The notes below the pieces were generated by a model. That model had not been told where the DNA came from. It ran no database searches and was given only the letters and a program-made list of their open reading frames with translations. From contig CALUYB010000010.1 of the NCBI GenBank assembly GCA_944324905.1, forward strand, positions 1-60,764: a stretch of DNA of 60,764 nucleotides. Direction: 5' to 3'. Positions 1 to 60,764 of this stretch are shown piece by piece; position 1 is the first letter of the stretch, and each line of letters begins with the position of its first letter. Both the position numbers and the translations under genes were made by a program. The stretch is from Candidatus Gastranaerophilales bacterium (GTDB lineage: Bacteria > Cyanobacteriota > Vampirovibrionia > Gastranaerophilales > Gastranaerophilaceae).

Positions 1-186
1 AGCTTAGTGCGACTGCACTTAGCAAGCGAAGATGAGTGCATAAGTGTGTGAAGCACGCATGCGGTTGCGTTGAGCAAGCGCAAAGTGCGTAACCGTTCTA
101 AATCGAGCGAGCTTAGTGCGACTGCACTTAGCAAGCGAAGATGAGTGCATAAGTGTGTGAAGCACGCATGCGGTTGCGTTGAGCAA
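1..186. repeat. Tandem direct repeat, 109-bp period
   Basis: Bases 1-77 are repeated exactly at 110-186, giving a 109-bp period; the second copy stops 77 bases in. The unit is GC-richer than the surrounding genes and is built from short related words such as GCAAGCG and GTGCG. No gene is seen here. The cluster is followed directly by palindromic repeats, the same order as in the second cluster near 7 kb. Confidence 0.9.
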
Positions 187-197
187 CCAGGTTTTTT

Positions 198-320
198 GTC
201 ATGCCGAACTTGTTTCGGCATCTTAAGAAAATGTCCCCATTTAGGTAACATCTGAAAAAGTTAGCGGTTAATAGTTTTAATGCGTGGGTTAATGAGACCC
301 TGAAACAAGTTCAGGGTGAC
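198..320. repeat. Palindromic interspersed repeat, copy A (123 bp)
   Basis: The element begins with an imperfect palindrome (ATGCCGAA ... TTCGGCAT) and ends with another (CCCTGAA, 5-base spacer, TTCAGGG), joined by about 75 bases. It is identical in extent to the copy at 369-491. A related family with ATGCTGAA heads lies at 7194-7762. The paired terminal hairpins resemble REP/BIME-type or MITE-like elements; no coding capacity is seen. Confidence 0.9.
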
Positions 321-368
321 GGTTTTGGTCGTTCAGGGTGATGTGGTGTTCGGGGCGAGGGGTTAATC

Positions 369-491
369 GTCATGCCGAACTTGTTTCGGCATCTTAAGAA
401 AATGTCCCCATTTAGGTAACATCTGAAAAAGTTAGCGGTTAATAGTTTTAATGCGTGGGTTAATGAGACCCTGAAACAAGTTCAGGGTGAC
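369..491. repeat. Palindromic interspersed repeat, copy B (123 bp)
   Basis: This is the second full copy of the element at 198-320, with the same head and tail palindromes. Fragments of the tail palindrome (TTCAGGGTGA) recur several times between and after the copies, up to about 533, which suggests repeated duplication within the cluster. Confidence 0.9.
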
Positions 492-558
492 AGGTTGGAT
501 TGTTCAGGGTGACGGTGGTCGTTCAGGGTGAGGGGATTTAGCAATTAGGGCAAATGTT

Positions 559-804
559 CTATTCTACAACCTCATACAAACTTGCGGCTTCATTAATTGA
601 AACATTTCCGCTTGGCACCTTTAAAACACGAACTTTTTTAATATTTTCTTTAAATTCTATTGTAATTACATCCCCGACTTTAAGCACTTTTGCAGGTTTT
701 GCAGGGTTATTATTTACAAAAACTCTTGCGCTTTCGCAAACCGAATTTGCAACAGTTCTTCTTTTTATTAATCTTGAAACTTTTAAAAATTTATCTAATC
801 GCAT
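559..804 (-). CDS. rqcP: S4-domain RNA-binding protein, RqcP (YabO) type
   Basis: 81 residues, almost entirely one S4 RNA-binding fold. The start MRLDKFLKVSRLIKRRT and the later V-x-V-G-D stretch match the Bacillus YabO/RqcP family (about 86 residues), which stabilises the P-site tRNA on stalled large ribosomal subunits during C-terminal alanine tailing in bacterial ribosome quality control. The heat-shock protein Hsp15 is a related S4 protein but is longer. The gene follows the PfkB kinase on the same strand and its start overlaps that gene's end by 10 bases, so the two are probably cotranscribed and coupled. The RqcH partner is not in the window. The family call is firm; the RqcP role is inferred from length and N-terminal match. 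Confidence 0.8.
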   Translation of the reverse strand: MRLDKFLKVSRLIKRRTVANSVCESARVFVNNNPAKPAKVLKVGDVITIEFKENIKKVRVLKVPSGNVSINEAASLYEVVE

Positions 805-1847
805 TTAACCTTTTTCACTTTATATTCTGGGTGCTGTTTAAGTTTTTGTTCAATTTGTTCAAAAGTTAAAAATCCTTCTTGTGCGCCAAATTTCTCAATA
901 ACTGCTGCGGCATTAACAGAAGCGTAAGTTAGCGCTTTTTCAACATCATTGCCAAAGTTTTTGATTGATGCAACAAGGGTTGAACTGAATGCGTCCCCTG
1001 CACCAAGGGTTGATACGACTTTTGCACTGAACTCGGGCGCATGGTAAAAATCCTTACCATCATAGCAATATACACCATATTTTCCATCTGTAATTACCGC
1101 TATTGAACCTTCTTTGCAGTGCAATTTTTTAAGCATGGTTATAACATCCGGATGAATTTCGGCATCTGAGAATTTTTCATCTTTGGTGTCAGGGCGCACC
1201 TGAATTTTTGTTAGCATAGATGCTTCTTCTTTATTCATGACAACTATTTTTGCGGTTTTAAGTATGTTGTTAAAATATTTTTCACCTTTTTTAATTGCGG
1301 TACTTCCTGCATTTATTGCAAGGTTTATATTATTTTCATGAGCAAAGTCTGCAATTTTATCCAGCAATTTATTAGTATCACCTGCAAGCGGTGCAACGTA
1401 TATCCATTTTGCATTTTTAAATACATTAAAATCTATTTCATCTTCGCTTATTGTAGCGTTCGCCCCTCTGTGGGCAAGAACCGTTCTATCGCCTTGAAAG
1501 CTTACAAGAATAATAGAAAGCCCTGTGAGAACATCTTTTGCTTGAATTATGTTTGATGTATCAACTCTGTCATGCTCCATTTTCTTTTTAATAACCGGGG
1601 CAATTTCGTCGTCGCCAAGTTTTATAATCGTTGATGTTTTAAGTCCTAAGTTTGCAAAATTTGCAGCAGTATTTATGCCACCACCACCAATATTTCTTGA
1701 AAAACCATCGATTTCAACTTTTGCTCCGTACGGAAATGACATAAATTCTGTTTTTTTCTTTAAAGAATTAACCGAAACTATGTTTGCACCGTCGCTTTCA
1801 ACAAATATATCTAGTGTAGCCGAGCCTATTGTGATAACATCAAACAT
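795..1847 (-). CDS. PfkB-family carbohydrate kinase
   Basis: 350 residues. The N-terminal substrate-binding signature includes the run GGGG at residues 54-57, and the C-terminal nucleotide site carries GAGD at 282-285 with D285 as the expected catalytic base. This is the ribokinase/PfkB fold that phosphorylates sugars or nucleosides with ATP. The sequence does not fix the substrate; adenosine, ribose, fructose and 1-phosphofructose are all possible in this family. The ATG at 1847 is preceded by GAGGAAT. A TATAAT -10 box on the minus strand at 1885-1880 would give a leader of about 25 bases. It is divergent from recF and overlaps rqcP downstream. Confidence 0.88.
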   Translation of the reverse strand: MFDVITIGSATLDIFVESDGANIVSVNSLKKKTEFMSFPYGAKVEIDGFSRNIGGGGINTAANFANLGLKTSTIIKLGDDEIAPVIKKKMEHDRVDTSNIIQAKDVLTGLSIILVSFQGDRTVLAHRGANATISEDEIDFNVFKNAKWIYVAPLAGDTNKLLDKIADFAHENNINLAINAGSTAIKKGEKYFNNILKTAKIVVMNKEEASMLTKIQVRPDTKDEKFSDAEIHPDVITMLKKLHCKEGSIAVITDGKYGVYCYDGKDFYHAPEFSAKVVSTLGAGDAFSSTLVASIKNFGNDVEKALTYASVNAAAVIEKFGAQEGFLTFEQIEQKLKQHPEYKVKKVKCD

Positions 1848-1866
1848 TTTAATTCCTCTTTATAAA

Positions 1867-1896
1867 TTGTCTTTTCTTTATTATACATACTATAAT
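1867..1896 (+). promoter_or_regulatory. Promoter of recF (shared divergent region)
   Basis: TTGTCT at 1867-1872 and TATAAT at 1891-1896 with an 18-base spacer form a sigma-70-type promoter. The predicted start near 1903 leaves a very short leader containing AAAGG at 1904-1908. The minus-strand TATAAT (1885-1880) for the PfkB gene lies inside the same segment, so the two promoters interleave. Confidence 0.6.
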
Positions 1897-1915
1897 ATCA
1901 CTTAAAGGTTAAAAC

Positions 1916-3007
1916 ATGTTTTTAAATTATTTAAAATTAAAAAATTTTAGAAATTATACATATCTTGAGCATGAATTCAAAAAAAGAAAAACCCTCTTTG
2001 TGGGTAAAAATGCTCAAGGGAAAACCAATTTGCTGGAAGCAGTTTATTATTTAAGCGCGCTGAGTTCAAATAGAATTAAAAAGGACTCTGAGCTTATAAA
2101 ATTTGGTGAGAGCGAGTGTGCAATATCTGCAAATTGTACAAAGTGCGATGTTGAAGTTTCTTTAGATGTGATTATAAATCCGCCAAAAAATAAAATTTTA
2201 AAGGTTAACGGTCTTAAAAAAACTAAATCGAGAGAATTTTTAAGAGTTTTGCAGGTAGTTAATTTTTCAAGTGCAGACTTAATGCTTATGCGCGGTGAGC
2301 CTTCTGATAGGCGGAAATGGTTGGATTTGGCTATTTGTCAGATTTATGGCGCTTATTATGACAAGCTTGTAAAATATAACAAAATTCGTTTGCAAAAGAG
2401 TAATTTTCTTGCGCAATTTTCATATAATAGCGGGCTTTTAGAAGCTTTTAACACTCAAATGTCAATTGCTGCAGCAAACATTGTTTATTTAAGAATTAAA
2501 TTTTTAAAGGAGCTTGAAAAAATTGCCGCTCAAAAGCATAATACTGTTTCTCAGGGTGAAAATTTGACACTTGATTATGATTGCGACTTACCAAAAGGAC
2601 TTTGTGTAAAAGAATTGTCTGAAATTATATATGAAAAATTGAACTCAATTAAGGATGATGAAATCAGGCGTGCGCAGTGTCTTTTTGGACCTCATAGAGA
2701 TGATGTTTCCTTTTTTATAAATGAAATTGATGCCAAAAAATATGCCTCTCAAGGCCAGCAAAGAACCCTTGTACTTGCTTTGAAGCTTGCAGAACTTGAT
2801 ATTATAAAGGAAAAGACAGGAGAAACACCACTTTTGCTTTTAGATGATGTTTTGGCTGAGCTTGATAATGTTAGGCAAAATTATTTATTAAATGCAATAG
2901 GAGATGACACTCAGACAATTATAACAAGCGTTGATACACTTGCTTTCGATGATGAGTTTTTGGCTGATGTTGATATTATAAAAATTTCAAATGGTCAAAA
3001 AATATAA
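1916..3007 (+). CDS. recF: DNA replication and repair protein RecF
   Basis: 363 residues, the normal length for RecF. It is an SMC/ABC-type ATPase that binds gapped DNA and, with RecO and RecR, loads RecA at stalled forks. The Walker A segment is GKNAQGKT at residues 30-37, the ABC signature is SQGQQRT near residue 280, and Walker B is LLLLDDVLAELD near 306-317. The ATG is preceded by AAAGG. In many bacteria recF sits with dnaA, dnaN and gyrB, but here its neighbours are a PfkB kinase and unknown genes. A strong hairpin follows immediately. Confidence 0.96.
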   Translation: MFLNYLKLKNFRNYTYLEHEFKKRKTLFVGKNAQGKTNLLEAVYYLSALSSNRIKKDSELIKFGESECAISANCTKCDVEVSLDVIINPPKNKILKVNGLKKTKSREFLRVLQVVNFSSADLMLMRGEPSDRRKWLDLAICQIYGAYYDKLVKYNKIRLQKSNFLAQFSYNSGLLEAFNTQMSIAAANIVYLRIKFLKELEKIAAQKHNTVSQGENLTLDYDCDLPKGLCVKELSEIIYEKLNSIKDDEIRRAQCLFGPHRDDVSFFINEIDAKKYASQGQQRTLVLALKLAELDIIKEKTGETPLLLLDDVLAELDNVRQNYLLNAIGDDTQTIITSVDTLAFDDEFLADVDIIKISNGQKI

Positions 3008-3033
3008 AAAGCCTCTCTATTTGAGAGGCTTTT
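3007..3033. terminator. Terminator between convergent recF and the 3060-5273 gene
   Basis: A perfect 11-bp stem, AAAAGCCTCTC with GAGAGGCTTTT, and a 5-base loop. It starts at the last base of recF and can serve both convergent genes because A and T tracts flank the stem. Confidence 0.85.
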
Positions 3034-3059
3034 AAATCCTTGTGTTCTAAATGTTTTGT

Positions 3060-5273
3060 CTATTCTTGCTCTTCTTCTTTTTCTTTATCAAGATAAGTGT
3101 TGATTATTCTATCTGCTTCATCTACTGACATTTCAAGGTCAACCTTTTGTGCTTGAGCATTGTATCCATCAATATTACTTGACATTTGCTGAGCTTTGTA
3201 ACCGTTTGCTTCGTTTTGGGCATTGTTAACTTTTGTTCTAAGGGCTGCCTTAATATTGCCATATGCTTTTGCGTCTTTTATTAAGTCTGCAAATTCATTT
3301 AAGTCACCAAGTTTGTCACCTGCTTCTTTGAAGTTGTCATCAATTACATTGTCGACTGTTCCGCCGTCAAGTTCTGAGTATACATTTTCGCCTAGTATTG
3401 GATTGTATACTGCTTCCATATAGTCTTCGGTAACGTATTTTTGATATCCTTCAGCGCTTGAGCCGTCTTTCATTTTAACGTCAAATGTTCCGGTGATTAG
3501 TGAATTGTTGATGTTGATGAAGTCTTCTTGACCTTCAACGCCATCGCCACGTGATTGAGTTTTTTGAGTGAATGAATTTAAGTCAATGCTTTCAATGCCC
3601 AATTGTTCGGCAGTTAAGAATTCGTAATCTCTGTTAGTATGTTCTGTATTTAACAATAGTACATTTTTAAGCTCATCACCTTTAAGTATACCATCGCCAT
3701 CGGTATCAAATAATTTCATTTCTTCCATACCGTCGACACCGTTTGCGCCAACCATTTCGGTGAAGTCATTTAATACACCGTCTTGATTTCTATCGATTGC
3801 AAATTCGTAGCTGTTGTCGCCAACGTGAAAACCTACAGGGTCTATACGATCAGTGTCTGTTACGTTTTGGTCATTATCAACATCACCTCTGTTTATTTTT
3901 ACATCGGGATAGTTTTTCTTAATTTCTTCTTCAAGTGCGTCATATGTACCTTTTGATTTATCGTCACCAATAGGCAGTGTTACTTCTTTTTCACCAAGGT
4001 TGTAACCTATGCCACCTCCGGGCCATAGCCTTGTAAGTGTGTAAGCTGTTTCTTTCCAGCTAAAGTTATTATTTTTCATTTCTGTAATTATTTTGTCATT
4101 TTTAATTGCTTTATCCATTTCTGCTACTTGAAGATCGTCCCTTGGTGTGCCACCTTCAATTTGATTGAAACTGTCAAGGAATTGTGTGAATACTTTTTGT
4201 GCATCTTTGCCATGTCCGTACGGAACGACTGCTGCGCCGTCATCTCCGTGCGATATACCAATTGAAGGATATATTTCATTTATTGAATCAAGCATTTCTT
4301 TTTTTGTAAAGCCTGATTTTTCCATATCTTCAATTAAGCCATTATTTAGGGCTTCAGAGAATGAAACCAGCTGCTCGTTTTTCATTGAATAGTTATCTAC
4401 ACCTTGAGTTTGTGGTTTTGCAGTGCTTTTGTATTTTTCAATTACACCATTTTTGTCTAAAGGTCTATCAACATCTGTTGTTTGGGTGTTTTCTCTATTT
4501 GCCATACGTGAAGTGTATTGAGCAAGATAGCCATCTGCCAGATCTTCTTTTGCCGGAGTAAAAATAGGTACAGATGGATCTGTGTCAGATGTTTGATAGC
4601 TGCCTGCAGCAGATGTCATGTTATCTCTTGTTAGTTTTAATAAATCAAGAGTGCTTTTTGTTGTTGCATATTGTGAGTTTAGGCCATCAATATCACCTAC
4701 AAGGCCTTCCATATCATTTACAAGGCCGTTTAATTCTGTTTGCGGCGTGCCTAATTCTTCAATTGCTCTATCAATACCTGTTCTGCCACTTGTGATTTGG
4801 CTGTTTACAAGTCCCATTTGCTCTATCATAAATTCTGTAAGACTTCTTTCGCCACCGTTTTTCTTTGAGTGGCTGTCGTTATTATAGTGATAAAGCGCGT
4901 TATCGATAGCTTGATCAACTCTTCTTTTGCAAGTTGCTTCGTATTCTTCAGTATCTGCTACGATTTTTTCAACTTTACCTGAAATATTTGTTTTAAGTTT
5001 ATCAAGCTCGCTTTGTTTGTCTTCAATTTTATCTTGAATTTCTTTTATTTTGTCGTCAAATTCTTTAATTTTATCTTCAAGAGCCTCAATTTGCTTGTCA
5101 ATAGTTGCTTTCTCAGTTGTAGAATTGAAATATTTTTGTTTAAACAACTGTGACAGTGCTTCTTTTTGCTCTGTTCTTGATTTGGAATATATGCTATTAA
5201 GATTGCCAGTAACTTTTGTCAGTTCGCTAGCTCTCTTTGTCCCAAGAATGTTTGAATTTAAGTCTGTTCCCAT
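3060..5273 (-). CDS. Large coiled-coil protein with Ca-binding (EF-hand/dockerin-like) loops
   Basis: 737 residues, no recognised full-length family. Residues about 60-125 and 170-215 are charged, heptad-like coiled coil (runs such as KIKEFDDKIKEIQDKIEDK). Three D-x-D/N-x-D-G-type loops lie near residues 464-475 (DVDNDQNVTDTD), 494-505 (DRNQDGVLND) and 523-534 (DTDGDGILKGDE), matching EF-hand or dockerin-type calcium loops. The C-terminus ends in an acidic DKEKEEEQE tail. There is no signal peptide or membrane helix. The start is supported by AAAGGAAA. It forms its own unit, with terminators on both sides. Calcium binding is inferred from the loops; the role may be structural or extracellular by a non-Sec route, but this is open. 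Confidence 0.75.
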   Translation of the reverse strand: MGTDLNSNILGTKRASELTKVTGNLNSIYSKSRTEQKEALSQLFKQKYFNSTTEKATIDKQIEALEDKIKEFDDKIKEIQDKIEDKQSELDKLKTNISGKVEKIVADTEEYEATCKRRVDQAIDNALYHYNNDSHSKKNGGERSLTEFMIEQMGLVNSQITSGRTGIDRAIEELGTPQTELNGLVNDMEGLVGDIDGLNSQYATTKSTLDLLKLTRDNMTSAAGSYQTSDTDPSVPIFTPAKEDLADGYLAQYTSRMANRENTQTTDVDRPLDKNGVIEKYKSTAKPQTQGVDNYSMKNEQLVSFSEALNNGLIEDMEKSGFTKKEMLDSINEIYPSIGISHGDDGAAVVPYGHGKDAQKVFTQFLDSFNQIEGGTPRDDLQVAEMDKAIKNDKIITEMKNNNFSWKETAYTLTRLWPGGGIGYNLGEKEVTLPIGDDKSKGTYDALEEEIKKNYPDVKINRGDVDNDQNVTDTDRIDPVGFHVGDNSYEFAIDRNQDGVLNDFTEMVGANGVDGMEEMKLFDTDGDGILKGDELKNVLLLNTEHTNRDYEFLTAEQLGIESIDLNSFTQKTQSRGDGVEGQEDFININNSLITGTFDVKMKDGSSAEGYQKYVTEDYMEAVYNPILGENVYSELDGGTVDNVIDDNFKEAGDKLGDLNEFADLIKDAKAYGNIKAALRTKVNNAQNEANGYKAQQMSSNIDGYNAQAQKVDLEMSVDEADRIINTYLDKEKEEEQE

Positions 5274-5330
5274 ATTATTTCCTTTCGCACCTGTTTATTG
5301 TTGTTTTAAATCCTTGTAAATATCCATACT

Positions 5331-5371
5331 AAAACTGAGTGTACACTTTTTCATTCGGCACACTCAGTTTT
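5331..5371 (-). terminator. Terminator of the PilZ / 5419-6144 unit
   Basis: A perfect 12-bp inverted repeat, AAAACTGAGTGT with ACACTCAGTTTT, and a 17-base loop. It lies between two minus-strand genes and is best read as ending transcription of the upstream gene at 5419-6144. Confidence 0.7.
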
Positions 5372-5418
5372 AAACTTTATAAATATTGAAAATTAATTTA
5401 CAATTTTTAACAATAAAA

Positions 5419-6144
5419 TTATAATTTTGGAGTTTTTAGGTTTTCTTTAAGCTCAATTGGGAGTTTTTGACCTTTTTTAGCTTTATAGTGTAGTCCAGGG
5501 GACACTATGCCGGAGAGCAATCCAACACCGCCGCCTACAGAGCCGCCTATTATAAGTCCCGTAATGGTATGACCTGCTGCAACACCTATTGCTGCACCTA
5601 ATCCAGAGCCAACTCCGCCAATTGATATTGTATAGGCTGCAATTTTTTTAGCGGTGTCCTTTGCGCCAAGTTGCAAATAGTCTTTTTTACCTGAAATTTT
5701 TGCGCAAATAGGTATATTTTTGCCGTCAGGGAAGATTATATGGGTAAATTTAATGCATACAATGGCATTTCTTGAAAACCATTTTGGTTTTTTTATTTCT
5801 GTTATTTTTGCAATAAGTGATGACCCGCAAGGAATTATACAAGTGCCTTCTTGAGTTGAAAGACCTTCGAGGAAATCAAACTGTATAAAGTCGCCTGCTT
5901 GATAATATTTTGAATTAAAATTTTGTGAAAAAGAAATTTCAATGACATTTTCTTTTTGGACAATATTTGAAAAATCAGTAACTTTAACAAGGTTAATTTT
6001 AGAATGCTTGTTTGGTTTTAAATGTTCCACTCTTACTTCATTGTCACAAGGGGGGTTTTCAAAATCTTGCGCCAACAAAGGGGTAGTTGTTGTAAGTGTA
6101 AAAAGCATTGTCAAGATAACAGCAAAGCACTTTTTAAACAACAT
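5419..6144 (-). CDS. Secreted protein with C-terminal glycine-zipper hairpin
   Basis: 241 residues. The N-terminus is a classic Sec signal peptide (MLFKKCF, a hydrophobic stretch, then a likely cut after LLAQ). The middle is beta-rich with paired cysteines. Residues about 175-210 form a glycine-rich hydrophobic hairpin (GVGSGLGAAIGVAAG then GLIIGGSVGGGVGLLSG), the pattern of glycine-zipper membrane segments. AAGGAGA precedes the ATG. It starts 11 bases after the PilZ gene ends, so they form an operon. No named family is recognised. An envelope role is inferred; an effect on surface behaviour under c-di-GMP control would fit the PilZ neighbour but is untested. Confidence 0.75.
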   Translation of the reverse strand: MLFKKCFAVILTMLFTLTTTTPLLAQDFENPPCDNEVRVEHLKPNKHSKINLVKVTDFSNIVQKENVIEISFSQNFNSKYYQAGDFIQFDFLEGLSTQEGTCIIPCGSSLIAKITEIKKPKWFSRNAIVCIKFTHIIFPDGKNIPICAKISGKKDYLQLGAKDTAKKIAAYTISIGGVGSGLGAAIGVAAGHTITGLIIGGSVGGGVGLLSGIVSPGLHYKAKKGQKLPIELKENLKTPKL

Positions 6145-6155
6145 AATTTCTCCTT

Positions 6156-6806
6156 TTAAATTTTATTTTCTAACCATTTTTTTCTTTGCAGGGCTTCAAA
6201 TTCAAAGCATTTTTTGACTATAAAATCTATTTCCTTTTCGCTTATTGCAACAAACATTAAAGAAGTGCTAAAGTATGTTTTTGACTCTATTTCTACTTGT
6301 CTTACTTTAATTACTTTTGCTGTAGTTGTGATTATTTTTTCAGGGAAAAGTAGTGAAACTTCCAAACTTGCAGACCTTGAAATATCTTGATCTAAAAGTA
6401 TATTAAGACCTTTTGCACTTATGTTTCTTGTTTTTGTTTTAAGCGAAATTATATTTGTTGTGGGTTTTGGTCTTATTATGACATCAATACCCATGTTTAC
6501 TCTTATATATTCCCTTCTTTGTATATTATCAACGCTTAGGGGTAAGGATAATTTACATTTGTTTTCTAAATATGCCTCAAGTCTGCAAACCAGTTTAAAT
6601 ACGCCACCTCTTGTATAGGCATATAGTTCAAGGTTTTGCCCACATGTAAAATTAAAACCAATATGTTTGCTTTTTGGTTTGCTGATTATAATTGAATCTT
6701 TGTTTATTTCTTCTAAATAGCTTAAAAATCGGACAACTCCTTTTGTTGACCTTGTAATTATTTCAATTTTTTTTCCGATTTCTAAATAATCTTTATATCT
6801 GTCCAT
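6156..6806 (-). CDS. PilZ-domain c-di-GMP receptor (YcgR-like)
   Basis: 216 residues. The N-terminal part (about 8-90) resembles the YcgR-N beta barrel. The PilZ domain follows, with the c-di-GMP motif RREYIR at residues 97-102 and the N-x-S-x-x-G motif NISAKG at 128-133. All binding residues expected of the family are present. Such proteins bind cyclic di-GMP and change motility, pilus action or exopolysaccharide secretion. It is the first gene of a two-gene unit with the secreted glycine-zipper protein. No diguanylate cyclase lies in the window. Confidence 0.88.
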   Translation of the reverse strand: MDRYKDYLEIGKKIEIITRSTKGVVRFLSYLEEINKDSIIISKPKSKHIGFNFTCGQNLELYAYTRGGVFKLVCRLEAYLENKCKLSLPLSVDNIQRREYIRVNMGIDVIIRPKPTTNIISLKTKTRNISAKGLNILLDQDISRSASLEVSLLFPEKIITTTAKVIKVRQVEIESKTYFSTSLMFVAISEKEIDFIVKKCFEFEALQRKKWLENKI

Positions 6807-6883
6807 ATTGCGTTATTATATCAGATTGTTTGTTATTTGAAAATTATATTTGATAAATTTACTGGTTTTAATATAGCCATTCG

Positions 6884-6990
6884 GGCTATTTACAATTAGT
6901 ACTAAGACTTTTATTATTCTTATAGTGCATATTCCACTCTCACTCGTAAACTGTTTTGCCCGATAACATTTTGTTATCGGCTTTTTTTAC
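6884..6990 (+). ncRNA. Candidate small RNA, two hairpins with intervening single strand
   Basis: A promoter-like pair TTGATA (6850-6855) and TATAGC (6872-6877), spacer 16, would start transcription near 6884. The region then shows a bulged hairpin (6899-6928), about 30 unpaired bases including CCACTCTCACTC at 6934-6945, and a terminator hairpin (6960-6980) followed by seven T bases. There is no ORF. The layout hairpin, exposed CU-rich strand, terminator recalls cyanobacterial Yfr1, but the exposed motif is not the canonical one. The terminator is solid; the RNA itself is inferred. Confidence 0.4.
6960..6988 (+). terminator. Rho-independent terminator without an upstream plus-strand gene
   Basis: A perfect 9-bp stem CCGATAACA / TGTTATCGG with a 3-base loop, followed by C and then seven T bases. 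The nearest plus-strand protein gene upstream is recF, about 4 kb away behind its own terminator, so this stem must end some other transcript. Confidence 0.8.
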
Positions 6991-6992
6991 GA

Positions 6993-7167
6993 GCGAAGCT
7001 CGAATTGAGACGCGACGCGTCCAATGAGAGCAAGCGAGTCTTGAGAATGTGAAGCCCGTGACGGCTGCGATGAGCAGGCGGACAGGGCGAACTGGACTGT
7101 GAAGCGAAGCTCGAATTGAGACGCGACGCGTCCAATGAGAGCAAGCGAGTCTTGAGAATGTGAAGCC
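6993..7167. repeat. Direct repeat, two 64-bp copies with 111-bp period
   Basis: Bases 6993-7056 recur at 7104-7167. The copies share the GC-rich, word-like style (GCAAGCGAG, ACGCGACGCGT) of the repeat at 1-186 and the same position in front of palindromic repeats. An open frame across it is a repeat artefact. Confidence 0.88.
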
Positions 7168-7193
7168 TTGTTATGCTAAACTTAGAACCCCCT

Positions 7194-7762
7194 GTCATGC
7201 TGAATTTATTTCAGCATCTTAAAAGCGAATGCTTAAAAGTTTTAACGTGTATGTTTATAAGACCCTGCCGAGTAGGGACATTTTCTATGGCTCAGCTTCG
7301 CTTCGTCAAGAAAAGCAGTCAAACAAGTTCAGGGTGGGGAGTGGACAGACCCTGAAACAAGTTCAGGGTGACGGTTGGGTCGTTCAGGGTGACACTAAAA
7401 CGTCATGCTGAATTTATTTCAGCATCTTAAAAGTGGACGCTTAAAAGTTTTAACGTGCATGTTTATAAGACCCTGAAACAAGTTCAGGGTGACAGGTGTA
7501 GGTGTTCAGGGTGACAAGGGCGGATAGACCCTGAAACAAGTTCAGGGTGACGGGTTGGGTCGTTCAGGGTGACAGGTGTAGGTGTTCAGGGTGACACTAA
7601 AACGTCATGCTGAATTTATTTCAGCATCTTAAAAGCGGACGCTTAAAAGTTTTAACGTGTATGTTTATAAGACCCTGCCCAGTAGGGTTATAAGACCCTG
7701 AAACAAGTTCAGGGTGACGGGTTGGGTCGTTCAGGGCGACAGGTGTAGGTGTTCAGGGTGAC
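7194..7762. repeat. Cluster of palindromic interspersed repeats
   Basis: Three head palindromes (ATGCTGAA ... TTCAGCAT) start at 7194, 7402 and 7604. Four full tail palindromes (AGACCCTGAAACAAGTTCAG and six more bases) lie at 7347-7372, 7468-7493, 7526-7551 and 7693-7718. Partial tails and a variant tail with CCCTGCC and AGTAGGG are mixed in. The unit at 7402-7493 is 92 bp, shorter than the 123-bp version near the window start because the linker differs. No gene is present. Confidence 0.9.
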
Positions 7763-7774
7763 ATATTTTTTATT

Positions 7775-8101
7775 TTAAACCACTTTAAACCTTCTTTTAA
7801 CAAGCATTCTTTTATCATTTACAAAATCAAAGTCATTAATATAAATTTTTGGGAATTTATCCTGACCCAATATACTTGCTTGAGAAATTAAATGCGGAGC
7901 GCCAATAATAAGAGGAATATTTAGCGAATATATTAAATTAACTGTTGAATAATCTTTAAATGACTCAACATTTTCACAATTTATTGCAAAATCAGTCTTT
8001 TTAAATTTGTTATATATTTGTTCGACCAAATTTTTATCTAATATATTATTTGTTATGCTGATTAGATTAAACTTGCCGATTTTTTTTGTTACAAAATCCA
8101 T
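7775..8101 (-). CDS. Small protein of unknown function, weakly STAS-like
   Basis: 108 residues, no signal peptide. The alternation of beta and helix (FNLISI, then NLVEQIYNKFKKTDFAINCE, then PLIIGAP) faintly resembles the STAS fold of anti-sigma-factor antagonists, but I see no firm motif. AAGGA stands 11 bases before the ATG. It lies alone between the repeat cluster and the divergent PAS gene. The gene is probably real; the fold suggestion is weak. Confidence 0.5.
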   Translation of the reverse strand: MDFVTKKIGKFNLISITNNILDKNLVEQIYNKFKKTDFAINCENVESFKDYSTVNLIYSLNIPLIIGAPHLISQASILGQDKFPKIYINDFDFVNDKRMLVKRRFKVV

Positions 8102-8249
8102 TTTGTTATGTCATCCTTGAATAATCTTCTACTTGATTATAACTTTTTCTTTAGGTTGTCTTAATTCATGCTTGGTTTTATTTTTTTTATACTTTAGTTT
8201 GAACCTTAATTTGTTTTTTTTAATTTTTTTGTGTTAATATTACCTCATA

Positions 8250-9383
8250 ATGGATTTGTTGAGATTTTTTAAAAGACCAAAAACAGATAATTTGTTTAAC
8301 AAATTCCCCGACGGAGTGCTTATTGTTTCGCTTGAGGGAAAAATTCTTGATGCAAATTCAAAAGCCCTTGAGATGTTTAAAACTTCTATTATTGACATGA
8401 CGGGCAGGTTTTTTTCCGCTTATGTTGATGGTGGATCTGGATTGTTGAATAAAATTGTTTCGCAAAAGCGACCAATGATATCAAAGGTCTTTGTTAAAAA
8501 TTCTGAGGATGATAATTATTTTGAAATTTCTGCAACAAGAGATACTGTTGAGCAAAAAGTCTATGTTGTCCTAAGGGATGTTACACATAATTATAAAATG
8601 CAAAATATGGTAAATGGTCAGTTTGAAATTGCAAAAAATATAATTGATGAAAAAAATAATTACCTTGTTAATATTTCAGGTGAAATTTTATCTTCCCTTG
8701 CTACAATTGACGGTTTTTCAAAAGCCTTGTCTGACGGTGTTGGCGGTGTGCTTGTTGATAAGCAGATGAAATATATCAACATTATTAATAAAAACGCAAA
8801 AGAACTTACATATGATTTAGAAAAGCTTTTTACTATTTTTAAACTTGAGTCAAATCTTTACCAGTATGACTTTAGAAATTTTGATATTGTAAATATGTTA
8901 AACGGTATTGTTAAACAGTACGAAACATATTTTACAAGGAAAAAAATGCTTTTTGATTACAATTATTCTTCCCTTGCCTCACGCAGTTGTTTTTTAGATC
9001 AAAGTGTTTTTGAATACGTAATTAAAAGTATTTTAGATATTTTCTTGATTAACTCACAAGTGGGTCGAGTTACTCTAAGCGCTGGCAATCCTCCGCTGGC
9101 CTTTTTGGAAAGTCATGATTTTGACGGTAAAGTTTCTCAAGATAGTGCGTCATATATTCTTTTTGAAATGAAAGCAAGCGAGTTGTTTTTTGATGAAGAC
9201 GAGCTGCAGACAATTTTTGAACCATACTGTTGTTTGAACAAAAATAAAAGGCCAATAAGTACAAAGTTGTCTTTTGTTTTAATTAAAAAATTTATAAAAT
9301 ATTTAAAAGGTGATATTTGGGTTTACTCTAAACCTGCTTTTGGCACTATGGTTAGTTTTGTGGTGCCTGTTGAGCGGAAATAA
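8250..9383 (+). CDS. PAS protein with degenerate histidine-kinase module
   Basis: 377 residues, soluble. A PAS domain occupies roughly residues 15-125 (FPDGVLIVSLEGKILDANSK and following). Next comes a HisKA-like helical pair in which the usual phospho-accepting histidine is replaced: the segment reads NISGEILSSL at 141-150, where kinases have S-H-E-L-R. The HATPase part (about 240-375) keeps the overall shape (final GDIWVYSKPAFGTMVSFVVP) but lacks a clear N box and DxGxG box. It therefore looks like a pseudokinase or a sensor without phosphotransfer. The ABC ATPase gene starts 15 bases downstream, so the two are likely cotranscribed. There is no good Shine-Dalgarno site; AT-rich -10-like sequence lies within about 15 bases of the ATG. 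Confidence 0.75.
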   Translation: MDLLRFFKRPKTDNLFNKFPDGVLIVSLEGKILDANSKALEMFKTSIIDMTGRFFSAYVDGGSGLLNKIVSQKRPMISKVFVKNSEDDNYFEISATRDTVEQKVYVVLRDVTHNYKMQNMVNGQFEIAKNIIDEKNNYLVNISGEILSSLATIDGFSKALSDGVGGVLVDKQMKYINIINKNAKELTYDLEKLFTIFKLESNLYQYDFRNFDIVNMLNGIVKQYETYFTRKKMLFDYNYSSLASRSCFLDQSVFEYVIKSILDIFLINSQVGRVTLSAGNPPLAFLESHDFDGKVSQDSASYILFEMKASELFFDEDELQTIFEPYCCLNKNKRPISTKLSFVLIKKFIKYLKGDIWVYSKPAFGTMVSFVVPVERK

Positions 9384-9398
9384 ACAAAGGTGGTTTAA

Positions 9399-10475
9399 GT
9401 GGCAAAAGTTGAGCTTAAAAATATTACAAAGCGTTTTGGCAAAAAAACAATACTGGATGATATTTCCCTTGAAATTCCGGATAAAGAATTTGTCGTCCTT
9501 GTGGGTTCGTCAGGCTGCGGTAAATCAACTCTTTTAAGGACTATTGCAGGTTTGGAAAAACCAAACTGTGGAGAAATTTATATCGGTTCAAAATGTGTTA
9601 ACAATGTTTTGCCCAAAGACAGAGATATTGCAATGGTTTTTCAAAGTTATGCTCTGTATCCGCATATGAGCGTATACGAGAATATGGCTTTTGGATTGAC
9701 TGTTAGAAAAGTTGCCAAATGTGAAATTAATAGGCGCGTGAAAAATGCTGCAGAAATTTTAGGTTTAGAAGATTACCTTGATTCAAAACCGCGCGAACTA
9801 TCAGGCGGACAAAGGCAGAGGGTGGCTCTGGGTAGAGCAATTGTGCGAGAACCAAGCGTTTTTTTAATGGATGAGCCTTTAAGTAATCTTGATGCTAAAT
9901 TGCGTGTTGCAATGCGCTCGGAAATAAAAAGATTGCACAAAAAACTAAACACAACCTTTATTTATGTTACACATGATCAAACAGAAGCACTTACAATGGG
10001 TGATAGGATTGTGGTTTTAAATAACGGTGTCGTACAGCAAGCAGATAGTGCAGATAATATTTATAATCATCCTAAAAATACTTTTGTGGCAAGTTTTATG
10101 GGAACATATCCTATGAACTTGTACAATGCTACAATAGAAGATGGTCTGCTTAATTTTGGCAATATTTATGTAAATCTTTCTTCAACCCCTGTTAATTACC
10201 CTAAAAATGTTAAAAATGTTATTGTCGGAATTAGAGCTGAAGATATTGTCGACAGGACAAATGTAAATTATCCCTTTAACCTTGTAAAATTTAGTGTAAA
10301 ACCTGATTTTGAGGAAAGTTTAGGTTCTCAAAAAATTGTATATTTTAAAATTGGCGATACTAATACGGTTGCACAAGCTTCAAATGAGTATAGAACAGGC
10401 GATTTAGTTGAATTTTCAATAGATCCTATGAAGTTTAAATTCTTTGATGTCCACACAAAAGAAGCGCTTAATTAG
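9399..10475 (+). CDS. Sugar ABC transporter ATP-binding protein, MalK/UgpC/MsmX type
   Basis: 358 residues, typical for this group. Walker A is GSSGCGKST (36-44), the signature is [14 protein letters not shown], Walker B is [16 protein letters not shown], and the H-loop lies in VTHDQTEA. The C-terminal third is the MalK-type TOBE/regulatory barrel. Such ATPases energise uptake of maltodextrins, glycerol-3-phosphate and other sugars and often serve several permeases; no permease or binding protein is nearby. The start is GTG at 9399 with AAAGGTGG just upstream. The glucan enzymes elsewhere in the window make an alpha-glucan substrate plausible but unproven. Confidence 0.92.
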
Positions 10476-10635
10476 ACTTTTTGTCGTCTTCTTTTTCAAT
10501 CCAAATGTAGGTTTGCTTAAATGCGCCTCTAAATGGATTTGTTGAGTAATCATAGTCAACAAAAGGGTTTTTTGCCTTTTTGTTTATAGCGTCAGCTTTT
10601 GAATTTATCTCTTTAAAGTAGTCTGAAATTTTCAT
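10468..10635 (-). CDS. Short hypothetical protein (55 aa)
   Basis: A complete minus-strand frame of 55 residues, beginning [19 protein letters not shown] and ending EKEDDKKSN. It is hydrophilic and charged with an aromatic middle ([17 protein letters not shown]). Its stop overlaps the end of the convergent ABC ATPase gene by 8 bases. A weak GGTTGGA precedes the ATG. It fills an otherwise empty 230-base stretch and has protein-like composition, so I think it is real. Function unknown. Confidence 0.5.
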
Positions 10636-10684
10636 AATTTTCCAACCGATTTATAAATTGTATATAATTATTATCTCATATTTT

Positions 10685-10713
10685 TTGCAGATTTTATCCC
10701 ACTTGGGTATATA
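10685..10713 (+). promoter_or_regulatory. Probable promoter of the RND efflux operon
   Basis: TTGCAG at 10685-10690 and TATATA at 10708-10713 with a 17-base spacer. Transcription would begin near 10720, about 85 bases before the adaptor gene. No regulator gene of the TetR or MarR type is adjacent. Confidence 0.45.
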
Positions 10714-10806
10714 GTAAGAATTAGTACAAAAGTCTTATCCTACAGGTTGACTCAATCTTTTTTTGATGGTAGTATTTTATTTGAGGAGAAGCATTTTGAG
10801 GATATT

Positions 10807-11970
10807 ATGAAGAAAAAAGTAAGCATTGTTTTGCTTGTTATAATTGCGCTTATTGCATTTCGTTGGTGTAATGGCAAATTTGGCGAGTTCATGCGCGCAA
10901 AAATGATGGGCGCTATGATGACACCAAAAGTAAAACTCTCTCAAGTCGGTGAAATTGAATATAAAAATGAAATTGAAGCCCCTGGACGTGTTGCACCTAA
11001 ATACCAAGTAGATTTGGTTGCAAGAGTTGACGGTTACTTGCAAGAAAAAAGATTTAATGAGGGTGACTTTGTTAAAAAGGGCCAAGTTTTATTTGTAATT
11101 GAACCACAGCAGTATTTAATTGCTTTAAATAAAGCGCAGGCTGACCTTGCAACAGCAAGAGCTCAGGCCGTTAAAGCTAGTAAGGATTTTGCCCGTTCAA
11201 AAGAACTTGTTGCAAAGGATTATATTGCAAAATCAACTTATGACGATAATTTAGCGCAAAGAGATGTGGCTAACGCAAGTGTTAAGGCTGCAATTGCTGC
11301 GGTTAATGATGCAAAAAGAAATTATAATTATACAAGAATAACATCTCCTATTGATGGCAGAATAGGCATGTTAAATGTTACTCAAGGAAATTATGTAAGT
11401 ACACAAAGTGGGCCACTTGCAAGGGTTGTAAGTACTGATCCGATTTATGTCACTTATAGTGTTGATTCTAAGCAATTTGCCGCTTTACGAGATAGTGAAA
11501 TAATTCCAAAAGATAAAAACGAACAGCCTATAAGCGTTGAAATTACTTTGCCTGATGGCACAAAATATGAACACAAAGGGGTAGAGGACTTTTGGGATAA
11601 TGAAATTTCTCAATCAACAGGTACAATTGCACTAAGGGCAACTTTTAAAAACCCTGAAAACAGACTTATCCCTGGGGATTTTGTAAAGGTTAAAGTATAT
11701 TCAAATAAATTAAATAAACAGCTTGTAATCCCTCAAGACTGTGTATTGCAAGACTCTACAGGCAGATATGTTTATGTTGTGGATAAGGATTCTATTGCAA
11801 GAAAAAAATATATAAAAGTTTCAAAAGAATACCAAAAATTCTGGATAGTAACCGATGGGGTTAGCCTGGGTGATGAATACATAAGCGAAGGCGTGGTAAA
11901 GGTAATCTCAGACAAACCGGTAGTTGTTTTAAAAGATGATGAGTTGGTAAAGTTGAAAGATAAAAAGTAA
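10807..11970 (+). CDS. RND efflux periplasmic adaptor (AcrA/MexA family)
   Basis: 387 residues from the ATG at 10807, chosen because GAGG lies 5 bases upstream and the protein then begins with an N-terminal membrane anchor (MKKKVSIVLLVIIALIAF); a longer frame from a TTG at 10747 adds an unlikely prefix. The family order is present: beta-barrel and lipoyl half-motif (APGRVAPKYQVDLVARVDGY, EGDFVKKGQVLFVIEP), alpha-helical hairpin (about 100-170), second lipoyl half (YTRITSPIDGRIG), then the membrane-proximal domain. It bridges the inner-membrane pump and the TolC channel. First gene of a three-gene operon; the pump begins 12 bases later. Confidence 0.93.
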   Translation: MKKKVSIVLLVIIALIAFRWCNGKFGEFMRAKMMGAMMTPKVKLSQVGEIEYKNEIEAPGRVAPKYQVDLVARVDGYLQEKRFNEGDFVKKGQVLFVIEPQQYLIALNKAQADLATARAQAVKASKDFARSKELVAKDYIAKSTYDDNLAQRDVANASVKAAIAAVNDAKRNYNYTRITSPIDGRIGMLNVTQGNYVSTQSGPLARVVSTDPIYVTYSVDSKQFAALRDSEIIPKDKNEQPISVEITLPDGTKYEHKGVEDFWDNEISQSTGTIALRATFKNPENRLIPGDFVKVKVYSNKLNKQLVIPQDCVLQDSTGRYVYVVDKDSIARKKYIKVSKEYQKFWIVTDGVSLGDEYISEGVVKVISDKPVVVLKDDELVKLKDKK

Positions 11971-11982
11971 CGGAAGATAAGC

Positions 11983-14900
11983 ATGTTTTCAAAGTTTTTT
12001 ATAGACAGACCAAGGTTTGCAATTGTAATCTCGCTTGTAATAACGCTTGCGGGGTTAATTGCTCTTAAAAATCTGCCATTTGAGCAATACCCTACAATAA
12101 CACCTCCGCAGGTAATTGTTTCCGCTACATACCCTGGAGCAAGCTCTGATGTTATAGAATCAACAGTTGCCGCCCCTTTGGAGTCTGCTGTAAACGGTGT
12201 TGAAGATATGCTTTATATGACTTCTAACTCTCAAAACGGAAGTTATAAGCTGAGTATTTATTTTAAAGTCGGTACAAACCCTGATATGGCCGTTGTAAAC
12301 GTGCAAAATAAAACATCTCTTGCAACTGCACGTTTGCCCGATGAAGTTAAGAGATATGGCTTAACCATTAAAGAATCAACCGCAGGCGCAGGTCTTGTAA
12401 TTTATAAAATATTTTCGCCCGATAACTCTAAAAGCCTTGTTGACCTTGCAAACTATGCCTCTATTTTTATTAAAGACGAGTTGGCGCGTGTAGAAGGTAT
12501 AGGTGAGGTTGTTGTATTTGGCGGTAAAGATTATGCCATGCGCATTTGGCTTGATGCCCAAAAGCTTGCGGCTTTAAATATTTCACCTGCCGATGTAAAC
12601 GCTGCAATTGCAGCTCAAAACGCACAAGTTCCGGCAGGTAACATAGGTAACGAGCCTCTCGTAAACAAAAAAGATATGTCAATAGTTTTAAGGACTCAGG
12701 GCAGGCTTAAAACCGTAGAAGAATTTGAAAATATTGTTGTAAAGTCTAATCCTGACGGCTCTGCAATAAAAGTTTCAGATATCGCGCGAGTTGAGCTGGC
12801 GGCTGAAACATATGACTATATGGGGCGTATAGACTTGCAGCCTGTTGCTGTTATTCAGGTAATCCAGCTGGCTGATGCAAACGCTGTTGAGCTTGCAAAC
12901 AACTGTAATAAGAAAATGGCTGAGCTTTCAAAGAATTTCCCAAGCGGTATATCTTATGAAGTTTTTAGGGATTCAACAGATTTTATTAAAGAGTCTTTAA
13001 ACGAGGTTATAAAAGCAATTGTTCTTGCTATTTTTCTTGTAACAATGGTAGTTTACCTGTTTTTGGGCGATATTCGCGCGTCATTTATCCCTTTTGTTGC
13101 GATACCTGTTTCTTTGATAGGTACGATGATTATTTTTGCTATGTTGGGATTTTCAATAAATACACTGACGCTTTTTGGTTTTGTCCTTGCGGTAGGTACG
13201 GTTGTAGATGACGCTATTGTTGTAATTGAAAACGTTCAAAGGCACATTGAGACAGGGTTATCTCCGCATGAAGCGTCTGTTGTGTCAATGGATGAAGTAT
13301 CAGGGGCGGTTTTAGCTACTTCACTTGTTCTTATGGCGGTATTTGTACCTGTTGCATTTATCCCGGGGATTACAGGTAAAATGTATCAGCAATTTGCGGT
13401 TACAATAGCAGTTTCTATTGGTTTTTCAACCCTTGTTGCTCTTACTCTTGCGCCCGCACTTTGTGCAACTATTTTGAGATCAAAAGACGAAATGCCTAAA
13501 AGGACTTTTTATAACAAGTATCGTGAGTTATACAGAAATTATTGGGCCGATAAGCAAAATTTACAAGGTATTGAGCTTATTAAAGCATGGGGTGAGTTTT
13601 TAGCCACTGCTTGGGAAATTAGTATTAAAAAATTCAATAGAATGTTTGATAGAATAAGAGATACCTATATTGAAGGTTCAAAATATTATATTGAAAAGCC
13701 CTCCAGAACAAAAATTACATACGTTGTCCTCGTATTGGCACTGTTGTTTTTGTTCAAAATTATTCCTACAGGGTTTTTGCCAACGGAAGATTCAGGTGCT
13801 TTATTTACAAGTGTCCAGTTAAAAGACGGTTCTTCACTTTCTAAAACAATGTCTATAACGGACGAATTAGAAAAAGATATCAAAAATATCCCAGGGGTTC
13901 ACAATGTGCTTGGTTTAGAAGGTATAAACGGGCAAAACACCTCTATGATAATTACACACTTTGAGCCTTGGGAAGAAAGGCGTGCTGTACCTTGGTATAA
14001 GCAGATTTTTATGAGCAAAGAAAAAAGACTTGCTTCAAAACGTTCTTTGGAAGATATTCAAAAAAATGTAAACGCGCTGAGCGCAAAATATCCGGATGCT
14101 AAAATATACTCTTTTGTGCCACCGGCGATTACAGGTTTAAGTATGTACGGCGGTTTTGAATATCAATTGTTGGATAAGGCAAACAGAACACCGCAAGAAC
14201 TTAACGATGAAGCAAATAAGCTTATTTATGAGGCAAATAGAAGCTCTAAGGTAACAGGTGTATTTACCCAATACAATGCTAATATTCCGCAGTTTTTAAT
14301 CGATATTGATTACAAAAAAGCACTGGCACAAGGCATTCCGGTTAATGAAATATACACTGCCCTCTCCTCTCAATTCGGGCAAACCTATGTAAATGACTTT
14401 AACTTGTATGGTCGTGTATTTAGGGTTGTTCTGCAAGCTCAGGAAGATTTTCGCTCCACTCCAACCGATATGGATAAAGTCTACATTAAAGCTTCTGACG
14501 GTTCATCATCGCCATTAAGCTCGGTCGTGAGAATTCAACCTGTAACAGGCCCTTATAACATTACAAGGTTTAATATGTATAAGTCTGTCCAACTAAGCGG
14601 TAATCCTGCTAAAGGAAAAAATTCGGGTGAAGCCATTAAAGAAATGGAGAGAATTTCAAAAGAGATTTTGCCTGAGGATATGACTTTTGCTTGGTCAGGT
14701 ACAAGTTTGCAAGAGATTGAATCAAGCGGGCAAACATCTGCTGTTATTGCGATGTCATTGATATTCGTATATTTGTTCCTTGTGGCGTTGTATGAAAGCT
14801 GGATGTTACCTGTTGGCGTTATGCTTATTGCGCCGATTGCAATGCTTGGGGCGCTGGTTTTTCAATATATTGCAGGATACTCGCTTGACCTTTACGCGCA

Positions 14901-15282
14901 AATCGGGCTTATAATGTTAATTGGTCTTGCAGCAAAGCAAGCAATTCTTATTATTGAGTTTGCTAAAACTGCGCGCGAGGAGCAAGGTATGAGTATATTT
15001 GACGCTGCAATAGAGGCAGCAAAAATAAGATTTAGAGCGGTTATGATGACTGTAATTGCTTTTATTTTAGGTATGGTGCCACTTGTCCTTGCGGTTGGGC
15101 CGGGGGCTGAGAGCAGGCGTTCTTTAGGTATGACAGTTTTTGGCGGTATGATAGCAGCTGCTATTGTCGGTACAATTCTTGTTCCTGCGTTTTATGTGGT
15201 AATTCAAGAATCAAGGGAAAATTTTGCACGCAAAAGACTTGAAAAGAAAAAGCGTGACAAGGAAAAAAATAATCATGAATAA
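11983..15282 (+). CDS. RND efflux transporter, HAE1 family (AcrB-like)
   Basis: 1099 residues, slightly longer than AcrB (about 1050). It has the duplicated layout of 12 transmembrane helices and two large periplasmic loops. The proton-relay pair is present in helix 4 ([15 protein letters not shown]), and the matching lysine is in helix 10 ([15 protein letters not shown]). The N-terminus [19 protein letters not shown] is family typical. The extra length comes partly from a cytoplasmic insert around residues 505-570 between the two halves. It exports hydrophobic or amphipathic compounds using the proton gradient. It sits between its adaptor and TolC partner, so the tripartite pump is complete. 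Confidence 0.95.
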
Positions 15283-16984
15283 AATTATATCAGCTTTTAT
15301 AGTTTTAAATATTTTGTTTTTAACCTCAGGTGCAACTTTTGCTGAGGATAAGGACGCTAACTGGCATGAGGGAATTAGTTCTGACACTCAAGTTCAAGCA
15401 AAAGAAAATAAAGAAAATAAAATTTCTTTATTTAAAAAAGATAAAAAAGAAGATGTAGAAGAAAAAAAACGTGAGGCAAAAACTTTTGCACTGTTTAAAA
15501 GAAAAGAAAAAAAGACTCCCGATGATGTGAGCGCACAAAAAGAGGAGTTAAATGTGCAGCCTGAAGAACAGGCAAAGCCTCAAGAAAAAATTGCAAAAAA
15601 AGAAAAAGTAAAACCTAAAAAACAAAAGAAAAAAGAAAATAAATATGACGAGTATTTAATACCTGTTGATGGCTACATGCCTGTCGGTACAAGCTCGGAT
15701 AAGTCTATAAAAATTTCAGGTTCTGTGCAAAAAACGCTTGAGCTTAACCTTGCTGATTGTCTTGAATTGTCCTTGATTAACAATCCTAAAATCAAGGCAG
15801 CATATGCTAATGCTGAGGCAATGAAGTTTAAAAAAGGTCAAACTCTTTCCAATTATTCACCCGTTGTAAATTTGCAGGGCAATATTTCAAGAATTAAGCC
15901 TGATATGAGCAACTTTAGAAGTCGCGGCATTGTTATTGATCCTTTTACAAAATATGTCATGGGCTCAATAGGAATATCACAGCTTGTTTATGACTTTGGC
16001 TTTACACAAAACCAATATACAATTGATAAACTAAATTGGGAGTCCTCAAAATCAAATATTGATTCTGTTGTAAATGAGGTTGTATGCCAAGTAAAAGACG
16101 GATATTACAACTTAATTTATGCTATAGAAGCAAAAAGGGTGGCGCAAGAGACTCTTGAGCAATTTGAAATTATGTATCAACAAGCGCAAGCATTTTATGA
16201 AGTCGGTACAAAACCAAAAGTAGATGTTACTATTGCGCAGGTTAATATGGAGGATGCTCGTGCAAAACTCATTAGTGCAAGTAATAATGTAGATATTGCA
16301 ATTTCAAATTTGAATAATCTAATGGGATTGCCTTTTATACCTCCTTATATTATCGATACAAGCTCACCTTTTCAAAAGGTTGATATAGATATGCGCCATG
16401 CTGTCGAGATTGCAAATGAGTCACGCCCTGAGCTGAAAATGGCAAAAATAAGCGTCGAAACAGCTGATCAGGCTGTAAAACTTGCAAAGAAAACTTTTTT
16501 GCCATCGCTTGAAGTGTCTGCTAACTATGCAATCGGAGGGGTTGGAACAACCGTTGCCGATACGAATTGGTGGGATTTTGGCGGATATTTGACTTTTCCT
16601 GCAATAAATCCTTTTTTAATTCGAAATCAAATAAAAGAGGCAAAGGCGCTTTTAGAAAAACAAAAATTTGATACAAAAGCAACGGTTAATGATGTTTATT
16701 ATGATATTCAAAGTACTTTTGTAAAATTAATTGACGCTAAGCAGCGCGTGCCTGTTGCAAAGTTGGCAGTTAAAAAAGCGAAGGAAAACTATGAACTTTC
16801 TCAAGGTCGCTACAGGGTTGGCGTAAGCGATGCTATCGAGTATAAAGAGGCGCAAATTCAATATTATGATGCTAGGCTTTCTTATCTAAATACAATTTAT
16901 CAGTATAACAGCGCAAAGGCTAATTTAGAGCGCGCGATCGGGCAAACTTTGCCTGCTGTGGACAGTGACGAAGAAGAAATTTAA
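15275..16984 (+). CDS. TolC-family outer-membrane efflux protein
   Basis: 569 residues from the ATG at 15275, which overlaps the end of the pump gene by 8 bases and gives a proper signal peptide ([19 protein letters not shown], cut near FAE). A frame from 15224 would only add a pump-frame shadow. Residues about 30-130 are an unusual Lys/Glu-rich low-complexity linker. From about 150 on the sequence is a normal TolC repeat protein ([25 protein letters not shown]; second repeat near 380), forming the outer-membrane and periplasmic tunnel. The charged linker is longer than in standard TolC proteins and may span the periplasm or contact peptidoglycan (inference). Confidence 0.92.
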
Positions 16985-17250
16985 TCAGCAAAAAAGTTTA
17001 TAAAAATATAAAAGTAAATATAAGCTATAAGTATTGCCACGACTTGTTTTTTAAGTGTTTCTTTGCTTAAGAAATAAAAAATCAGTGCAACAATAAAAAG
17101 TGTGGTGGCAATTGTGATGTAATCTTTTATTTTTATATAAATAATTGATATGTATTGACTTACAAAAATAGGCAAAACAGTTAATACCATCATTGCAAGA
17201 AATAAAAATACTGTTCCTATCCAAAAATATTTTTGCGAATCTTGTTTCAT
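16981..17250 (-). CDS. Small membrane protein, three predicted helices
   Basis: 89 residues with three hydrophobic segments (about 9-33, 42-61 and 68-87) and short charged links. AAAGG stands 6 bases before the ATG. It is convergent with the TolC gene and shares 4 bases with its end. No named family is recognised. Confidence 0.6.
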   Translation of the reverse strand: MKQDSQKYFWIGTVFLFLAMMVLTVLPIFVSQYISIIYIKIKDYITIATTLFIVALIFYFLSKETLKKQVVAILIAYIYFYIFINFFAD

Positions 17251-17390
17251 TTTTAACCTTTTTCTTGTCTGAATTGTAACACAAAATTAACAATTTTACG
17301 CATTTTTTAACTTTTTGAACTTCCTGAAAAAATTTTTTGTCGAAAACACAAGGTAAAATTTTCTCGTACTAGTTAAAAGGAGGCATTTTT

Positions 17391-17633
17391 ATGGCAAAAA
17401 CAGAGCTTATCAAGGACATTTTTTCAAGAGTATCAGGTTTTGCAAGTGTTTTGGGTGAATATGCAAAAACAAGAAACAAAAAAACTTTTATAAACAATTT
17501 TTTATTGGAGTTAATCGACATTAAAGGAGTCGGAGAGGAAGAAGAAAAAGCCCTTGTTGAAAGTTTGATAGCTTTTATCGAGTCAATAGTTAATTTATTT
17601 AGTGTCGCAAGGCAGTGCTTTTCTAAAAAATAA
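17391..17633 (+). CDS. Small helical protein of unknown function
   Basis: 80 residues, strongly helical (MAKTELIKDIFSRVSGFAS; EEEEKALVESLIAFIESIVN), no signal peptide. The ribosome-binding site AAAAGGAGG is one of the best in the window, and a strong terminator follows, so this is a single-gene unit likely to be well translated. Function unknown. Confidence 0.65.
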   Translation: MAKTELIKDIFSRVSGFASVLGEYAKTRNKKTFINNFLLELIDIKGVGEEEEKALVESLIAFIESIVNLFSVARQCFSKK

Positions 17634-17663
17634 CCCCTTTTTCTAAAATCCTTCTCTTGATTT

Positions 17664-17691
17664 ACTCCCTTTTAAAAAAGGGAGTTTTTTT
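17664..17691 (+). terminator. Rho-independent terminator after the 80-aa gene
   Basis: Stem ACTCCCTTTT / AAAAGGGAGT (10 bp) with a 2-base nominal loop opening into the A/T tract, followed by six T bases. It overlaps the last bases of the convergent ABC exporter gene. Confidence 0.85.
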
Positions 17692-19456
17692 AAAATTGTG
17701 CTAATTCGACAAGGTGTCTAAAAGAGTTATGTTTAATTTTTAATTGGTCAAATGTATCTATATCAATTATTTCGCCTTTGTTTATATAAATTATTTTGTC
17801 ACAATTTTTAAGGGTTTTAATCCTGTGTGCTATAGCTATTATTGTTTTTTTGCCTTTTAAATCTTCTATACTTTTACTAATTTCGTTTTCTGCTTCGCTA
17901 TCAAGCGCCGAGGTTGCCTCATCCAGCATTATAACTTCTCTTTCAAAATAAAACGTTCTGGCCAGTGCAATTCTGTGTTTTTGTCCGCTTGAGAGTTCTT
18001 TTGTATTTTTTTCTAAATTTCCGTTTATTTCATTGTAAATATTTGCCAGTTTCAGTGCTTGTATGATTTTATCAGTATCTTTTTCAGCCTTGCAATCAGG
18101 CTCAAGCGCTACATTTTGCCATATTGTATTAAAGGGTAGTGAAAATTCTTGCGAGAGTATGCTTATGTTGTTTTGCCACATTTTAGTGTTGTTTTTAGTT
18201 AAGGTTGTATTGTCTATTATAATTTTACCGTTGTTTATTTCAAAAAGTCCTGAGATTATATTAAAAAGTGTTGTTTTTCCGCTTCCTGACGTTCCTATTA
18301 TGCCGACAAAATCACCGTTTTTAATTGTTAAATTTATATTTTTAAGTGCGTACTTATTTTTTTCATAACAAAAATTAATATTTTCTAACTTTATCTGTTC
18401 CTTAAATTCAAGTTTTACGCTTGTATTTTTTTCATAAATTTCGGTGTCAAAGATTTTTGAGATGGTATTTACAAACCAATCAACCTCTATTTTGTTTGCA
18501 TTAATTATCTGCATGCAGCTTTGGGTTTTATTTATTGCAGGTACAATTCTTATAATTATTGCAGCTATTGTAGCAAGGCTCGCACTCAGATGTGCTCCGT
18601 CGTAGTTTCGAGTGAGTAAAAGCATTACAAAAAGTACAAAAGCTCCCATAACGCCTATTTCTGTAAAGTATGTCGGCAATTGAGCGTTTATGTCAATTAG
18701 TTTTCTTTGCTTTGAGTATTCTTTTTGGAGCTTGTATGCAGTTTTGTCAAAATCCTTTTCTTTCCCGTAAATAATAATTTCTTTTTGAGAGTTAATTGTG
18801 GAAAGTACAAAATTCTGCTTTTCTCTGTCGCTGAAATGAAGTTTTTGCCCGTATTCTTTGACCTTTGTTTTAAAATACCTGTTTTCAAATTGCCAAATTA
18901 AAAATATAAATATACTAATAATTATTGCTATAAGTTTAAATTTTGCAAAAAGATATAAAATAATAGCCAGCGCTACTACTGAATTAACAAAAAAGGACAG
19001 CACCCCGCCCATAAAACCGTTTACAATTGATGTAACAGATGTGTCAAGAATTCTTAATTTATCTGATGTGGTTAGCTCTCTGGTTAGAAAATAATTTTGT
19101 GAGATAAATCTTTTATAATTTTTTTCAAAAATTGAATTTGATATGTCCGCTAAAAGGCTGTTTTGAAAATTTATGTGAGCTATCATAAAAAAGTCTTTTA
19201 AAATATATATTAAAGCTACAACAATGCCAAGGCCCATAGCACAAGATGAAATGTTGCTAAACACTGGCAGGGCTGATATTTGAGGGGGTAAGATAAGTGA
19301 GTTTGATGTAAGTAAAATTACAAATGTGTAGATGAGTGACAGACCTATAAACTCAAAACCTGCAGCAATTATAGAGAATATAGTTAATAACAGCAGTTTA
19401 AACCTGTACTCTTTTGCAAATGTGTTTATAAAATTTATAAAAACCCCGATAAACAA
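17690..19456 (-). CDS. ABC exporter, fused permease and ATPase (MsbA/PglK-like)
   Basis: 588 residues: six transmembrane helices in about 1-320, then an ATPase domain with Walker A GTSGSGKTT, signature LSSGQKHRIALAR, Walker B EVIMLDEATSALDSEAE and H-loop AIAHRIKTL. Half-transporters of this kind work as dimers and flip lipids, lipid-linked glycans or peptides outward. The substrate is not evident; the overall length and helix pattern resemble MsbA and PglK. The start is TTG at 19456, chosen because AAGGG lies 8 bases upstream and no ATG gives the first helix. It is divergent from the next gene with only a few tens of bases between them. Confidence 0.88.
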   Translation of the reverse strand: MFIGVFINFINTFAKEYRFKLLLLTIFSIIAAGFEFIGLSLIYTFVILLTSNSLILPPQISALPVFSNISSCAMGLGIVVALIYILKDFFMIAHINFQNSLLADISNSIFEKNYKRFISQNYFLTRELTTSDKLRILDTSVTSIVNGFMGGVLSFFVNSVVALAIILYLFAKFKLIAIIISIFIFLIWQFENRYFKTKVKEYGQKLHFSDREKQNFVLSTINSQKEIIIYGKEKDFDKTAYKLQKEYSKQRKLIDINAQLPTYFTEIGVMGAFVLFVMLLLTRNYDGAHLSASLATIAAIIIRIVPAINKTQSCMQIINANKIEVDWFVNTISKIFDTEIYEKNTSVKLEFKEQIKLENINFCYEKNKYALKNINLTIKNGDFVGIIGTSGSGKTTLFNIISGLFEINNGKIIIDNTTLTKNNTKMWQNNISILSQEFSLPFNTIWQNVALEPDCKAEKDTDKIIQALKLANIYNEINGNLEKNTKELSSGQKHRIALARTFYFEREVIMLDEATSALDSEAENEISKSIEDLKGKKTIIAIAHRIKTLKNCDKIIYINKGEIIDIDTFDQLKIKHNSFRHLVELAQF

Positions 19457-19467
19457 TAAATTTTCCC

Positions 19468-19496
19468 TTGAAAAATTCTCAACAGTTAATTATACT
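19468..19496 (+). promoter_or_regulatory. Strong promoter giving a leaderless transcript
   Basis: TTGAAA at 19468-19473, a 17-base spacer, and TATACT at 19491-19496. The expected start is about 19503-19504, which is the A of the ATG of the next gene. It lies within 12 bases of the divergent exporter start codon. Confidence 0.6.
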
Positions 19497-19503
19497 CTTA
19501 AAT

Positions 19504-20124
19504 ATGGTTGAAAAGTCAAGCAATGAAAATTTTTTTATAGGTCTGTCGCTTTCAAATTCTTCAAATTACGACAGTTCAGTTTGTGTTTTGGATAGAAATT
19601 CTAAAATACTCTTGCTTGATAAATTTTACTTTACACAAGATATTGAACTGTTTTTTCAAACTTCTCCGTACATTCATAAGTCTGTGCTTTGTACTTCAAT
19701 TCCTTATGATAACTCGCTTTTGGATGGTAAGTGGCGAATTCATTCAAAAAATTATAAAATGTTGGGGGATTATTTTAAAATTGACAGGCAAAAATGGACA
19801 AAAAGGCTATCTAACAGGCTTTGTCCCGCTCTTTTAAATCTAAACGAAGAAGGTATTAGAGTTTACCGCTGTGACATAAATCAGCTAAGGCAAGCTTATG
19901 GCTTAAATGCTCATTATCTTTCAAGAACCTCTCTTGATTGCAAAAATTTACAGACCTCACTTAAGCTAAAATATAATTTTAATGAGTTGCCTGAAAATAT
20001 GCTTGCAGCATCGTCACTTGAGGCTATAATCTGCGCTATGTTTGCAAAATATATAGCATTTGGCGGTGAAACTTCAAATATGTTTGACTTTGAAGGGCTT
20101 GAAGTTTTATCAAAACCATTTTAG
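19504..20124 (+). CDS. Uncharacterised protein, possibly RNase H-like fold (DUF429-like)
   Basis: 206 residues from the ATG at 19504. A longer frame from a TTG at 19468 would start inside the -35 box, so the ATG is preferred. The N-terminal beta hairpin (FFIGLSLSNSSNYDSSVCVL) and C-terminal helix (LEAIICAMFAKYIAFGGE) resemble the ends of the DUF429 RNase H-like family, but the acidic catalytic residues are not obvious. There is no Shine-Dalgarno site and the promoter predicts a leaderless mRNA. It is convergent with the GH57 gene, one base apart. The fold call is tentative. Confidence 0.6.
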   Translation: MVEKSSNENFFIGLSLSNSSNYDSSVCVLDRNSKILLLDKFYFTQDIELFFQTSPYIHKSVLCTSIPYDNSLLDGKWRIHSKNYKMLGDYFKIDRQKWTKRLSNRLCPALLNLNEEGIRVYRCDINQLRQAYGLNAHYLSRTSLDCKNLQTSLKLKYNFNELPENMLAASSLEAIICAMFAKYIAFGGETSNMFDFEGLEVLSKPF

Positions 20125-20125
20125 C

Positions 20126-22657
20126 CTATTTTCTTTTGGGTAGACTTGCTTTGTCAATATGAGGTCTAAAGAACTCTGTGTTGATATTTAACATTTGACC
20201 TATTTCAAGGATTTTAAGGGCAAGCTGCCTGTCTTCATTTTTATGTTTTGAAGTTTTCAAATGCTCAATTAGTATATTTATTTTTGAGTAAATATTATCA
20301 AAGAAAATATTTTGCGCTTCGTTTATATTTGCCTGAATATCTAGCTTTTCAAGCATATTTAATAAGCCTAAAATATTTTGCGCAGTTGACATTTCCATAT
20401 CAGAAGATAGCTTATTGATAAGGTTTTCAAGTTTTTTTGAAATAATTGCGCCTGCCTTGCATTTGTTTAGGTTTATTCTGAATCTGTCAGCATTTTGCTT
20501 GATTAGAACTATTTTTGCGTGAATTTTCTCATCGCAAAAATCTTCAATTTTGTTTAGTTCATATTCAAGCTTGCGCATTAGTGTAAATTTTGCGCTAACC
20601 CTAAATACATCAGGTATATCCATACCTAAATCCATATAATACGCAACAGGTGCTTTTAATTCATCATATAAATCCTGATATGTTTTTTCCATTTTCACAA
20701 GTTTTGAGAAAAGTATTTTTTCAAGAATAACTTTTCTTTTGTCAATTAAAATGTCTTTTAGAGTGTAATATGTTGAACTTATTTTTTCTTGAATGATTTT
20801 AAGAGTCTCGATTAAATCATTCGCCATAAATACTTTTGTAATTTCACTCTTGTCCTCGTTGTACTCGTCAGGATTTTTGAGTTTTTTCACACTGCAATAA
20901 AATTCGCCGCTTGCAGTGTTTAAAATTACAAAAGACATGTCGAATTTCTCAAAAGTTATTTTAGAAGTTAGCTCAATGTGTCCAAAGTTAATTGACGCTT
21001 GATTTTTCTTTACGGTTTTTGTATTTAGCTTTTTAACTTTATAGCAGTATATTTCATCTAAATCATCAGGTGTTAAAAATTTGCTTGAAAATGCCCACTG
21101 TGCTGCAATTCTCTCGATTGTAACGACAGATGGTCTTACAAACCTTTCATAAACATCTTTCCCGCTACCGTAGCCTTCAATATTGCTTTTTGCCTTATTT
21201 AGGATTGATAAAAATTTCTTTTCAATATCAGTTTTGCTAAATTCATTTGCAAGCTCTATTGCTCTTAGCGCGTATTTCATTATTTGAGTGGTTTCAATGC
21301 CTGAAATTTCAGCGAAAAACCAGCCGCAACTTGTGTACATAAGTTGGCAAAATCTTTGCATTTCCATTAATTTTATAGCATTTGTTTTTTCTTTTTGGGT
21401 TAAATTTTTCTTTGCATTTTCTTTGAAAAATTTTTCATAACTTTCTTCGCTTCTGTCTAAAATAACGTCAATATAGTTATTTCGAGCATCCCAAAAGTCA
21501 TTATAATATTTTGTGCCTTCTGATGAGCATAGTTTTATAAGTTCGTCCCTAACGTAATCAAGGGCATCCCTCAATGGTCTACGCCATTTTTGATTCCAGC
21601 CTGCTTGCGCGCCTGTTGAACATCCGCAGTCCTCTGCCCACCTGCCAACTCCATGGCAGCAGCTCCAAGCCGACTGTGGTTTTATTTCTACTTGAAATTT
21701 TGGTGGAAATTTTTCTAAAAACCAGCCATAGTTTGTTATTTTAAAGCCAAGTTCTTCTGCTTTTACTTCAAGCACGTACGATAAAGCCATATCGCCAAAT
21801 TTTGTATGGTGTCCGTAACTCTCGCCATCGGTTGCAATATTTACCAGTTGCGGATGTCTTCTATCTTCCACATACCCGTCTTGCAGTCTGTATGCAAATT
21901 TATTTCCATCGCACAGTAAATTATCAAAAGCTACAGATTTTGAAATTGCTCCGTCATAGAAAAATAAATCTATATATTTTGTTTCATCGGCTTCATCAGG
22001 AAAATATCTATATGGCATTGACGGGTCAATACTTCCCCAGCTTACATCGTGCCAAGTGTCTTCACCGTCCATTTTTCTTACACACTGTGCCTGATGAGGC
22101 GATAAAATTGTGTATTTAATACCGCAATCAATAAGCACTTCAAGAGTTTCGCTGTCGACCGCAGTTTCAGCCAGCCAAATACCTTCCGGTTTTCGACCAA
22201 AACGTTTTTCAAAATCTTTTATACCCCAAATTACTTGCGTGTATTTGTCATTAAGGTTTGCAAGGGGTAAAATCATATGATTGTAAACTTGCGCTATGGC
22301 GCAACCATGGCCATCATGCAAAACTAAGGAATTTTTATCCGCCTCTATTATTCTTCTGTAGGCGTTTGGCGCGTGTTTTTCCATCCAGCTTAAAAGTGTT
22401 GGGCCAAAGTTAAAACTCATTAATTCATAGTTATTAACAATATTTAAAATTCTGTTTTGATTGTCAACAATCCTTGAAACAGAGTTCGGTTCGTAGCACT
22501 GCCAGCAAATTCTGTCATTCCAGTCATGTTGCGGCTGCGCGCTTTCTTGCAGTTCTATTTCTTCAATCCAAGGGTTTTCTCTGGGGGGTTGATAAAAATG
22601 CCCATGGATTGTAAGGTATTTTGTATGCTTATTTGTTTTATTTTTTGTCTCTTTCAT
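20126..22657 (-). CDS. Glycoside hydrolase family 57 with DUF3536 domain
   Basis: 843 residues. The N-terminal half is the GH57 barrel: the opening YLTIHGHFYQPPRENPW, the nucleophile region GIWLAETAVD, and the second acidic motif NIATDGESYGHH are all present. The C-terminal half is the helical DUF3536 region found with this subgroup. GH57 enzymes act on alpha-glucans (amylase, branching enzyme, 4-alpha-glucanotransferase). The DUF3536 subgroup is poorly characterised and is found in cyanobacteria, so the exact reaction is open. There is no signal peptide, so it is cytoplasmic. It starts 31 bases after the small secreted protein gene and probably shares its transcript. Confidence 0.88.
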   Translation of the reverse strand: MKETKNKTNKHTKYLTIHGHFYQPPRENPWIEEIELQESAQPQHDWNDRICWQCYEPNSVSRIVDNQNRILNIVNNYELMSFNFGPTLLSWMEKHAPNAYRRIIEADKNSLVLHDGHGCAIAQVYNHMILPLANLNDKYTQVIWGIKDFEKRFGRKPEGIWLAETAVDSETLEVLIDCGIKYTILSPHQAQCVRKMDGEDTWHDVSWGSIDPSMPYRYFPDEADETKYIDLFFYDGAISKSVAFDNLLCDGNKFAYRLQDGYVEDRRHPQLVNIATDGESYGHHTKFGDMALSYVLEVKAEELGFKITNYGWFLEKFPPKFQVEIKPQSAWSCCHGVGRWAEDCGCSTGAQAGWNQKWRRPLRDALDYVRDELIKLCSSEGTKYYNDFWDARNNYIDVILDRSEESYEKFFKENAKKNLTQKEKTNAIKLMEMQRFCQLMYTSCGWFFAEISGIETTQIMKYALRAIELANEFSKTDIEKKFLSILNKAKSNIEGYGSGKDVYERFVRPSVVTIERIAAQWAFSSKFLTPDDLDEIYCYKVKKLNTKTVKKNQASINFGHIELTSKITFEKFDMSFVILNTASGEFYCSVKKLKNPDEYNEDKSEITKVFMANDLIETLKIIQEKISSTYYTLKDILIDKRKVILEKILFSKLVKMEKTYQDLYDELKAPVAYYMDLGMDIPDVFRVSAKFTLMRKLEYELNKIEDFCDEKIHAKIVLIKQNADRFRINLNKCKAGAIISKKLENLINKLSSDMEMSTAQNILGLLNMLEKLDIQANINEAQNIFFDNIYSKINILIEHLKTSKHKNEDRQLALKILEIGQMLNINTEFFRPHIDKASLPKRK

Positions 22658-22688
22658 GCTTTCTTAACACCAACACTAAACTAACGCT

Positions 22689-23153
22689 CTATTTTTTATC
22701 TTTGTCAGGATTTGCCTTTTTTTGCAAAATTGTGATTTTGCTAACATCTATCCAAGGGTCGCCAAGGGCATTTGAAAAGACCTTGCCTGTAATTTGAATT
22801 TTATCCCCTGTATCAAGTTCTATAAATTTTTCAGCATAATCCCTTTTTATAAAAAGTTTCATTTCTGATAATGGCACGTTGTGATCATCAACATCATCCC
22901 TTTGGATTAAAAAGCCAATGTAGTCAGATGATGAACGCATTGCTTTTTTGTAATCTAACCCAAGGGTTGAAAATTTATCAAAAGTTGCTTTCATAACAAT
23001 TGTTTTATTTAAATATTTTTGAGGTGTCGCAACAACGCTAAGCGGTGCTGTGTTTATTGGTGCATTTGTATTTGTATTAGCAAACGCAGGCGTAAAAGCT
23101 AAAAACGCGCAAAGAATTGTGCAGAATATTATATTCTTTATTTTGGTAAACAT
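22689..23153 (-). CDS. Secreted small protein, OB-fold-like
   Basis: 154 residues with a signal peptide (MFTKIKNIIFCTILCAFLAF, cut near AFA). The mature part begins with a low-complexity N/T stretch, followed by a beta-rich domain with KYLNKTIVMKATFDK and TGDKIQITGKVFS, the spacing seen in OB-type periplasmic proteins. AGGAG precedes the ATG. It lies between the NagA-like and GH57 genes on the same strand. Function unknown. Confidence 0.7.
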   Translation of the reverse strand: MFTKIKNIIFCTILCAFLAFTPAFANTNTNAPINTAPLSVVATPQKYLNKTIVMKATFDKFSTLGLDYKKAMRSSSDYIGFLIQRDDVDDHNVPLSEMKLFIKRDYAEKFIELDTGDKIQITGKVFSNALGDPWIDVSKITILQKKANPDKDKK

Positions 23154-23216
23154 TGTAAACTCCTATTTGATTACAAGTATATTCTAGCACATTTTACTAA
23201 GCACACAATAGCCGAT

Positions 23217-24098
23217 TTATGCTAAATTCCCAATTTCTTCTTCTTTTAAACAAAGATGTTCAAGCGTGTTTTCAAATGTGTATTTTTCAGCTTCCTTAAG
23301 GGTAAATATATTGTCTTTGACGGCTTTTTTGATTATTTCATCTAAAAACATAATGGAGCCTGCCAAAGTTCCGTTTTTGTCTTTGCCGTCCGAAAATATT
23401 TCTTTTCCGCAAAAAACTATACTGCTATTGCTGTGTGCTGCTGGTAGTGCGTCGCTTACCAGAATAATTTTTTCGGGATTTTTAGTATTAAAAAACAGTT
23501 TTAGCATATTTTTGCTTGTATGAATTTCATCAGCAATTATCTCGCAATAAATGTTGTCATCAAAAAGGCTGTCTAATGCTAGATTTGCTCCCCTATGACT
23601 GATTTGCGGCATTGCATTAAAGTGATGAGTTGTAGCACTTGCACCACCTATGTTATTACTTAATGTGTGACCTGCATGCGCTCTTATATTATTGCTTTCA
23701 AGGTAATTTGCAAGTTCATTGTTTTTATCCAATTCAGGCGCTAATGTTACAATTTTTATAATATCTTCGTAGTCTTGTGTTAGTTTTTTGAAATTATCAA
23801 CTGTTGGCTTTAAAAAGACATCTTTATCTTGAATACCGGGTTTATCAGGGTTTAAAAATGTTCCTTCCAAATGCAGCCCAATAACTTTGCTCTCGTTATT
23901 TTCCTGTTTGCTTTTGATTTCTTTAAAGAGTTCAAAACGCTTTCTCAGGTTTTCTATACTATCGCCTACAAGGGTCGGACAAATTGCCACTATTCCTCTG
24001 TTGTAGAGTTCTTTTAGCAGTTTTTTAATTTCTTCTTGATTTGAGGTGTTAAAATTTACACCAAGTCCGCCATGGATGTGAATATCAATTATTTTCAT
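23217..24098 (-). CDS. NagA-like amidohydrolase, short form
   Basis: 293 residues from the ATG at 24098. N-acetylglucosamine-6-phosphate deacetylase motifs are present in order: HIHGG metal site at the very start, HLEGTF, AGHT, HHFNAMP, VSDALPAA with the catalytic aspartate, and GTLAGS. Normal NagA is about 380 residues and begins with a beta-sandwich segment; here the barrel starts at once, so the small domain is missing. Deacetylation would feed amino-sugar recycling or chitin and mucin sugar use. A GTG 15 bases upstream would place the -10 box inside the coding region, so the ATG is preferred. The gene may head a unit with the two genes downstream. Confidence 0.8.
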   Translation of the reverse strand: MKIIDIHIHGGLGVNFNTSNQEEIKKLLKELYNRGIVAICPTLVGDSIENLRKRFELFKEIKSKQENNESKVIGLHLEGTFLNPDKPGIQDKDVFLKPTVDNFKKLTQDYEDIIKIVTLAPELDKNNELANYLESNNIRAHAGHTLSNNIGGASATTHHFNAMPQISHRGANLALDSLFDDNIYCEIIADEIHTSKNMLKLFFNTKNPEKIILVSDALPAAHSNSSIVFCGKEIFSDGKDKNGTLAGSIMFLDEIIKKAVKDNIFTLKEAEKYTFENTLEHLCLKEEEIGNLA

Positions 24099-24104
24099 AT
24101 ATTT

Positions 24105-24110
24105 ATTATA
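24105..24110 (-). promoter_or_regulatory. -10 box of the NagA-like gene, leaderless arrangement
   Basis: A perfect TATAAT on the minus strand (24110-24105) lies 6 bases before the ATG at 24098, so transcription should begin on the start codon. No Shine-Dalgarno sequence is possible. The -35 region is only a T/A tract. Confidence 0.5.
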
Positions 24111-24275
24111 CACTTTTTTGACTTTTTTAAAAAAGTTATTAATTACTAATTAGTGTGTTAATAGGGGTTTTTAATCTTAATGTTAACAAAATGTAACAAT
24201 AACTCTAAAAAACTAAAGTTTGAATATTTCAATGTCGATATTAGTTACATAAGAACAATGGAGGCATAGAAAACA

Positions 24276-25298
24276 ATGGGAATGGCAGCAAGCCAAGCAA
24301 GATTTTTAGGTCTTACGGCAAGAAAAACAAACGTTGAATATGAAGGACAACAAGTTAACCAACAAAGAACAGTTCTTTCTAATGAAAGCGCAGGCTTGTT
24401 CAACCAAATGTTAGAACTTCAAGTTCCAACTCCACCAAGTGCTACTGACTACTATAACACTCGTTATGTATTTGATTCTATGGGTGAAGATTTCTCAATT
24501 ACAAAATTTGACACATCATCTGGTGGTGTAGGCGCTTACAACATTGTTCTTGAATATTCCGAAACAGAAAGAAAAGGTTATTCCTCAGTACCAATTACTC
24601 AAGGTACTCCAGTAGCTTTTAACAATAAAACACCTACAAAAATTTACTTAAACGGTAAAGAGTATGAAATTACTTTAGCTGATGCAACCGGTGTTGATAA
24701 AGGTAATATTGAAATTATTAACTCTGCAATCGTTGCAAATGATTCTACTAGAAAACCTGAAAATGATACATATTACAAGTACACAGTTAACCAAGGTGAA
24801 ACAGATGAAAGAACTTATTACATTTCTTCTTATGACATTAACAATGCGTCTTTGCCCTCTGACCCTTCAGAAATGTACACAGGAGGCTTAACTCAATACT
24901 TTGCACAAGATGCAACAGTTAAAAAGAAAAGTAATGCAACAGCATCATTCCAAGCAACAAATGATGGTAGATTTGAATCTGTTACTATTACCGGTGTTGA
25001 CAATGAATCACTTAACCAAAAACTTGCAGGAAAAACTTTTGAGCTTGATTTAACCCAAGTTGATGACTCAGAAGGTTATGAACAAGCTATGAAAGATTAT
25101 GAATATCAAAAAATGATGTATGAAAGAGCAATACAAGATATCAACGCAAGAACAGAAATCATCCAACAACAAGACAGGACTCTTGAATTAAGGTTGAAAC
25201 AACTTGATACTGAACAAGAAGCTCTAAAAACTGAAATGGATGCTGTTAAAGAAGTTATCCAAAAGAACGTTGAATCTACATTTAAAACATTCGCTTAA
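24276..25298 (+). CDS. Conserved-looking structural protein, unknown family
   Basis: 340 residues with no Sec signal peptide. The first 50 residues are amphipathic and helical (MGMAASQARFLGLTARKT ...), the middle (about 55-260) is beta-rich and T/N/G-rich like extracellular domains, and the last 80 are a coiled coil ending ESTFKTFA. Helical ends around a beta centre recall axial proteins of flagella or type III needles, but I cannot assign it. GGAGG lies 11 bases before the ATG. It is the first of four same-strand genes; the last one has a similar helical C-terminal segment. Codon use is biased to AAC, ACT and GTT, suggesting high expression. Confidence 0.7.
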   Translation: MGMAASQARFLGLTARKTNVEYEGQQVNQQRTVLSNESAGLFNQMLELQVPTPPSATDYYNTRYVFDSMGEDFSITKFDTSSGGVGAYNIVLEYSETERKGYSSVPITQGTPVAFNNKTPTKIYLNGKEYEITLADATGVDKGNIEIINSAIVANDSTRKPENDTYYKYTVNQGETDERTYYISSYDINNASLPSDPSEMYTGGLTQYFAQDATVKKKSNATASFQATNDGRFESVTITGVDNESLNQKLAGKTFELDLTQVDDSEGYEQAMKDYEYQKMMYERAIQDINARTEIIQQQDRTLELRLKQLDTEQEALKTEMDAVKEVIQKNVESTFKTFA

Positions 25299-25375
25299 TT
25301 TAAAATCCATAATCTGCACCATGTCAAAAAACAGGCATGGTGCAAAAATAAAAGAAAGTACACGAGGGTTAGTAA

Positions 25376-26197
25376 ATGGTATCATACAAAAACATGCATT
25401 CGCTTACAATTGCAAATAAATACGGCTCGGCAAGCTCTATTGCAAAAGCTGAATTGTATGAAACTTACGATAGGTTAAGGGACTTAACGGTATCAAGTTC
25501 AGCATCATCTGGTAGTGGTTTTGGTACTGCAGGCGGATTTTTGTGGCAATTGGCAAGCATGTTTTCGCCAAGTTCATTTATGCCAATTATGGGTGGTACA
25601 AGTATGATGGATATCCCCGGTACTTCTTACTGGTCACCAATTACGGGTTCGACCGCCTCATATGATGGTGCGACTTCTGCCTTTGGGATAGGCAATCTAG
25701 GCTCTTACCCCGGGTTTCCCTCAGGTGCTGCGGGAATTACCTTAGGTTTTGGTTCAGAAGGCTCTCCCACAGGTGGTGCCGCCGGTCTTGCAACAGGGTA
25801 TGCGGTAAGTTCGGCAGGTATTGCTGCTATGAATACTGCATCAGCTGCTCTAGGCACTGCTTCAGGCGGATTTAGTTTTGGACAAAATATTGTTCTTCCT
25901 CTTGCAGGTTTAGTATCGGGTTGGGGCGGCTTATTGCAAGCTATGTCACCTTACATGGGTGAATGGGGCTTAGGTGCAATTGTAGCAGGTAACTTAATGC
26001 AAGGTACTGGTAATGCTGCAGTTAGTGCGTATCAGAACGTAACAGGCAGAATTACAACAAATGCTGATGTAATTTTATCGGACAGAGTTAAAAATATCGA
26101 AACAGTTTGTAAAATGCTTGATACACAAGCTGATATTGTACGTAAAACTCTTAAAAATGATATTGAATCTGACCAAAAATTAGTACAAGATTTGTAA
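25376..26197 (+). CDS. Glycine/serine/alanine-rich protein, unknown
   Basis: 273 residues. Residues about 40-215 are rich in G, S, A, T with hydrophobic patches and little charge (for example GTASGGFSFGQNIVLPLAGL), suggesting a membrane-inserting or self-assembling body. The N-terminus (about 1-40) and the last 50 residues are helical and charged. There is no signal peptide. CGAGGG precedes the ATG. Second gene of the block, 77 bases after the first. No family recognised. Confidence 0.65.
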   Translation: MVSYKNMHSLTIANKYGSASSIAKAELYETYDRLRDLTVSSSASSGSGFGTAGGFLWQLASMFSPSSFMPIMGGTSMMDIPGTSYWSPITGSTASYDGATSAFGIGNLGSYPGFPSGAAGITLGFGSEGSPTGGAAGLATGYAVSSAGIAAMNTASAALGTASGGFSFGQNIVLPLAGLVSGWGGLLQAMSPYMGEWGLGAIVAGNLMQGTGNAAVSAYQNVTGRITTNADVILSDRVKNIETVCKMLDTQADIVRKTLKNDIESDQKLVQDL

Positions 26198-26376
26198 ACT
26201 TTTGTAAAAATATAAATTTAAAAATCAAGATTTTTGGTATCTGTGTCGTTATAAAACATAGATATAGATTGCTATTTCGGAATATTTAACTTTTATAAGT
26301 AAAATAACGGTAGGCAATTTTATCCGAGGTTATGTTTTTATTAGTTTAGGGTTACCCCTAAAAAAGGAGTAAGCTC

Positions 26377-26646
26377 GTGCAACAAAGTATCCAAATAAAT
26401 TTAAAAAGGATGAAAAATTTTCTAGGATTTTCAAAAAGTTTCTTAATCAGAAAAAATCCTTTTAAACTTTTCTCCAAAGAATTTACTAAGATGCTTAAGG
26501 ATTTCTTTTCTATGAACAAGAAAAGAAAAATGGTAAAATATAGGTTAAATTACCAAATATACAAGCTAAATCAAATGGAAAAACTTATTGCACAAAACAA
26601 TGAACATGTTTTCCTAAGGGGAAATAAATTCAACGAAATGAGATAA
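26377..26646 (+). CDS. Small basic protein, unknown
   Basis: 89 residues, very rich in lysine, asparagine and phenylalanine (KRMKNFLGFSKSFLIRKN). The start is GTG at 26377 with AAGGAG upstream. A 7-bp hairpin (26345-26351 with 26356-26362) sits just before the ribosome-binding site and could modulate access to it. It ends one base before the next ATG, so the two are coupled. Function unknown. Confidence 0.55.
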   Translation: MQQSIQINLKRMKNFLGFSKSFLIRKNPFKLFSKEFTKMLKDFFSMNKKRKMVKYRLNYQIYKLNQMEKLIAQNNEHVFLRGNKFNEMR

Positions 26647-26647
26647 A

Positions 26648-26971
26648 ATGGGCTTAATAGTTTCAACAATTAGATTAATTCAATTAAACAGTATGAGGTT
26701 GAACCTTGAATACAAGCTTATGCTGATTAATTCTTCCCGTCTGCAATTAACAAGTGCAACGGGTGATCTTGAAACTTTAGGTACCGATTTAGATCCTGAT
26801 TCCGCTGAAGCAAAAGCATTGCAAAAGCGGCAGGAACGTTTAAAAATTGTTGAACAACGCCTTGAAGAACAAGCACAAAGATATCAAATTCAACTGAAAA
26901 TGATTGAAAGTGAAATCCAAAGCGTTAATTCCACGATTGATTCAAATATTCAAATGGCATACGGCAGATAA
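26648..26971 (+). CDS. Small coiled-coil protein, unknown
   Basis: 107 residues, almost all helix. The N-terminal 45 residues are amphipathic; residues about 55-100 form a coiled coil (ALQKRQERLKIVEQRLEEQA). This last segment resembles the C-terminus of the 340-aa protein that opens the block, with Q-x-R/D, L-E-x-R-L and a closing V-x-x-x-I pattern. It follows the basic protein after one base. A bidirectional terminator follows. Probably a partner or chaperone-like subunit of the same assembly (inference). Confidence 0.65.
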   Translation: MGLIVSTIRLIQLNSMRLNLEYKLMLINSSRLQLTSATGDLETLGTDLDPDSAEAKALQKRQERLKIVEQRLEEQAQRYQIQLKMIESEIQSVNSTIDSNIQMAYGR

Positions 26972-26980
26972 AATATTTAA

Positions 26981-27003
26981 AAGGCGGGTTTTTGGCCCGC
27001 CTT
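26981..27003. terminator. Bidirectional terminator between the four-gene block and leuS
   Basis: An 8-bp GC-rich stem AAGGCGGG / CCCGCCTT around a 7-base loop, between convergent genes and only 5 bases from the leuS stop codon. Confidence 0.75.
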
Positions 27004-27008
27004 AAAGT

Positions 27009-29492
27009 TTATTTAACAACTAAATTTGCAAGTTTATTAGGTACAATGATTGTCTTAACAAGTGTTTTACCCTCTAGCGCCTGTTTTATTTTTTCATTAT
27101 TTAGTGCAATTTTTTCAAGTTCTTCTTTTGGTGTATCAACCGCAACTTCAACTTTGTCGCGGATTTTACCGTTTATTTGCAAAATAAATGTAATGTCTGA
27201 TTGTTTTGCAAGATTTTCATCATAAGTTGGCCAAGGCTCGTTATGAATTGAATTTTTAGCACCAAGACCCTCATAAATTGCCTCACTCATAAACACTGCA
27301 ACAGGTGAAAGCAACCTTAAAAGCGAAATAAGTGCAAAACTCAGCACATTATTTTCAATTTTTGACTCGTCGCGAATGTACTCGTAAATATAGTTTGTAA
27401 GCTCTCTGTATCTTGATGTTACGGTGTTGAATTGAAATTCATTTTCAATATCGTTTGTAATTTTCTTTATTGAAATGTGAACTTCGCGCAGCAGCTTTTC
27501 GCTTTCCTTGTCAAGGTTTTCAGGTATTTTATAGTCAAGCGTAATAACATCTTGAAATTTTGAATACAATCTGTATACCCTGCATAGGAACTTGTAGCAG
27601 CCTTCAACGCCGGCGTCAGACCAGTCAAAATCTCTAGCTGGAGGCGAGTCTGAAATTATAAACAACCTTGCAGTATCTGCCCCATAGTTTGCAAAAATCT
27701 CATCTGGGTCAACTGTGTTACCCTTAGATTTTGACATTTTAGAGCCGTCTTTTAAAACCATGCCTTGTGTTAAAAGATTTTTAAATGGTTCATCAAAATC
27801 AAGTAAACCCATATCACGCAGCGCTTTTGTAAAAAATCTTGAATAGAGTAAGTGCAAAATAGCATGTTCAATGCCACCAACGTACTGATCAACAGGCAGC
27901 CACTTGTTTACAAGCTCTTTATCAAATGCTTTTTTGTCATTTCTTGCATCAGCATAGCGCATATAATACCAGCTTGAGCACATAAATGTGTCCATAGTGT
28001 CGGTTTCACGCTTAGCAGGTGCACCGCAAATAGGGCAAGTCGTATCTACAAAAGTTTTTGATGTTAAAATTGGAGATTTGCCCTGTATGCTAAAATCTAC
28101 ATCCTCAGGCAATTTTACCGGTAATTGTTCGTCAGGAACAGGTACTGTGCCGCATTTGTCGCAATATACAATAGGAATCGGCGCGCCCCAGTATCTTTGG
28201 CGTGAAATTAACCAATCACGTAGTCTATATTGTGTTTTAGCATAACCAAAGCCGCCTTTTTCAGCGATTTCTGTCACTTTCTTTTTAGCTTCTTCACTTG
28301 TTAAACCTGTGCATTCGCCGGAATTAATAAGTGTTCCATATTGCGGGTAGCACTTTTGCTCATCATCCCCTTCGCCTGTTATAACGCGCAATACAGGCAA
28401 ATTATATTTTTTTGCAAAGTCCCAATCGCGCTCATCATGTGCAGGAACTGCCATAACGGCACCTGTACCATAGTCTACAAGTGCATAGTCTGCAGTGTAA
28501 ATTGGGCAAACCCTTCCTGTTAGCGGGTTAATGATGTGTGTACCTAATGCAACACCCGTTTTAATGCGCTCTGTAGAAAGTCTTTCAATCTCAGACATTT
28601 TTCTTGCATTTTCACGATATTTTTCAACTTCTTCCTTTTGTTCAGGTGTGGTTAATTTTTCAATGTCAGGGTATTCAGGTGCTACAACAAGGTATGTTAT
28701 GCCATACGCTGTATCAGGACGAGTTGTGTACACTGGAACTTCTAAACCATCAACTTCTTTAACCTTAAATTTCAAAATTGTACCTGTGGATTTGCCTATC
28801 CAGTTGTGCTGCATAGTTTTTACATTGTCGCCCCAGCCTGTGAGCTTATCTAAGTCTTGCAGCAGTACTTCGGCGTAGTCTGTAATTTTTAAAAACCATT
28901 GAGAAAGATTTTTCTTTGTTACTTCACTGTCGCAACGCCAACACTTACCATCGATTACTTGTTCGTTTGCAAGAACTGTAGCACAGTGTTCACACCAGTT
29001 AACAGCGGCCTCTTTTTTATAAGCTAAGCCTTTCTTGAATAATTGTATAAAAAGCCACTGAGTCCATTTGTAGTAATCTTCTTTGCAAGTGGTTACTTCT
29101 CTGTCCCAATCTACGCTTAGACCCAGTTTTTTAAGTTGCATTTTCATATATGCAATATTTTCATCAGTCCATTTTGCAGGGTTTGCGCCATGTTGAATTG
29201 CAGCGTTTTCAGCGGGCAAGCCAAAACTGTCCCAACCCATTGGGTGCAAGACATTGTACCCTTGAGCTTTTTTAAATCTTGCAATAACGTCAGTTATTGT
29301 ATAGTTTCTAACGTGTCCCATATGCAGCTTGCCACTTGGGTATGGAAACATTGAAAGCGCAAAGTATTTTGGCTTGTCGCTATCGTCGTATGTTTTGTGT
29401 GGGTTTGTCTTCTCCCATATCTCAAGTCGTTCTTTTTCAATCTGCTGTGGAAAATACTCTTTTTCTAACACGTTAAATTTCCTCTTAATCAT
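27009..29492 (-). CDS. leuS: Leucyl-tRNA synthetase
   Basis: 827 residues, class Ia synthetase charging tRNA-Leu. The HIGH-type motif reads HMGH in FPYPSGKLHMGHVRNYTI, the KMSKS loop is KMSKSKGN, and the CP1 editing domain contains the threonine-rich TTRPDTAYGITY site. Two cysteine pairs (CEHC and CWRC) form a zinc-type insert. Domain order and length match bacterial LeuRS. It is flanked by terminators on both sides and so is a single-gene unit. Confidence 0.97.
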   Translation of the reverse strand: MIKRKFNVLEKEYFPQQIEKERLEIWEKTNPHKTYDDSDKPKYFALSMFPYPSGKLHMGHVRNYTITDVIARFKKAQGYNVLHPMGWDSFGLPAENAAIQHGANPAKWTDENIAYMKMQLKKLGLSVDWDREVTTCKEDYYKWTQWLFIQLFKKGLAYKKEAAVNWCEHCATVLANEQVIDGKCWRCDSEVTKKNLSQWFLKITDYAEVLLQDLDKLTGWGDNVKTMQHNWIGKSTGTILKFKVKEVDGLEVPVYTTRPDTAYGITYLVVAPEYPDIEKLTTPEQKEEVEKYRENARKMSEIERLSTERIKTGVALGTHIINPLTGRVCPIYTADYALVDYGTGAVMAVPAHDERDWDFAKKYNLPVLRVITGEGDDEQKCYPQYGTLINSGECTGLTSEEAKKKVTEIAEKGGFGYAKTQYRLRDWLISRQRYWGAPIPIVYCDKCGTVPVPDEQLPVKLPEDVDFSIQGKSPILTSKTFVDTTCPICGAPAKRETDTMDTFMCSSWYYMRYADARNDKKAFDKELVNKWLPVDQYVGGIEHAILHLLYSRFFTKALRDMGLLDFDEPFKNLLTQGMVLKDGSKMSKSKGNTVDPDEIFANYGADTARLFIISDSPPARDFDWSDAGVEGCYKFLCRVYRLYSKFQDVITLDYKIPENLDKESEKLLREVHISIKKITNDIENEFQFNTVTSRYRELTNYIYEYIRDESKIENNVLSFALISLLRLLSPVAVFMSEAIYEGLGAKNSIHNEPWPTYDENLAKQSDITFILQINGKIRDKVEVAVDTPKEELEKIALNNEKIKQALEGKTLVKTIIVPNKLANLVVK

Positions 29493-29525
29493 ACTTTTAC
29501 TTTTGTATTATACAGCAAAAATAAA

Positions 29526-29563
29526 AAACGGGCGAAAACCTTGCTTTAAAGTTGCGCCCGTTT
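29526..29563 (-). terminator. Terminator of the prepilin-lectin operon
   Basis: A 9-bp stem AAACGGGCG / CGCCCGTTT with, on the minus strand, a following run of T bases. It stands 8 bases past the stop codon of the downstream prepilin-like gene. Confidence 0.8.
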
Positions 29564-29570
29564 GTAAGTA

Positions 29571-31946
29571 TTAATTCTTCGTCCAATATATGTAAACATA
29601 CCCATTTTGACCTTTTGCACCTGCTCCTGGGGTTGGGTAGCTTACACTATCAAAGCTCCAGCCGCCACCGCCACCGCCTGCACCAGCCGAGCCGTAATTT
29701 ATCGCTTTAAATACCCCAGCAGGATATTCAAACTGAGCAACATTTGCCCCATTTACATTGTTATTTACACATATACTTGAGTTGTTAAATAACCCTCCAC
29801 ATGAGCCTTTTATGCCTATTCCGCTTTCTCCGCCCTGACCTCCGGCGCTCACGCTAAATGTGCCAATAACTAAAGTTCCATCACTTCCTTTTTTACCTTT
29901 TTTAACTTCGCTGCTTTTGATGTTAGAGCTCCAGCTTCCGCCTTCTCCGCCAACACCTTGAACTACACTTGAGCTTTCGCTTTGTGCAACTCCAAGGCCT
30001 CCGCCAAGACCTCCTTGAACAATGTATACTCCGCTATCAGCACTAATAGAGGACTCGCCGCCATTTTCTCCTGCAGCGCTTATACTTCCTCCATTACCAC
30101 CACCACCTACTTTTACAACATATTCTTTTAATCCCGTAACGGCAATTTCACTTATCTGTGCCATTGAACCTCCGCCGCCACCACCACCGGCAGCTGCTTG
30201 ATAATTTACATCATACTTTAGCTCAACAACGCCATTTGCGCCATTTCCGCCTTTGCCTTTTTTTGTGTTGTTGCTCGAGTCAAAGCCTATTGTTCCGCCA
30301 CCGCCACCTGAACCCCAAGTTGAACCTTTTGAGCCATTTACAGAACTTGCTGAACCTCCAGTACCGCCGCCAGAGTAACTATCTGAACTATACATTGAAC
30401 CACCGCCAATACCACCATTAGCAGCGTTTGTTTCACTTGCACCACTTACACTTTGACCGCTTGAACCACTAGCCCCTGCGCCAGAGCAGTTTGTGGCAGT
30501 CCATGCGCCATTTTGATAAATTTGACAAGTATTTGCAGCCTTTTGAGCGCCGCCTGCGCCACCTGCGCTTGAAGTCGCACCCTTACCACCGTTACCGCCT
30601 GAGGCTTTTAAGCCCCATTTTAAAGTACCGTCTTTATCATAAATTGCAATGTAGGAGTCTGATCCATTAGAACCATTTGAACCATTGCCATCTTTAGAGC
30701 TTGCTGAACTGCCACCGGCACCACCAGCTGCAGCAAACATCACAATCTTTCCACCAATGTTTGAATCAAGAATATCCTGTGGAATAGTGTAATTCTTAAA
30801 ATACGGTGCACTACTACCACCACCACCTGAGAGGGAGGTGTTTGAGGGGGCTGCACCTTCAAGTACGCAGCGAGAAGAATTTGCGTATTCCGGATAATCA
30901 ATATCTAAGCTACTAAATACACCGTAACTTAAGTTCATCCGGTAGTAATTGCCAACACTATTGGCTGAAGATGACCATATGGCACTTGGATAACAGGAGC
31001 TATTATTTCCTGCGCCAAAACATTTGATACTACTGCTGCATTGTGGTGCACCATAATCATTGATTGCGTCGCAAAACCTTAAGCCATTGTCACCTTGATT
31101 TTTGTTAATAGCGTTGTTTTTTGATCTCCATTTGGATAATTCGTTTTTTGTAGGCAATCTCCAATCACCTGCTTTTGTGCCATTGTAAGCCAAGGTTTCG
31201 CATGAAGTATTGGCTGCATGCCAAGTACAGACTGTTCTACCGCAACCGCTATAACTTGTGCCTGAGCTGTTACAATATTGTGAAACATAGCTTCCTTTCC
31301 AGCAACATGTTTTGGGTTCACACCTGTAACTGGCAGCCTGAACGGTCGTAACAGATGTTGCAATACCCCCATTTGGTGCACCTGGAATATCACCGACATT
31401 ATATTTTGTAACACATACACCTGTTGATGTTCCATTTTGCTCTGGAGTTAGGTACTTAGCATCATACTTATCGCAATCCGCCTGACTTGTTGGTGCTGAA
31501 CTTTCAGTCCCGCTCCAACTCCCGCCGCCTCCGCCACCGCCGGAGCCAGAGAGATAATTAACCTTCACATTTTTTAAACCGCTTGTAATATCAAGCTCTT
31601 TTGTAACACTAGCTGTCGCTGTAGTATTTGTAACAGTTTGAATTTTATCATACGCAACACCGGCGTTTGTGGCACCTGCTCCGCCGCCACCGCCTGATAC
31701 CATTATCGCATTTATGTTTTTAACCCCAACAGGCGCACTAAATTTGCAAATAAGAGAATTATTACTCTCAGTAGTGCAATCAGGATCATCTGTATCATAC
31801 AAAAATAATCTTGTATCATTTTGTGCTGAACCTGACCTAATATCTTCTTCAAATCTTTTTGTAATCATAGGAGCTAAAACAACAAATATTATTGAAATAA
31901 TTACTGTTGATACAAGTAACTCACTTAATGTCCATGCTTTTTTCAT
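29571..31946 (-). CDS. Giant prepilin-like protein with glycine-rich and DUF1566/lectin-like domains (paralogue 1)
   Basis: 791 residues. The N-terminus is a type IV pilin/pseudopilin helix (KKAWTLSELLVSTVIISII), but the expected cut site G-F is A-W here while the E+5 glutamate remains. Next come a short beta domain, a glycine-rich stretch (about 85-150), a cysteine-rich DUF1566/C-type-lectin-like domain (about 155-364, with DWRLPTKNEL, WSSSAN, RCVLEG) and a long glycine-rich tail ending NGYVYIYWTKN. AAGGAA precedes the ATG. It lies 32 bases after its paralogue, so they are cotranscribed. Much of the protein matches the paralogue closely; residues about 290-361 do not. Likely a surface adhesin anchored through a pilus or secretion system (inference). 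Confidence 0.85.
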   Translation of the reverse strand: MKKAWTLSELLVSTVIISIIFVVLAPMITKRFEEDIRSGSAQNDTRLFLYDTDDPDCTTESNNSLICKFSAPVGVKNINAIMVSGGGGGAGATNAGVAYDKIQTVTNTTATASVTKELDITSGLKNVKVNYLSGSGGGGGGGSWSGTESSAPTSQADCDKYDAKYLTPEQNGTSTGVCVTKYNVGDIPGAPNGGIATSVTTVQAASYRCEPKTCCWKGSYVSQYCNSSGTSYSGCGRTVCTWHAANTSCETLAYNGTKAGDWRLPTKNELSKWRSKNNAINKNQGDNGLRFCDAINDYGAPQCSSSIKCFGAGNNSSCYPSAIWSSSANSVGNYYRMNLSYGVFSSLDIDYPEYANSSRCVLEGAAPSNTSLSGGGGSSAPYFKNYTIPQDILDSNIGGKIVMFAAAGGAGGSSASSKDGNGSNGSNGSDSYIAIYDKDGTLKWGLKASGGNGGKGATSSAGGAGGAQKAANTCQIYQNGAWTATNCSGAGASGSSGQSVSGASETNAANGGIGGGSMYSSDSYSGGGTGGSASSVNGSKGSTWGSGGGGGTIGFDSSNNTKKGKGGNGANGVVELKYDVNYQAAAGGGGGGGSMAQISEIAVTGLKEYVVKVGGGGNGGSISAAGENGGESSISADSGVYIVQGGLGGGLGVAQSESSSVVQGVGGEGGSWSSNIKSSEVKKGKKGSDGTLVIGTFSVSAGGQGGESGIGIKGSCGGLFNNSSICVNNNVNGANVAQFEYPAGVFKAINYGSAGAGGGGGGWSFDSVSYPTPGAGAKGQNGYVYIYWTKN
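30855..31082 (-). other. Divergent lectin core of paralogue 1
   Basis: This segment codes residues about 289-364. Flanking sequence is nearly identical in the two paralogues, yet here only framework positions agree (CD, YG, C, WSS, YR, RCVLEG). Hand count gives about 42% GC over 30841-31080, and codons are of the host type (GAT TAT, AAT AGT). It is the counterpart of the GC-rich core in paralogue 2. Confidence 0.6.
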
Positions 31947-31978
31947 ATCTTAATTCCTTAAAAACTCCCCAAAAACTC

Positions 31979-34378
31979 CTATTTCGTCCAGTAAATATAC
32001 ACATACCCGTCTTGCCCCTTAGCGCCAGCTCCCGGGTTTGGGAAAGTAATACTGTCACTACTCCAGCCGCCACCGCCACCACCTGCGCCTGCTGAGCCAT
32101 ACTCTGCACTTTGACTAATATTATCAGGTGCGCTAAACGTCGGGGTTATTCCGTTAACATCAGGATTTGAACAGAACAATACATTTGTATAAAGACCACC
32201 GCAGCCGCCTTTGACTTTTATTCCGCTTTCTCCACCGCGTCCACCCCAGGAGCTTGAGGTTCCATCGGTTGAATTTTGCCCGTCAGAGCCTTTTTTGCCT
32301 ATTCGATATTCGCTATCGCCCTTGCCTGCCGAGTTTGATGTGATTTGACCGCCATCGCCCCCAAGTCCATGGGTTGCTCCTGCAGCGTTACTGCTACCTA
32401 CTTTTCCACCCTTTCCGCCTTTTGCGCTAATTTCTAACGTACCAAAGCTTACGGATGAATCGCCGCCATCAGACCCTCCAATGGCACTATTTCCGCCATT
32501 TCCGCCTCCGCCGACTCTGACTGTATAAACGGTTGATGGAGTAATTAAAATATCTCTTAATTTAACAAATGCGCCACCGCCGCCGCCACCACCGGCAGCA
32601 GCTTGATAACTCACATCATACTTAAGCTCAACAACGCCATTTGCGCCATTTCCACCTTTGCCTTTTTTTGCGTTGTTGCTCGAGTCAAAGCCTACTGTTC
32701 CGCCACCGCCACCTGAACCCCAAGTTGAACCCTTAGAGCCATTTACAGAACTTGCTGAACCTCCAGTACCGCCGCCAGAGTAGCTATCTGAACTATACAT
32801 TGAACCACCGCCAGCACCACCATTAGCAGCGTTAGTTTCATTTGCACCACTTACACTTTGACCACTTGAACCACTAGCACCAGCGCCAGAGCAGTTTGTA
32901 GCAGTCCATGCGCCATTTTGATAAATTTGACAAGTATTTGCAGCCTTTTGAGCGCCACCTGCGCCACCAGCGCTTGAGTTTGCACCCTTACCGCCATTAC
33001 CACCAGCAGCCTTTAAGCCCCATTTTAAAGTACCGTCTTTATCATAAATTGCAATGTATGATTCTGAGCCGTTATTGCCGTTGCTTGCACTTGAGCCAGA
33101 TGAGCTTGCAGCAGCACCGCCTGAGCCACCTGCTGCAGCAAACATCACAATCTTTCCGCCAATGTTTGAATCAAGAATATTCTGTGGAATAGTGTAATTC
33201 TTAAAATACGGCGCACCACTACCTCCGCCGCCCCCGTATGAGTTATAGGTCTGAGCTCCGCCCTCCAGGACACAGCGAACCGACTCGGCGGTGCGCGGGT
33301 AGTAGTAACTCTCGCCGAACGTACCACTATTCAAGTAGTAGCGGTAGTAGTAGCTACTACTGTAGGCAGTAGATGACCAGACGCGGTACGGGCCGCAGTC
33401 ACCACTTGACCCGCCGCAAACGTTGTCAGTGTTGCATAGCGCTGCGCCGTAACCGCTGTAGTGGTCACAGAGCCTCAAGCCATCGTCACCTTGGTTTTTG
33501 TTAATAGTGTTAATGTTGCTTGACCATTTAGATAATTCATCTTTAGTAGGTAATCTCCAATCACCAGCTTTTGTACCATTATATGCTAATGCTTGGCATG
33601 AAGCATTTCCAGCGTACCATGTGCATACTGTTCTATTACAGCCACTGTAAGTTGTTCCAGAGCTATCGCATGGGCTTGCAGTTTTTCCTTGCCAACAGCA
33701 TGCGTTAGCTGAACAATATGAATTTGTTGGTACAGTTGTAACAGATGTTGCAATCCCTCCATTCGGTGCATCTGGTATGTCTCCAATATTCCATTTTGTA
33801 ACACAAACCGGTGTTCCATTTTGAGCGGCTGTTAAAAATTTCGCGTCATATTTATCACAATCTGCCTGAGAAGTTGGTGCGCCACCTGCGCTTCCCTGCT
33901 TCCAGCTCCCGCCGCCTCCGCCGCCGCCGGAGCCAGAGAGATAATTAACCTTCACATTTTTCAAACCGCTTGTAATATCAAGCTCTTTTGTAACACTAGC
34001 TGTCGCTGTAGTATTTGTAACTGTTTGAACTTTATCATACGCGACACCGGCGTTTGTTGCGCCAGCACCTCCGCCACCGCCTGAGACCATAACAACATTT
34101 ACTGATTTTGCGCTTGATGGTGCGCTAAATTCGCAATCATATGCACGAGATCCATCTGAGGCAGGTTTGCACTTTGAATCTGTCGCTGCCTCATCGTAGG
34201 TGTATAGTTTAAATTCACTAAGCGTACTATTGCTAATTTTAATATTGCTTGCAACCCTTTTTGTAACAACAGGCGCAAGCGCCACCATGATAATTGAGAT
34301 AATAATCAATGCAAGCGTAAGCTCTGCAAGTGTAAACCCCTTGGCGCGATTTTTCGCGCAAGTAAATTGAGTAGTCAA
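31979..34378 (-). CDS. Giant prepilin-like protein with glycine-rich and DUF1566/lectin-like domains (paralogue 2)
   Basis: 799 residues. It has a canonical prepilin peptidase site (KGFTLAELTLALIII; cut after G14, E at +5), then a beta domain, a glycine-rich segment (about 98-158), a cysteine-rich DUF1566/lectin-like domain (about 170-373, with DWRLPTKDEL, VWSSTAYSS, SVRCVLEG) and a glycine-rich tail ending GYVYIYWTK. The start is TTG at 34378, supported by AAAGGA 9 bases upstream and by the absence of any ATG before the prepilin motif. It is first in a two-gene operon. The lectin core is much GC-richer than the rest and is treated separately. Probably a surface or pilus-associated adhesin (inference). 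Confidence 0.85.
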   Translation of the reverse strand: MTTQFTCAKNRAKGFTLAELTLALIIISIIMVALAPVVTKRVASNIKISNSTLSEFKLYTYDEAATDSKCKPASDGSRAYDCEFSAPSSAKSVNVVMVSGGGGGAGATNAGVAYDKVQTVTNTTATASVTKELDITSGLKNVKVNYLSGSGGGGGGGSWKQGSAGGAPTSQADCDKYDAKFLTAAQNGTPVCVTKWNIGDIPDAPNGGIATSVTTVPTNSYCSANACCWQGKTASPCDSSGTTYSGCNRTVCTWYAGNASCQALAYNGTKAGDWRLPTKDELSKWSSNINTINKNQGDDGLRLCDHYSGYGAALCNTDNVCGGSSGDCGPYRVWSSTAYSSSYYYRYYLNSGTFGESYYYPRTAESVRCVLEGGAQTYNSYGGGGGSGAPYFKNYTIPQNILDSNIGGKIVMFAAAGGSGGAAASSSGSSASNGNNGSESYIAIYDKDGTLKWGLKAAGGNGGKGANSSAGGAGGAQKAANTCQIYQNGAWTATNCSGAGASGSSGQSVSGANETNAANGGAGGGSMYSSDSYSGGGTGGSASSVNGSKGSTWGSGGGGGTVGFDSSNNAKKGKGGNGANGVVELKYDVSYQAAAGGGGGGGAFVKLRDILITPSTVYTVRVGGGGNGGNSAIGGSDGGDSSVSFGTLEISAKGGKGGKVGSSNAAGATHGLGGDGGQITSNSAGKGDSEYRIGKKGSDGQNSTDGTSSSWGGRGGESGIKVKGGCGGLYTNVLFCSNPDVNGITPTFSAPDNISQSAEYGSAGAGGGGGGWSSDSITFPNPGAGAKGQDGYVYIYWTK
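33260..33481 (-). other. Candidate DGR-type variable region in paralogue 2
   Basis: Codes residues about 300-373. GC is about 57% by hand count over 33241-33480, against about 42% for the same stretch of paralogue 1. The codons are dominated by TAC, AGC/AGT, GAC, CAC, CGC and AAC, with runs such as YSSSYYYRYYLNSG and GESYYYPR. These are the codons expected when AAC/AAT sites of a template are mutated at adenine, the hallmark of diversity-generating retroelements, and the segment ends in SVRCV as in many DGR lectin targets. No reverse transcriptase or template copy is in the window, so the call is inferred. Confidence 0.5.
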
Positions 34379-34511
34379 TTTTGACTATCCTTTCGTATCA
34401 TAATCCTAATTAATTTGCAGACATTAAAAAAATAATCTGCTAATTTAAATATATAATGTGGCGTTGTAAAAATCAAGAAAGTTAAATTTGTAAAGTTAAT
34501 TTTATAAAAAT

Positions 34512-34538
34512 AGCACCCCGTTAATGAGGCGGGGTACT
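34512..34538 (-). terminator. Terminator of rpsT
   Basis: A 9-bp stem with one G-T pair (minus strand AGTACCCCG / CGGGGTGCT) followed by ATTTTTAT, 17 bases past the rpsT stop codon. Confidence 0.8.
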
Positions 34539-34555
34539 AAGTTTTGGTAAATTAA

Positions 34556-34819
34556 CTACTTTGAAAGTTTATTAATTGCTTTTGTTAAGCGTGATTTTTT
34601 CCTTGCAGCTGTGTTTTTGTGAAGGATACCTTTGCCTACTGCTTTGTCGCATAGTTGGTAAACTTTAGAAAGAGCTGCTTGAAGTTCTTTTTGGTCACCA
34701 TTAACTAAAGAAAGAGCTTTTTTAACCGCAGTTTTGATAGATGATTTAAAAGCTACGTTTCTTTCAGTGTTTCTTTTTGCAATTAATACTCTTTTTTGTG
34801 CAGATTTAATATTTGCCAT
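34556..34819 (-). CDS. rpsT: 30S ribosomal protein S20
   Basis: 87 residues from the ATG at 34819, giving the standard MANIKSAQKR start with AAGGA upstream; a frame opening 18 bases earlier is not needed. It is lysine-rich and helical, with the family features IKTAVKKAL and the closing NTAARKKSRLTKAINKL. It binds 16S rRNA early in small-subunit assembly. It has its own promoter inside the end of dgkA and its own terminator, so it is monocistronic. Confidence 0.96.
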   Translation of the reverse strand: MANIKSAQKRVLIAKRNTERNVAFKSSIKTAVKKALSLVNGDQKELQAALSKVYQLCDKAVGKGILHKNTAARKKSRLTKAINKLSK

Positions 34820-34880
34820 TGTTTTTTCCTTTCGCATAATAAACTACTGTTTTTCTGCAGAGGATAAGTGAGTTACATAT

Positions 34881-34909
34881 ATAATACTCAAAAAGAAAAA
34901 TTGTTGCAA
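34881..34909 (-). promoter_or_regulatory. Promoter of rpsT
   Basis: On the minus strand, TTGCAA (34909-34904), a 17-base spacer and TATTAT (34886-34881). Transcription would start near 34874, leaving a leader of about 55 bases. The -35 box lies within the 3-prime end of dgkA. Confidence 0.6.
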
Positions 34910-35280
34910 TATATTTGATAAATTTTTTGTGCAAAAATTAATGAGCTTATAAGGACTGAAATTACTGCACTAAAGAGAACTGCGCCTGCTGCGATGTCTT
35001 TTGCAAGTTTGGCAAGTTTTGCCCAGCGCCCTTTGTAGTAGGCGTCAACAATGTATTCAAAGACAGAGTTAAAAAGTTCACACACCAGAACTTGAGAATT
35101 TGCAAAGATTATAAGGCAAAATTCTACAACATTAACTTTTAGAAAAATGGCTATTGAAAGAGTGACAAAGGCTATTATAATGTGTTTTCTAAAGTTTCTT
35201 TCGGATTTAAAAGCAAGCCTAAGCCCGTTTAGAGCAAAAAGCGCGCTTCTCATAAAACTTCTGGATTGGAATTTTTTCAT
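34888..35280 (-). CDS. dgkA: Diacylglycerol/undecaprenol kinase (DgkA family)
   Basis: 130 residues with three transmembrane helices. The family signature is clear: ELFNSVFEYIVD followed by AKLAKDIAAGAVL, with catalytic glutamate and the KD-x-x-AGAV motif. The family phosphorylates undecaprenol in Gram-positive-type members and diacylglycerol in E. coli. The gene order with pgpH and ybeY resembles the Gram-positive undecaprenol kinase context, so lipid-carrier recycling is favoured (inference). Its start overlaps the ybeY stop by 4 bases. Confidence 0.92.
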   Translation of the reverse strand: MKKFQSRSFMRSALFALNGLRLAFKSERNFRKHIIIAFVTLSIAIFLKVNVVEFCLIIFANSQVLVCELFNSVFEYIVDAYYKGRWAKLAKLAKDIAAGAVLFSAVISVLISSLIFAQKIYQIYCNNFSF

Positions 35281-35771
35281 AAATTTTTTATAACAGTTTC
35301 TTGAATCCCTACAACAAAATCATAATCTTTTTGTGTTTGGTGGTCAAATCCTAAAAGGTGCAAAATTCCATGGGTTACAAGGGTATAGAGTTCTGTTTTT
35401 ACGTCGTTATTGTTTTCTTGTGCTTGTTTTACAAGGGTGTCGACAGATATTATAATTTCGCCAAGTTCAATTGTTTTGTTAATTACAATAGAATTTTCAT
35501 CATCCGCAAAAAGGGCAAAAGTAATTACATCTGTGGTTTTGTCTTTGTTGCGGTAAGTGGCGTTGATTTCTTTAATTGTCGGGTCGTTGCAAAAGGTCAA
35601 TTCAAAAGTCAGGGTTGAAAAATCGTGTTTAAAAATTGGCGAATTTTCTTGTATTTGTGGCATTTGCAGCAGGATGTCGATAATTTTTTTTGCCTGATTT
35701 TTAAGGGTTGTTTTGCTTTCGCTCAGGCGAATTTTGCCTATTTTATTGATTTCAACCTTGATGCTCGTCAT
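35277..35771 (-). CDS. ybeY: Endoribonuclease YbeY, rRNA maturation factor
   Basis: 164 residues from the ATG at 35771 (GGAACAAA upstream); the open frame reaches further back, but that prefix is the out-of-frame, Lys-rich end of the pgpH gene. The zinc motif HGILHLLGFDH (H-x3-H-x5-H) is intact, and the preceding TDVITFALF and GEIIIS segments are family typical. YbeY takes part in 16S rRNA 3-prime processing and ribosome quality control. It overlaps pgpH by 20 bases and dgkA by 4, so the three are translationally coupled. Confidence 0.94.
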   Translation of the reverse strand: MTSIKVEINKIGKIRLSESKTTLKNQAKKIIDILLQMPQIQENSPIFKHDFSTLTFELTFCNDPTIKEINATYRNKDKTTDVITFALFADDENSIVINKTIELGEIIISVDTLVKQAQENNNDVKTELYTLVTHGILHLLGFDHQTQKDYDFVVGIQETVIKNL

Positions 35772-37959
35772 TTTGTTCCTGTTTTTTTTGAATTTTTTCC
35801 TGTATTCTTTTTTCCATTTTTTCTTCGCGACTTGGTTGAAGTTTGATTTTATTTTTGTCTTCAAACTCATTTAAGATATTTTCTTGGTATTTAATTCTGT
35901 CATGTTGCATTCCGCGCAGAATCCTATTAAATGTATTTGCAATAAGCTTAATGTCTTTAAGGGTTAGAGGGCTGTCAGAAAGTTGACCGTCGTTAAGACG
36001 TTCGGTTATAATTTTATTAATCATATTTTCAATTTGTTCTTGGGAGGGGTTTTTAAGCGAGCGAACAGCACTTTCAACAGCGTCTGCAAGCATTAAAATT
36101 GCAGTTTCTTTTGTAAGAGGTTTTGGTCCGGGGTAGCGGAACTGTTCCTCTTGGACGTTTTCTTTACCTTCAAGGTCAACTGCCTGTTTATAAAAATGTC
36201 CTGCAAGTCCTTCGCCATGGTGTTGTTGAATAAAATCTATTATAACTTGCGGTAGTCCGTATTCTTTTGCAAGTTCCACGCCATCTTTTGCATGAGATGT
36301 GATTACCATTTTTGAAAGCCTTGGATTAAGCTTGGTGTGAGGGTTTTCTATGCCAAAGTAGGACTGGTTTTCTATAAAGAAAAGTGGTCTTTTTAGTTTC
36401 CCAATATCGTGATAAAATGCGCCAACGCGCGCCAGAATCGGATTTGCACCAATTGCTTCTGCGGCTGCCTCGCATAGATTTGCAACCATTAGCGAGTGGT
36501 GATAAGTCCCGGGGGCTTTGTATTGTAGTTTTGATAATAGTTCTTGGTTATGGTCTGCAAGCTCTATTAAGCCGTAAGGGGTGACAATTTTAAAGACATT
36601 TTCGATAATCGGCAAGACGCCAAGAGCTATAATGCTTGAAAATAGTCCATTTAAAAATCCTGCTGATGCATTTGTAAGGAAAGAAAGATTGGTGAATATT
36701 TCAAATTGCTCCTCAAACATTGCTATCAACATAATTGCTAAAAATATTACCGCTCCAACCTCAAGACCGCATTTAATTATGTCAAAGCGTTTTGTATAGC
36801 AAATTTTTGAAACCGAGTATGCCGCCATAATGCTTGCGAATACAAATACTGCGGTAATTTGCGAGTCTAAAAATAGTGTTACCGACAATAATGATAAAAG
36901 TAAAATTGATGCTAGGAATGCTACTACCGGATTTGTAAAAATAGCAATTATTATCGTGAATGCAGGAAATGGCATGTAGTAATTTTGTATTAAATCCAGC
37001 GGAGATATAAGCACACAAATATAAGTTAAGATTATTGAAAATGCTGCAATAATTGACATGTACTGCGGTGTGAAAAATTTCTTTTCGTATTTTTTCATAT
37101 ACAAAACAAGAAAAAGCATTGAAAGACATGTGATTGCAAAAACACCTAAAATACCACCTTTGTTGAGTTCAAAGGCATTGTAGCCTGATTTTTTAAGAGC
37201 TTCCCTTTTTACTTGTGTTAACTGTTCGCCAACATCTAATATTTCTTCGCCCTTTTTAAAGGTTACAACATATGGTTTTACCGAGTTTGCAGCATTTTTT
37301 CTTGCAATTTCAGTTGCGTATTCATCAACAATAAGGTTTGGCGTGATAACATGTTCTAATATACCTGAAATTGGCCTTATTTGGCTTTTTCTTAGATTTT
37401 GCCCGAGTTTAGATACAATATAATTGTCTGACACTAAAAGGTCGATGTCCGTTTCATTTATACCTGTTCTTAAAAGCTCATCCAGTATAAATTTTGAGTT
37501 ACCAAAGGTTGCCGCTAAAGTTTGAGTATTTGCATTCAGTAAATAATTTGCAACAGCCTCCTCTTTTTGTTGGTCTTGAATTTCAAGATAAACACAAAGT
37601 TCCTTAAGTTTTGAATCATACTTTGAGTTTTGATTTCTTATGCGTTTAACATTGTCTTGCAATGATTGCAAGCTTGTCCTCAGGTAATTGTCTTCAACAG
37701 GGGTAACAATAGGGCGAATTTTATTTGAAACATCGCGTTTAATTAGCTCCGTTTTTTGGGTGTCGACGACTTCTATGTTCTTTTTTGCAATAATTTGTTT
37801 TTTGCTTATGCCATTTTCTATTATGTTTTGATATAAATAATATCTTGATGAAAGTATTGCCGTAATTATAAAGGCAACAGTTAAAAAAGCAAGCACAGAA
37901 AGAAATATAGACGAGTGGAATACTCCGTTTTTATCAAAAAATTTTTCTAATTTAGTCAT
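35752..37959 (-). CDS. pgpH: 7TM-HD membrane phosphodiesterase (PgpH-type, c-di-AMP)
   Basis: 735 residues: one N-terminal helix (about 17-39), an extracytoplasmic 7TMR-HDED domain (about 40-265), seven closely spaced helices (about 270-480) and a cytoplasmic HD domain with HHSLMVANLCEAA, FYHDIGKLKRP and later H/D residues (QQHHGEG). PgpH of Listeria and its relatives hydrolyse cyclic di-AMP; cyanobacterial relatives are also known. GGTAG precedes the ATG. First gene of the pgpH-ybeY-dgkA operon. No diadenylate cyclase is in the window. Confidence 0.92.
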   Translation of the reverse strand: MTKLEKFFDKNGVFHSSIFLSVLAFLTVAFIITAILSSRYYLYQNIIENGISKKQIIAKKNIEVVDTQKTELIKRDVSNKIRPIVTPVEDNYLRTSLQSLQDNVKRIRNQNSKYDSKLKELCVYLEIQDQQKEEAVANYLLNANTQTLAATFGNSKFILDELLRTGINETDIDLLVSDNYIVSKLGQNLRKSQIRPISGILEHVITPNLIVDEYATEIARKNAANSVKPYVVTFKKGEEILDVGEQLTQVKREALKKSGYNAFELNKGGILGVFAITCLSMLFLVLYMKKYEKKFFTPQYMSIIAAFSIILTYICVLISPLDLIQNYYMPFPAFTIIIAIFTNPVVAFLASILLLSLLSVTLFLDSQITAVFVFASIMAAYSVSKICYTKRFDIIKCGLEVGAVIFLAIMLIAMFEEQFEIFTNLSFLTNASAGFLNGLFSSIIALGVLPIIENVFKIVTPYGLIELADHNQELLSKLQYKAPGTYHHSLMVANLCEAAAEAIGANPILARVGAFYHDIGKLKRPLFFIENQSYFGIENPHTKLNPRLSKMVITSHAKDGVELAKEYGLPQVIIDFIQQHHGEGLAGHFYKQAVDLEGKENVQEEQFRYPGPKPLTKETAILMLADAVESAVRSLKNPSQEQIENMINKIITERLNDGQLSDSPLTLKDIKLIANTFNRILRGMQHDRIKYQENILNEFEDKNKIKLQPSREEKMEKRIQEKIQKKQEQNDEHQG

Positions 37960-38028
37960 TTTTTCTACCGATTTTAAATATATGTAACATTATTATACAA
38001 TAATTTTTTTTGTTATATACTATTTAGC

Positions 38029-39579
38029 ATGAAAAGTAAAGATTTTATTAGGGGATTTGTTTCAGTATTAGCGCTTGTGTTCTTTTGTAACACTTGTTTT
38101 GCTGCCCAATGGAACAATGATTTAAGAAGTTTATTTATAAATAATAAATCAATAATCTATGCGCTTAATATCCGATCTTTTGGTGCAAAGGATTTAAATG
38201 GTAATGACATTATAGAAGTTGAATTAGGTGATACGCCAGGTACTTTTTTAAATGCAATTCCGCGTCTTAAAGAGCTTACAAAAATGGGTATAAATACTGT
38301 TTATTTATTACCTATTACAAAAACCGGAAAGCTTAAAGCACTGGGAACTGCAGGTTCACTATATGCTTTGGACAGTTTTGATAAATTAAATCCTCAGCTT
38401 GATGACAAGTCAAATCCTATGAGCGTTGAGCAAGAGGCAAAAATGTTTTTTGATGAGGCGCACAGGCTGGGTTTAAGAGTAATTGTTGATATTCCTAGCT
38501 GTGGCTCTTACGATATGTCGCTCGAAAAACCCGATTTGTTTATAAAGGACAAAAGCGCAAACGCAGTTGTTCCTGCTGATTGGACTGATGTTAGGCTGTT
38601 TAAGGTGTATGACGAAAACGGTAAGTTGAACAATACACTAGTTGACAACTATAAAACCATGATTACAATGTTGCAAAATTTAGGGGCGGATGGTATTAGG
38701 GCTGATGTTGCTGCCATTAAGCCTTATGAATTTTGGAAAGAAGTTATAGATTACGCCAGATTAAAAGACCCTCAAATACTTTTTATTGCCGAGGCTTGTC
38801 CGACGTGGACAAATCCTATAAAACAGTGGGGTGATTATACTAGCGTAGAAAGGCTTTTAGAAGCAGGTTTTGATGGTTATTACGGTGATTGGGCGAATTT
38901 CGATGAGTTAACTAAATCTAAAGACATTTTTAAACGCATTAAGTCTGATATGAAAATTTCAAAACAGTTTAATAACCAGAAAACAACCATGGCTTCTTTT
39001 GCAACGCATGATCAGCAGAGTGTAATTGTGCGTGGTGGTCTGCCAATGTGGGAAATGATTACTTGGCTAAATATAACACTGCCTATGAACCCTTATTTCT
39101 TAGACGGTTATCCAACAGGTGATAATTACATATATCAATACGAAAACAAAAAAGCTCAAAGAAGCTATACTGATGACGATTACTATTTTGTACATCGTGG
39201 TAAATTTGATATTTTCAACCTTTCAAGACGCCCTGAAGGTCAGTATAAAGAGCTTAAGGATAAGTTTGTAAAAGCCATGAAGTTTAAATATTGGGCAAAA
39301 AGTATTTTAATTGATGGTAAATTTATACAATTATCTGCAAATAATCCTTCAATCTTTGCATATGCACGCAAAAACGGAGATGATGCAGTTGTTGTTATTG
39401 GAAATTTAAGTAAGGAACATGAAATAGACGCTAATGTTTATATTAGAAATTTACGCGATACAAGCTTTATTTCGCCTGTAAAAATGGGTGAAGCTCCAAT
39501 TGTTAAGCGTGGCAAGATGCAAGTTAAGCTCAAGCCTTATGAAACACAAGTTTATTTACTAAATAAGGTTAACTTTTAA
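38029..39579 (+). CDS. Secreted alpha-amylase family (GH13) protein
   Basis: 516 residues with a signal peptide (MKSKDFIRGFVSVLALVFFC, cut near CFAAQ). GH13 motifs: GADGIRADVAAI with the nucleophile aspartate, LFIAEACPTW with the acid/base glutamate, and FATHDQQS with the transition-state aspartate. Motif I reads VIVDIPSCGS, so its usual N-H pair is absent. The catalytic triad is complete, so it should be active on alpha-1,4 or related glucans outside the cytoplasm. There is no Shine-Dalgarno site; a TGnTATATA box (38011-38019) puts the transcript start within a few bases of the ATG. It is convergent with hydF, overlapping by 11 bases. Confidence 0.88.
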   Translation: MKSKDFIRGFVSVLALVFFCNTCFAAQWNNDLRSLFINNKSIIYALNIRSFGAKDLNGNDIIEVELGDTPGTFLNAIPRLKELTKMGINTVYLLPITKTGKLKALGTAGSLYALDSFDKLNPQLDDKSNPMSVEQEAKMFFDEAHRLGLRVIVDIPSCGSYDMSLEKPDLFIKDKSANAVVPADWTDVRLFKVYDENGKLNNTLVDNYKTMITMLQNLGADGIRADVAAIKPYEFWKEVIDYARLKDPQILFIAEACPTWTNPIKQWGDYTSVERLLEAGFDGYYGDWANFDELTKSKDIFKRIKSDMKISKQFNNQKTTMASFATHDQQSVIVRGGLPMWEMITWLNITLPMNPYFLDGYPTGDNYIYQYENKKAQRSYTDDDYYFVHRGKFDIFNLSRRPEGQYKELKDKFVKAMKFKYWAKSILIDGKFIQLSANNPSIFAYARKNGDDAVVVIGNLSKEHEIDANVYIRNLRDTSFISPVKMGEAPIVKRGKMQVKLKPYETQVYLLNKVNF

Positions 39580-40768
39580 AGGGCTCAAGGGTTTTATCCA
39601 GTATACCTAAACACTTTGCTATGATTATCCCATAGTTTGAAATTGGTATTCCTTTTGAGTTTGCCTTTTCAATTCTGCTTAAAACTTCTCTCCTGTTGGT
39701 CATGCAAGCTCCACAGTGTATTATTAAAGAGTATTTTTCAATATCCTTTGGGAAAACATGTCCGCTTACATGCTCAAATACAAAATCTTTGTTTGTATAT
39801 TTTTTTATTAAATTTGGTATTTTAACCCGTCCAATGTCATCTTCAACAGGATGATGCGAGCAGCTTTCACAAATTAGTATTTTATCCCCATTGTTTAGCT
39901 TATCAAGCGCATTTGCGCCATTTTCAAAAGTTTTTAAATCTCCTTTTAATTTTGCAAATAAAATTGAAAAAGATGTAAGGGGAATAGCGTTGTTTACTAT
40001 TTCATCAACTTCTCTAAAAGCTTGTGAGTCTGTTATTACAAGCTTGGGTCTTGTTTTTAAATTTTCAATAGTTTGTTTTAAATTTTCAACATTGCAAATT
40101 GTACTTATAGCATTGTTATCTAAAATATCCCTTATGGTTTGCACCTGAGGCAGTATAATCCTGCCTTTTGGTGCTTCTTTATCTATTGGAATAACTAAAA
40201 TTATATTATCGTTTTTTTGAATAATGTCTTTTAATAGTGATGGTGAGTTAATTTGCTCATCAGTTAAAATATTTATTAAAGCTTGTTTTACTTTTGATGT
40301 TATATTTTTTTCTTCCTTTGCGCTAAGCTCAATAGTGTTATCTGAATAGTTTTTTATAGTTTCAATATCGGATTGCAAAGGGTGACTGATATCAATTTTA
40401 TTTACAACTGAAAGTATTGGGATTTTTCTTTTTTTTAATTCTTCAAAAAGTTCTTCATCGCATTTTTTAACTCCGTTATTATCAAAAACAACAATTGCAA
40501 CATCGGCTCTGTCAAGGGTTTGCATTGTTTTTTCAACTCTTTTTTCGCCCAATTCGCCCTTGTCATCCAAGCCTGCTGTATCCATTATACTAACAGGGCC
40601 TATTGGCAAAAGCTCCATTGCTTTTTGGTTGACATCTGTTGTTGTGCCTGCGTAATCTGATACTATTGAAATTTCGCGCCCAAAAATTGCATTAATAACG
40701 CTGGATTTTCCGACGTTCATTTTGCCTAAAACAGCTATGTGCAGCCTATTTCCTCTTGATTCTTTCAT
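39569..40768 (-). CDS. hydF: [FeFe]-hydrogenase maturation GTPase HydF
   Basis: 399 residues from the ATG at 40768 (AAGG upstream, sequence MKESRGNRLHIAVLG); the longer frame would add an untypical prefix. The GTPase domain has Walker A GKMNVGKSS, switch TTTD, DTAG and NKID. The C-terminal domain has the 4Fe-4S ligands: a C-x-H pair in CESCSHHP and HCGAC about 50 residues later. HydF is the scaffold on which HydE and HydG assemble the two-iron part of the H cluster before transfer to the hydrogenase. HydE, HydG and HydA are not in the window. It indicates hydrogen metabolism under anaerobic conditions. Confidence 0.95.
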   Translation of the reverse strand: MKESRGNRLHIAVLGKMNVGKSSVINAIFGREISIVSDYAGTTTDVNQKAMELLPIGPVSIMDTAGLDDKGELGEKRVEKTMQTLDRADVAIVVFDNNGVKKCDEELFEELKKRKIPILSVVNKIDISHPLQSDIETIKNYSDNTIELSAKEEKNITSKVKQALINILTDEQINSPSLLKDIIQKNDNIILVIPIDKEAPKGRIILPQVQTIRDILDNNAISTICNVENLKQTIENLKTRPKLVITDSQAFREVDEIVNNAIPLTSFSILFAKLKGDLKTFENGANALDKLNNGDKILICESCSHHPVEDDIGRVKIPNLIKKYTNKDFVFEHVSGHVFPKDIEKYSLIIHCGACMTNRREVLSRIEKANSKGIPISNYGIIIAKCLGILDKTLEPFKS

Positions 40769-40824
40769 TTTTACCTTAATATATGCTATAATTAAATTAT
40801 ATATCAAACTTTGGAGGAATTTAA

Positions 40825-41013
40825 ATGGCAAGAATTCTTGTTTCAATGCCTGATGATTTTTTAAAGTCTGTTGATAAGTTGGCTGATAACGAAAGAAGAA
40901 CGCGCTCTGAGCTTGTGAGAGAGGCTTTAAGGGCATATATTAGAAAAACAGGTATACAAAATTCCAAAAAAGCTCTTAATAATGCTCAAGTTTTAGAAGA
41001 ACTTTTAGATTAA
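40825..41013 (+). CDS. Ribbon-helix-helix (CopG/Arc-type) regulator
   Basis: 62 residues. The opening beta strand MARILVSMPDD is followed by the two helices LKSVDKLADNERRTRSELVREALRAY in which RSELVREA is the family core. Such proteins bind DNA as dimers and often repress their own operon or act as antitoxins. GGAGGA lies upstream, with TATAAT at about 40789-40794. No toxin follows: the next gene is convergent and overlaps its last 4 bases. The target is unknown. Confidence 0.88.
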   Translation: MARILVSMPDDFLKSVDKLADNERRTRSELVREALRAYIRKTGIQNSKKALNNAQVLEELLD

Positions 41014-41993
41014 AGTGAGCTTATCTTTTGCGAAATTATTTTTATTTCTTCCGTTAAATCTTCTTTTGATGGAGGGTTTTTTAGAATGTATTCTTTTATG
41101 GTTTTTGCAAAATCAGCCTTTTTGTAGTCCCCAAAACCTTTTTGTTTAAATATTTCATACAGTTCTTTTGTTGTTTTTGCGTCTTTATGAAAATCTTCTT
41201 CAAAGCACTTGTAGCAACTTTTATATCTGCAATTCAGCGCATCAATTATTAAATTTTTTGGTAAAATATCTTCAAATTCACCGCTTTTTATTATGTAAAT
41301 TCTGTCATGCGCTCTTAATTTCGGTAAAATAAGTTCTTTTGTTTGAATTGCGTCACTGTCAAGCAATATAAAAATAGGAATTTTTATTTCCTCAATCATA
41401 CTGTAATATTTTCTTGCAACTTGATTTTTGCCGCCAGCCCCTAAAACATATACGCCCTCTTTTTTAAAGTCGTATCCGCAAATTTTACAAAGTTCTTCAA
41501 GCAGTATTTCTTCTGTTGCTCCTTCGCAAAGCAATATTTTTTCAATTGGATATCTTAGAGAATATTTTGCCCTTATTGCTTTTGGATTTTGTTTTAAATC
41601 AATTAACTTTATTAAAAATTTAAGGTTGTCTTTTAAATTTTTATCTTCTTTGATTAGTCCTAATGCAGCTTGATAGTTGAGTTTTGCGCCAAGATAAATA
41701 TCTGAGATGTTATTTTTATTATAAAGCCTGTCTTCTTCTGTTTTAATGTATTTTTGCAAGAAATCGTCTTGTACATTAGGATTTAAGCTTGAATTAAAAA
41801 TTTGTACAGCGAGGTTGATTTTTTCTTCTAAACTTAAATTAATTTGACTAATTTCTTCTTTATTTTCTTTAATTAAGAATTTGTTTAAAATATCATTAAA
41901 TACCCTTTCGTAACGCTCATAAGCCGGTTTTAAACGAAACAAGCGATCAAGAATTATTTTTATGTAATCTGGTGGTATTTTTTTAAATTTCAT
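41010..41993 (-). CDS. OLD-like TOPRIM-domain protein without ATPase
   Basis: 327 residues from the ATG at 41993; earlier starts are possible because no good ribosome-binding site is present. Residues about 1-150 are helical and charged. A TOPRIM domain follows: the E motif in ILLCEGATEE, a glycine turn VYVLGAGGKNQ, the D-x-D motif FILLDSDA, and the late acidic SGEFEDILP typical of OLD-family nucleases. OLD and Gabija GajA proteins carry an N-terminal ABC ATPase, which is missing here. A four-cysteine-like patch (CRYKSCYKCF) follows. A metal-dependent nuclease is likely; defence or repair use is speculative. Convergent with the RHH gene. Confidence 0.7.
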   Translation of the reverse strand: MKFKKIPPDYIKIILDRLFRLKPAYERYERVFNDILNKFLIKENKEEISQINLSLEEKINLAVQIFNSSLNPNVQDDFLQKYIKTEEDRLYNKNNISDIYLGAKLNYQAALGLIKEDKNLKDNLKFLIKLIDLKQNPKAIRAKYSLRYPIEKILLCEGATEEILLEELCKICGYDFKKEGVYVLGAGGKNQVARKYYSMIEEIKIPIFILLDSDAIQTKELILPKLRAHDRIYIIKSGEFEDILPKNLIIDALNCRYKSCYKCFEEDFHKDAKTTKELYEIFKQKGFGDYKKADFAKTIKEYILKNPPSKEDLTEEIKIISQKISSL

Positions 41994-42093
41994 AAATGTA
42001 AACTTTTTCAAGATTACTTTATAAAAAAATATCAAAAAAAGCAATTTTTAGTTTTGTTTTGGTTTAAAATAAATATAGTGGGAAGAATTGTGT

Positions 42094-43506
42094 ATGGTTC
42101 AACAAGTAGCTTCTGTTAATAATTTAAATAATATTTATGGTGTAAATCAGCAAATCCAACCGGTAAAAAGTCAAAATGTAACACAAAAGTCACCATATGA
42201 AAAAGGCAGCCTTTTGCCATACAATCTTGCAAATATTGTACCTGTAAGGACTGCGCTTCAAACGGTGAGTGAGTTTGCTATATATTCAGTAATTGTTCAA
42301 GCTTTGCAAAACAGTAAAGAAAATTCGATTTCTCCTAATGACAATATTCCAATTGCGCAAAAAATGGATGCTCTTTTAAAAAGCGGAAAACTTTTAAGTT
42401 CAAGTTCAAATGATAATTCTACAACTTTAAAAAATTTATATGATATTTTAACCACAACACGGTGTGATGGCTTAGATAATGTAAAAATCCTTGCTCAAAC
42501 CATTGATGCACTCTATAATCCTACTGTTATAACACAAAATTTTGGCGACATGCCAGAGGATATTAAAAATCAAATTTTAAGTAGTGATGATATTGCGCAA
42601 GGTGTAAGGGCAAATCCTGAACTAATGGATGTAGAAGGTTCAGGGACTTGTGTTGCAGCTAGCGTTGAATTTCATATGGCAAACAAACACCCTGCTGAGT
42701 TTGCTCGTTGGGTAAGTGGCTTAACTTCTCAAAATAAAGAAGTTGAGCAAAAAGTCCGTCTTGATGCGCTTTCTAAGTTCAAGATGGATGCCGTTGCCTT
42801 TCTTAATATTTTTGAAGCCAAACAAAAAGATTTTAATTTTGACTACACTACACTTTCCCTTAAACCTGATGATGGAGCTTATATAAGGGCGCAAGTTCAA
42901 GATAAACATTGGGATAAAGGGGAAAGGTCAATTGTTGATGTACTTATGCAATCAACACTTATGCAGCTTGGCTCTCAGGGAAGTTATGATTCTCTTACAG
43001 ATATTCGTGGTGGAAAATTCTCAACAAATCCACAAGGACTTGTTGAAACCGAAAAAACATTTATAGAATCTGTTGTTGAAAACAATGAAAAAATGTCAAT
43101 CAGGTACCAAAAAGTTGATGACAATCAAAACCTTGTTGGCTGGGAGTGCGATTTTAATAAAATCCAAAAACACATCATCGATACCCTAAATACAGGGGAG
43201 GATGTTATTATAGGATATGTTTTAACCAATGAAACAAGTGGTAAAACAAAAAAAGCCGGCTATATTAACACCCCAGATAATGCTCCAAATAAAATTATAA
43301 ACGGGCATGAAATAACAATCGTTGGTTATAAAACAGATAACAACGGCAAAGTTACATTTATTTGCAATGATACTGATGATGATAAATCAGAACTTATTGA
43401 GTATAGTGCAGACTTTTTAATATCAAAAATTCACCATGCGGCTTATCCCGTTGCAATGATTGAAGATGATATGGCACTAATTGAAGCACAACAAAAAGCT
43501 GCTTGA
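42094..43506 (+). CDS. Papain-like (C39/transglutaminase-type) cysteine protein, unknown
   Basis: 470 residues from the ATG at 42094 (GGGAAGAA upstream). There is no signal peptide; the first 40 residues are N/Q/V-rich and probably disordered. The centre has the triad pattern of papain-fold enzymes: a cysteine at the head of a helix in GSGTCVAASVEFHMA (about residue 190), a histidine starting a strand in INGHEITIVGYKTD, and an acidic residue just after in FICNDTDDD. This points to a cysteine peptidase or related acyl-transfer enzyme. I cannot name the family. It may act with the LOG-like gene 55 bases downstream. Activity is inferred from motif order. Confidence 0.65.
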   Translation: MVQQVASVNNLNNIYGVNQQIQPVKSQNVTQKSPYEKGSLLPYNLANIVPVRTALQTVSEFAIYSVIVQALQNSKENSISPNDNIPIAQKMDALLKSGKLLSSSSNDNSTTLKNLYDILTTTRCDGLDNVKILAQTIDALYNPTVITQNFGDMPEDIKNQILSSDDIAQGVRANPELMDVEGSGTCVAASVEFHMANKHPAEFARWVSGLTSQNKEVEQKVRLDALSKFKMDAVAFLNIFEAKQKDFNFDYTTLSLKPDDGAYIRAQVQDKHWDKGERSIVDVLMQSTLMQLGSQGSYDSLTDIRGGKFSTNPQGLVETEKTFIESVVENNEKMSIRYQKVDDNQNLVGWECDFNKIQKHIIDTLNTGEDVIIGYVLTNETSGKTKKAGYINTPDNAPNKIINGHEITIVGYKTDNNGKVTFICNDTDDDKSELIEYSADFLISKIHHAAYPVAMIEDDMALIEAQQKAA

Positions 43507-43561
43507 TTGTCATCATCACATTTAAAATATACACATTTATTGATTAGGAGACAGCGCACCA

Positions 43562-44188
43562 ATGAAAGTATTTATAGATAATGTTATTGCTCATAGATAT
43601 ATTAATTTTAAATCAAATAAAAAAGAGCCATCTACAGTTGCCATATTGGGTAGTTCAAGAGGCAATGATTCTATTATGAAATATATGAATTTATCCTCTG
43701 ACGTTGCAAAATCCATAGTGCTTTCTGGGCATAATGTAATACATGGTTGCGGGCAATGTGGAATAATGGGTGCTGTCTACGATAGTGCGGCTAAGTATTC
43801 AAAAAAAGATGAAAGTGGCAGGCCAAAGCAAAATCTTGCTATTGTAAAAGAGCCGCTATGGGGTGATGAAGACCTTGAAAATTGCGTAGTGGTTGGAAAA
43901 GCAAAAAGTGAAGCACAAAGAATTAAAATGTTTTCAGATAAAGCAGATAGTATTGTGATTTTTCCGGGCAGTGCAGCTACAATTCAAGAGGCAGCAACTT
44001 TGATTTCAAAGAATAATTACTCTCCAAAAGAAGACAGAAAGAAGATAATCCTTGTAGGGCATGATTACTTTAGTGGACTTATACGGCAGTATCAGGACAT
44101 TTACAAGAATGGTCTTCTAAGTGATAAACCGCAAAACCTTTTCAGCGTTGTGGATAGTAAGGACGAAATACTAAAAGAATTAAATTAA
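43562..44188 (+). CDS. LOG-like Rossmann protein with altered active-site motif
   Basis: 208 residues, the size of LOG (cytokinin-activating phosphoribohydrolase, formerly lysine decarboxylase-like) proteins. The fold signatures VAILGSSRGND, IHGCGQCGIMGAVYDSA and the arginine-bearing SEAQRIKMFSDKADSIVIF are present. The catalytic motif P-G-G-x-G-T-x-x-E reads PGSAATIQE: the glutamate and proline remain but two glycines and position order differ. Nucleotide binding is likely; the classical activity is uncertain. AGGAGA lies 10 bases before the ATG. tRNA-Cys follows on the other strand. Confidence 0.7.
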   Translation: MKVFIDNVIAHRYINFKSNKKEPSTVAILGSSRGNDSIMKYMNLSSDVAKSIVLSGHNVIHGCGQCGIMGAVYDSAAKYSKKDESGRPKQNLAIVKEPLWGDEDLENCVVVGKAKSEAQRIKMFSDKADSIVIFPGSAATIQEAATLISKNNYSPKEDRKKIILVGHDYFSGLIRQYQDIYKNGLLSDKPQNLFSVVDSKDEILKELN

Positions 44189-44191
44189 AAA

Positions 44192-44262
44192 AGGCGGCAC
44201 CCAGATTCGAACTGGGGGTAAAAGCTTTGCAGGCTTCTGCCTTACCACTTGGCCATGCCGCC
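44192..44262 (-). tRNA. tRNA-Cys (GCA)
   Basis: 71 bases on the minus strand. The acceptor GGCGGCA pairs with TGCCGCC, the anticodon loop is CTGCAAA (anticodon GCA), and the T stem CCCAG / CTGGG encloses TTCGAAT. The discriminator base is T (U73), which is the identity element for cysteine. CCA is not encoded. Confidence 0.95.
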
Positions 44263-44348
44263 GAGAATAAAACTTTTAACTTGTTTTATGGTAATAAAGA
44301 CAAGTAATTATGTCAAGAATAATTTGTTAAAATCTATTAATAAATCGG

Positions 44349-44376
44349 TTGAAAATAAATATTTAGCCAATATAAT
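44349..44376 (+). promoter_or_regulatory. Promoter of rpmE
   Basis: TTGAAA at 44349-44354, a 16-base spacer and TATAAT at 44371-44376. The transcript would start near 44383, before GAGG at 44401-44404. Confidence 0.65.
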
Positions 44377-44410
44377 ATTATCCATAAGGTAGACTACAAT
44401 GAGGTAAATT

Positions 44411-44614
44411 ATGAAAAAAGGCATACACCCAGATTACAAAAAAACAACAATAAAATGTGTTTGCGGTAATGAAATCGAAACAGGCTCAGTTCAAGAAGAT
44501 ATTACAGTTGAAATTTGCAACGCTTGTCACCCATTCTTTACCGGAAACCAAAAAATATTAGACTCTGAAGGTAGAGTTGAAAGATTTAAAAAACGCTACG
44601 AAAAGAAAAACTAA
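44411..44614 (+). CDS. rpmE: 50S ribosomal protein L31
   Basis: 67 residues, type A L31. The start [10 protein letters not shown] is family typical. It keeps the zinc-binding cysteines (CVCG and CNACHPF), the C+ form that depends on zinc and can be exchanged for a C- paralogue under zinc limitation. GAGG lies 6 bases before the ATG. A hairpin follows before thyX. Confidence 0.96.
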
Positions 44615-44622
44615 CCTTTTAT

Positions 44623-44643
44623 GGGCGGGCAAAATGTCCGCCC
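44623..44643. terminator. Hairpin between rpmE and thyX
   Basis: A 9-bp stem GGGCGGGCA / TGTCCGCCC (one G-T pair) with a 3-base loop. The T tract is poor (TATTAG), so it may be an attenuating hairpin rather than a full terminator. Confidence 0.55.
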
Positions 44644-44679
44644 TATTAGTAATATCAGAGATTATTTGAGGGGGTCGAA

Positions 44680-45366
44680 ATGCCAAATGCTCAAATGAGT
44701 GTAAAGTTAATATCAAAACCGCAAAACATTCTAAAAACAGTTTATACTGCTTGTAGAACTTGTTATAGTGCGCTTTTGCCGCAAGAGATTTTTGAAAGTA
44801 CTGACGATGAAGAAAAAATGCTTAATTTAATAGAAAGAGTTATTTCTTCTGGTCATTATTCCACAATAGAACATATTCAACTTTCTTTTGCAATTTCAAA
44901 TGTATCAAGAGCCTGCACTCATCAGCTTGTAAGGCATAGACACATGTCCTTTTCCCAAAAATCTCAGCGCTATGTAAAAGAAAAGGGTGAATTTGACTAT
45001 ATCATTCCTCCTGAGATAGCTTCAAAGCCTGAATTAAGAGAGAAATTTGAAAAGCATATGAGCGAAGTTGCAAATTTATACCAAGATTTTGTAAGCGCAG
45101 GTATTAAAGCGGAAGACGCCAGAGCGATTTTACCCAATGCGACCGCAAGCTCGCTTGTTGCAAGCTTAAATTTAAGAGAATTAATACACCTTGCAAATCT
45201 TAGACTTTGCACTCGCGCGCAGTTGGAGATTAGAACATTGATTAAAAAAATGTGTGATGAAGTATTGAAAGAAGAACCTTGGCTAAAAGCACATCTTGTT
45301 CCAAAGTGCGAGCGCCTTGGCTATTGTGATGAAGACAAATCTTGCGGAAGGATGCCACAAAGATGA
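44680..45366 (+). CDS. thyX: Flavin-dependent thymidylate synthase ThyX
   Basis: 228 residues. The signature R-H-R-x-x-S-x(4-5)-S-x-R appears as [14 protein letters not shown], and the second active-site region is [17 protein letters not shown]. ThyX makes dTMP from dUMP with FAD, NADPH and methylene-tetrahydrofolate and replaces ThyA, common in anaerobes and cyanobacteria-related lineages. GAGGGGG precedes the ATG. The stop codon overlaps the prfA start in an ATGA arrangement, so translation is coupled. Confidence 0.96.
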
Positions 45367-46445
45367 ATGACATGTTAGATAAAATAAAAAAAATAGAAGA
45401 AAAATACAAAGAATTGGGCATAACATTGTCTGATCCTGATGTTATTGCAGATTATAATAAATTTCGTGACCTTTCAAAACAAAGAAAGGCAATGGAAGAA
45501 ACTGTTGAGACATATAACGCATATAAGGCTGCGCAAGAGGCAATAGATGAAGCGCGTGAAATGCTCCATGGTGAAAAAGATCAAACCATGAGAGATTATT
45601 TGAATAATGAAATTTCAACAAACGAAGAAAAAATTGCACAGTATGAAGAAAAAATGAAAGTACTACTGCTGCCTAAGGACCCAATGGACGATAAGGATAT
45701 TATGCTTGAAATTCGCGGCGGTGCAGGCGGAGATGAGGCAAATATTTTTGCTGGCGATCTTATGAGGATGTATATGAAATACGCTTCATCAAAAGGTTGG
45801 CAAACAAAAGTTCTTTCAATAAACGAGTGTGAAGCAGGCGGAGTTAGCGAAGTTGTTATATCTGTAAAGGGTGGAGAGAATATTTATTCTCAATTAAAAT
45901 ACGAATCAGGTGTGCACAGAGTGCAAAGAGTTCCTCAAACAGAATCTCAAGGCAGAGTCCATACTTCAACCGCTACAGTTGCTGTTATGCCTGAAGTTGA
46001 TGATGTTGAAGTCGAGCTTAACCCATCGGACTTAGAAATTTCAACTGCTCGCTCCGGCGGTGCTGGCGGTCAAAACGTAAATAAAGTTGAAACCGCTGTG
46101 CGCGTTGTGCATAAACCTACCGGACTTATGGTATTTTGTACAGAGGAGCGTTCTCAACTTCAAAACAAAGAGCGCGCTTTGCAGATTATTAAAGCAAAAT
46201 TGTATGATATGGAAGTACAAAAACAAATGCAGGAAGTTACCGACTTGAGGCGCTCTCAAGTAGGCACAGGTGACAGGTCTGAGCGAATTAGAACATATAA
46301 TTTTCCTCAAGGCAGACTCACTGATCATAGGATTGGGCAGAACCTAAACGTTTGGACAGTTATTGAGGGTGAACTTGATGAACTTATTAACCTTTTAATA
46401 CAGTATGACCAAAAGCTCAAGCTTGAAAAGCTTGCTGAGGCTTAG
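45363..46445 (+). CDS. prfA: Peptide chain release factor 1
   Basis: 360 residues from the ATG at 45363. Class I factor with the hydrolysis motif GGQ in [17 protein letters not shown]. The stop-codon recognition P-x-T tripeptide reads PQT in [17 protein letters not shown], where E. coli has PAT; the surrounding context is that of RF1, not RF2. It releases peptides at UAA and UAG. Coupled to thyX by a 4-base overlap. A perfect terminator follows. prmC is not in the window. Confidence 0.96.
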
Positions 46446-46476
46446 TTTCTTTGGGTTTTGGCGTAACCTTTTTATC

Positions 46477-46517
46477 AACTTCGCAATAATATTTAATAAT
46501 ATTTTGCGAAGTTTTTT
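46477..46517 (+). terminator. Terminator of thyX-prfA
   Basis: A perfect 10-bp stem AACTTCGCAA / TTGCGAAGTT with a partly paired A/T loop, followed by four T bases. Confidence 0.85.
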
Positions 46518-46615
46518 CAATTTTTTTGTACATATTCTACCTCTAGGGTTAATATATTTGTTAAGCAAAATTTTTACATTACCCATATGCTCCCACATGT
46601 TATAATTTTTATAAG

Positions 46616-48577
46616 ATGAAAGATTTAAAAGTTATTATAGGGGCAGTTGTTATATTTGTTTTTGCGGTGATTCTTATGTTTTTTGCCGCTATAAAAAATT
46701 CCAATAATCGTGCTTATACTTTATATAAACAAGGACTGAATTTTTATTTAAAAAACGATTATCAAAATGCTTATTATAACTTTTCTAAAATTTCTGCCTT
46801 GTCCGGGTTGTATGATATTTCTCTTTTAAAGCAGGGGTTTTGCGCACTTAATTCGGGCGATAAGAGAACTGCATATCAAAAATTCAAATATCTTTCAATT
46901 TTTTCAAATAACTTGCACGTCGCACCTGTTGCTCTCTATCAAGCTGCCCTAATAAATATGGAGCATAAAAAATATTCTCATGCTTATAAAAAATTTAAAA
47001 AATTGTACAAAAAATATCCCCAAAGTGACTATAAAAAAGCTGCAGCATATCAACTGGGCTTGCTTTTTAAGGATAAAAACTCGCAAATTGCAAAAGATTA
47101 TTTTATCGAATACCTTGAATATGCCCCATCAGGAAGATACTCTTTAAGTGCCATTAAATACATCGATGAATTGAAGCTTTTTCTTACAAATGATGAAAAA
47201 TGCGTTGTTGCAAATGCCTTATTTGAAAACCAAAAGTACTCCGGTGTTATTTCAATAACTAAAGATTTAAATACCTCGCACGCCCTTTTGTTGTGTGCAA
47301 GGGCATATGAGCAAAGGGGCGACAATAAAAACGCACTAAATTATTACACAAAAGCCCTTGTGAGTGCTGATGATAAAATAAGCGAAAAAGATATTGCAAC
47401 AGCTGTTTCAAAATGCATTAGACTAAGTAATTTAAGCGCAAAAGAAACTTGCGCAACTCTTTTAAAAGCTACAAAAAAAACTGCCGCTTATCCTGCGGTT
47501 TTATTTGAATACGCTTCGTATTTGCCTAAAATTAGCTCTATAAAGTGTTATGAAACAATATATAAAAAGTATCCTAACTCTTATCAAGCAGCGCAGTCAC
47601 TTTGGAATGTCTTTTTGTATACCTACAAAAATGGCTATACTCTAAAGGCAAAAGAGCTTGCACAAGAGTATTTAAACAATTATTCAAATAAAAAATCCAC
47701 CCCTGCTATGAAATTCTGGCATGCAAAAATCCTTCTTGATGAGAGAAAAGCTATTCAGGCAAAACAAGAATTTAAAGAACTTATTAAAACAGAACCTGAC
47801 AGTTATTATGCTTATGTTTCTTATAATTTATTAAATGGGGTGCATACGCCTTTTAATACATTTAATTATGGGAAAATCGGCAATTTTTATGGTTTTTCTA
47901 ATGATGATTTGAGTCAAATTTTTAATAATGATAAAACCCTTGTTTTAGTTGCGCAATTGAATGATATTGAGTTATTGAAAACTTTTCGCTTGCACAATGA
48001 TTTTGCTTTGTCGTATATTGCAAAGGCGGAAAATAATATGCCATATAGCGTGTTTTTGGCACGTAAGGCATTGGGCGAGCTTGACATAAAACCGCGGCAT
48101 AGTGATGCACGATATAAACTTGCATACCCTTTGGTTTATCGGGATGTTATCAATAAGTATTCAGATAAATATTCTCAAAACCCCTATTTAATGCTGGCTT
48201 TAATTAGGGAAGAAAGTACATTTAACAGGCATGCGCAAAGTGCTGTGGGTGCCGTTGGTTTAATGCAGCTTATGCCATCTACTGCTTCATCTCTTGGCTT
48301 GGGTGAAGCACAGATACTTGATATGTATAATCCTGAGGTTAATATTAATTTAGGCATAAAATATTTTTCGTATTTGAAAAATATGTTTGAAGACAGTGAA
48401 ATGCTTGCTGTACTATCGTATAATGGCGGGCCATCTAATGTCAGCAGATGGTCAGGCAAGCTTGATGAGCTTGATTTTAATGAATTTGTTGAAGATATTC
48501 CATACAGTGAAACTCAAAATTATATTAAAAGAGTTTTTGGTTCGTATTGGAACTACATTAGAATTTATTGCAAATAA
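46616..48577 (+). CDS. Soluble lytic transglycosylase (Slt70-like, GH23) with TPR repeats
   Basis: 653 residues. An N-terminal hydrophobic helix (about 5-27) serves as anchor or uncut signal. A long helical TPR-type solenoid follows (for example ALNYYTKALVSADDK), as in the ring of Slt70. The C-terminal catalytic domain has the glutamate in LALIREESTFN, GLMQLMPSTASSLG, and LSYNGGPSNVSRW. It cleaves peptidoglycan to 1,6-anhydromuramyl products. An extended -10 box TGTTATAAT (46598-46606) lies about 10 bases before the ATG and there is no Shine-Dalgarno site, so the mRNA is nearly leaderless. A strong terminator follows. Confidence 0.92.
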   Translation: MKDLKVIIGAVVIFVFAVILMFFAAIKNSNNRAYTLYKQGLNFYLKNDYQNAYYNFSKISALSGLYDISLLKQGFCALNSGDKRTAYQKFKYLSIFSNNLHVAPVALYQAALINMEHKKYSHAYKKFKKLYKKYPQSDYKKAAAYQLGLLFKDKNSQIAKDYFIEYLEYAPSGRYSLSAIKYIDELKLFLTNDEKCVVANALFENQKYSGVISITKDLNTSHALLLCARAYEQRGDNKNALNYYTKALVSADDKISEKDIATAVSKCIRLSNLSAKETCATLLKATKKTAAYPAVLFEYASYLPKISSIKCYETIYKKYPNSYQAAQSLWNVFLYTYKNGYTLKAKELAQEYLNNYSNKKSTPAMKFWHAKILLDERKAIQAKQEFKELIKTEPDSYYAYVSYNLLNGVHTPFNTFNYGKIGNFYGFSNDDLSQIFNNDKTLVLVAQLNDIELLKTFRLHNDFALSYIAKAENNMPYSVFLARKALGELDIKPRHSDARYKLAYPLVYRDVINKYSDKYSQNPYLMLALIREESTFNRHAQSAVGAVGLMQLMPSTASSLGLGEAQILDMYNPEVNINLGIKYFSYLKNMFEDSEMLAVLSYNGGPSNVSRWSGKLDELDFNEFVEDIPYSETQNYIKRVFGSYWNYIRIYCK

Positions 48578-48608
48578 AAAACGGTGAGTCAAATCTCACC
48601 GTTTTTTT
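48577..48608. terminator. Bidirectional terminator between slt-like and HEAT-repeat genes
   Basis: A 12-bp stem AAAAACGGTGAG / CTCACCGTTTTT with a 6-base loop and further T bases. It serves the two convergent genes. Confidence 0.88.
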
Positions 48609-48624
48609 ATATCGTTTTTTGTTT

Positions 48625-49479
48625 TTAGAATAATGCAGGCTTTTTAACAGGTGCAGCACCAGGGATTGATTCCCAGTTTGCAGCCATAATTTTCTTGAAA
48701 GATTTTAATGCGGTGTCTTCAAGTTCACCCAATTCTTCTGCTTGCATAATTAATTCACGCAATGGTAAAAGCGCTCTTTGATCTCTTAGAACACCAAGTG
48801 CAGCTGCTGCACCTGCGCGAACAAGGTCGTTTTCTTGAGTGTTTTTCATAACTTCAATAAGAGCAGGAACCGCTTTTGTGTCGTTTAATTTACCTAAAGA
48901 AGTTACGGCGTAAATTCTAACGTTTACCCACTCGTCTTTTAGCATTTTAATGATTTTGTCAACTGCTTTTTTGTTGCCAATTTCACCTAATGCTCTTGTT
49001 GCGTCACATCTTACGTTAACTTTTTGGTGATCTAGTGATTCAATTAATGCGTCAGTTGCAACATCACCAATTTCAATTAAAGCATCTGTCGCTGTAATGC
49101 ATACTTGCGGGTTTTCATCGTTAAGTGCTTCAACAAGCGGTTCTACAACAATTTTACCGCCTAAACGACCTAAAGCACGAGCTGCGCGAACTCTAACGTC
49201 AACATTTCTATCTTCCCTTAGAGATTCGATAAGCGGCACTGTAGCTGTTGTGTCACCTAATTCTCCAAGAGCGCGAGCAGCGTACAGGCGAACAGAACCG
49301 TTTTTGTCGTTTTTAAGTACGTCAATAAGTGGCTCTACTGCTTTAAAGTCACCCATTTCGCCTAAAACTCTTGCGGCATTATATCTAACTTTTTCAGAAT
49401 TGCTTGTTGTTAAATCTTTAACCAATTCATCAAAGGATTTTTTTGCCTGTTTTTTTCTATTGTTCACACTAATTGTCAT
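48625..49479 (-). CDS. HEAT-repeat protein (PBS-lyase repeat type)
   Basis: 284 residues from the ATG at 49479; an upstream TTG would lie before GGAGGA, which is the ribosome-binding site. Residues about 25-270 are about eight HEAT/PBS-lyase repeats of about 31 residues, each with the core A-A-x-A-L-G-x-x-G-D (for example RLYAARALGELGD, RVRAARALGRLG, RCDATRALGEIG). The family includes phycobilin lyases such as CpcE, but non-photosynthetic bacteria use the same repeats as protein-binding scaffolds. Here a scaffold role is likelier. A TATACT box lies at 49516-49511 on the minus strand. Confidence 0.88.
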   Translation of the reverse strand: MTISVNNRKKQAKKSFDELVKDLTTSNSEKVRYNAARVLGEMGDFKAVEPLIDVLKNDKNGSVRLYAARALGELGDTTATVPLIESLREDRNVDVRVRAARALGRLGGKIVVEPLVEALNDENPQVCITATDALIEIGDVATDALIESLDHQKVNVRCDATRALGEIGNKKAVDKIIKMLKDEWVNVRIYAVTSLGKLNDTKAVPALIEVMKNTQENDLVRAGAAAALGVLRDQRALLPLRELIMQAEELGELEDTALKSFKKIMAANWESIPGAAPVKKPALF

Positions 49480-49822
49480 TGCTTCCTCCAATAGACATTC
49501 TCTTCACATAAGTATAGATTACCTTCACTAACCACAATTAAATAAAAACTTATTTCAAGAGAATATTTACCTTTTTGCTACTACCTTTAACATTTATTTT
49601 ACATTTTTTAACATTATATTTTAATGGTAAAAAGAACACTTTATGTCAACAATATAACATTTTTTTTTAAATTTGTCTTAGTTTATTTATATTAGTTAAC
49701 AATTTTTTAAATATGTTTTTGTAAATATACCTCACAAAGCGAAATATAGCTAATTTTATTTTTTACAAAAGTTTACATTATTTACTGGCACATGATTTTA
49801 TTTTGATGTATTGTATGTACAG

Positions 49823-49851
49823 TTGGACTTGATCTGTCTGATAAAGATATA
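49823..49851 (+). promoter_or_regulatory. Promoter of malQ in a 400-base AT-rich gap
   Basis: TTGGAC at 49823-49828, 17-base spacer, GATATA at 49846-49851. The rest of the gap 49520-49820 is T/A-rich with no gene, tRNA or obvious hairpin. Confidence 0.45.
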
Positions 49852-49880
49852 GGTTGTTAGGTTTAATTAAGGAGGTTATT

Positions 49881-51866
49881 TTGTTAATTAGTGCTGTTGG
49901 TTCAAGTTTGAACAGAAAAAATCAAGTAAATTTTGCTGCTACAAGTAATAGTAAACGAAAAAGCTCTAATAATGCTACGAATATTGTTTATGATGAAAAA
50001 CAGACTGAAAAAGACATTAAAAAAGCCTTGCAAGTTTTAGGTAATAAAAAGCTTGAACTTATATTGCACAATGCTAGTGCCCCCAGTTATAATTCAAAAG
50101 ACGTTGGTGTTGGTTCTTTGTATAGTGAATCTTCAAAAGATTTGCTAATTCCATTTTTAACCAAGCATGGTTTTTCGGGAATTCAAGTAGATCCAGAAGG
50201 CATGCGTCCTCAGTTTGACCCGTCTCCTTATGTATCAAATTCGTTTGTATATAATCCTTTAATAATTGACCTTGAAGATTTAACAAAACCGGAAAATGGT
50301 GCAATTTTAGATAAAAATGTATATAACTCAATTGTAAGGTTAAATCCTGCAAATGGTAATGAAAATGGTGATTATGTCCATGCAAGAGATAGCTTTGATT
50401 TAGCACTTGGTGATGCTTGGGAAAACTTTAAAAGTAAATCATCTGATATCAACTCAATATCTGACCCGATTGAAAAAGATGCAATAAAAGCACTAAGTGA
50501 TGATTTTGATAATTATTACGAAGAAGAAATTGATATGCTTGAGCCTTATGCTATTTACTCTATTTTATCTGATAAGTTCGGAAATGACTATTATAAAAAT
50601 TGGCCAAGCGAATACCAAGATTTATACAATCCTAAAAATGACGCTTTGATTAATAGTATTAAGGCAGAACATCAAGATGATATAGATAAATTTGTATTCA
50701 TTGATATGCTTGCAAAAAGGGCTCGTGAAAAAGGTATTCATGACTACGGTGCGGCTGGAATTAAAACAGAAGGTGATAATCCAGTTGCATTCTCTAATCA
50801 AGAAGTTTGGGCTCATAAGGACGCCTTTTTAAAAGATTATAAAATGGGTTGTCCACCTGATGCCGACAACCCAAAAGGACAAGCTTGGGGTTTTGCTGTA
50901 TTAAATCCAAGCAAACTTTTTAACAACGATGGTTCTTTTGGTGTGTCAGGTCAATTATTGTATGATAAATGTTTAAAGCTTGCTAAAGATAACCAAGGTG
51001 GTATAAGAATTGACCACATTGTAGGCTTAATAGACCCTTATGTATATAAAAATTCTCCTGTAGAACCAACTGCAGGCAGGCTATTTTCTTCCGAATATAA
51101 TAATGATTTAAGGGGTTTTGCAATACCAAGAAACAGACATGATTCAGCGGAAAGATTTGGTGCAATACTTAAGAAAATTGTAATACCTGCCTGTGAGGAT
51201 GCCGGTCTTACAAAAGATGATATTATTTGTGAAAATTTAGGTGCTATGCCTGATCATGCGAGAGAAGCATTTGAAAGACTTGGTTTAGGCGGTATGGTAG
51301 TTACTCAGTATCATAACGGCATGAGTGCTACAGATAAAGATACAATTATGTTAGGCTCTCATGATACCTTACCTTTTGTTACGTATGTAAAAGAGTTATA
51401 TGGTCCATATGGTAAAGATGAATTTAACCATAAATTATGGCCTGCAGTTGAAAATTCATTGCCAAGAAACGCTACTCATGAACAAAAGCAAGCCAAGTTT
51501 GATAAATACAGATTTGATACAAACAGGCATAAACCGGAAGATAATAAAAATGCTTTCAAGCAAATGAAATTCACTGAACTGTTTACAAGCCCGGCGCAGC
51601 GTGTACAAATATTCTGGACTGATCTTTTAGGTATGGAAAAAAGATATAATACCCCGGGTACAAGTCAAGGTAACTGGACTTTGCGCTTGAGTTCGGATTT
51701 TGAAAAACAGTTTGATCCATCCATGCTTATTCAGGCTATTTCTGATGCGCTAAAGGCTCAGGATGAGAAAACCGTTAAGGCTAATCAAGCACTTATAAAT
51801 TCTCTTGATGCAAGTGCTAAAGCAGCCAAGGAACAGCATGAATCTAAATTAAATCTCATGGGTTAA
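49881..51866 (+). CDS. malQ: 4-alpha-glucanotransferase (GH77), divergent
   Basis: 661 residues. The start is TTG at 49881, because AAGGAGG lies 5 bases upstream and no ATG is available. The first 45 residues are an extra S/N/K-rich tail. GH77 motifs follow: GGIRIDHIVGLIDPY with the nucleophile aspartate, IICENLGAMPD with the acid/base glutamate, and MLGSHDTLPF with the third aspartate; RYNTPGTSQGNW near the end is also typical. It disproportionates maltodextrins in glycogen or starch use. A large insert (about 150-280, D/E/N-rich) makes it longer than the 500-residue standard form. There is no signal peptide. A perfect terminator follows. Confidence 0.9.
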   Translation: MLISAVGSSLNRKNQVNFAATSNSKRKSSNNATNIVYDEKQTEKDIKKALQVLGNKKLELILHNASAPSYNSKDVGVGSLYSESSKDLLIPFLTKHGFSGIQVDPEGMRPQFDPSPYVSNSFVYNPLIIDLEDLTKPENGAILDKNVYNSIVRLNPANGNENGDYVHARDSFDLALGDAWENFKSKSSDINSISDPIEKDAIKALSDDFDNYYEEEIDMLEPYAIYSILSDKFGNDYYKNWPSEYQDLYNPKNDALINSIKAEHQDDIDKFVFIDMLAKRAREKGIHDYGAAGIKTEGDNPVAFSNQEVWAHKDAFLKDYKMGCPPDADNPKGQAWGFAVLNPSKLFNNDGSFGVSGQLLYDKCLKLAKDNQGGIRIDHIVGLIDPYVYKNSPVEPTAGRLFSSEYNNDLRGFAIPRNRHDSAERFGAILKKIVIPACEDAGLTKDDIICENLGAMPDHAREAFERLGLGGMVVTQYHNGMSATDKDTIMLGSHDTLPFVTYVKELYGPYGKDEFNHKLWPAVENSLPRNATHEQKQAKFDKYRFDTNRHKPEDNKNAFKQMKFTELFTSPAQRVQIFWTDLLGMEKRYNTPGTSQGNWTLRLSSDFEKQFDPSMLIQAISDALKAQDEKTVKANQALINSLDASAKAAKEQHESKLNLMG

Positions 51867-51884
51867 GATAAAATAGAACAAATA

Positions 51885-51915
51885 AAATCCCTTAACATAT
51901 TATGTTAAGGGATTT
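51885..51915. terminator. Terminator between malQ and the convergent membrane-protein gene
   Basis: A perfect 15-bp inverted repeat, AAATCCCTTAACATA with TATGTTAAGGGATTT, with a minimal loop and flanking A and T runs. Confidence 0.88.
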
Positions 51916-51950
51916 TTAGTACAATTATTAAAAATAAATAAATATTTATT

Positions 51951-52877
51951 TTAATCAGCCAAAGCTTTATTTAATTCTTGTTGCGTAACTTTATCAATGT
52001 CTGCGTATGGTTCTGCTGCAGCATTTATTATATTTTCTGTATCAGCGTATCTTTCTTTTTCAAAAATTTCATCATAATTATTTTCTGCTTTATCAAGCAT
52101 ATTTAAAGCCTTTTTTGCTTCTTCTCTTGTTTGTAACATATCTTGCAGATTTTTATCAAACAATTCTTGTTTGTTTTTTTCTTTTTTAAAGGTAAGTGCT
52201 ATAGCACTTATAATGCTGCCACCCAATATTAGCAAGCTTGCATTTTTGGAGATAAAACCACTTGTTTTTGGATGTTTTTTAGCGATATTTTTAAGCGGAT
52301 CACTAACATGCTTTTTAAGTGACTTAACAATGTTATTGTTCAAGAATTTTTCATCAAATGAGCGAGCCTTTTTTGCTATTTCTTTAGTTGTATCAGGCAT
52401 TTTTTTAACGAATTTAGACAGTAATTTGTTTATGCCTGTGCTAACACCCAAGTAAAGTCCAATGCCACCGCCAATTGTGCCTAAAACATTTATGCCGGTT
52501 TTTAAGTCAGGATTTTCTGTTTTGTCTGCAATTTTTTTAGAAGCATCGCCTGCCGCATCTAGTGATTTTGCAAATATTAACCAGGAAGCAAGGCTGCTTA
52601 AGCCAACTGCAAGTTTAATTGATGGCGGTGCATTTTTACCGCTTTTTATTTTTGCATGTGCCATTTCGTTTAAAATAAGCGCTCCAATGGTCGCAGGAAA
52701 TATGGCTTTGCTCAATTTTGCCGTAACTGTTTTATTTGAGTCATCTAATGTTTTATTTGCACTTGCATTTAAAAGTTCCTCATTTGACATATTTGCCCTT
52801 CGCGCAATATTTGCCTTAGCCTCAGCTGTTTGAGGTGTATGGTAAGGAATTTTTTCTAATCTTACGCGTGTATCCAT
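51951..52877 (-). CDS. Membrane-associated protein of unknown function
   Basis: 308 residues. Hydrophobic segments lie near 58-75 (FPATIGALILNEMAHA), 87-104 (VGLSSLASWLIFAKSL), 128-148 (NVLGTIGGGIGLYLGVST) and 210-228 (LLILGGSIISAIALTF), separated by lysine-rich stretches. The last 80 residues are a charged helix. No signal peptide. AAGGA precedes the ATG at a little distance. No family recognised; the alternation of short hydrophobic and basic segments suggests an inner-membrane scaffold. Confidence 0.65.
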   Translation of the reverse strand: MDTRVRLEKIPYHTPQTAEAKANIARRANMSNEELLNASANKTLDDSNKTVTAKLSKAIFPATIGALILNEMAHAKIKSGKNAPPSIKLAVGLSSLASWLIFAKSLDAAGDASKKIADKTENPDLKTGINVLGTIGGGIGLYLGVSTGINKLLSKFVKKMPDTTKEIAKKARSFDEKFLNNNIVKSLKKHVSDPLKNIAKKHPKTSGFISKNASLLILGGSIISAIALTFKKEKNKQELFDKNLQDMLQTREEAKKALNMLDKAENNYDEIFEKERYADTENIINAAAEPYADIDKVTQQELNKALAD

Positions 52878-53017
52878 ATTTACCTTCCTTCAAAAATTTG
52901 CAAAATGCTTATTTTCATATATTATTATAATATATTAATAACTATAAACTCAATAAATTGCTAAAAAAAATTATTACAGGCAGATAATTTTACAAATCTT
53001 AAAATAAGGGGAAACAG

Positions 53018-54325
53018 TTGAATTACATTAAAATTGTGGATGTCACTAACAGGGATGGTGTACAAACTTCCAGGTTGGGTCTTGCAAAACTGCAAAAAAC
53101 AATCATAAACATAATGCTAAATGAAATGGGCATTAACCAATCTGAGTTTGGTTTCCCTACAACAGAGCATGAAATTAATTATTTAAACGGCAATTTGCAG
53201 CTTGTTGAAAGGGGCTTGATTAATAAAACAAAATTATCAGGCTGGATGAGGGCTATTGCCTCAGACGTTCAAAAAGCATTTAACAATGTTCCGAAACTTC
53301 AATATTTAAATCTTTCCCAATCAACTTCTGAACAAATGATTAAGGGTAAATATCAGGGCAAGAAGAACAAGAAAGATATTTTAAATCAAACTTGTGAAGC
53401 AATAAATGAGGCAATAGCTCAAGGGGCAAAAATGATTGGTGTGAACGCTGAAGATGCCTCAAGAAGTGACCTTGAATATTTAATTGAATATGCTAAAGAA
53501 TGTAAAAGATATGGCGCAGTTCGCTTTAGATACTGTGATACTTTAGGTTATGATGACCCGCAGACAGCATATGAGAGAATTTTTCAAATTGCAAAAGAGG
53601 CGCAAATGGATGTAGAGATGCATTTCCATAACGATCTAGGTATGGCAACAGCTTGCTCTGTTATGGGTGCAAAAGCAGCAATTGACGCTGGTGTTGACGC
53701 TTGGATTAATACCGCAATTAATGGTATGGGCGAGCGTGCAGGTAATGCTGACCTTGTATCTTGCATTTTAGCTGTTGAAAAATCCAGTGGCTTTAAGGGC
53801 AGATATAAACTTGACCCACAAATTGACATTTCAAAGGCGTGGAGGCTTGCAAAATATACTTCATATGCCTTTGGTGTGCCAATACCAATGAATCAAGTTG
53901 CAGTCGGGGATAATGCCTTTGCCCATGAAAGCGGAATTCATGCTGATGGTGCACTTAAAGACAGACGAAATTACGAATTATATGATTATGAAGAACTTGG
54001 TAAAGGTGAGCCTGAGATAATCGAAACAGGAAGAATGATTACAGTGGGCGAATATTCAGGAATTAAAGGTTTTAGAAACGTATATCAAAATCTTGAATTA
54101 GAATTTAATGACGAGGATGAAGCAAGAAATATTCTTGAACTTGTTCGTTATGCCAATGTTCATACACAAAAACCTCTTACTGACAGCGAGTTAAAGTTTA
54201 TATATTATTATCCAAATATTGCTGCCAAAATTATGACAGTTGAGCCTTACTACAAACCACATGGCGCGCTAAAAGAAAGAATTGAAAAAGTAGACAATAT
54301 TGTAGAAGGTTCAAAAATAGTATAA
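53018..54325 (+). CDS. Isopropylmalate/homocitrate synthase family enzyme
   Basis: 435 residues. The start is TTG at 53018 with AAGGGGA upstream. DRE-TIM metallolyase motifs: IVDVTNRDGVQ at the N-terminus (D-x-x-x-R-D-G), the metal-ligand HFHNDLGMA, NGMGERAGNADL, and the later HESGIHADG. These enzymes join acetyl-CoA to a 2-oxo acid. Compared with LeuA it is short and lacks a clear C-terminal regulatory domain, so a homocitrate (NifV/AksA-like) or citramalate role is possible. The substrate cannot be settled from this sequence. Its stop overlaps the miaB start by one base. Confidence 0.85.
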   Translation: MNYIKIVDVTNRDGVQTSRLGLAKLQKTIINIMLNEMGINQSEFGFPTTEHEINYLNGNLQLVERGLINKTKLSGWMRAIASDVQKAFNNVPKLQYLNLSQSTSEQMIKGKYQGKKNKKDILNQTCEAINEAIAQGAKMIGVNAEDASRSDLEYLIEYAKECKRYGAVRFRYCDTLGYDDPQTAYERIFQIAKEAQMDVEMHFHNDLGMATACSVMGAKAAIDAGVDAWINTAINGMGERAGNADLVSCILAVEKSSGFKGRYKLDPQIDISKAWRLAKYTSYAFGVPIPMNQVAVGDNAFAHESGIHADGALKDRRNYELYDYEELGKGEPEIIETGRMITVGEYSGIKGFRNVYQNLELEFNDEDEARNILELVRYANVHTQKPLTDSELKFIYYYPNIAAKIMTVEPYYKPHGALKERIEKVDNIVEGSKIV

Positions 54326-55626
54326 TGTCTGCCGAACTTAAAAAAGTTTATATTGAAACACTTGGCTGTCAGATGAATAAATCTGACAGTGAGCGAATTT
54401 ATGGTATTTTATCCCATTTTAATTATGCTCCTTGTGAAGATGAAAACGAGGCAGACTTTTGCATTGTAAATACTTGTTCAATCAGAAAGCTTTCAGAAGA
54501 TAAAGCTTATTCAAAGCTTGGCGTCTGGGGTAAGATTAAAAAAGAAAGACCCCTTAAAATAGGTATATGTGGTTGTGTCGCACAACAAGAAGGCGAAAAT
54601 CTTTTAAAGCGTTTCCCTTATGTTGATTTGGTTTTTGGAACTCAAAATATATATGAATTACCACAACTTATTAATAACGATGGCAGAATTTGCGCTGTGC
54701 GTGAAAACCCTGTTAAAGAGGATGATTTTAATATAATACGCTCAAAATCTTTAAACGCTTGGTTGCCAATAATTGAAGGTTGTAACAATTTTTGTTCATA
54801 CTGTGTTGTTCCATATACCAGAGGGCGCGAACGTTCAAGAGAGCCTCAAAGAATAATCGATGAAGCTAAAAGTATTTTAAAACAGGGATTTAGAGAAATT
54901 ACTCTGCTTGGTCAAAATGTTGACAGTTATGGTAAAGATTTACCCGAAAAGCCTACACTAGCCTATCTTTTAAGGCAAATCGATGCACTGGAGGGCGATT
55001 TTAGAATACGTTTTACCACATCATATCCTACAGATATTACTGATGAACTTATTGAAACAGTTAAAAATTCTAAAAAAATATGCGAGTGTTTTCACATACC
55101 CATGCAAAGCGGGTCTGACAGGGTGTTAAAAGCGATGAATCGCAGGTACGACAGAAAAACTTACGGTGAAATAGTTAAAAAAATAAGAGATAGCATAAAA
55201 GATGTTACAATTACATCTGATTTTATTGTAGGTTTTCCATCAGAAACTCGTGAAGAATTTGAAATGACACTTAGTGCTTTTGATGAATTTGAGCTTGATT
55301 ATTCAAATACTGCTGCTTATTCACCGCGTCCAAAGACTCCTGCTGCAAAGTGGGTTGATAAATATGTTGATGAAAATGAAAAAAAAGAACGACTTGCTAT
55401 TTTAAATGAAAAAGTTAAAGAAATGTCCTTAAAATCTAATGAAAAGTATGTTGGGCGCGCTCTTGAAGTCCTTGTTGAATCTTTGAAAAATGGTAAATTT
55501 GAAGGTAGAACAAGAAATAATAAAGTTGTACACATTGAAGCCAATGGTATTAATATAGGTGACTTTGTTGATGTAAAAATAACAAAAGCATCAACCTGGT
55601 GTTTGTTTGGTGAATATAAAAATTAA
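54325..55626 (+). CDS. miaB: tRNA-2-methylthio-N6-dimethylallyladenosine synthase MiaB
   Basis: 433 residues. The N-terminal MTTase domain has its three cluster cysteines (ETLGCQMNKSDSE, VNTCSIR, GICGCVAQ). The radical-SAM motif C-x3-C-x2-C appears as CNNFCSYC, followed by VPYTRGRERSR. A C-terminal TRAM domain closes the protein. It adds the methylthio group at A37 of tRNAs reading UNN codons. The motif CNNFCSYCVVPYTRGRE favours MiaB over RimO or MtaB. Cotranscribed with the preceding synthase. Confidence 0.95.
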   Translation: MSAELKKVYIETLGCQMNKSDSERIYGILSHFNYAPCEDENEADFCIVNTCSIRKLSEDKAYSKLGVWGKIKKERPLKIGICGCVAQQEGENLLKRFPYVDLVFGTQNIYELPQLINNDGRICAVRENPVKEDDFNIIRSKSLNAWLPIIEGCNNFCSYCVVPYTRGRERSREPQRIIDEAKSILKQGFREITLLGQNVDSYGKDLPEKPTLAYLLRQIDALEGDFRIRFTTSYPTDITDELIETVKNSKKICECFHIPMQSGSDRVLKAMNRRYDRKTYGEIVKKIRDSIKDVTITSDFIVGFPSETREEFEMTLSAFDEFELDYSNTAAYSPRPKTPAAKWVDKYVDENEKKERLAILNEKVKEMSLKSNEKYVGRALEVLVESLKNGKFEGRTRNNKVVHIEANGINIGDFVDVKITKASTWCLFGEYKN

Positions 55627-55694
55627 TTAGCAATATTTTTTATGCTCTTGTTTTGTACTGATTGTAAAGCAAAAAAAGTATGAAAGGAATGTGT

Positions 55695-56135
55695 ATGAAA
55701 GTTGGTATTCTTGATACTGCCAAAGATATTGTTCAAAGAAAAATAGAAACAAGAAAAACTGCTAAAGCAGCTGTTAATCAATTGATTAGTAAATATGGCA
55801 ATAAAATCGAAGGATATGATGTTTTTACAAATAAAAAAGGTGTTGTATCTGCACTAGGATATGCAAAAGCAGGAAAACCTTATACTCATGCAGTTAGTAT
55901 CAAGCCTGATGGTTCTACAATTGAGAAATTTGTTTCTAAAAATGCAACAAAAGATACTCTTTCTGTTAATTATTTTACCCTTATTCAAGATGCTCTTGGA
56001 AAATATACACTAAAATCAAAAACTGCAAAACACAACATTACCAAGACTGCAGCAAATGCTGACTTTGTAATAAAAAACAATAATAACGACAATATTGTTG
56101 ATATTGTAGATTTTTTAAGTAAAAAAGCAAACTAA
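55695..56135 (+). CDS. Hypothetical lysine-rich protein
   Basis: 146 residues from the ATG at 55695, preceded by AAAGGA; a frame from 55680 would contain that site. It is basic, with alternating helix and strand (GILDTAKDIVQRKIETRK; KIEGYDVFTNKKGVVSALGY). No signal peptide. It stands alone between miaB and the convergent pgi gene, one base from the pgi stop. Function unknown. Confidence 0.65.
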   Translation: MKVGILDTAKDIVQRKIETRKTAKAAVNQLISKYGNKIEGYDVFTNKKGVVSALGYAKAGKPYTHAVSIKPDGSTIEKFVSKNATKDTLSVNYFTLIQDALGKYTLKSKTAKHNITKTAANADFVIKNNNNDNIVDIVDFLSKKAN

Positions 56136-56136
56136 A

Positions 56137-57522
56137 TTAACGATTAATTTTAACCGTTAATTCTTCCCTTGATTCCTCATAGCCTGCGCGACCCATTAGA
56201 GCGTATGTGTAATTTTTTGCTTGCTCCACACCTGGTTGATTAAAGGCATTGATATTGTACAGTTCGCCAATGATTGCCGTTTGCACTTCAAGCATGTAAA
56301 AAAGCTGCGCAAGGCTTCTGGCGTCTACTTTTGGAAGGGTGATAGTTAAGTTTGGACGTTTAAAATCTGTAAGTGCCACAGCAGTAGAATCAGCTTCAGC
56401 GTTGATAAGATTATTTATGGTGTTGCCACCTAAGTAGCCAATTCCTGTGTATTCAAATATTTTTGGTATTTCAAGTGTTGTATCAAATTCGCCGACTCTG
56501 ATGAACGTAATGATTTTATCGTTTTTGCCTTCGTTATAAAGTTGAATTTGCGAGTGTTGGTCAGTAGCACCCAGTGCCTTAATTGGGGTGGGGCCAATAT
56601 TTACCTTGTTGCCATCTCTGTCAACTTCTTTTCCTAATGATTCTGCCCATAATTGCACATACCAGTCTGCAACGTATCTTAGACGACTTGAATATGGCAT
56701 CATAACTGAAATATAGTTGCCCTTTTGAGTATCCATTAAGTAATGAATTAATGCGTTTTGTGCTGCTATATTTTTTCTGATCTCTGTATTTTTTAGCGTT
56801 AAATCCATAACTTTAACGCCTTCCATAATTTCATCGATATCTATACCGACAAGTGCCATAGGCACAAGACCAACTGCTGAAAATACGGAAAATCTTCCGC
56901 CAACATCATCAGGAACTACAAAAGTTTTGTAACCTTCTTCATTTGCAATTTGCCTTAAAATGCCTGATTGTTTATCTGTTGTCGCAACAATGTTTTTTCT
57001 GTAGTCATCACCTAAAAGGTTTTGCATTCTGTCTTTGATTATCATAAACTGCGACATAGTTTCTGCAGTTGAGCCTGATTTTGTAATAACATTTACAAGG
57101 GTCTTTTTTAAATCAAGCATGTCAAGCAATGCATTTATTTGATCGGGGTCAATGTTATCTAAAAAGAAAATTCTGGGCAATCCGCCACGTTCTTCTTTTG
57201 AAAGCATATTCCAATAAGGCTTTAAAAGTGCCTCGCACATTGCAATAGAGCCTAATGCGCTGCCACCAATTCCAAGCACCAAAATATTGTCAAATCTGCC
57301 TTCTACCATTGCGGCATATTCTTTTACATACCAGACGGTTTCTTCGTTGTAGCCTAAGTTCATCCATTGTAGCCACTGACCCGGTTTGTCTTTTCTTAAA
57401 TTTAAATCAAGGATAATGCTGCTGATTTTATTCTCATACTCGTTAAAAGCAGCTTCAAGGTTAAGGCCTCTGTCTTCTCCTAAAATATCTGCACTAACGT
57501 TTCTGTAATTGAATTCTATCAT
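56137..57522 (-). CDS. pgi: Glucose-6-phosphate isomerase
   Basis: 461 residues from the ATG at 57522, with GGAG 5 bases upstream. Signatures: LGIGGSALGS, the phosphate loop TKSGSTAETMSQF, the PDDVGGRFSVFSAVG region and ALGATDQHSQIQLYNEG, which includes the catalytic histidine. It interconverts glucose-6-phosphate and fructose-6-phosphate at the junction of glycolysis with glycogen turnover. The length is that of the shorter bacterial form. Its neighbours are unrelated, so it is a single-gene unit. Confidence 0.95.
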   Translation of the reverse strand: MIEFNYRNVSADILGEDRGLNLEAAFNEYENKISSIILDLNLRKDKPGQWLQWMNLGYNEETVWYVKEYAAMVEGRFDNILVLGIGGSALGSIAMCEALLKPYWNMLSKEERGGLPRIFFLDNIDPDQINALLDMLDLKKTLVNVITKSGSTAETMSQFMIIKDRMQNLLGDDYRKNIVATTDKQSGILRQIANEEGYKTFVVPDDVGGRFSVFSAVGLVPMALVGIDIDEIMEGVKVMDLTLKNTEIRKNIAAQNALIHYLMDTQKGNYISVMMPYSSRLRYVADWYVQLWAESLGKEVDRDGNKVNIGPTPIKALGATDQHSQIQLYNEGKNDKIITFIRVGEFDTTLEIPKIFEYTGIGYLGGNTINNLINAEADSTAVALTDFKRPNLTITLPKVDARSLAQLFYMLEVQTAIIGELYNINAFNQPGVEQAKNYTYALMGRAGYEESREELTVKINR

Positions 57523-57645
57523 TTGCACTCCATTGATTCTTATAGCTATTTTAATTGTACGTGCTGAGAAATTAATGTAAAGGGCTTATTAATATTGCCA
57601 TGGTGCGCAATTTACAAAAGTTATCATTTGCTTTTCTTTAATGTT

Positions 57646-58455
57646 ATGAAAAATAATTTTTACCATGGTTTAAAAGAAAATCTTGAAAATGAGGATTTCA
57701 GCACAAAAAAATGCTCTCTGATGGTTGATGAATATGTAAATTCTTTTAATTGCGAAGGAAATGAGTGTTTAAAGCTTAAAGAAATCAAACTGGGATTTTC
57801 CTATATTTTGCACAAGTACAAGTATGTTTCAAAATTGCAAAAGCAAAATGAAAAAATATTCTCTCAAATTCTCCATGACATAAAAAGTCCCATGCTGAGC
57901 GTTAAATTTGCACTGGAAAATACTAAAAGAGATAACTTAAGTGATGAAATTTACTCTATTAACTTGGGTATATTGCAAATAATACAAGATTTCTTGACCC
58001 TGTACAGCTTTAAAGACGGTTTTAAAAGTGCTGATTTTGAAAAAGTTTTTCCATTACAAATTTTAAAAAATGAAACCAAAATGTATGCGCCTTTGTTTAG
58101 GCAAAAAGGGTTAAAGCTGATTTTTGCCGGTATGGATCATTTGTTTGTTCATTCTTATGGGGCGATTTTATCAAGAATTATTTCAAATTTAATTTCAAAT
58201 GCAATAAAATATGCGCCTAAAAAAAGTAATATTGTTTTCAACGTTATTGATGATGAAAATAATATTGTTATTACTATTAGTAATGAGGTTCAAAATAAAA
58301 TCGTGTCTGATGAGTCGTCTTATGGGCTTGGTTTGTTCATAACAAAAAGACTTGCAAGGCGCATAAATGCTCATCTTGACATGAAAAAAAATAAAGATAG
58401 AATGACTTTTGAGCTAAAAATTCCTAAAATTGACCATCTAAATCGTGTACGGTAA
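57646..58455 (+). CDS. Soluble sensor histidine kinase
   Basis: 269 residues from the ATG at 57646; a TTG at 57595 is also open, and no clear ribosome-binding site decides. There is no transmembrane helix. After about 85 helical residues comes the H box ILHDIKSPML with the phospho-accepting histidine, then the HATPase domain with the N box RIISNLISNAIKYAPKK and the G2 box SSYGLGLFITKRLARR. A short DxGxG region is weak (TISNEVQNK). It should autophosphorylate and pass phosphate to a response regulator, none of which is nearby. It overlaps the convergent next gene by 32 bases. Confidence 0.85.
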   Translation: MKNNFYHGLKENLENEDFSTKKCSLMVDEYVNSFNCEGNECLKLKEIKLGFSYILHKYKYVSKLQKQNEKIFSQILHDIKSPMLSVKFALENTKRDNLSDEIYSINLGILQIIQDFLTLYSFKDGFKSADFEKVFPLQILKNETKMYAPLFRQKGLKLIFAGMDHLFVHSYGAILSRIISNLISNAIKYAPKKSNIVFNVIDDENNIVITISNEVQNKIVSDESSYGLGLFITKRLARRINAHLDMKKNKDRMTFELKIPKIDHLNRVR

Positions 58456-58693
58456 TTTTTGCAGACATTTCAGCAATTACGCGCGAAATCTCAAAGCCGC
58501 TAATCATAACCTCAAGTATTAGCTGAGAGTTGATAAGCACAGTTTCGGTGTATTCCATTGAATCCATATCTAAAATATCAAATTCAATAAAATCATCACC
58601 TACGTATTTGATTTTGCCAAATTCCGCGTCTGTTGCCCATCTTAAAAATACTACGGCCTTTTCCAGTGCTTTTAGTTTTTGTATCATCCTCAT
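58424..58693 (-). CDS. Small conserved-looking protein, unknown
   Basis: 89 residues, beta-rich in the middle (AEFGKIKYVGDDFIEFDILDM) with helical ends, resembling a small barrel. No signal peptide. Two closely spaced ATG codons (58693 and 58687) compete; no ribosome-binding site decides. It overlaps the kinase end by 32 bases and is divergent from the lipoyl gene. Function unknown. Confidence 0.55.
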   Translation of the reverse strand: MRMIQKLKALEKAVVFLRWATDAEFGKIKYVGDDFIEFDILDMDSMEYTETVLINSQLILEVMISGFEISRVIAEMSAKITVHDLDGQF

Positions 58694-58704
58694 ATTTACA
58701 TGAT

Positions 58705-59379
58705 ATGATTATTTTTGTGAATGTCAATTTTATAAATGATGATTGTAACATTGTAAATTCTGGCAAGGTCAATATGGAGCTTGACCTAAATATGCTTGAG
58801 CAGGCTATTGAAGCAAATTCTAAAGACGCTTTTGTCAGGTTTTATAATTGGTCGCCAAAGTGTATAAGCCTTGGTAAAAATCAACCCTTTGAAGAATTTT
58901 ATAATGATTTAGGAATTGATATTGTAAGGCGCCCCACAGGCGGCAGAGCACTCTTGCACGATAAGGAGCTTACTTACTGTTTTGTTTCCCCAATTAAAAG
59001 GGGACAAAGTATTATTGAATCTTATAAAGAAATTTCTGACGCTTTAATTTTGGGATTTAAAAATCTTGGTATTGAGCTAAACTACTCAGGTGAGCGCCCA
59101 AAAAATTTAAGATATTGTATGAACATTTCATGCGGTGCTGATGTTAGTTATATGGGCAGAAAGCTAATTGGTTCGGCGCAATTTCGCTCAAGAGGGTATC
59201 TTTTGCAGCATGGGTCAATTTTGTACGATTTGGATTTTGATTTAGTTGAAAAAATTTTTAAGCAAAAGGTTGAGAAAAATTCAATTACAACGCTAAATGA
59301 AATTGTTAAAAATTTATCTCAAGATGACTTAATTCAGGTATTGAAAGCTGGTTTTAGGGAAAAATTTGAAATATCTTGA
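58705..59379 (+). CDS. lipM: Lipoate/octanoate transferase, LipM-like
   Basis: 224 residues from the ATG at 58705, chosen because earlier in-frame starts run into the divergent gene. The cofactor transferase fold shows RRPTGGRALLHDKELTY, a cysteine before the lysine motif (SCGADVSYMGRKLIGSAQ) and LLQHGSILYDLD. This order matches LipM octanoyl transferases of Gram-positive bacteria, which use that cysteine; lipoate-protein ligase LplA is the alternative. It would attach octanoate from acyl carrier protein to lipoyl domains such as GcvH. The rplU promoter overlaps its stop codon. Confidence 0.75.
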   Translation: MIIFVNVNFINDDCNIVNSGKVNMELDLNMLEQAIEANSKDAFVRFYNWSPKCISLGKNQPFEEFYNDLGIDIVRRPTGGRALLHDKELTYCFVSPIKRGQSIIESYKEISDALILGFKNLGIELNYSGERPKNLRYCMNISCGADVSYMGRKLIGSAQFRSRGYLLQHGSILYDLDFDLVEKIFKQKVEKNSITTLNEIVKNLSQDDLIQVLKAGFREKFEIS

Positions 59380-59404
59380 CACTTAATTTTGTTCAGGTTA
59401 TAGT
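59376..59404 (+). promoter_or_regulatory. Promoter of rplU-rpmA
   Basis: Near-consensus: TTGACA at 59376-59381, 17-base spacer, TATAGT at 59399-59404. Transcription should begin near 59411. The -35 box overlaps the lipM stop codon. Confidence 0.8.
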
Positions 59405-59422
59405 ATTTCTTGCAGATAGGTT

Positions 59423-59453
59423 GGTCGCGTCTAAATGCTTATAAGCTGCGACT
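59423..59453 (+). promoter_or_regulatory. Hairpin in the rplU leader, possible L21-type control element
   Basis: In the 65-base leader, GGTCGC (59423-59428) pairs with GCGACT (59448-59453), enclosing a smaller palindrome GCTTATAAGC. AAAGGA for rplU follows. Autoregulatory L21 leaders are known in Bacillus; this may be an analogue, inferred only from position and pairing. Confidence 0.35.
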
Positions 59454-59476
59454 CCTCAAAATTGAAAGGACAGAAA

Positions 59477-59830
59477 ATGTACGCTATAGTCGAAACAGGC
59501 GGCAAACAGTACAAACTAGAAGAAGGCAAATACACTGATATAGAATTATTAGATGCTGATGCTGATTCAAAAGTTGTATTTGATAAAGTCGTAATGCTGG
59601 TTAACGGCAAAAAATCAAAAGTTGGTCAGCCATATGTAGAAAATGCTACAGTTGATGGCACAATTGTTAAACATGACAAAGCTAAAAAAGTGATTGTTTA
59701 CAAACAACGTCCTAAAAAAGGATACAGAAAAAAACAAGGTCACAGACAACAATTTACAAGAGTAATGATTAATAAAATCAATACAAAAGCAGGCAAAACA
59801 AAAGCTGCTGAATCCGAAGGAGAAGAATAA
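59477..59830 (+). CDS. rplU: 50S ribosomal protein L21
   Basis: 117 residues from the ATG at 59477 (AAAGGA upstream), giving the normal start [17 protein letters not shown]. The [14 protein letters not shown] segment is the family signature. It binds 23S rRNA. The stop codon overlaps the rpmA start by one base. Confidence 0.97.
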
Positions 59831-60087
59831 TGGCACATAAGAAGGGCGTAGGTTCATCCAAAAACGGACGCGATAGCGAAAGTAAGAGATTAGGCGTTAA
59901 AAAATTTGCCAATGAAAATGTGCTTGCAGGAAATATCCTTGTTAGACAACGTGGCACAAAAATTCACCCTGGCGTGAATGTTGGTAGAGGTTCTGATGAT
60001 ACACTTTTTGCTATGATTGATGGCGTAGTTAAGTTTGAACCATACAGAAGAACAAGAAAACAAGTTAGCGTTTACGCTGCTGAATAA
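59830..60087 (+). CDS. rpmA: 50S ribosomal protein L27
   Basis: 85 residues. It begins [19 protein letters not shown] directly, without the cleavable N-terminal extension found in Firmicutes. [16 protein letters not shown] is the family signature. L27 reaches towards the peptidyl transferase centre. Cotranscribed with rplU; the usual partner obgE does not follow. Confidence 0.97.
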
Positions 60088-60283
60088 TTGAAAATTGAAT
60101 AATGGATGGGGGCGTAGCTCACTTGCCGAGGTTAACGAGGCAAAGCGGCTTGTCCGCAAAGTTAACCAGCTGAGCCTCTGTCGAAATTGAAAATTGAATA
60201 ATGGATGGGGGCGTAGCTCACTTGCCGAGGTTAACGAGGCAAAGCGGCTTGTCCGCAAAGTTAACCAGCTGAGCCTCTGTCGA
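60086..60283. repeat. Tandem 99-bp repeat derived in part from tRNA-Asp
   Basis: Two complete copies (60086-60184 and 60185-60283), followed by the first 36 bases of a third that runs into the tRNA. Each copy carries the first 14 bases of tRNA-Asp in sense (GGGGGCGTAGCTCA) and, 45 bases later, a piece of its D arm in antisense (TTAACCAGCTGAGC). The copies can fold into a long stem: GCTCA with TGAGC outside, GGTTAAC with GTTAACC inside, and GCGG / CCGC at the tip. Confidence 0.85.
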
Positions 60284-60305
60284 AATTGAAAATTGAATAA
60301 TGGAT

Positions 60306-60382
60306 GGGGGCGTAGCTCAGCTGGTTAGAGTGCTTGCCTGTCACGCAAGAGGTCGCGGGTTCGATACCCGTCGTCCCCGCCA
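60306..60382 (+). tRNA. tRNA-Asp (GTC)
   Basis: 77 bases including encoded CCA. The acceptor GGGGGCG pairs with CGTCCCC (one G-T pair), the anticodon loop is CTGTCAC (anticodon GTC), and the T loop is TTCGATA. The discriminator is G, as expected for aspartate. Its 5-prime end is embedded in the repeat family upstream. It probably depends on read-through from rpmA or a promoter within the repeats. Confidence 0.95.
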
Positions 60383-60393
60383 TTTTTAAAATT

Positions 60394-60415
60394 AGCACCT
60401 TCGGGTGCTTTTTTT
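60394..60415 (+). terminator. Terminator of tRNA-Asp
   Basis: A 6-bp stem AGCACC / GGTGCT with a TTCG tetraloop followed by seven T bases. Confidence 0.9.
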
Positions 60416-60764
60416 ATGCTCTCTGTGTAATTAAACGACCAGTTTGAGAAGTGCGGATGGTTTGAGAATTTTGGAGAGCCCGCTCTGCGAGGGCGTTTTC
60501 AGGTCGGAAAATTATGTTTTCCAAAAAAATCAAACTACCAAATTGGACTTTTTTCGGTCTGTACGGGTAGTTTGATTTTTCCTTGATATAGCTGAGTTTA
60601 GCACCGTTTTTAAGTTGTACGGTTAGTTTGATTATTTTGGTAAGGTCCAGTTGTGCAAGAAACTAAAAAATTAACATTAAATTTCAGAAAATTTAACACA
60701 AGGTTTTGGAAATTTCTAAAATTATTAAAATTAAAAATATATCAATTTGAATAAAATATGTTAA
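60416..60764. other. Gene-free tail with a long inverted repeat
   Basis: No coding frame of note. A 15-bp perfect inverted repeat (60525-60539 AAAAATCAAACTACC and 60566-60580) has a 26-base loop. The motif GGTAGTTTGA recurs in variants at about 60429, 60459 and 60624. A weaker GCCC / GGGC hairpin lies at 60478-60494 followed by GTTTTC. The last 100 bases are A/T-rich. A small RNA or the edge of a repeat element is possible; nothing firmer can be said. Confidence 0.5.

Follow-up and report, generated by a model that had tools for sequence, protein, structure and literature searches.

A lectin-gene segment in a Gastranaerophilales genome as a probable remote variable region of a diversity-generating retroelement

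The window is a stretch of 60,764 nucleotides that makes up the whole of contig C10 in a 1.66-Mb genome assembly of 24 contigs (G000; 99.5% complete), whose named relatives are Candidatus Gastranaerophilales MAGs. It carries a tandem pair of genes, paralogues 1 and 2, in which a prepilin-type N-terminus is followed by a lectin domain and a Gly-rich C-terminal domain (Table 1). Within paralogue 2, the initial annotation had flagged 33260–33481 (minus strand) as a candidate variable region (VR) of a diversity-generating retroelement (DGR); this segment makes up the latter half of the lectin domain. The score of that domain against the DUF1566-like family Lcl_C is just under the cut-off of 34.9 bits, and a sequence-profile search of solved structures with it gave no match. 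A fold search did: the AlphaFold model (mean pLDDT 83) matches Legionella Lcl (8q4e), Bdellovibrio Bd2740 (8oks) and Treponema TvpA (2y3c) with Z values of 8–10, and TvpA is a solved DGR target. By the below-cut-off Lcl_C match and the fold matches of the model, the domain has a C-type-lectin fold, the usual fold of the ligand-binding proteins that DGRs target.

Table 1. Features of the target locus and of the template loci (positions without a contig or locus name are those of the window).
Feature	Position	Strand	Basis or remark
Paralogue 2 (target gene)	31979..34378	minus	intact ORF, 799 aa; Pfam N_methyl, Lcl_C, Gly_rich_2
Prepilin-type N-terminal methylation motif, aa 10-34	34277..34351	minus	PF07963 E=2.4e-5; TIGR02532 17.5 bits, cut-off 16.3
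Lcl_C / C-type-lectin domain, aa 229-370	33269..33694	minus	PF07603 E=1.1e-7, 32.6 bits; AlphaFold model fold matches
Probable DGR variable region core (TGTGAC...TGTCCT)	33267..33472	minus	alignment with TRs and VRs
IMH-like motif TCGGTTCGCTGTGTCCTG, 3' end of VR	33266..33283	minus	exact match
Gly-rich C-terminal domain	31988..32602	minus	PF21722 E=3.6e-17
Paralogue 1	29571..31946	minus	same architecture as paralogue 2; codon alignment
TR_A	C1:208827-209035	minus	short lectin copy outside any lectin gene, near RT
TR_B	C1:17121-17329	plus	short lectin copy outside any lectin gene
TR_A leader element	G000:C1:209108-209195 (L019:5108-5195)	minus	upstream of TR_A
Distal element	G000:C1:208658-208747 (L019:4658-4747)	minus	downstream of TR_A, leader homologue
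TR_B leader element	L020:8966-9053	plus	upstream of TR_B

The flagged segment is an island of high GC. Its content is 58.6% (the hand count had given about 57%), against 35.5% for the window and 48.1% for the gene, and it is the richest 222-nt stretch of the window; 32 of some 60,500 222-mers are as rich, all of them starting within 33204–33260. Of the sharp bounds described for the island, the 5' edge on the coding strand stands (36.7% GC in the adjoining 150 nt), while the 3' edge grades into the Gly-rich linker (49.3%). GC3 reaches 0.73 in the VR and falls to 0.22 in the part of the lectin directly upstream, with 0.32 for the remaining gene. The codons at variable positions (TAC, AGC/AGT, GAC, CAC, CGC and AAC) and the SVRCV at the end of the core, found as ESVRCVLEG, were as annotated.

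The absence of a reverse transcriptase (RT) and of a template repeat (TR) from the window had also been described correctly. No RT was found among the window ORFs of 24–44 kb and no RVT_1 protein or TR anywhere on C10; whole-genome searches, which had been suggested as a check, placed the only RVT_1 protein and both TRs on contig C1. The RT gene (C1:211822–213003, minus strand; E = 3e-16) encodes the motifs IGNLTSQ and YVDD, and its closest PDB relative is bRT of Bordetella phage BPP-1 (8ub7, E = 4e-33; next best 1e-6). By these marks the enzyme is a DGR-type RT. A 130-aa ORF just upstream, overlapping the RT start, matches DivGenRetAVD (NF033474; 36.6 bits, 4e-9) and bAvd (PF22296; 34.8 bits, 2.5e-8), scores that are under the curated cut-offs of 80 and 40, respectively, and make the Avd-type accessory beside the RT a relative of these families. 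The distances to the contig ends put the window VR at least about 90 kb from the RT.

One TR–VR pair in this genome is restricted to adenines. TR_B and the VR of the RT-adjacent lectin gene (C1:210465) differ at 14 of 50 adenines and at 0 of 156 other positions (Fisher p = 5e-10), and no bias appears when the roles are reversed. Because the differences are confined to adenines, the DGR of this genome has worked. The two sequences are about 193 kb apart; TR_B may act in trans, or its core may once have resided at the RT locus. TR_B (L020:9119–9332) contains a TAA in the target frame, both adenines of which are altered in the VR product, giving TTT. The cores of TR_A and TR_B differ from each other at about 30 non-adenine sites. 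The 3' ends of TRs and VRs share the IMH-type sequence TCGGTTCGCTGTGTCCTG. With one mismatch allowed, its occurrences in the genome are limited to the two TRs and eight VRs, and the reversed control pattern gave 0. At the level of sequence, the RT, the Avd-like gene, the TRs, the adenine-restricted pair and the common motif show a DGR system, to which the model adds a predicted lectin fold.

For the window VR, the match to the TRs of its own genome is of another kind. It differs from TR_A at 18 of 48 adenines and 32 of 152 other sites, and from TR_B at 19 of 47 and 31 of 152. With this many non-adenine mismatches, neither is its recent template; the adenine-restricted template copy anticipated by the initial annotation exists for the RT-adjacent VR and was not found for the window VR. 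Comparisons with other species were made with one genome per species, from fragmented assemblies that may lack some repeats. Against TR1 of a sister species (G005), the window VR differs at 22 of 58 adenines and 15 of 142 other sites (p = 1.6e-5; 2 of 38 with roles reversed), the only comparison with a clear adenine bias. TR1 is also its nearest sequence, nearer than any VR known in the two genomes, and across 15 VRs the adenine sites of TR1 vary at 0.44, against 0.14 elsewhere. The window VR combines an exact IMH with an adenine bias against a TR from its lineage; neither TR of its own genome matches it in an adenine-restricted way. Three of the 15 non-adenine differences (T to G, T to C) are explained by no known TR, so the cognate template is an unseen one. 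Searches of G000 for a third TR (BLAST at E up to 1, leader DNA, IMH pattern and covariance model) returned only TR_A, TR_B and one distal element, and the particular template may have been lost or replaced, or may be missing from the assembly. We rejected a simple mosaic of the known TRs as the source of the window VR: 7 of its 206 positions match no TR, and no TR has an adenine there.

The sister species allows the gene itself to be followed. In G005, TR1 differs from VR C8:72380 at 20 of 60 adenines and 1 of 142 other sites, and from VR C23:1276 at 25 of 60 and 5 of 143 (p = 4e-11). The second of these VRs belongs to the syntenic orthologue of the window gene, beside rpsT. Because of the 25/60 and 5/143 differences and the location of TR1 on a different contig, the orthologue is a remote DGR target, and it is very likely that the window gene has, or once had, this role in G000; for it, we infer a direct TR–VR pair. 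Excess variation in the segment was likewise borne out, in a comparison with this one orthologue: identity is 73–79% in the VR and 81–93% in its immediate flanks. Identity is also low in the C-terminal part, because G005 has one recombinant gene where G000 has two. Set against window positions 29571–34378, the single G005 gene (L060) is like paralogue 2 in its 5' part and like paralogue 1 in its 3' part, which points to recombination within the tandem pair. There are ten prepilin-lectin paralogues in G000, dispersed over the genome. Paralogue 1 lacks the IMH and any adenine bias (p about 0.55 against every TR), and by both measures is not a current DGR target; the contrast drawn earlier between the two window genes is real. 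The paralogue on contig C12 also has no adenine bias.

We consider it highly probable that the core in Table 1 is the VR of a remote DGR target, with the RT, the Avd-like protein and the TRs on C1 of the same genome. A TR transcript headed by a structured leader would be copied by an RT–Avd complex with random bases at adenines, and the mutated cDNA would replace the VR between the conserved TGTGAC start and the IMH by retrohoming. Delivery to the window gene would be in trans. The altered residues would then lie in the C-type-lectin domain of a prepilin-type, Gly-rich protein, presumably displayed on the surface for adhesion, and one machine would serve about eight prepilin-lectin paralogues.

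Ordinary homologous gene conversion could instead swap VRs among paralogues or unlinked copies, with the DGR mutating few loci now and the window VR a transplanted or fossil DGR product. Most VRs of G000 are without a close TR, as such exchange would have it; the paralogues do recombine, as the one G005 gene in place of two attests, and in a congener an expressed VR is almost identical to a stored cassette (see below). The window VR, however, is nearer to a TR than to any VR, as a direct product of a template would be, its IMH is exact, and its G005 orthologue is strongly adenine-biased against a TR present there, all of which makes exchange an improbable account of it. That the island came in by horizontal transfer or reflects codon bias, and that diversifying selection of the ordinary kind acts on this lectin segment, with no DGR link, would suit its strong GC and GC3 contrast to the rest of the gene but is highly improbable, given that the high-GC core recurs with the IMH in eight genes and two TRs with adenine-biased differences, that IMH-less paralogues are unbiased, that the genome has a DGR RT, and that the adenine-only pair of TR_B and VR C1:210465 speaks strongly against it. 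The reading as a DGR variable region was therefore largely right: a DGR-type RT, an adenine-restricted template copy and excess variation, whose absence had been named as contrary evidence, were each found, and it falls short in that the window VR's own template is absent from the assembly.

The TR loci share more than their lectin cores. The ~170 nt upstream of TR_A and TR_B are 97% identical and include a leader element, a homologue of which lies downstream of TR_A; 3' of this distal element come another IMH-like copy, which lacks 1 nt, and then a T-rich hairpin resembling a terminator. Ten such elements from five species yield a structure in which 28 cells show two-sided compensatory change; shuffles gave 10.8 ± 2.6, and sliding gave no more than 7. 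In a covariance search of 58 genomes, the element was found in five species only, all of the same genus, and its three matches in G000 are all at TR loci. No Rfam family matched at E up to 1, where only tRNAs were hit, and neither the TR leader nor the RT had a match among viral contigs. We propose that the leader RNA recruits RT–Avd. Beneath this conserved, covarying leader RNA, the TR cores turn over between sister species.

The system is like the DGR of BPP-1 in its closest solved RT, Avd-like partner, adenine-specific TR–VR differences, C-type-lectin target and IMH at the VR 3' end. Unlike that DGR, it is chromosomal, has one RT for many dispersed targets, several TRs, a mid-gene VR and a leader RNA before each TR. 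A position close to the 3' end of the gene is typical of VRs (PMC7517822), though it does not define them; in paralogue 2, ~1.3 kb of coding sequence is 3' of the VR, and each intact paralogue of G000 has ~430 codons after it. Among cyanobacterial DGRs, one DGR has C-type-lectin paralogues as genome-wide remote targets (PMC7517822), but the remote variable proteins there are mostly cytosolic multidomain regulators with 3'-terminal VRs, whereas those of G000 are prepilin-lectin-Gly-rich proteins with internal VRs. In Thiohalocapsa PB-PSB1, targets are diversified in trans and some VRs have no matching TR in the assembly (PMC10907252), as in G000; those targets are conflict-system sensors, served by several RTs at transposon-shaped loci, in contrast to the single RT and adhesin-like targets here. 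Surveys include multi-TR, multi-VR DGRs, such as that of Stenotrophomonas SKA14 (PMC6642488), where a single genome combines two TRs with several targets of DUF1566 type, as in G000; our searches of that paper found no covarying leader RNA, TR turnover or lectin-cassette bank. Our literature search found nothing linking DGRs with Gastranaerophilales or Melainabacteria, which is weak evidence in that subscription papers lay outside the search. The elements that appear novel are a host group whose prepilin-lectin targets carry the VR mid-gene, a leader RNA with covariation, the turnover of TRs between sister species, and the bank of cassettes. The findings would place a trans-acting DGR, aimed at a prepilin-lectin surface protein family, in the Gastranaerophilales, gut bacteria that are related to cyanobacteria but non-photosynthetic. 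Because target, template and enzyme each have their own locus and templates are replaced between closely related species, the origin of TRs, their change and their pairing with remote targets become a testable question.

The TR slot of a congener (G002; RT at C1:337077–338207) is occupied by about 31 two-ended lectin cassettes at ~265-nt spacing (C1:341283–349770; L079/L068), bounded by a leader at 341122, a second leader at 347699 and a distal element at 349921. Thirty cassettes have an open lectin core, and the median identity between pairs of cassettes is 66%. We rejected the view that the cassettes are ordinary mutagenic TRs, because they are poor in AAC/AAT codons, the mark of mutagenic templates. 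Over 215 nt, the VR of the RT-adjacent lectin gene has 98.6% identity to cassette 348689. It differs by one deletion in the motif and by two substitutions, each at an adenine of the cassette. The position of the substitutions is compatible with copying by the RT, but there are two only, and the expressed VR may derive from RT copying of the template bank or from homologous gene conversion. No cassette array was found beside the RT of another genome, G009.

Silent-cassette antigenic variation is known from the pilS and vls banks. Like these, G002 has a donor bank beside one expression site copied from it and nearly identical to one cassette; unlike them, the bank occupies the template slot of a DGR, bordered by leader RNA elements and adjoining a DGR RT. 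For the combination of a DGR with silent cassettes, the literature search (subscription papers lay outside it) gave one general review only. A tentative idea is that the template of the genus DGR might be an exchangeable slot, in which cores are swapped under the leader RNA, and that in G002 the slot might have grown into a bank of pre-diversified cassettes copied by the RT into one expression site. If so, mutagenic retrohoming would be joined with cassette switching, a retroelement-driven counterpart of the pilS and vls banks, and the congener bank a possible bridge from DGR hypermutation to silent-cassette antigenic variation.

Two further observations concern the state of the system in the genus. 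In G004, a decayed fragment of an RT, interrupted by two stops, was found along with two leader elements (C26:3575–3835 and C25:23992–24081), and this species seems to have lost its DGR. In the RT-adjacent target genes of G005 (C8:72380; L055 about 7366–7383) and G002 (C1:339673–339690; L079:9673–9690), the IMH carries the same 1-nt deletion (CGGTCGC) that is present in the distal element after the TR; it puts both genes out of frame and is possibly an off-switch.
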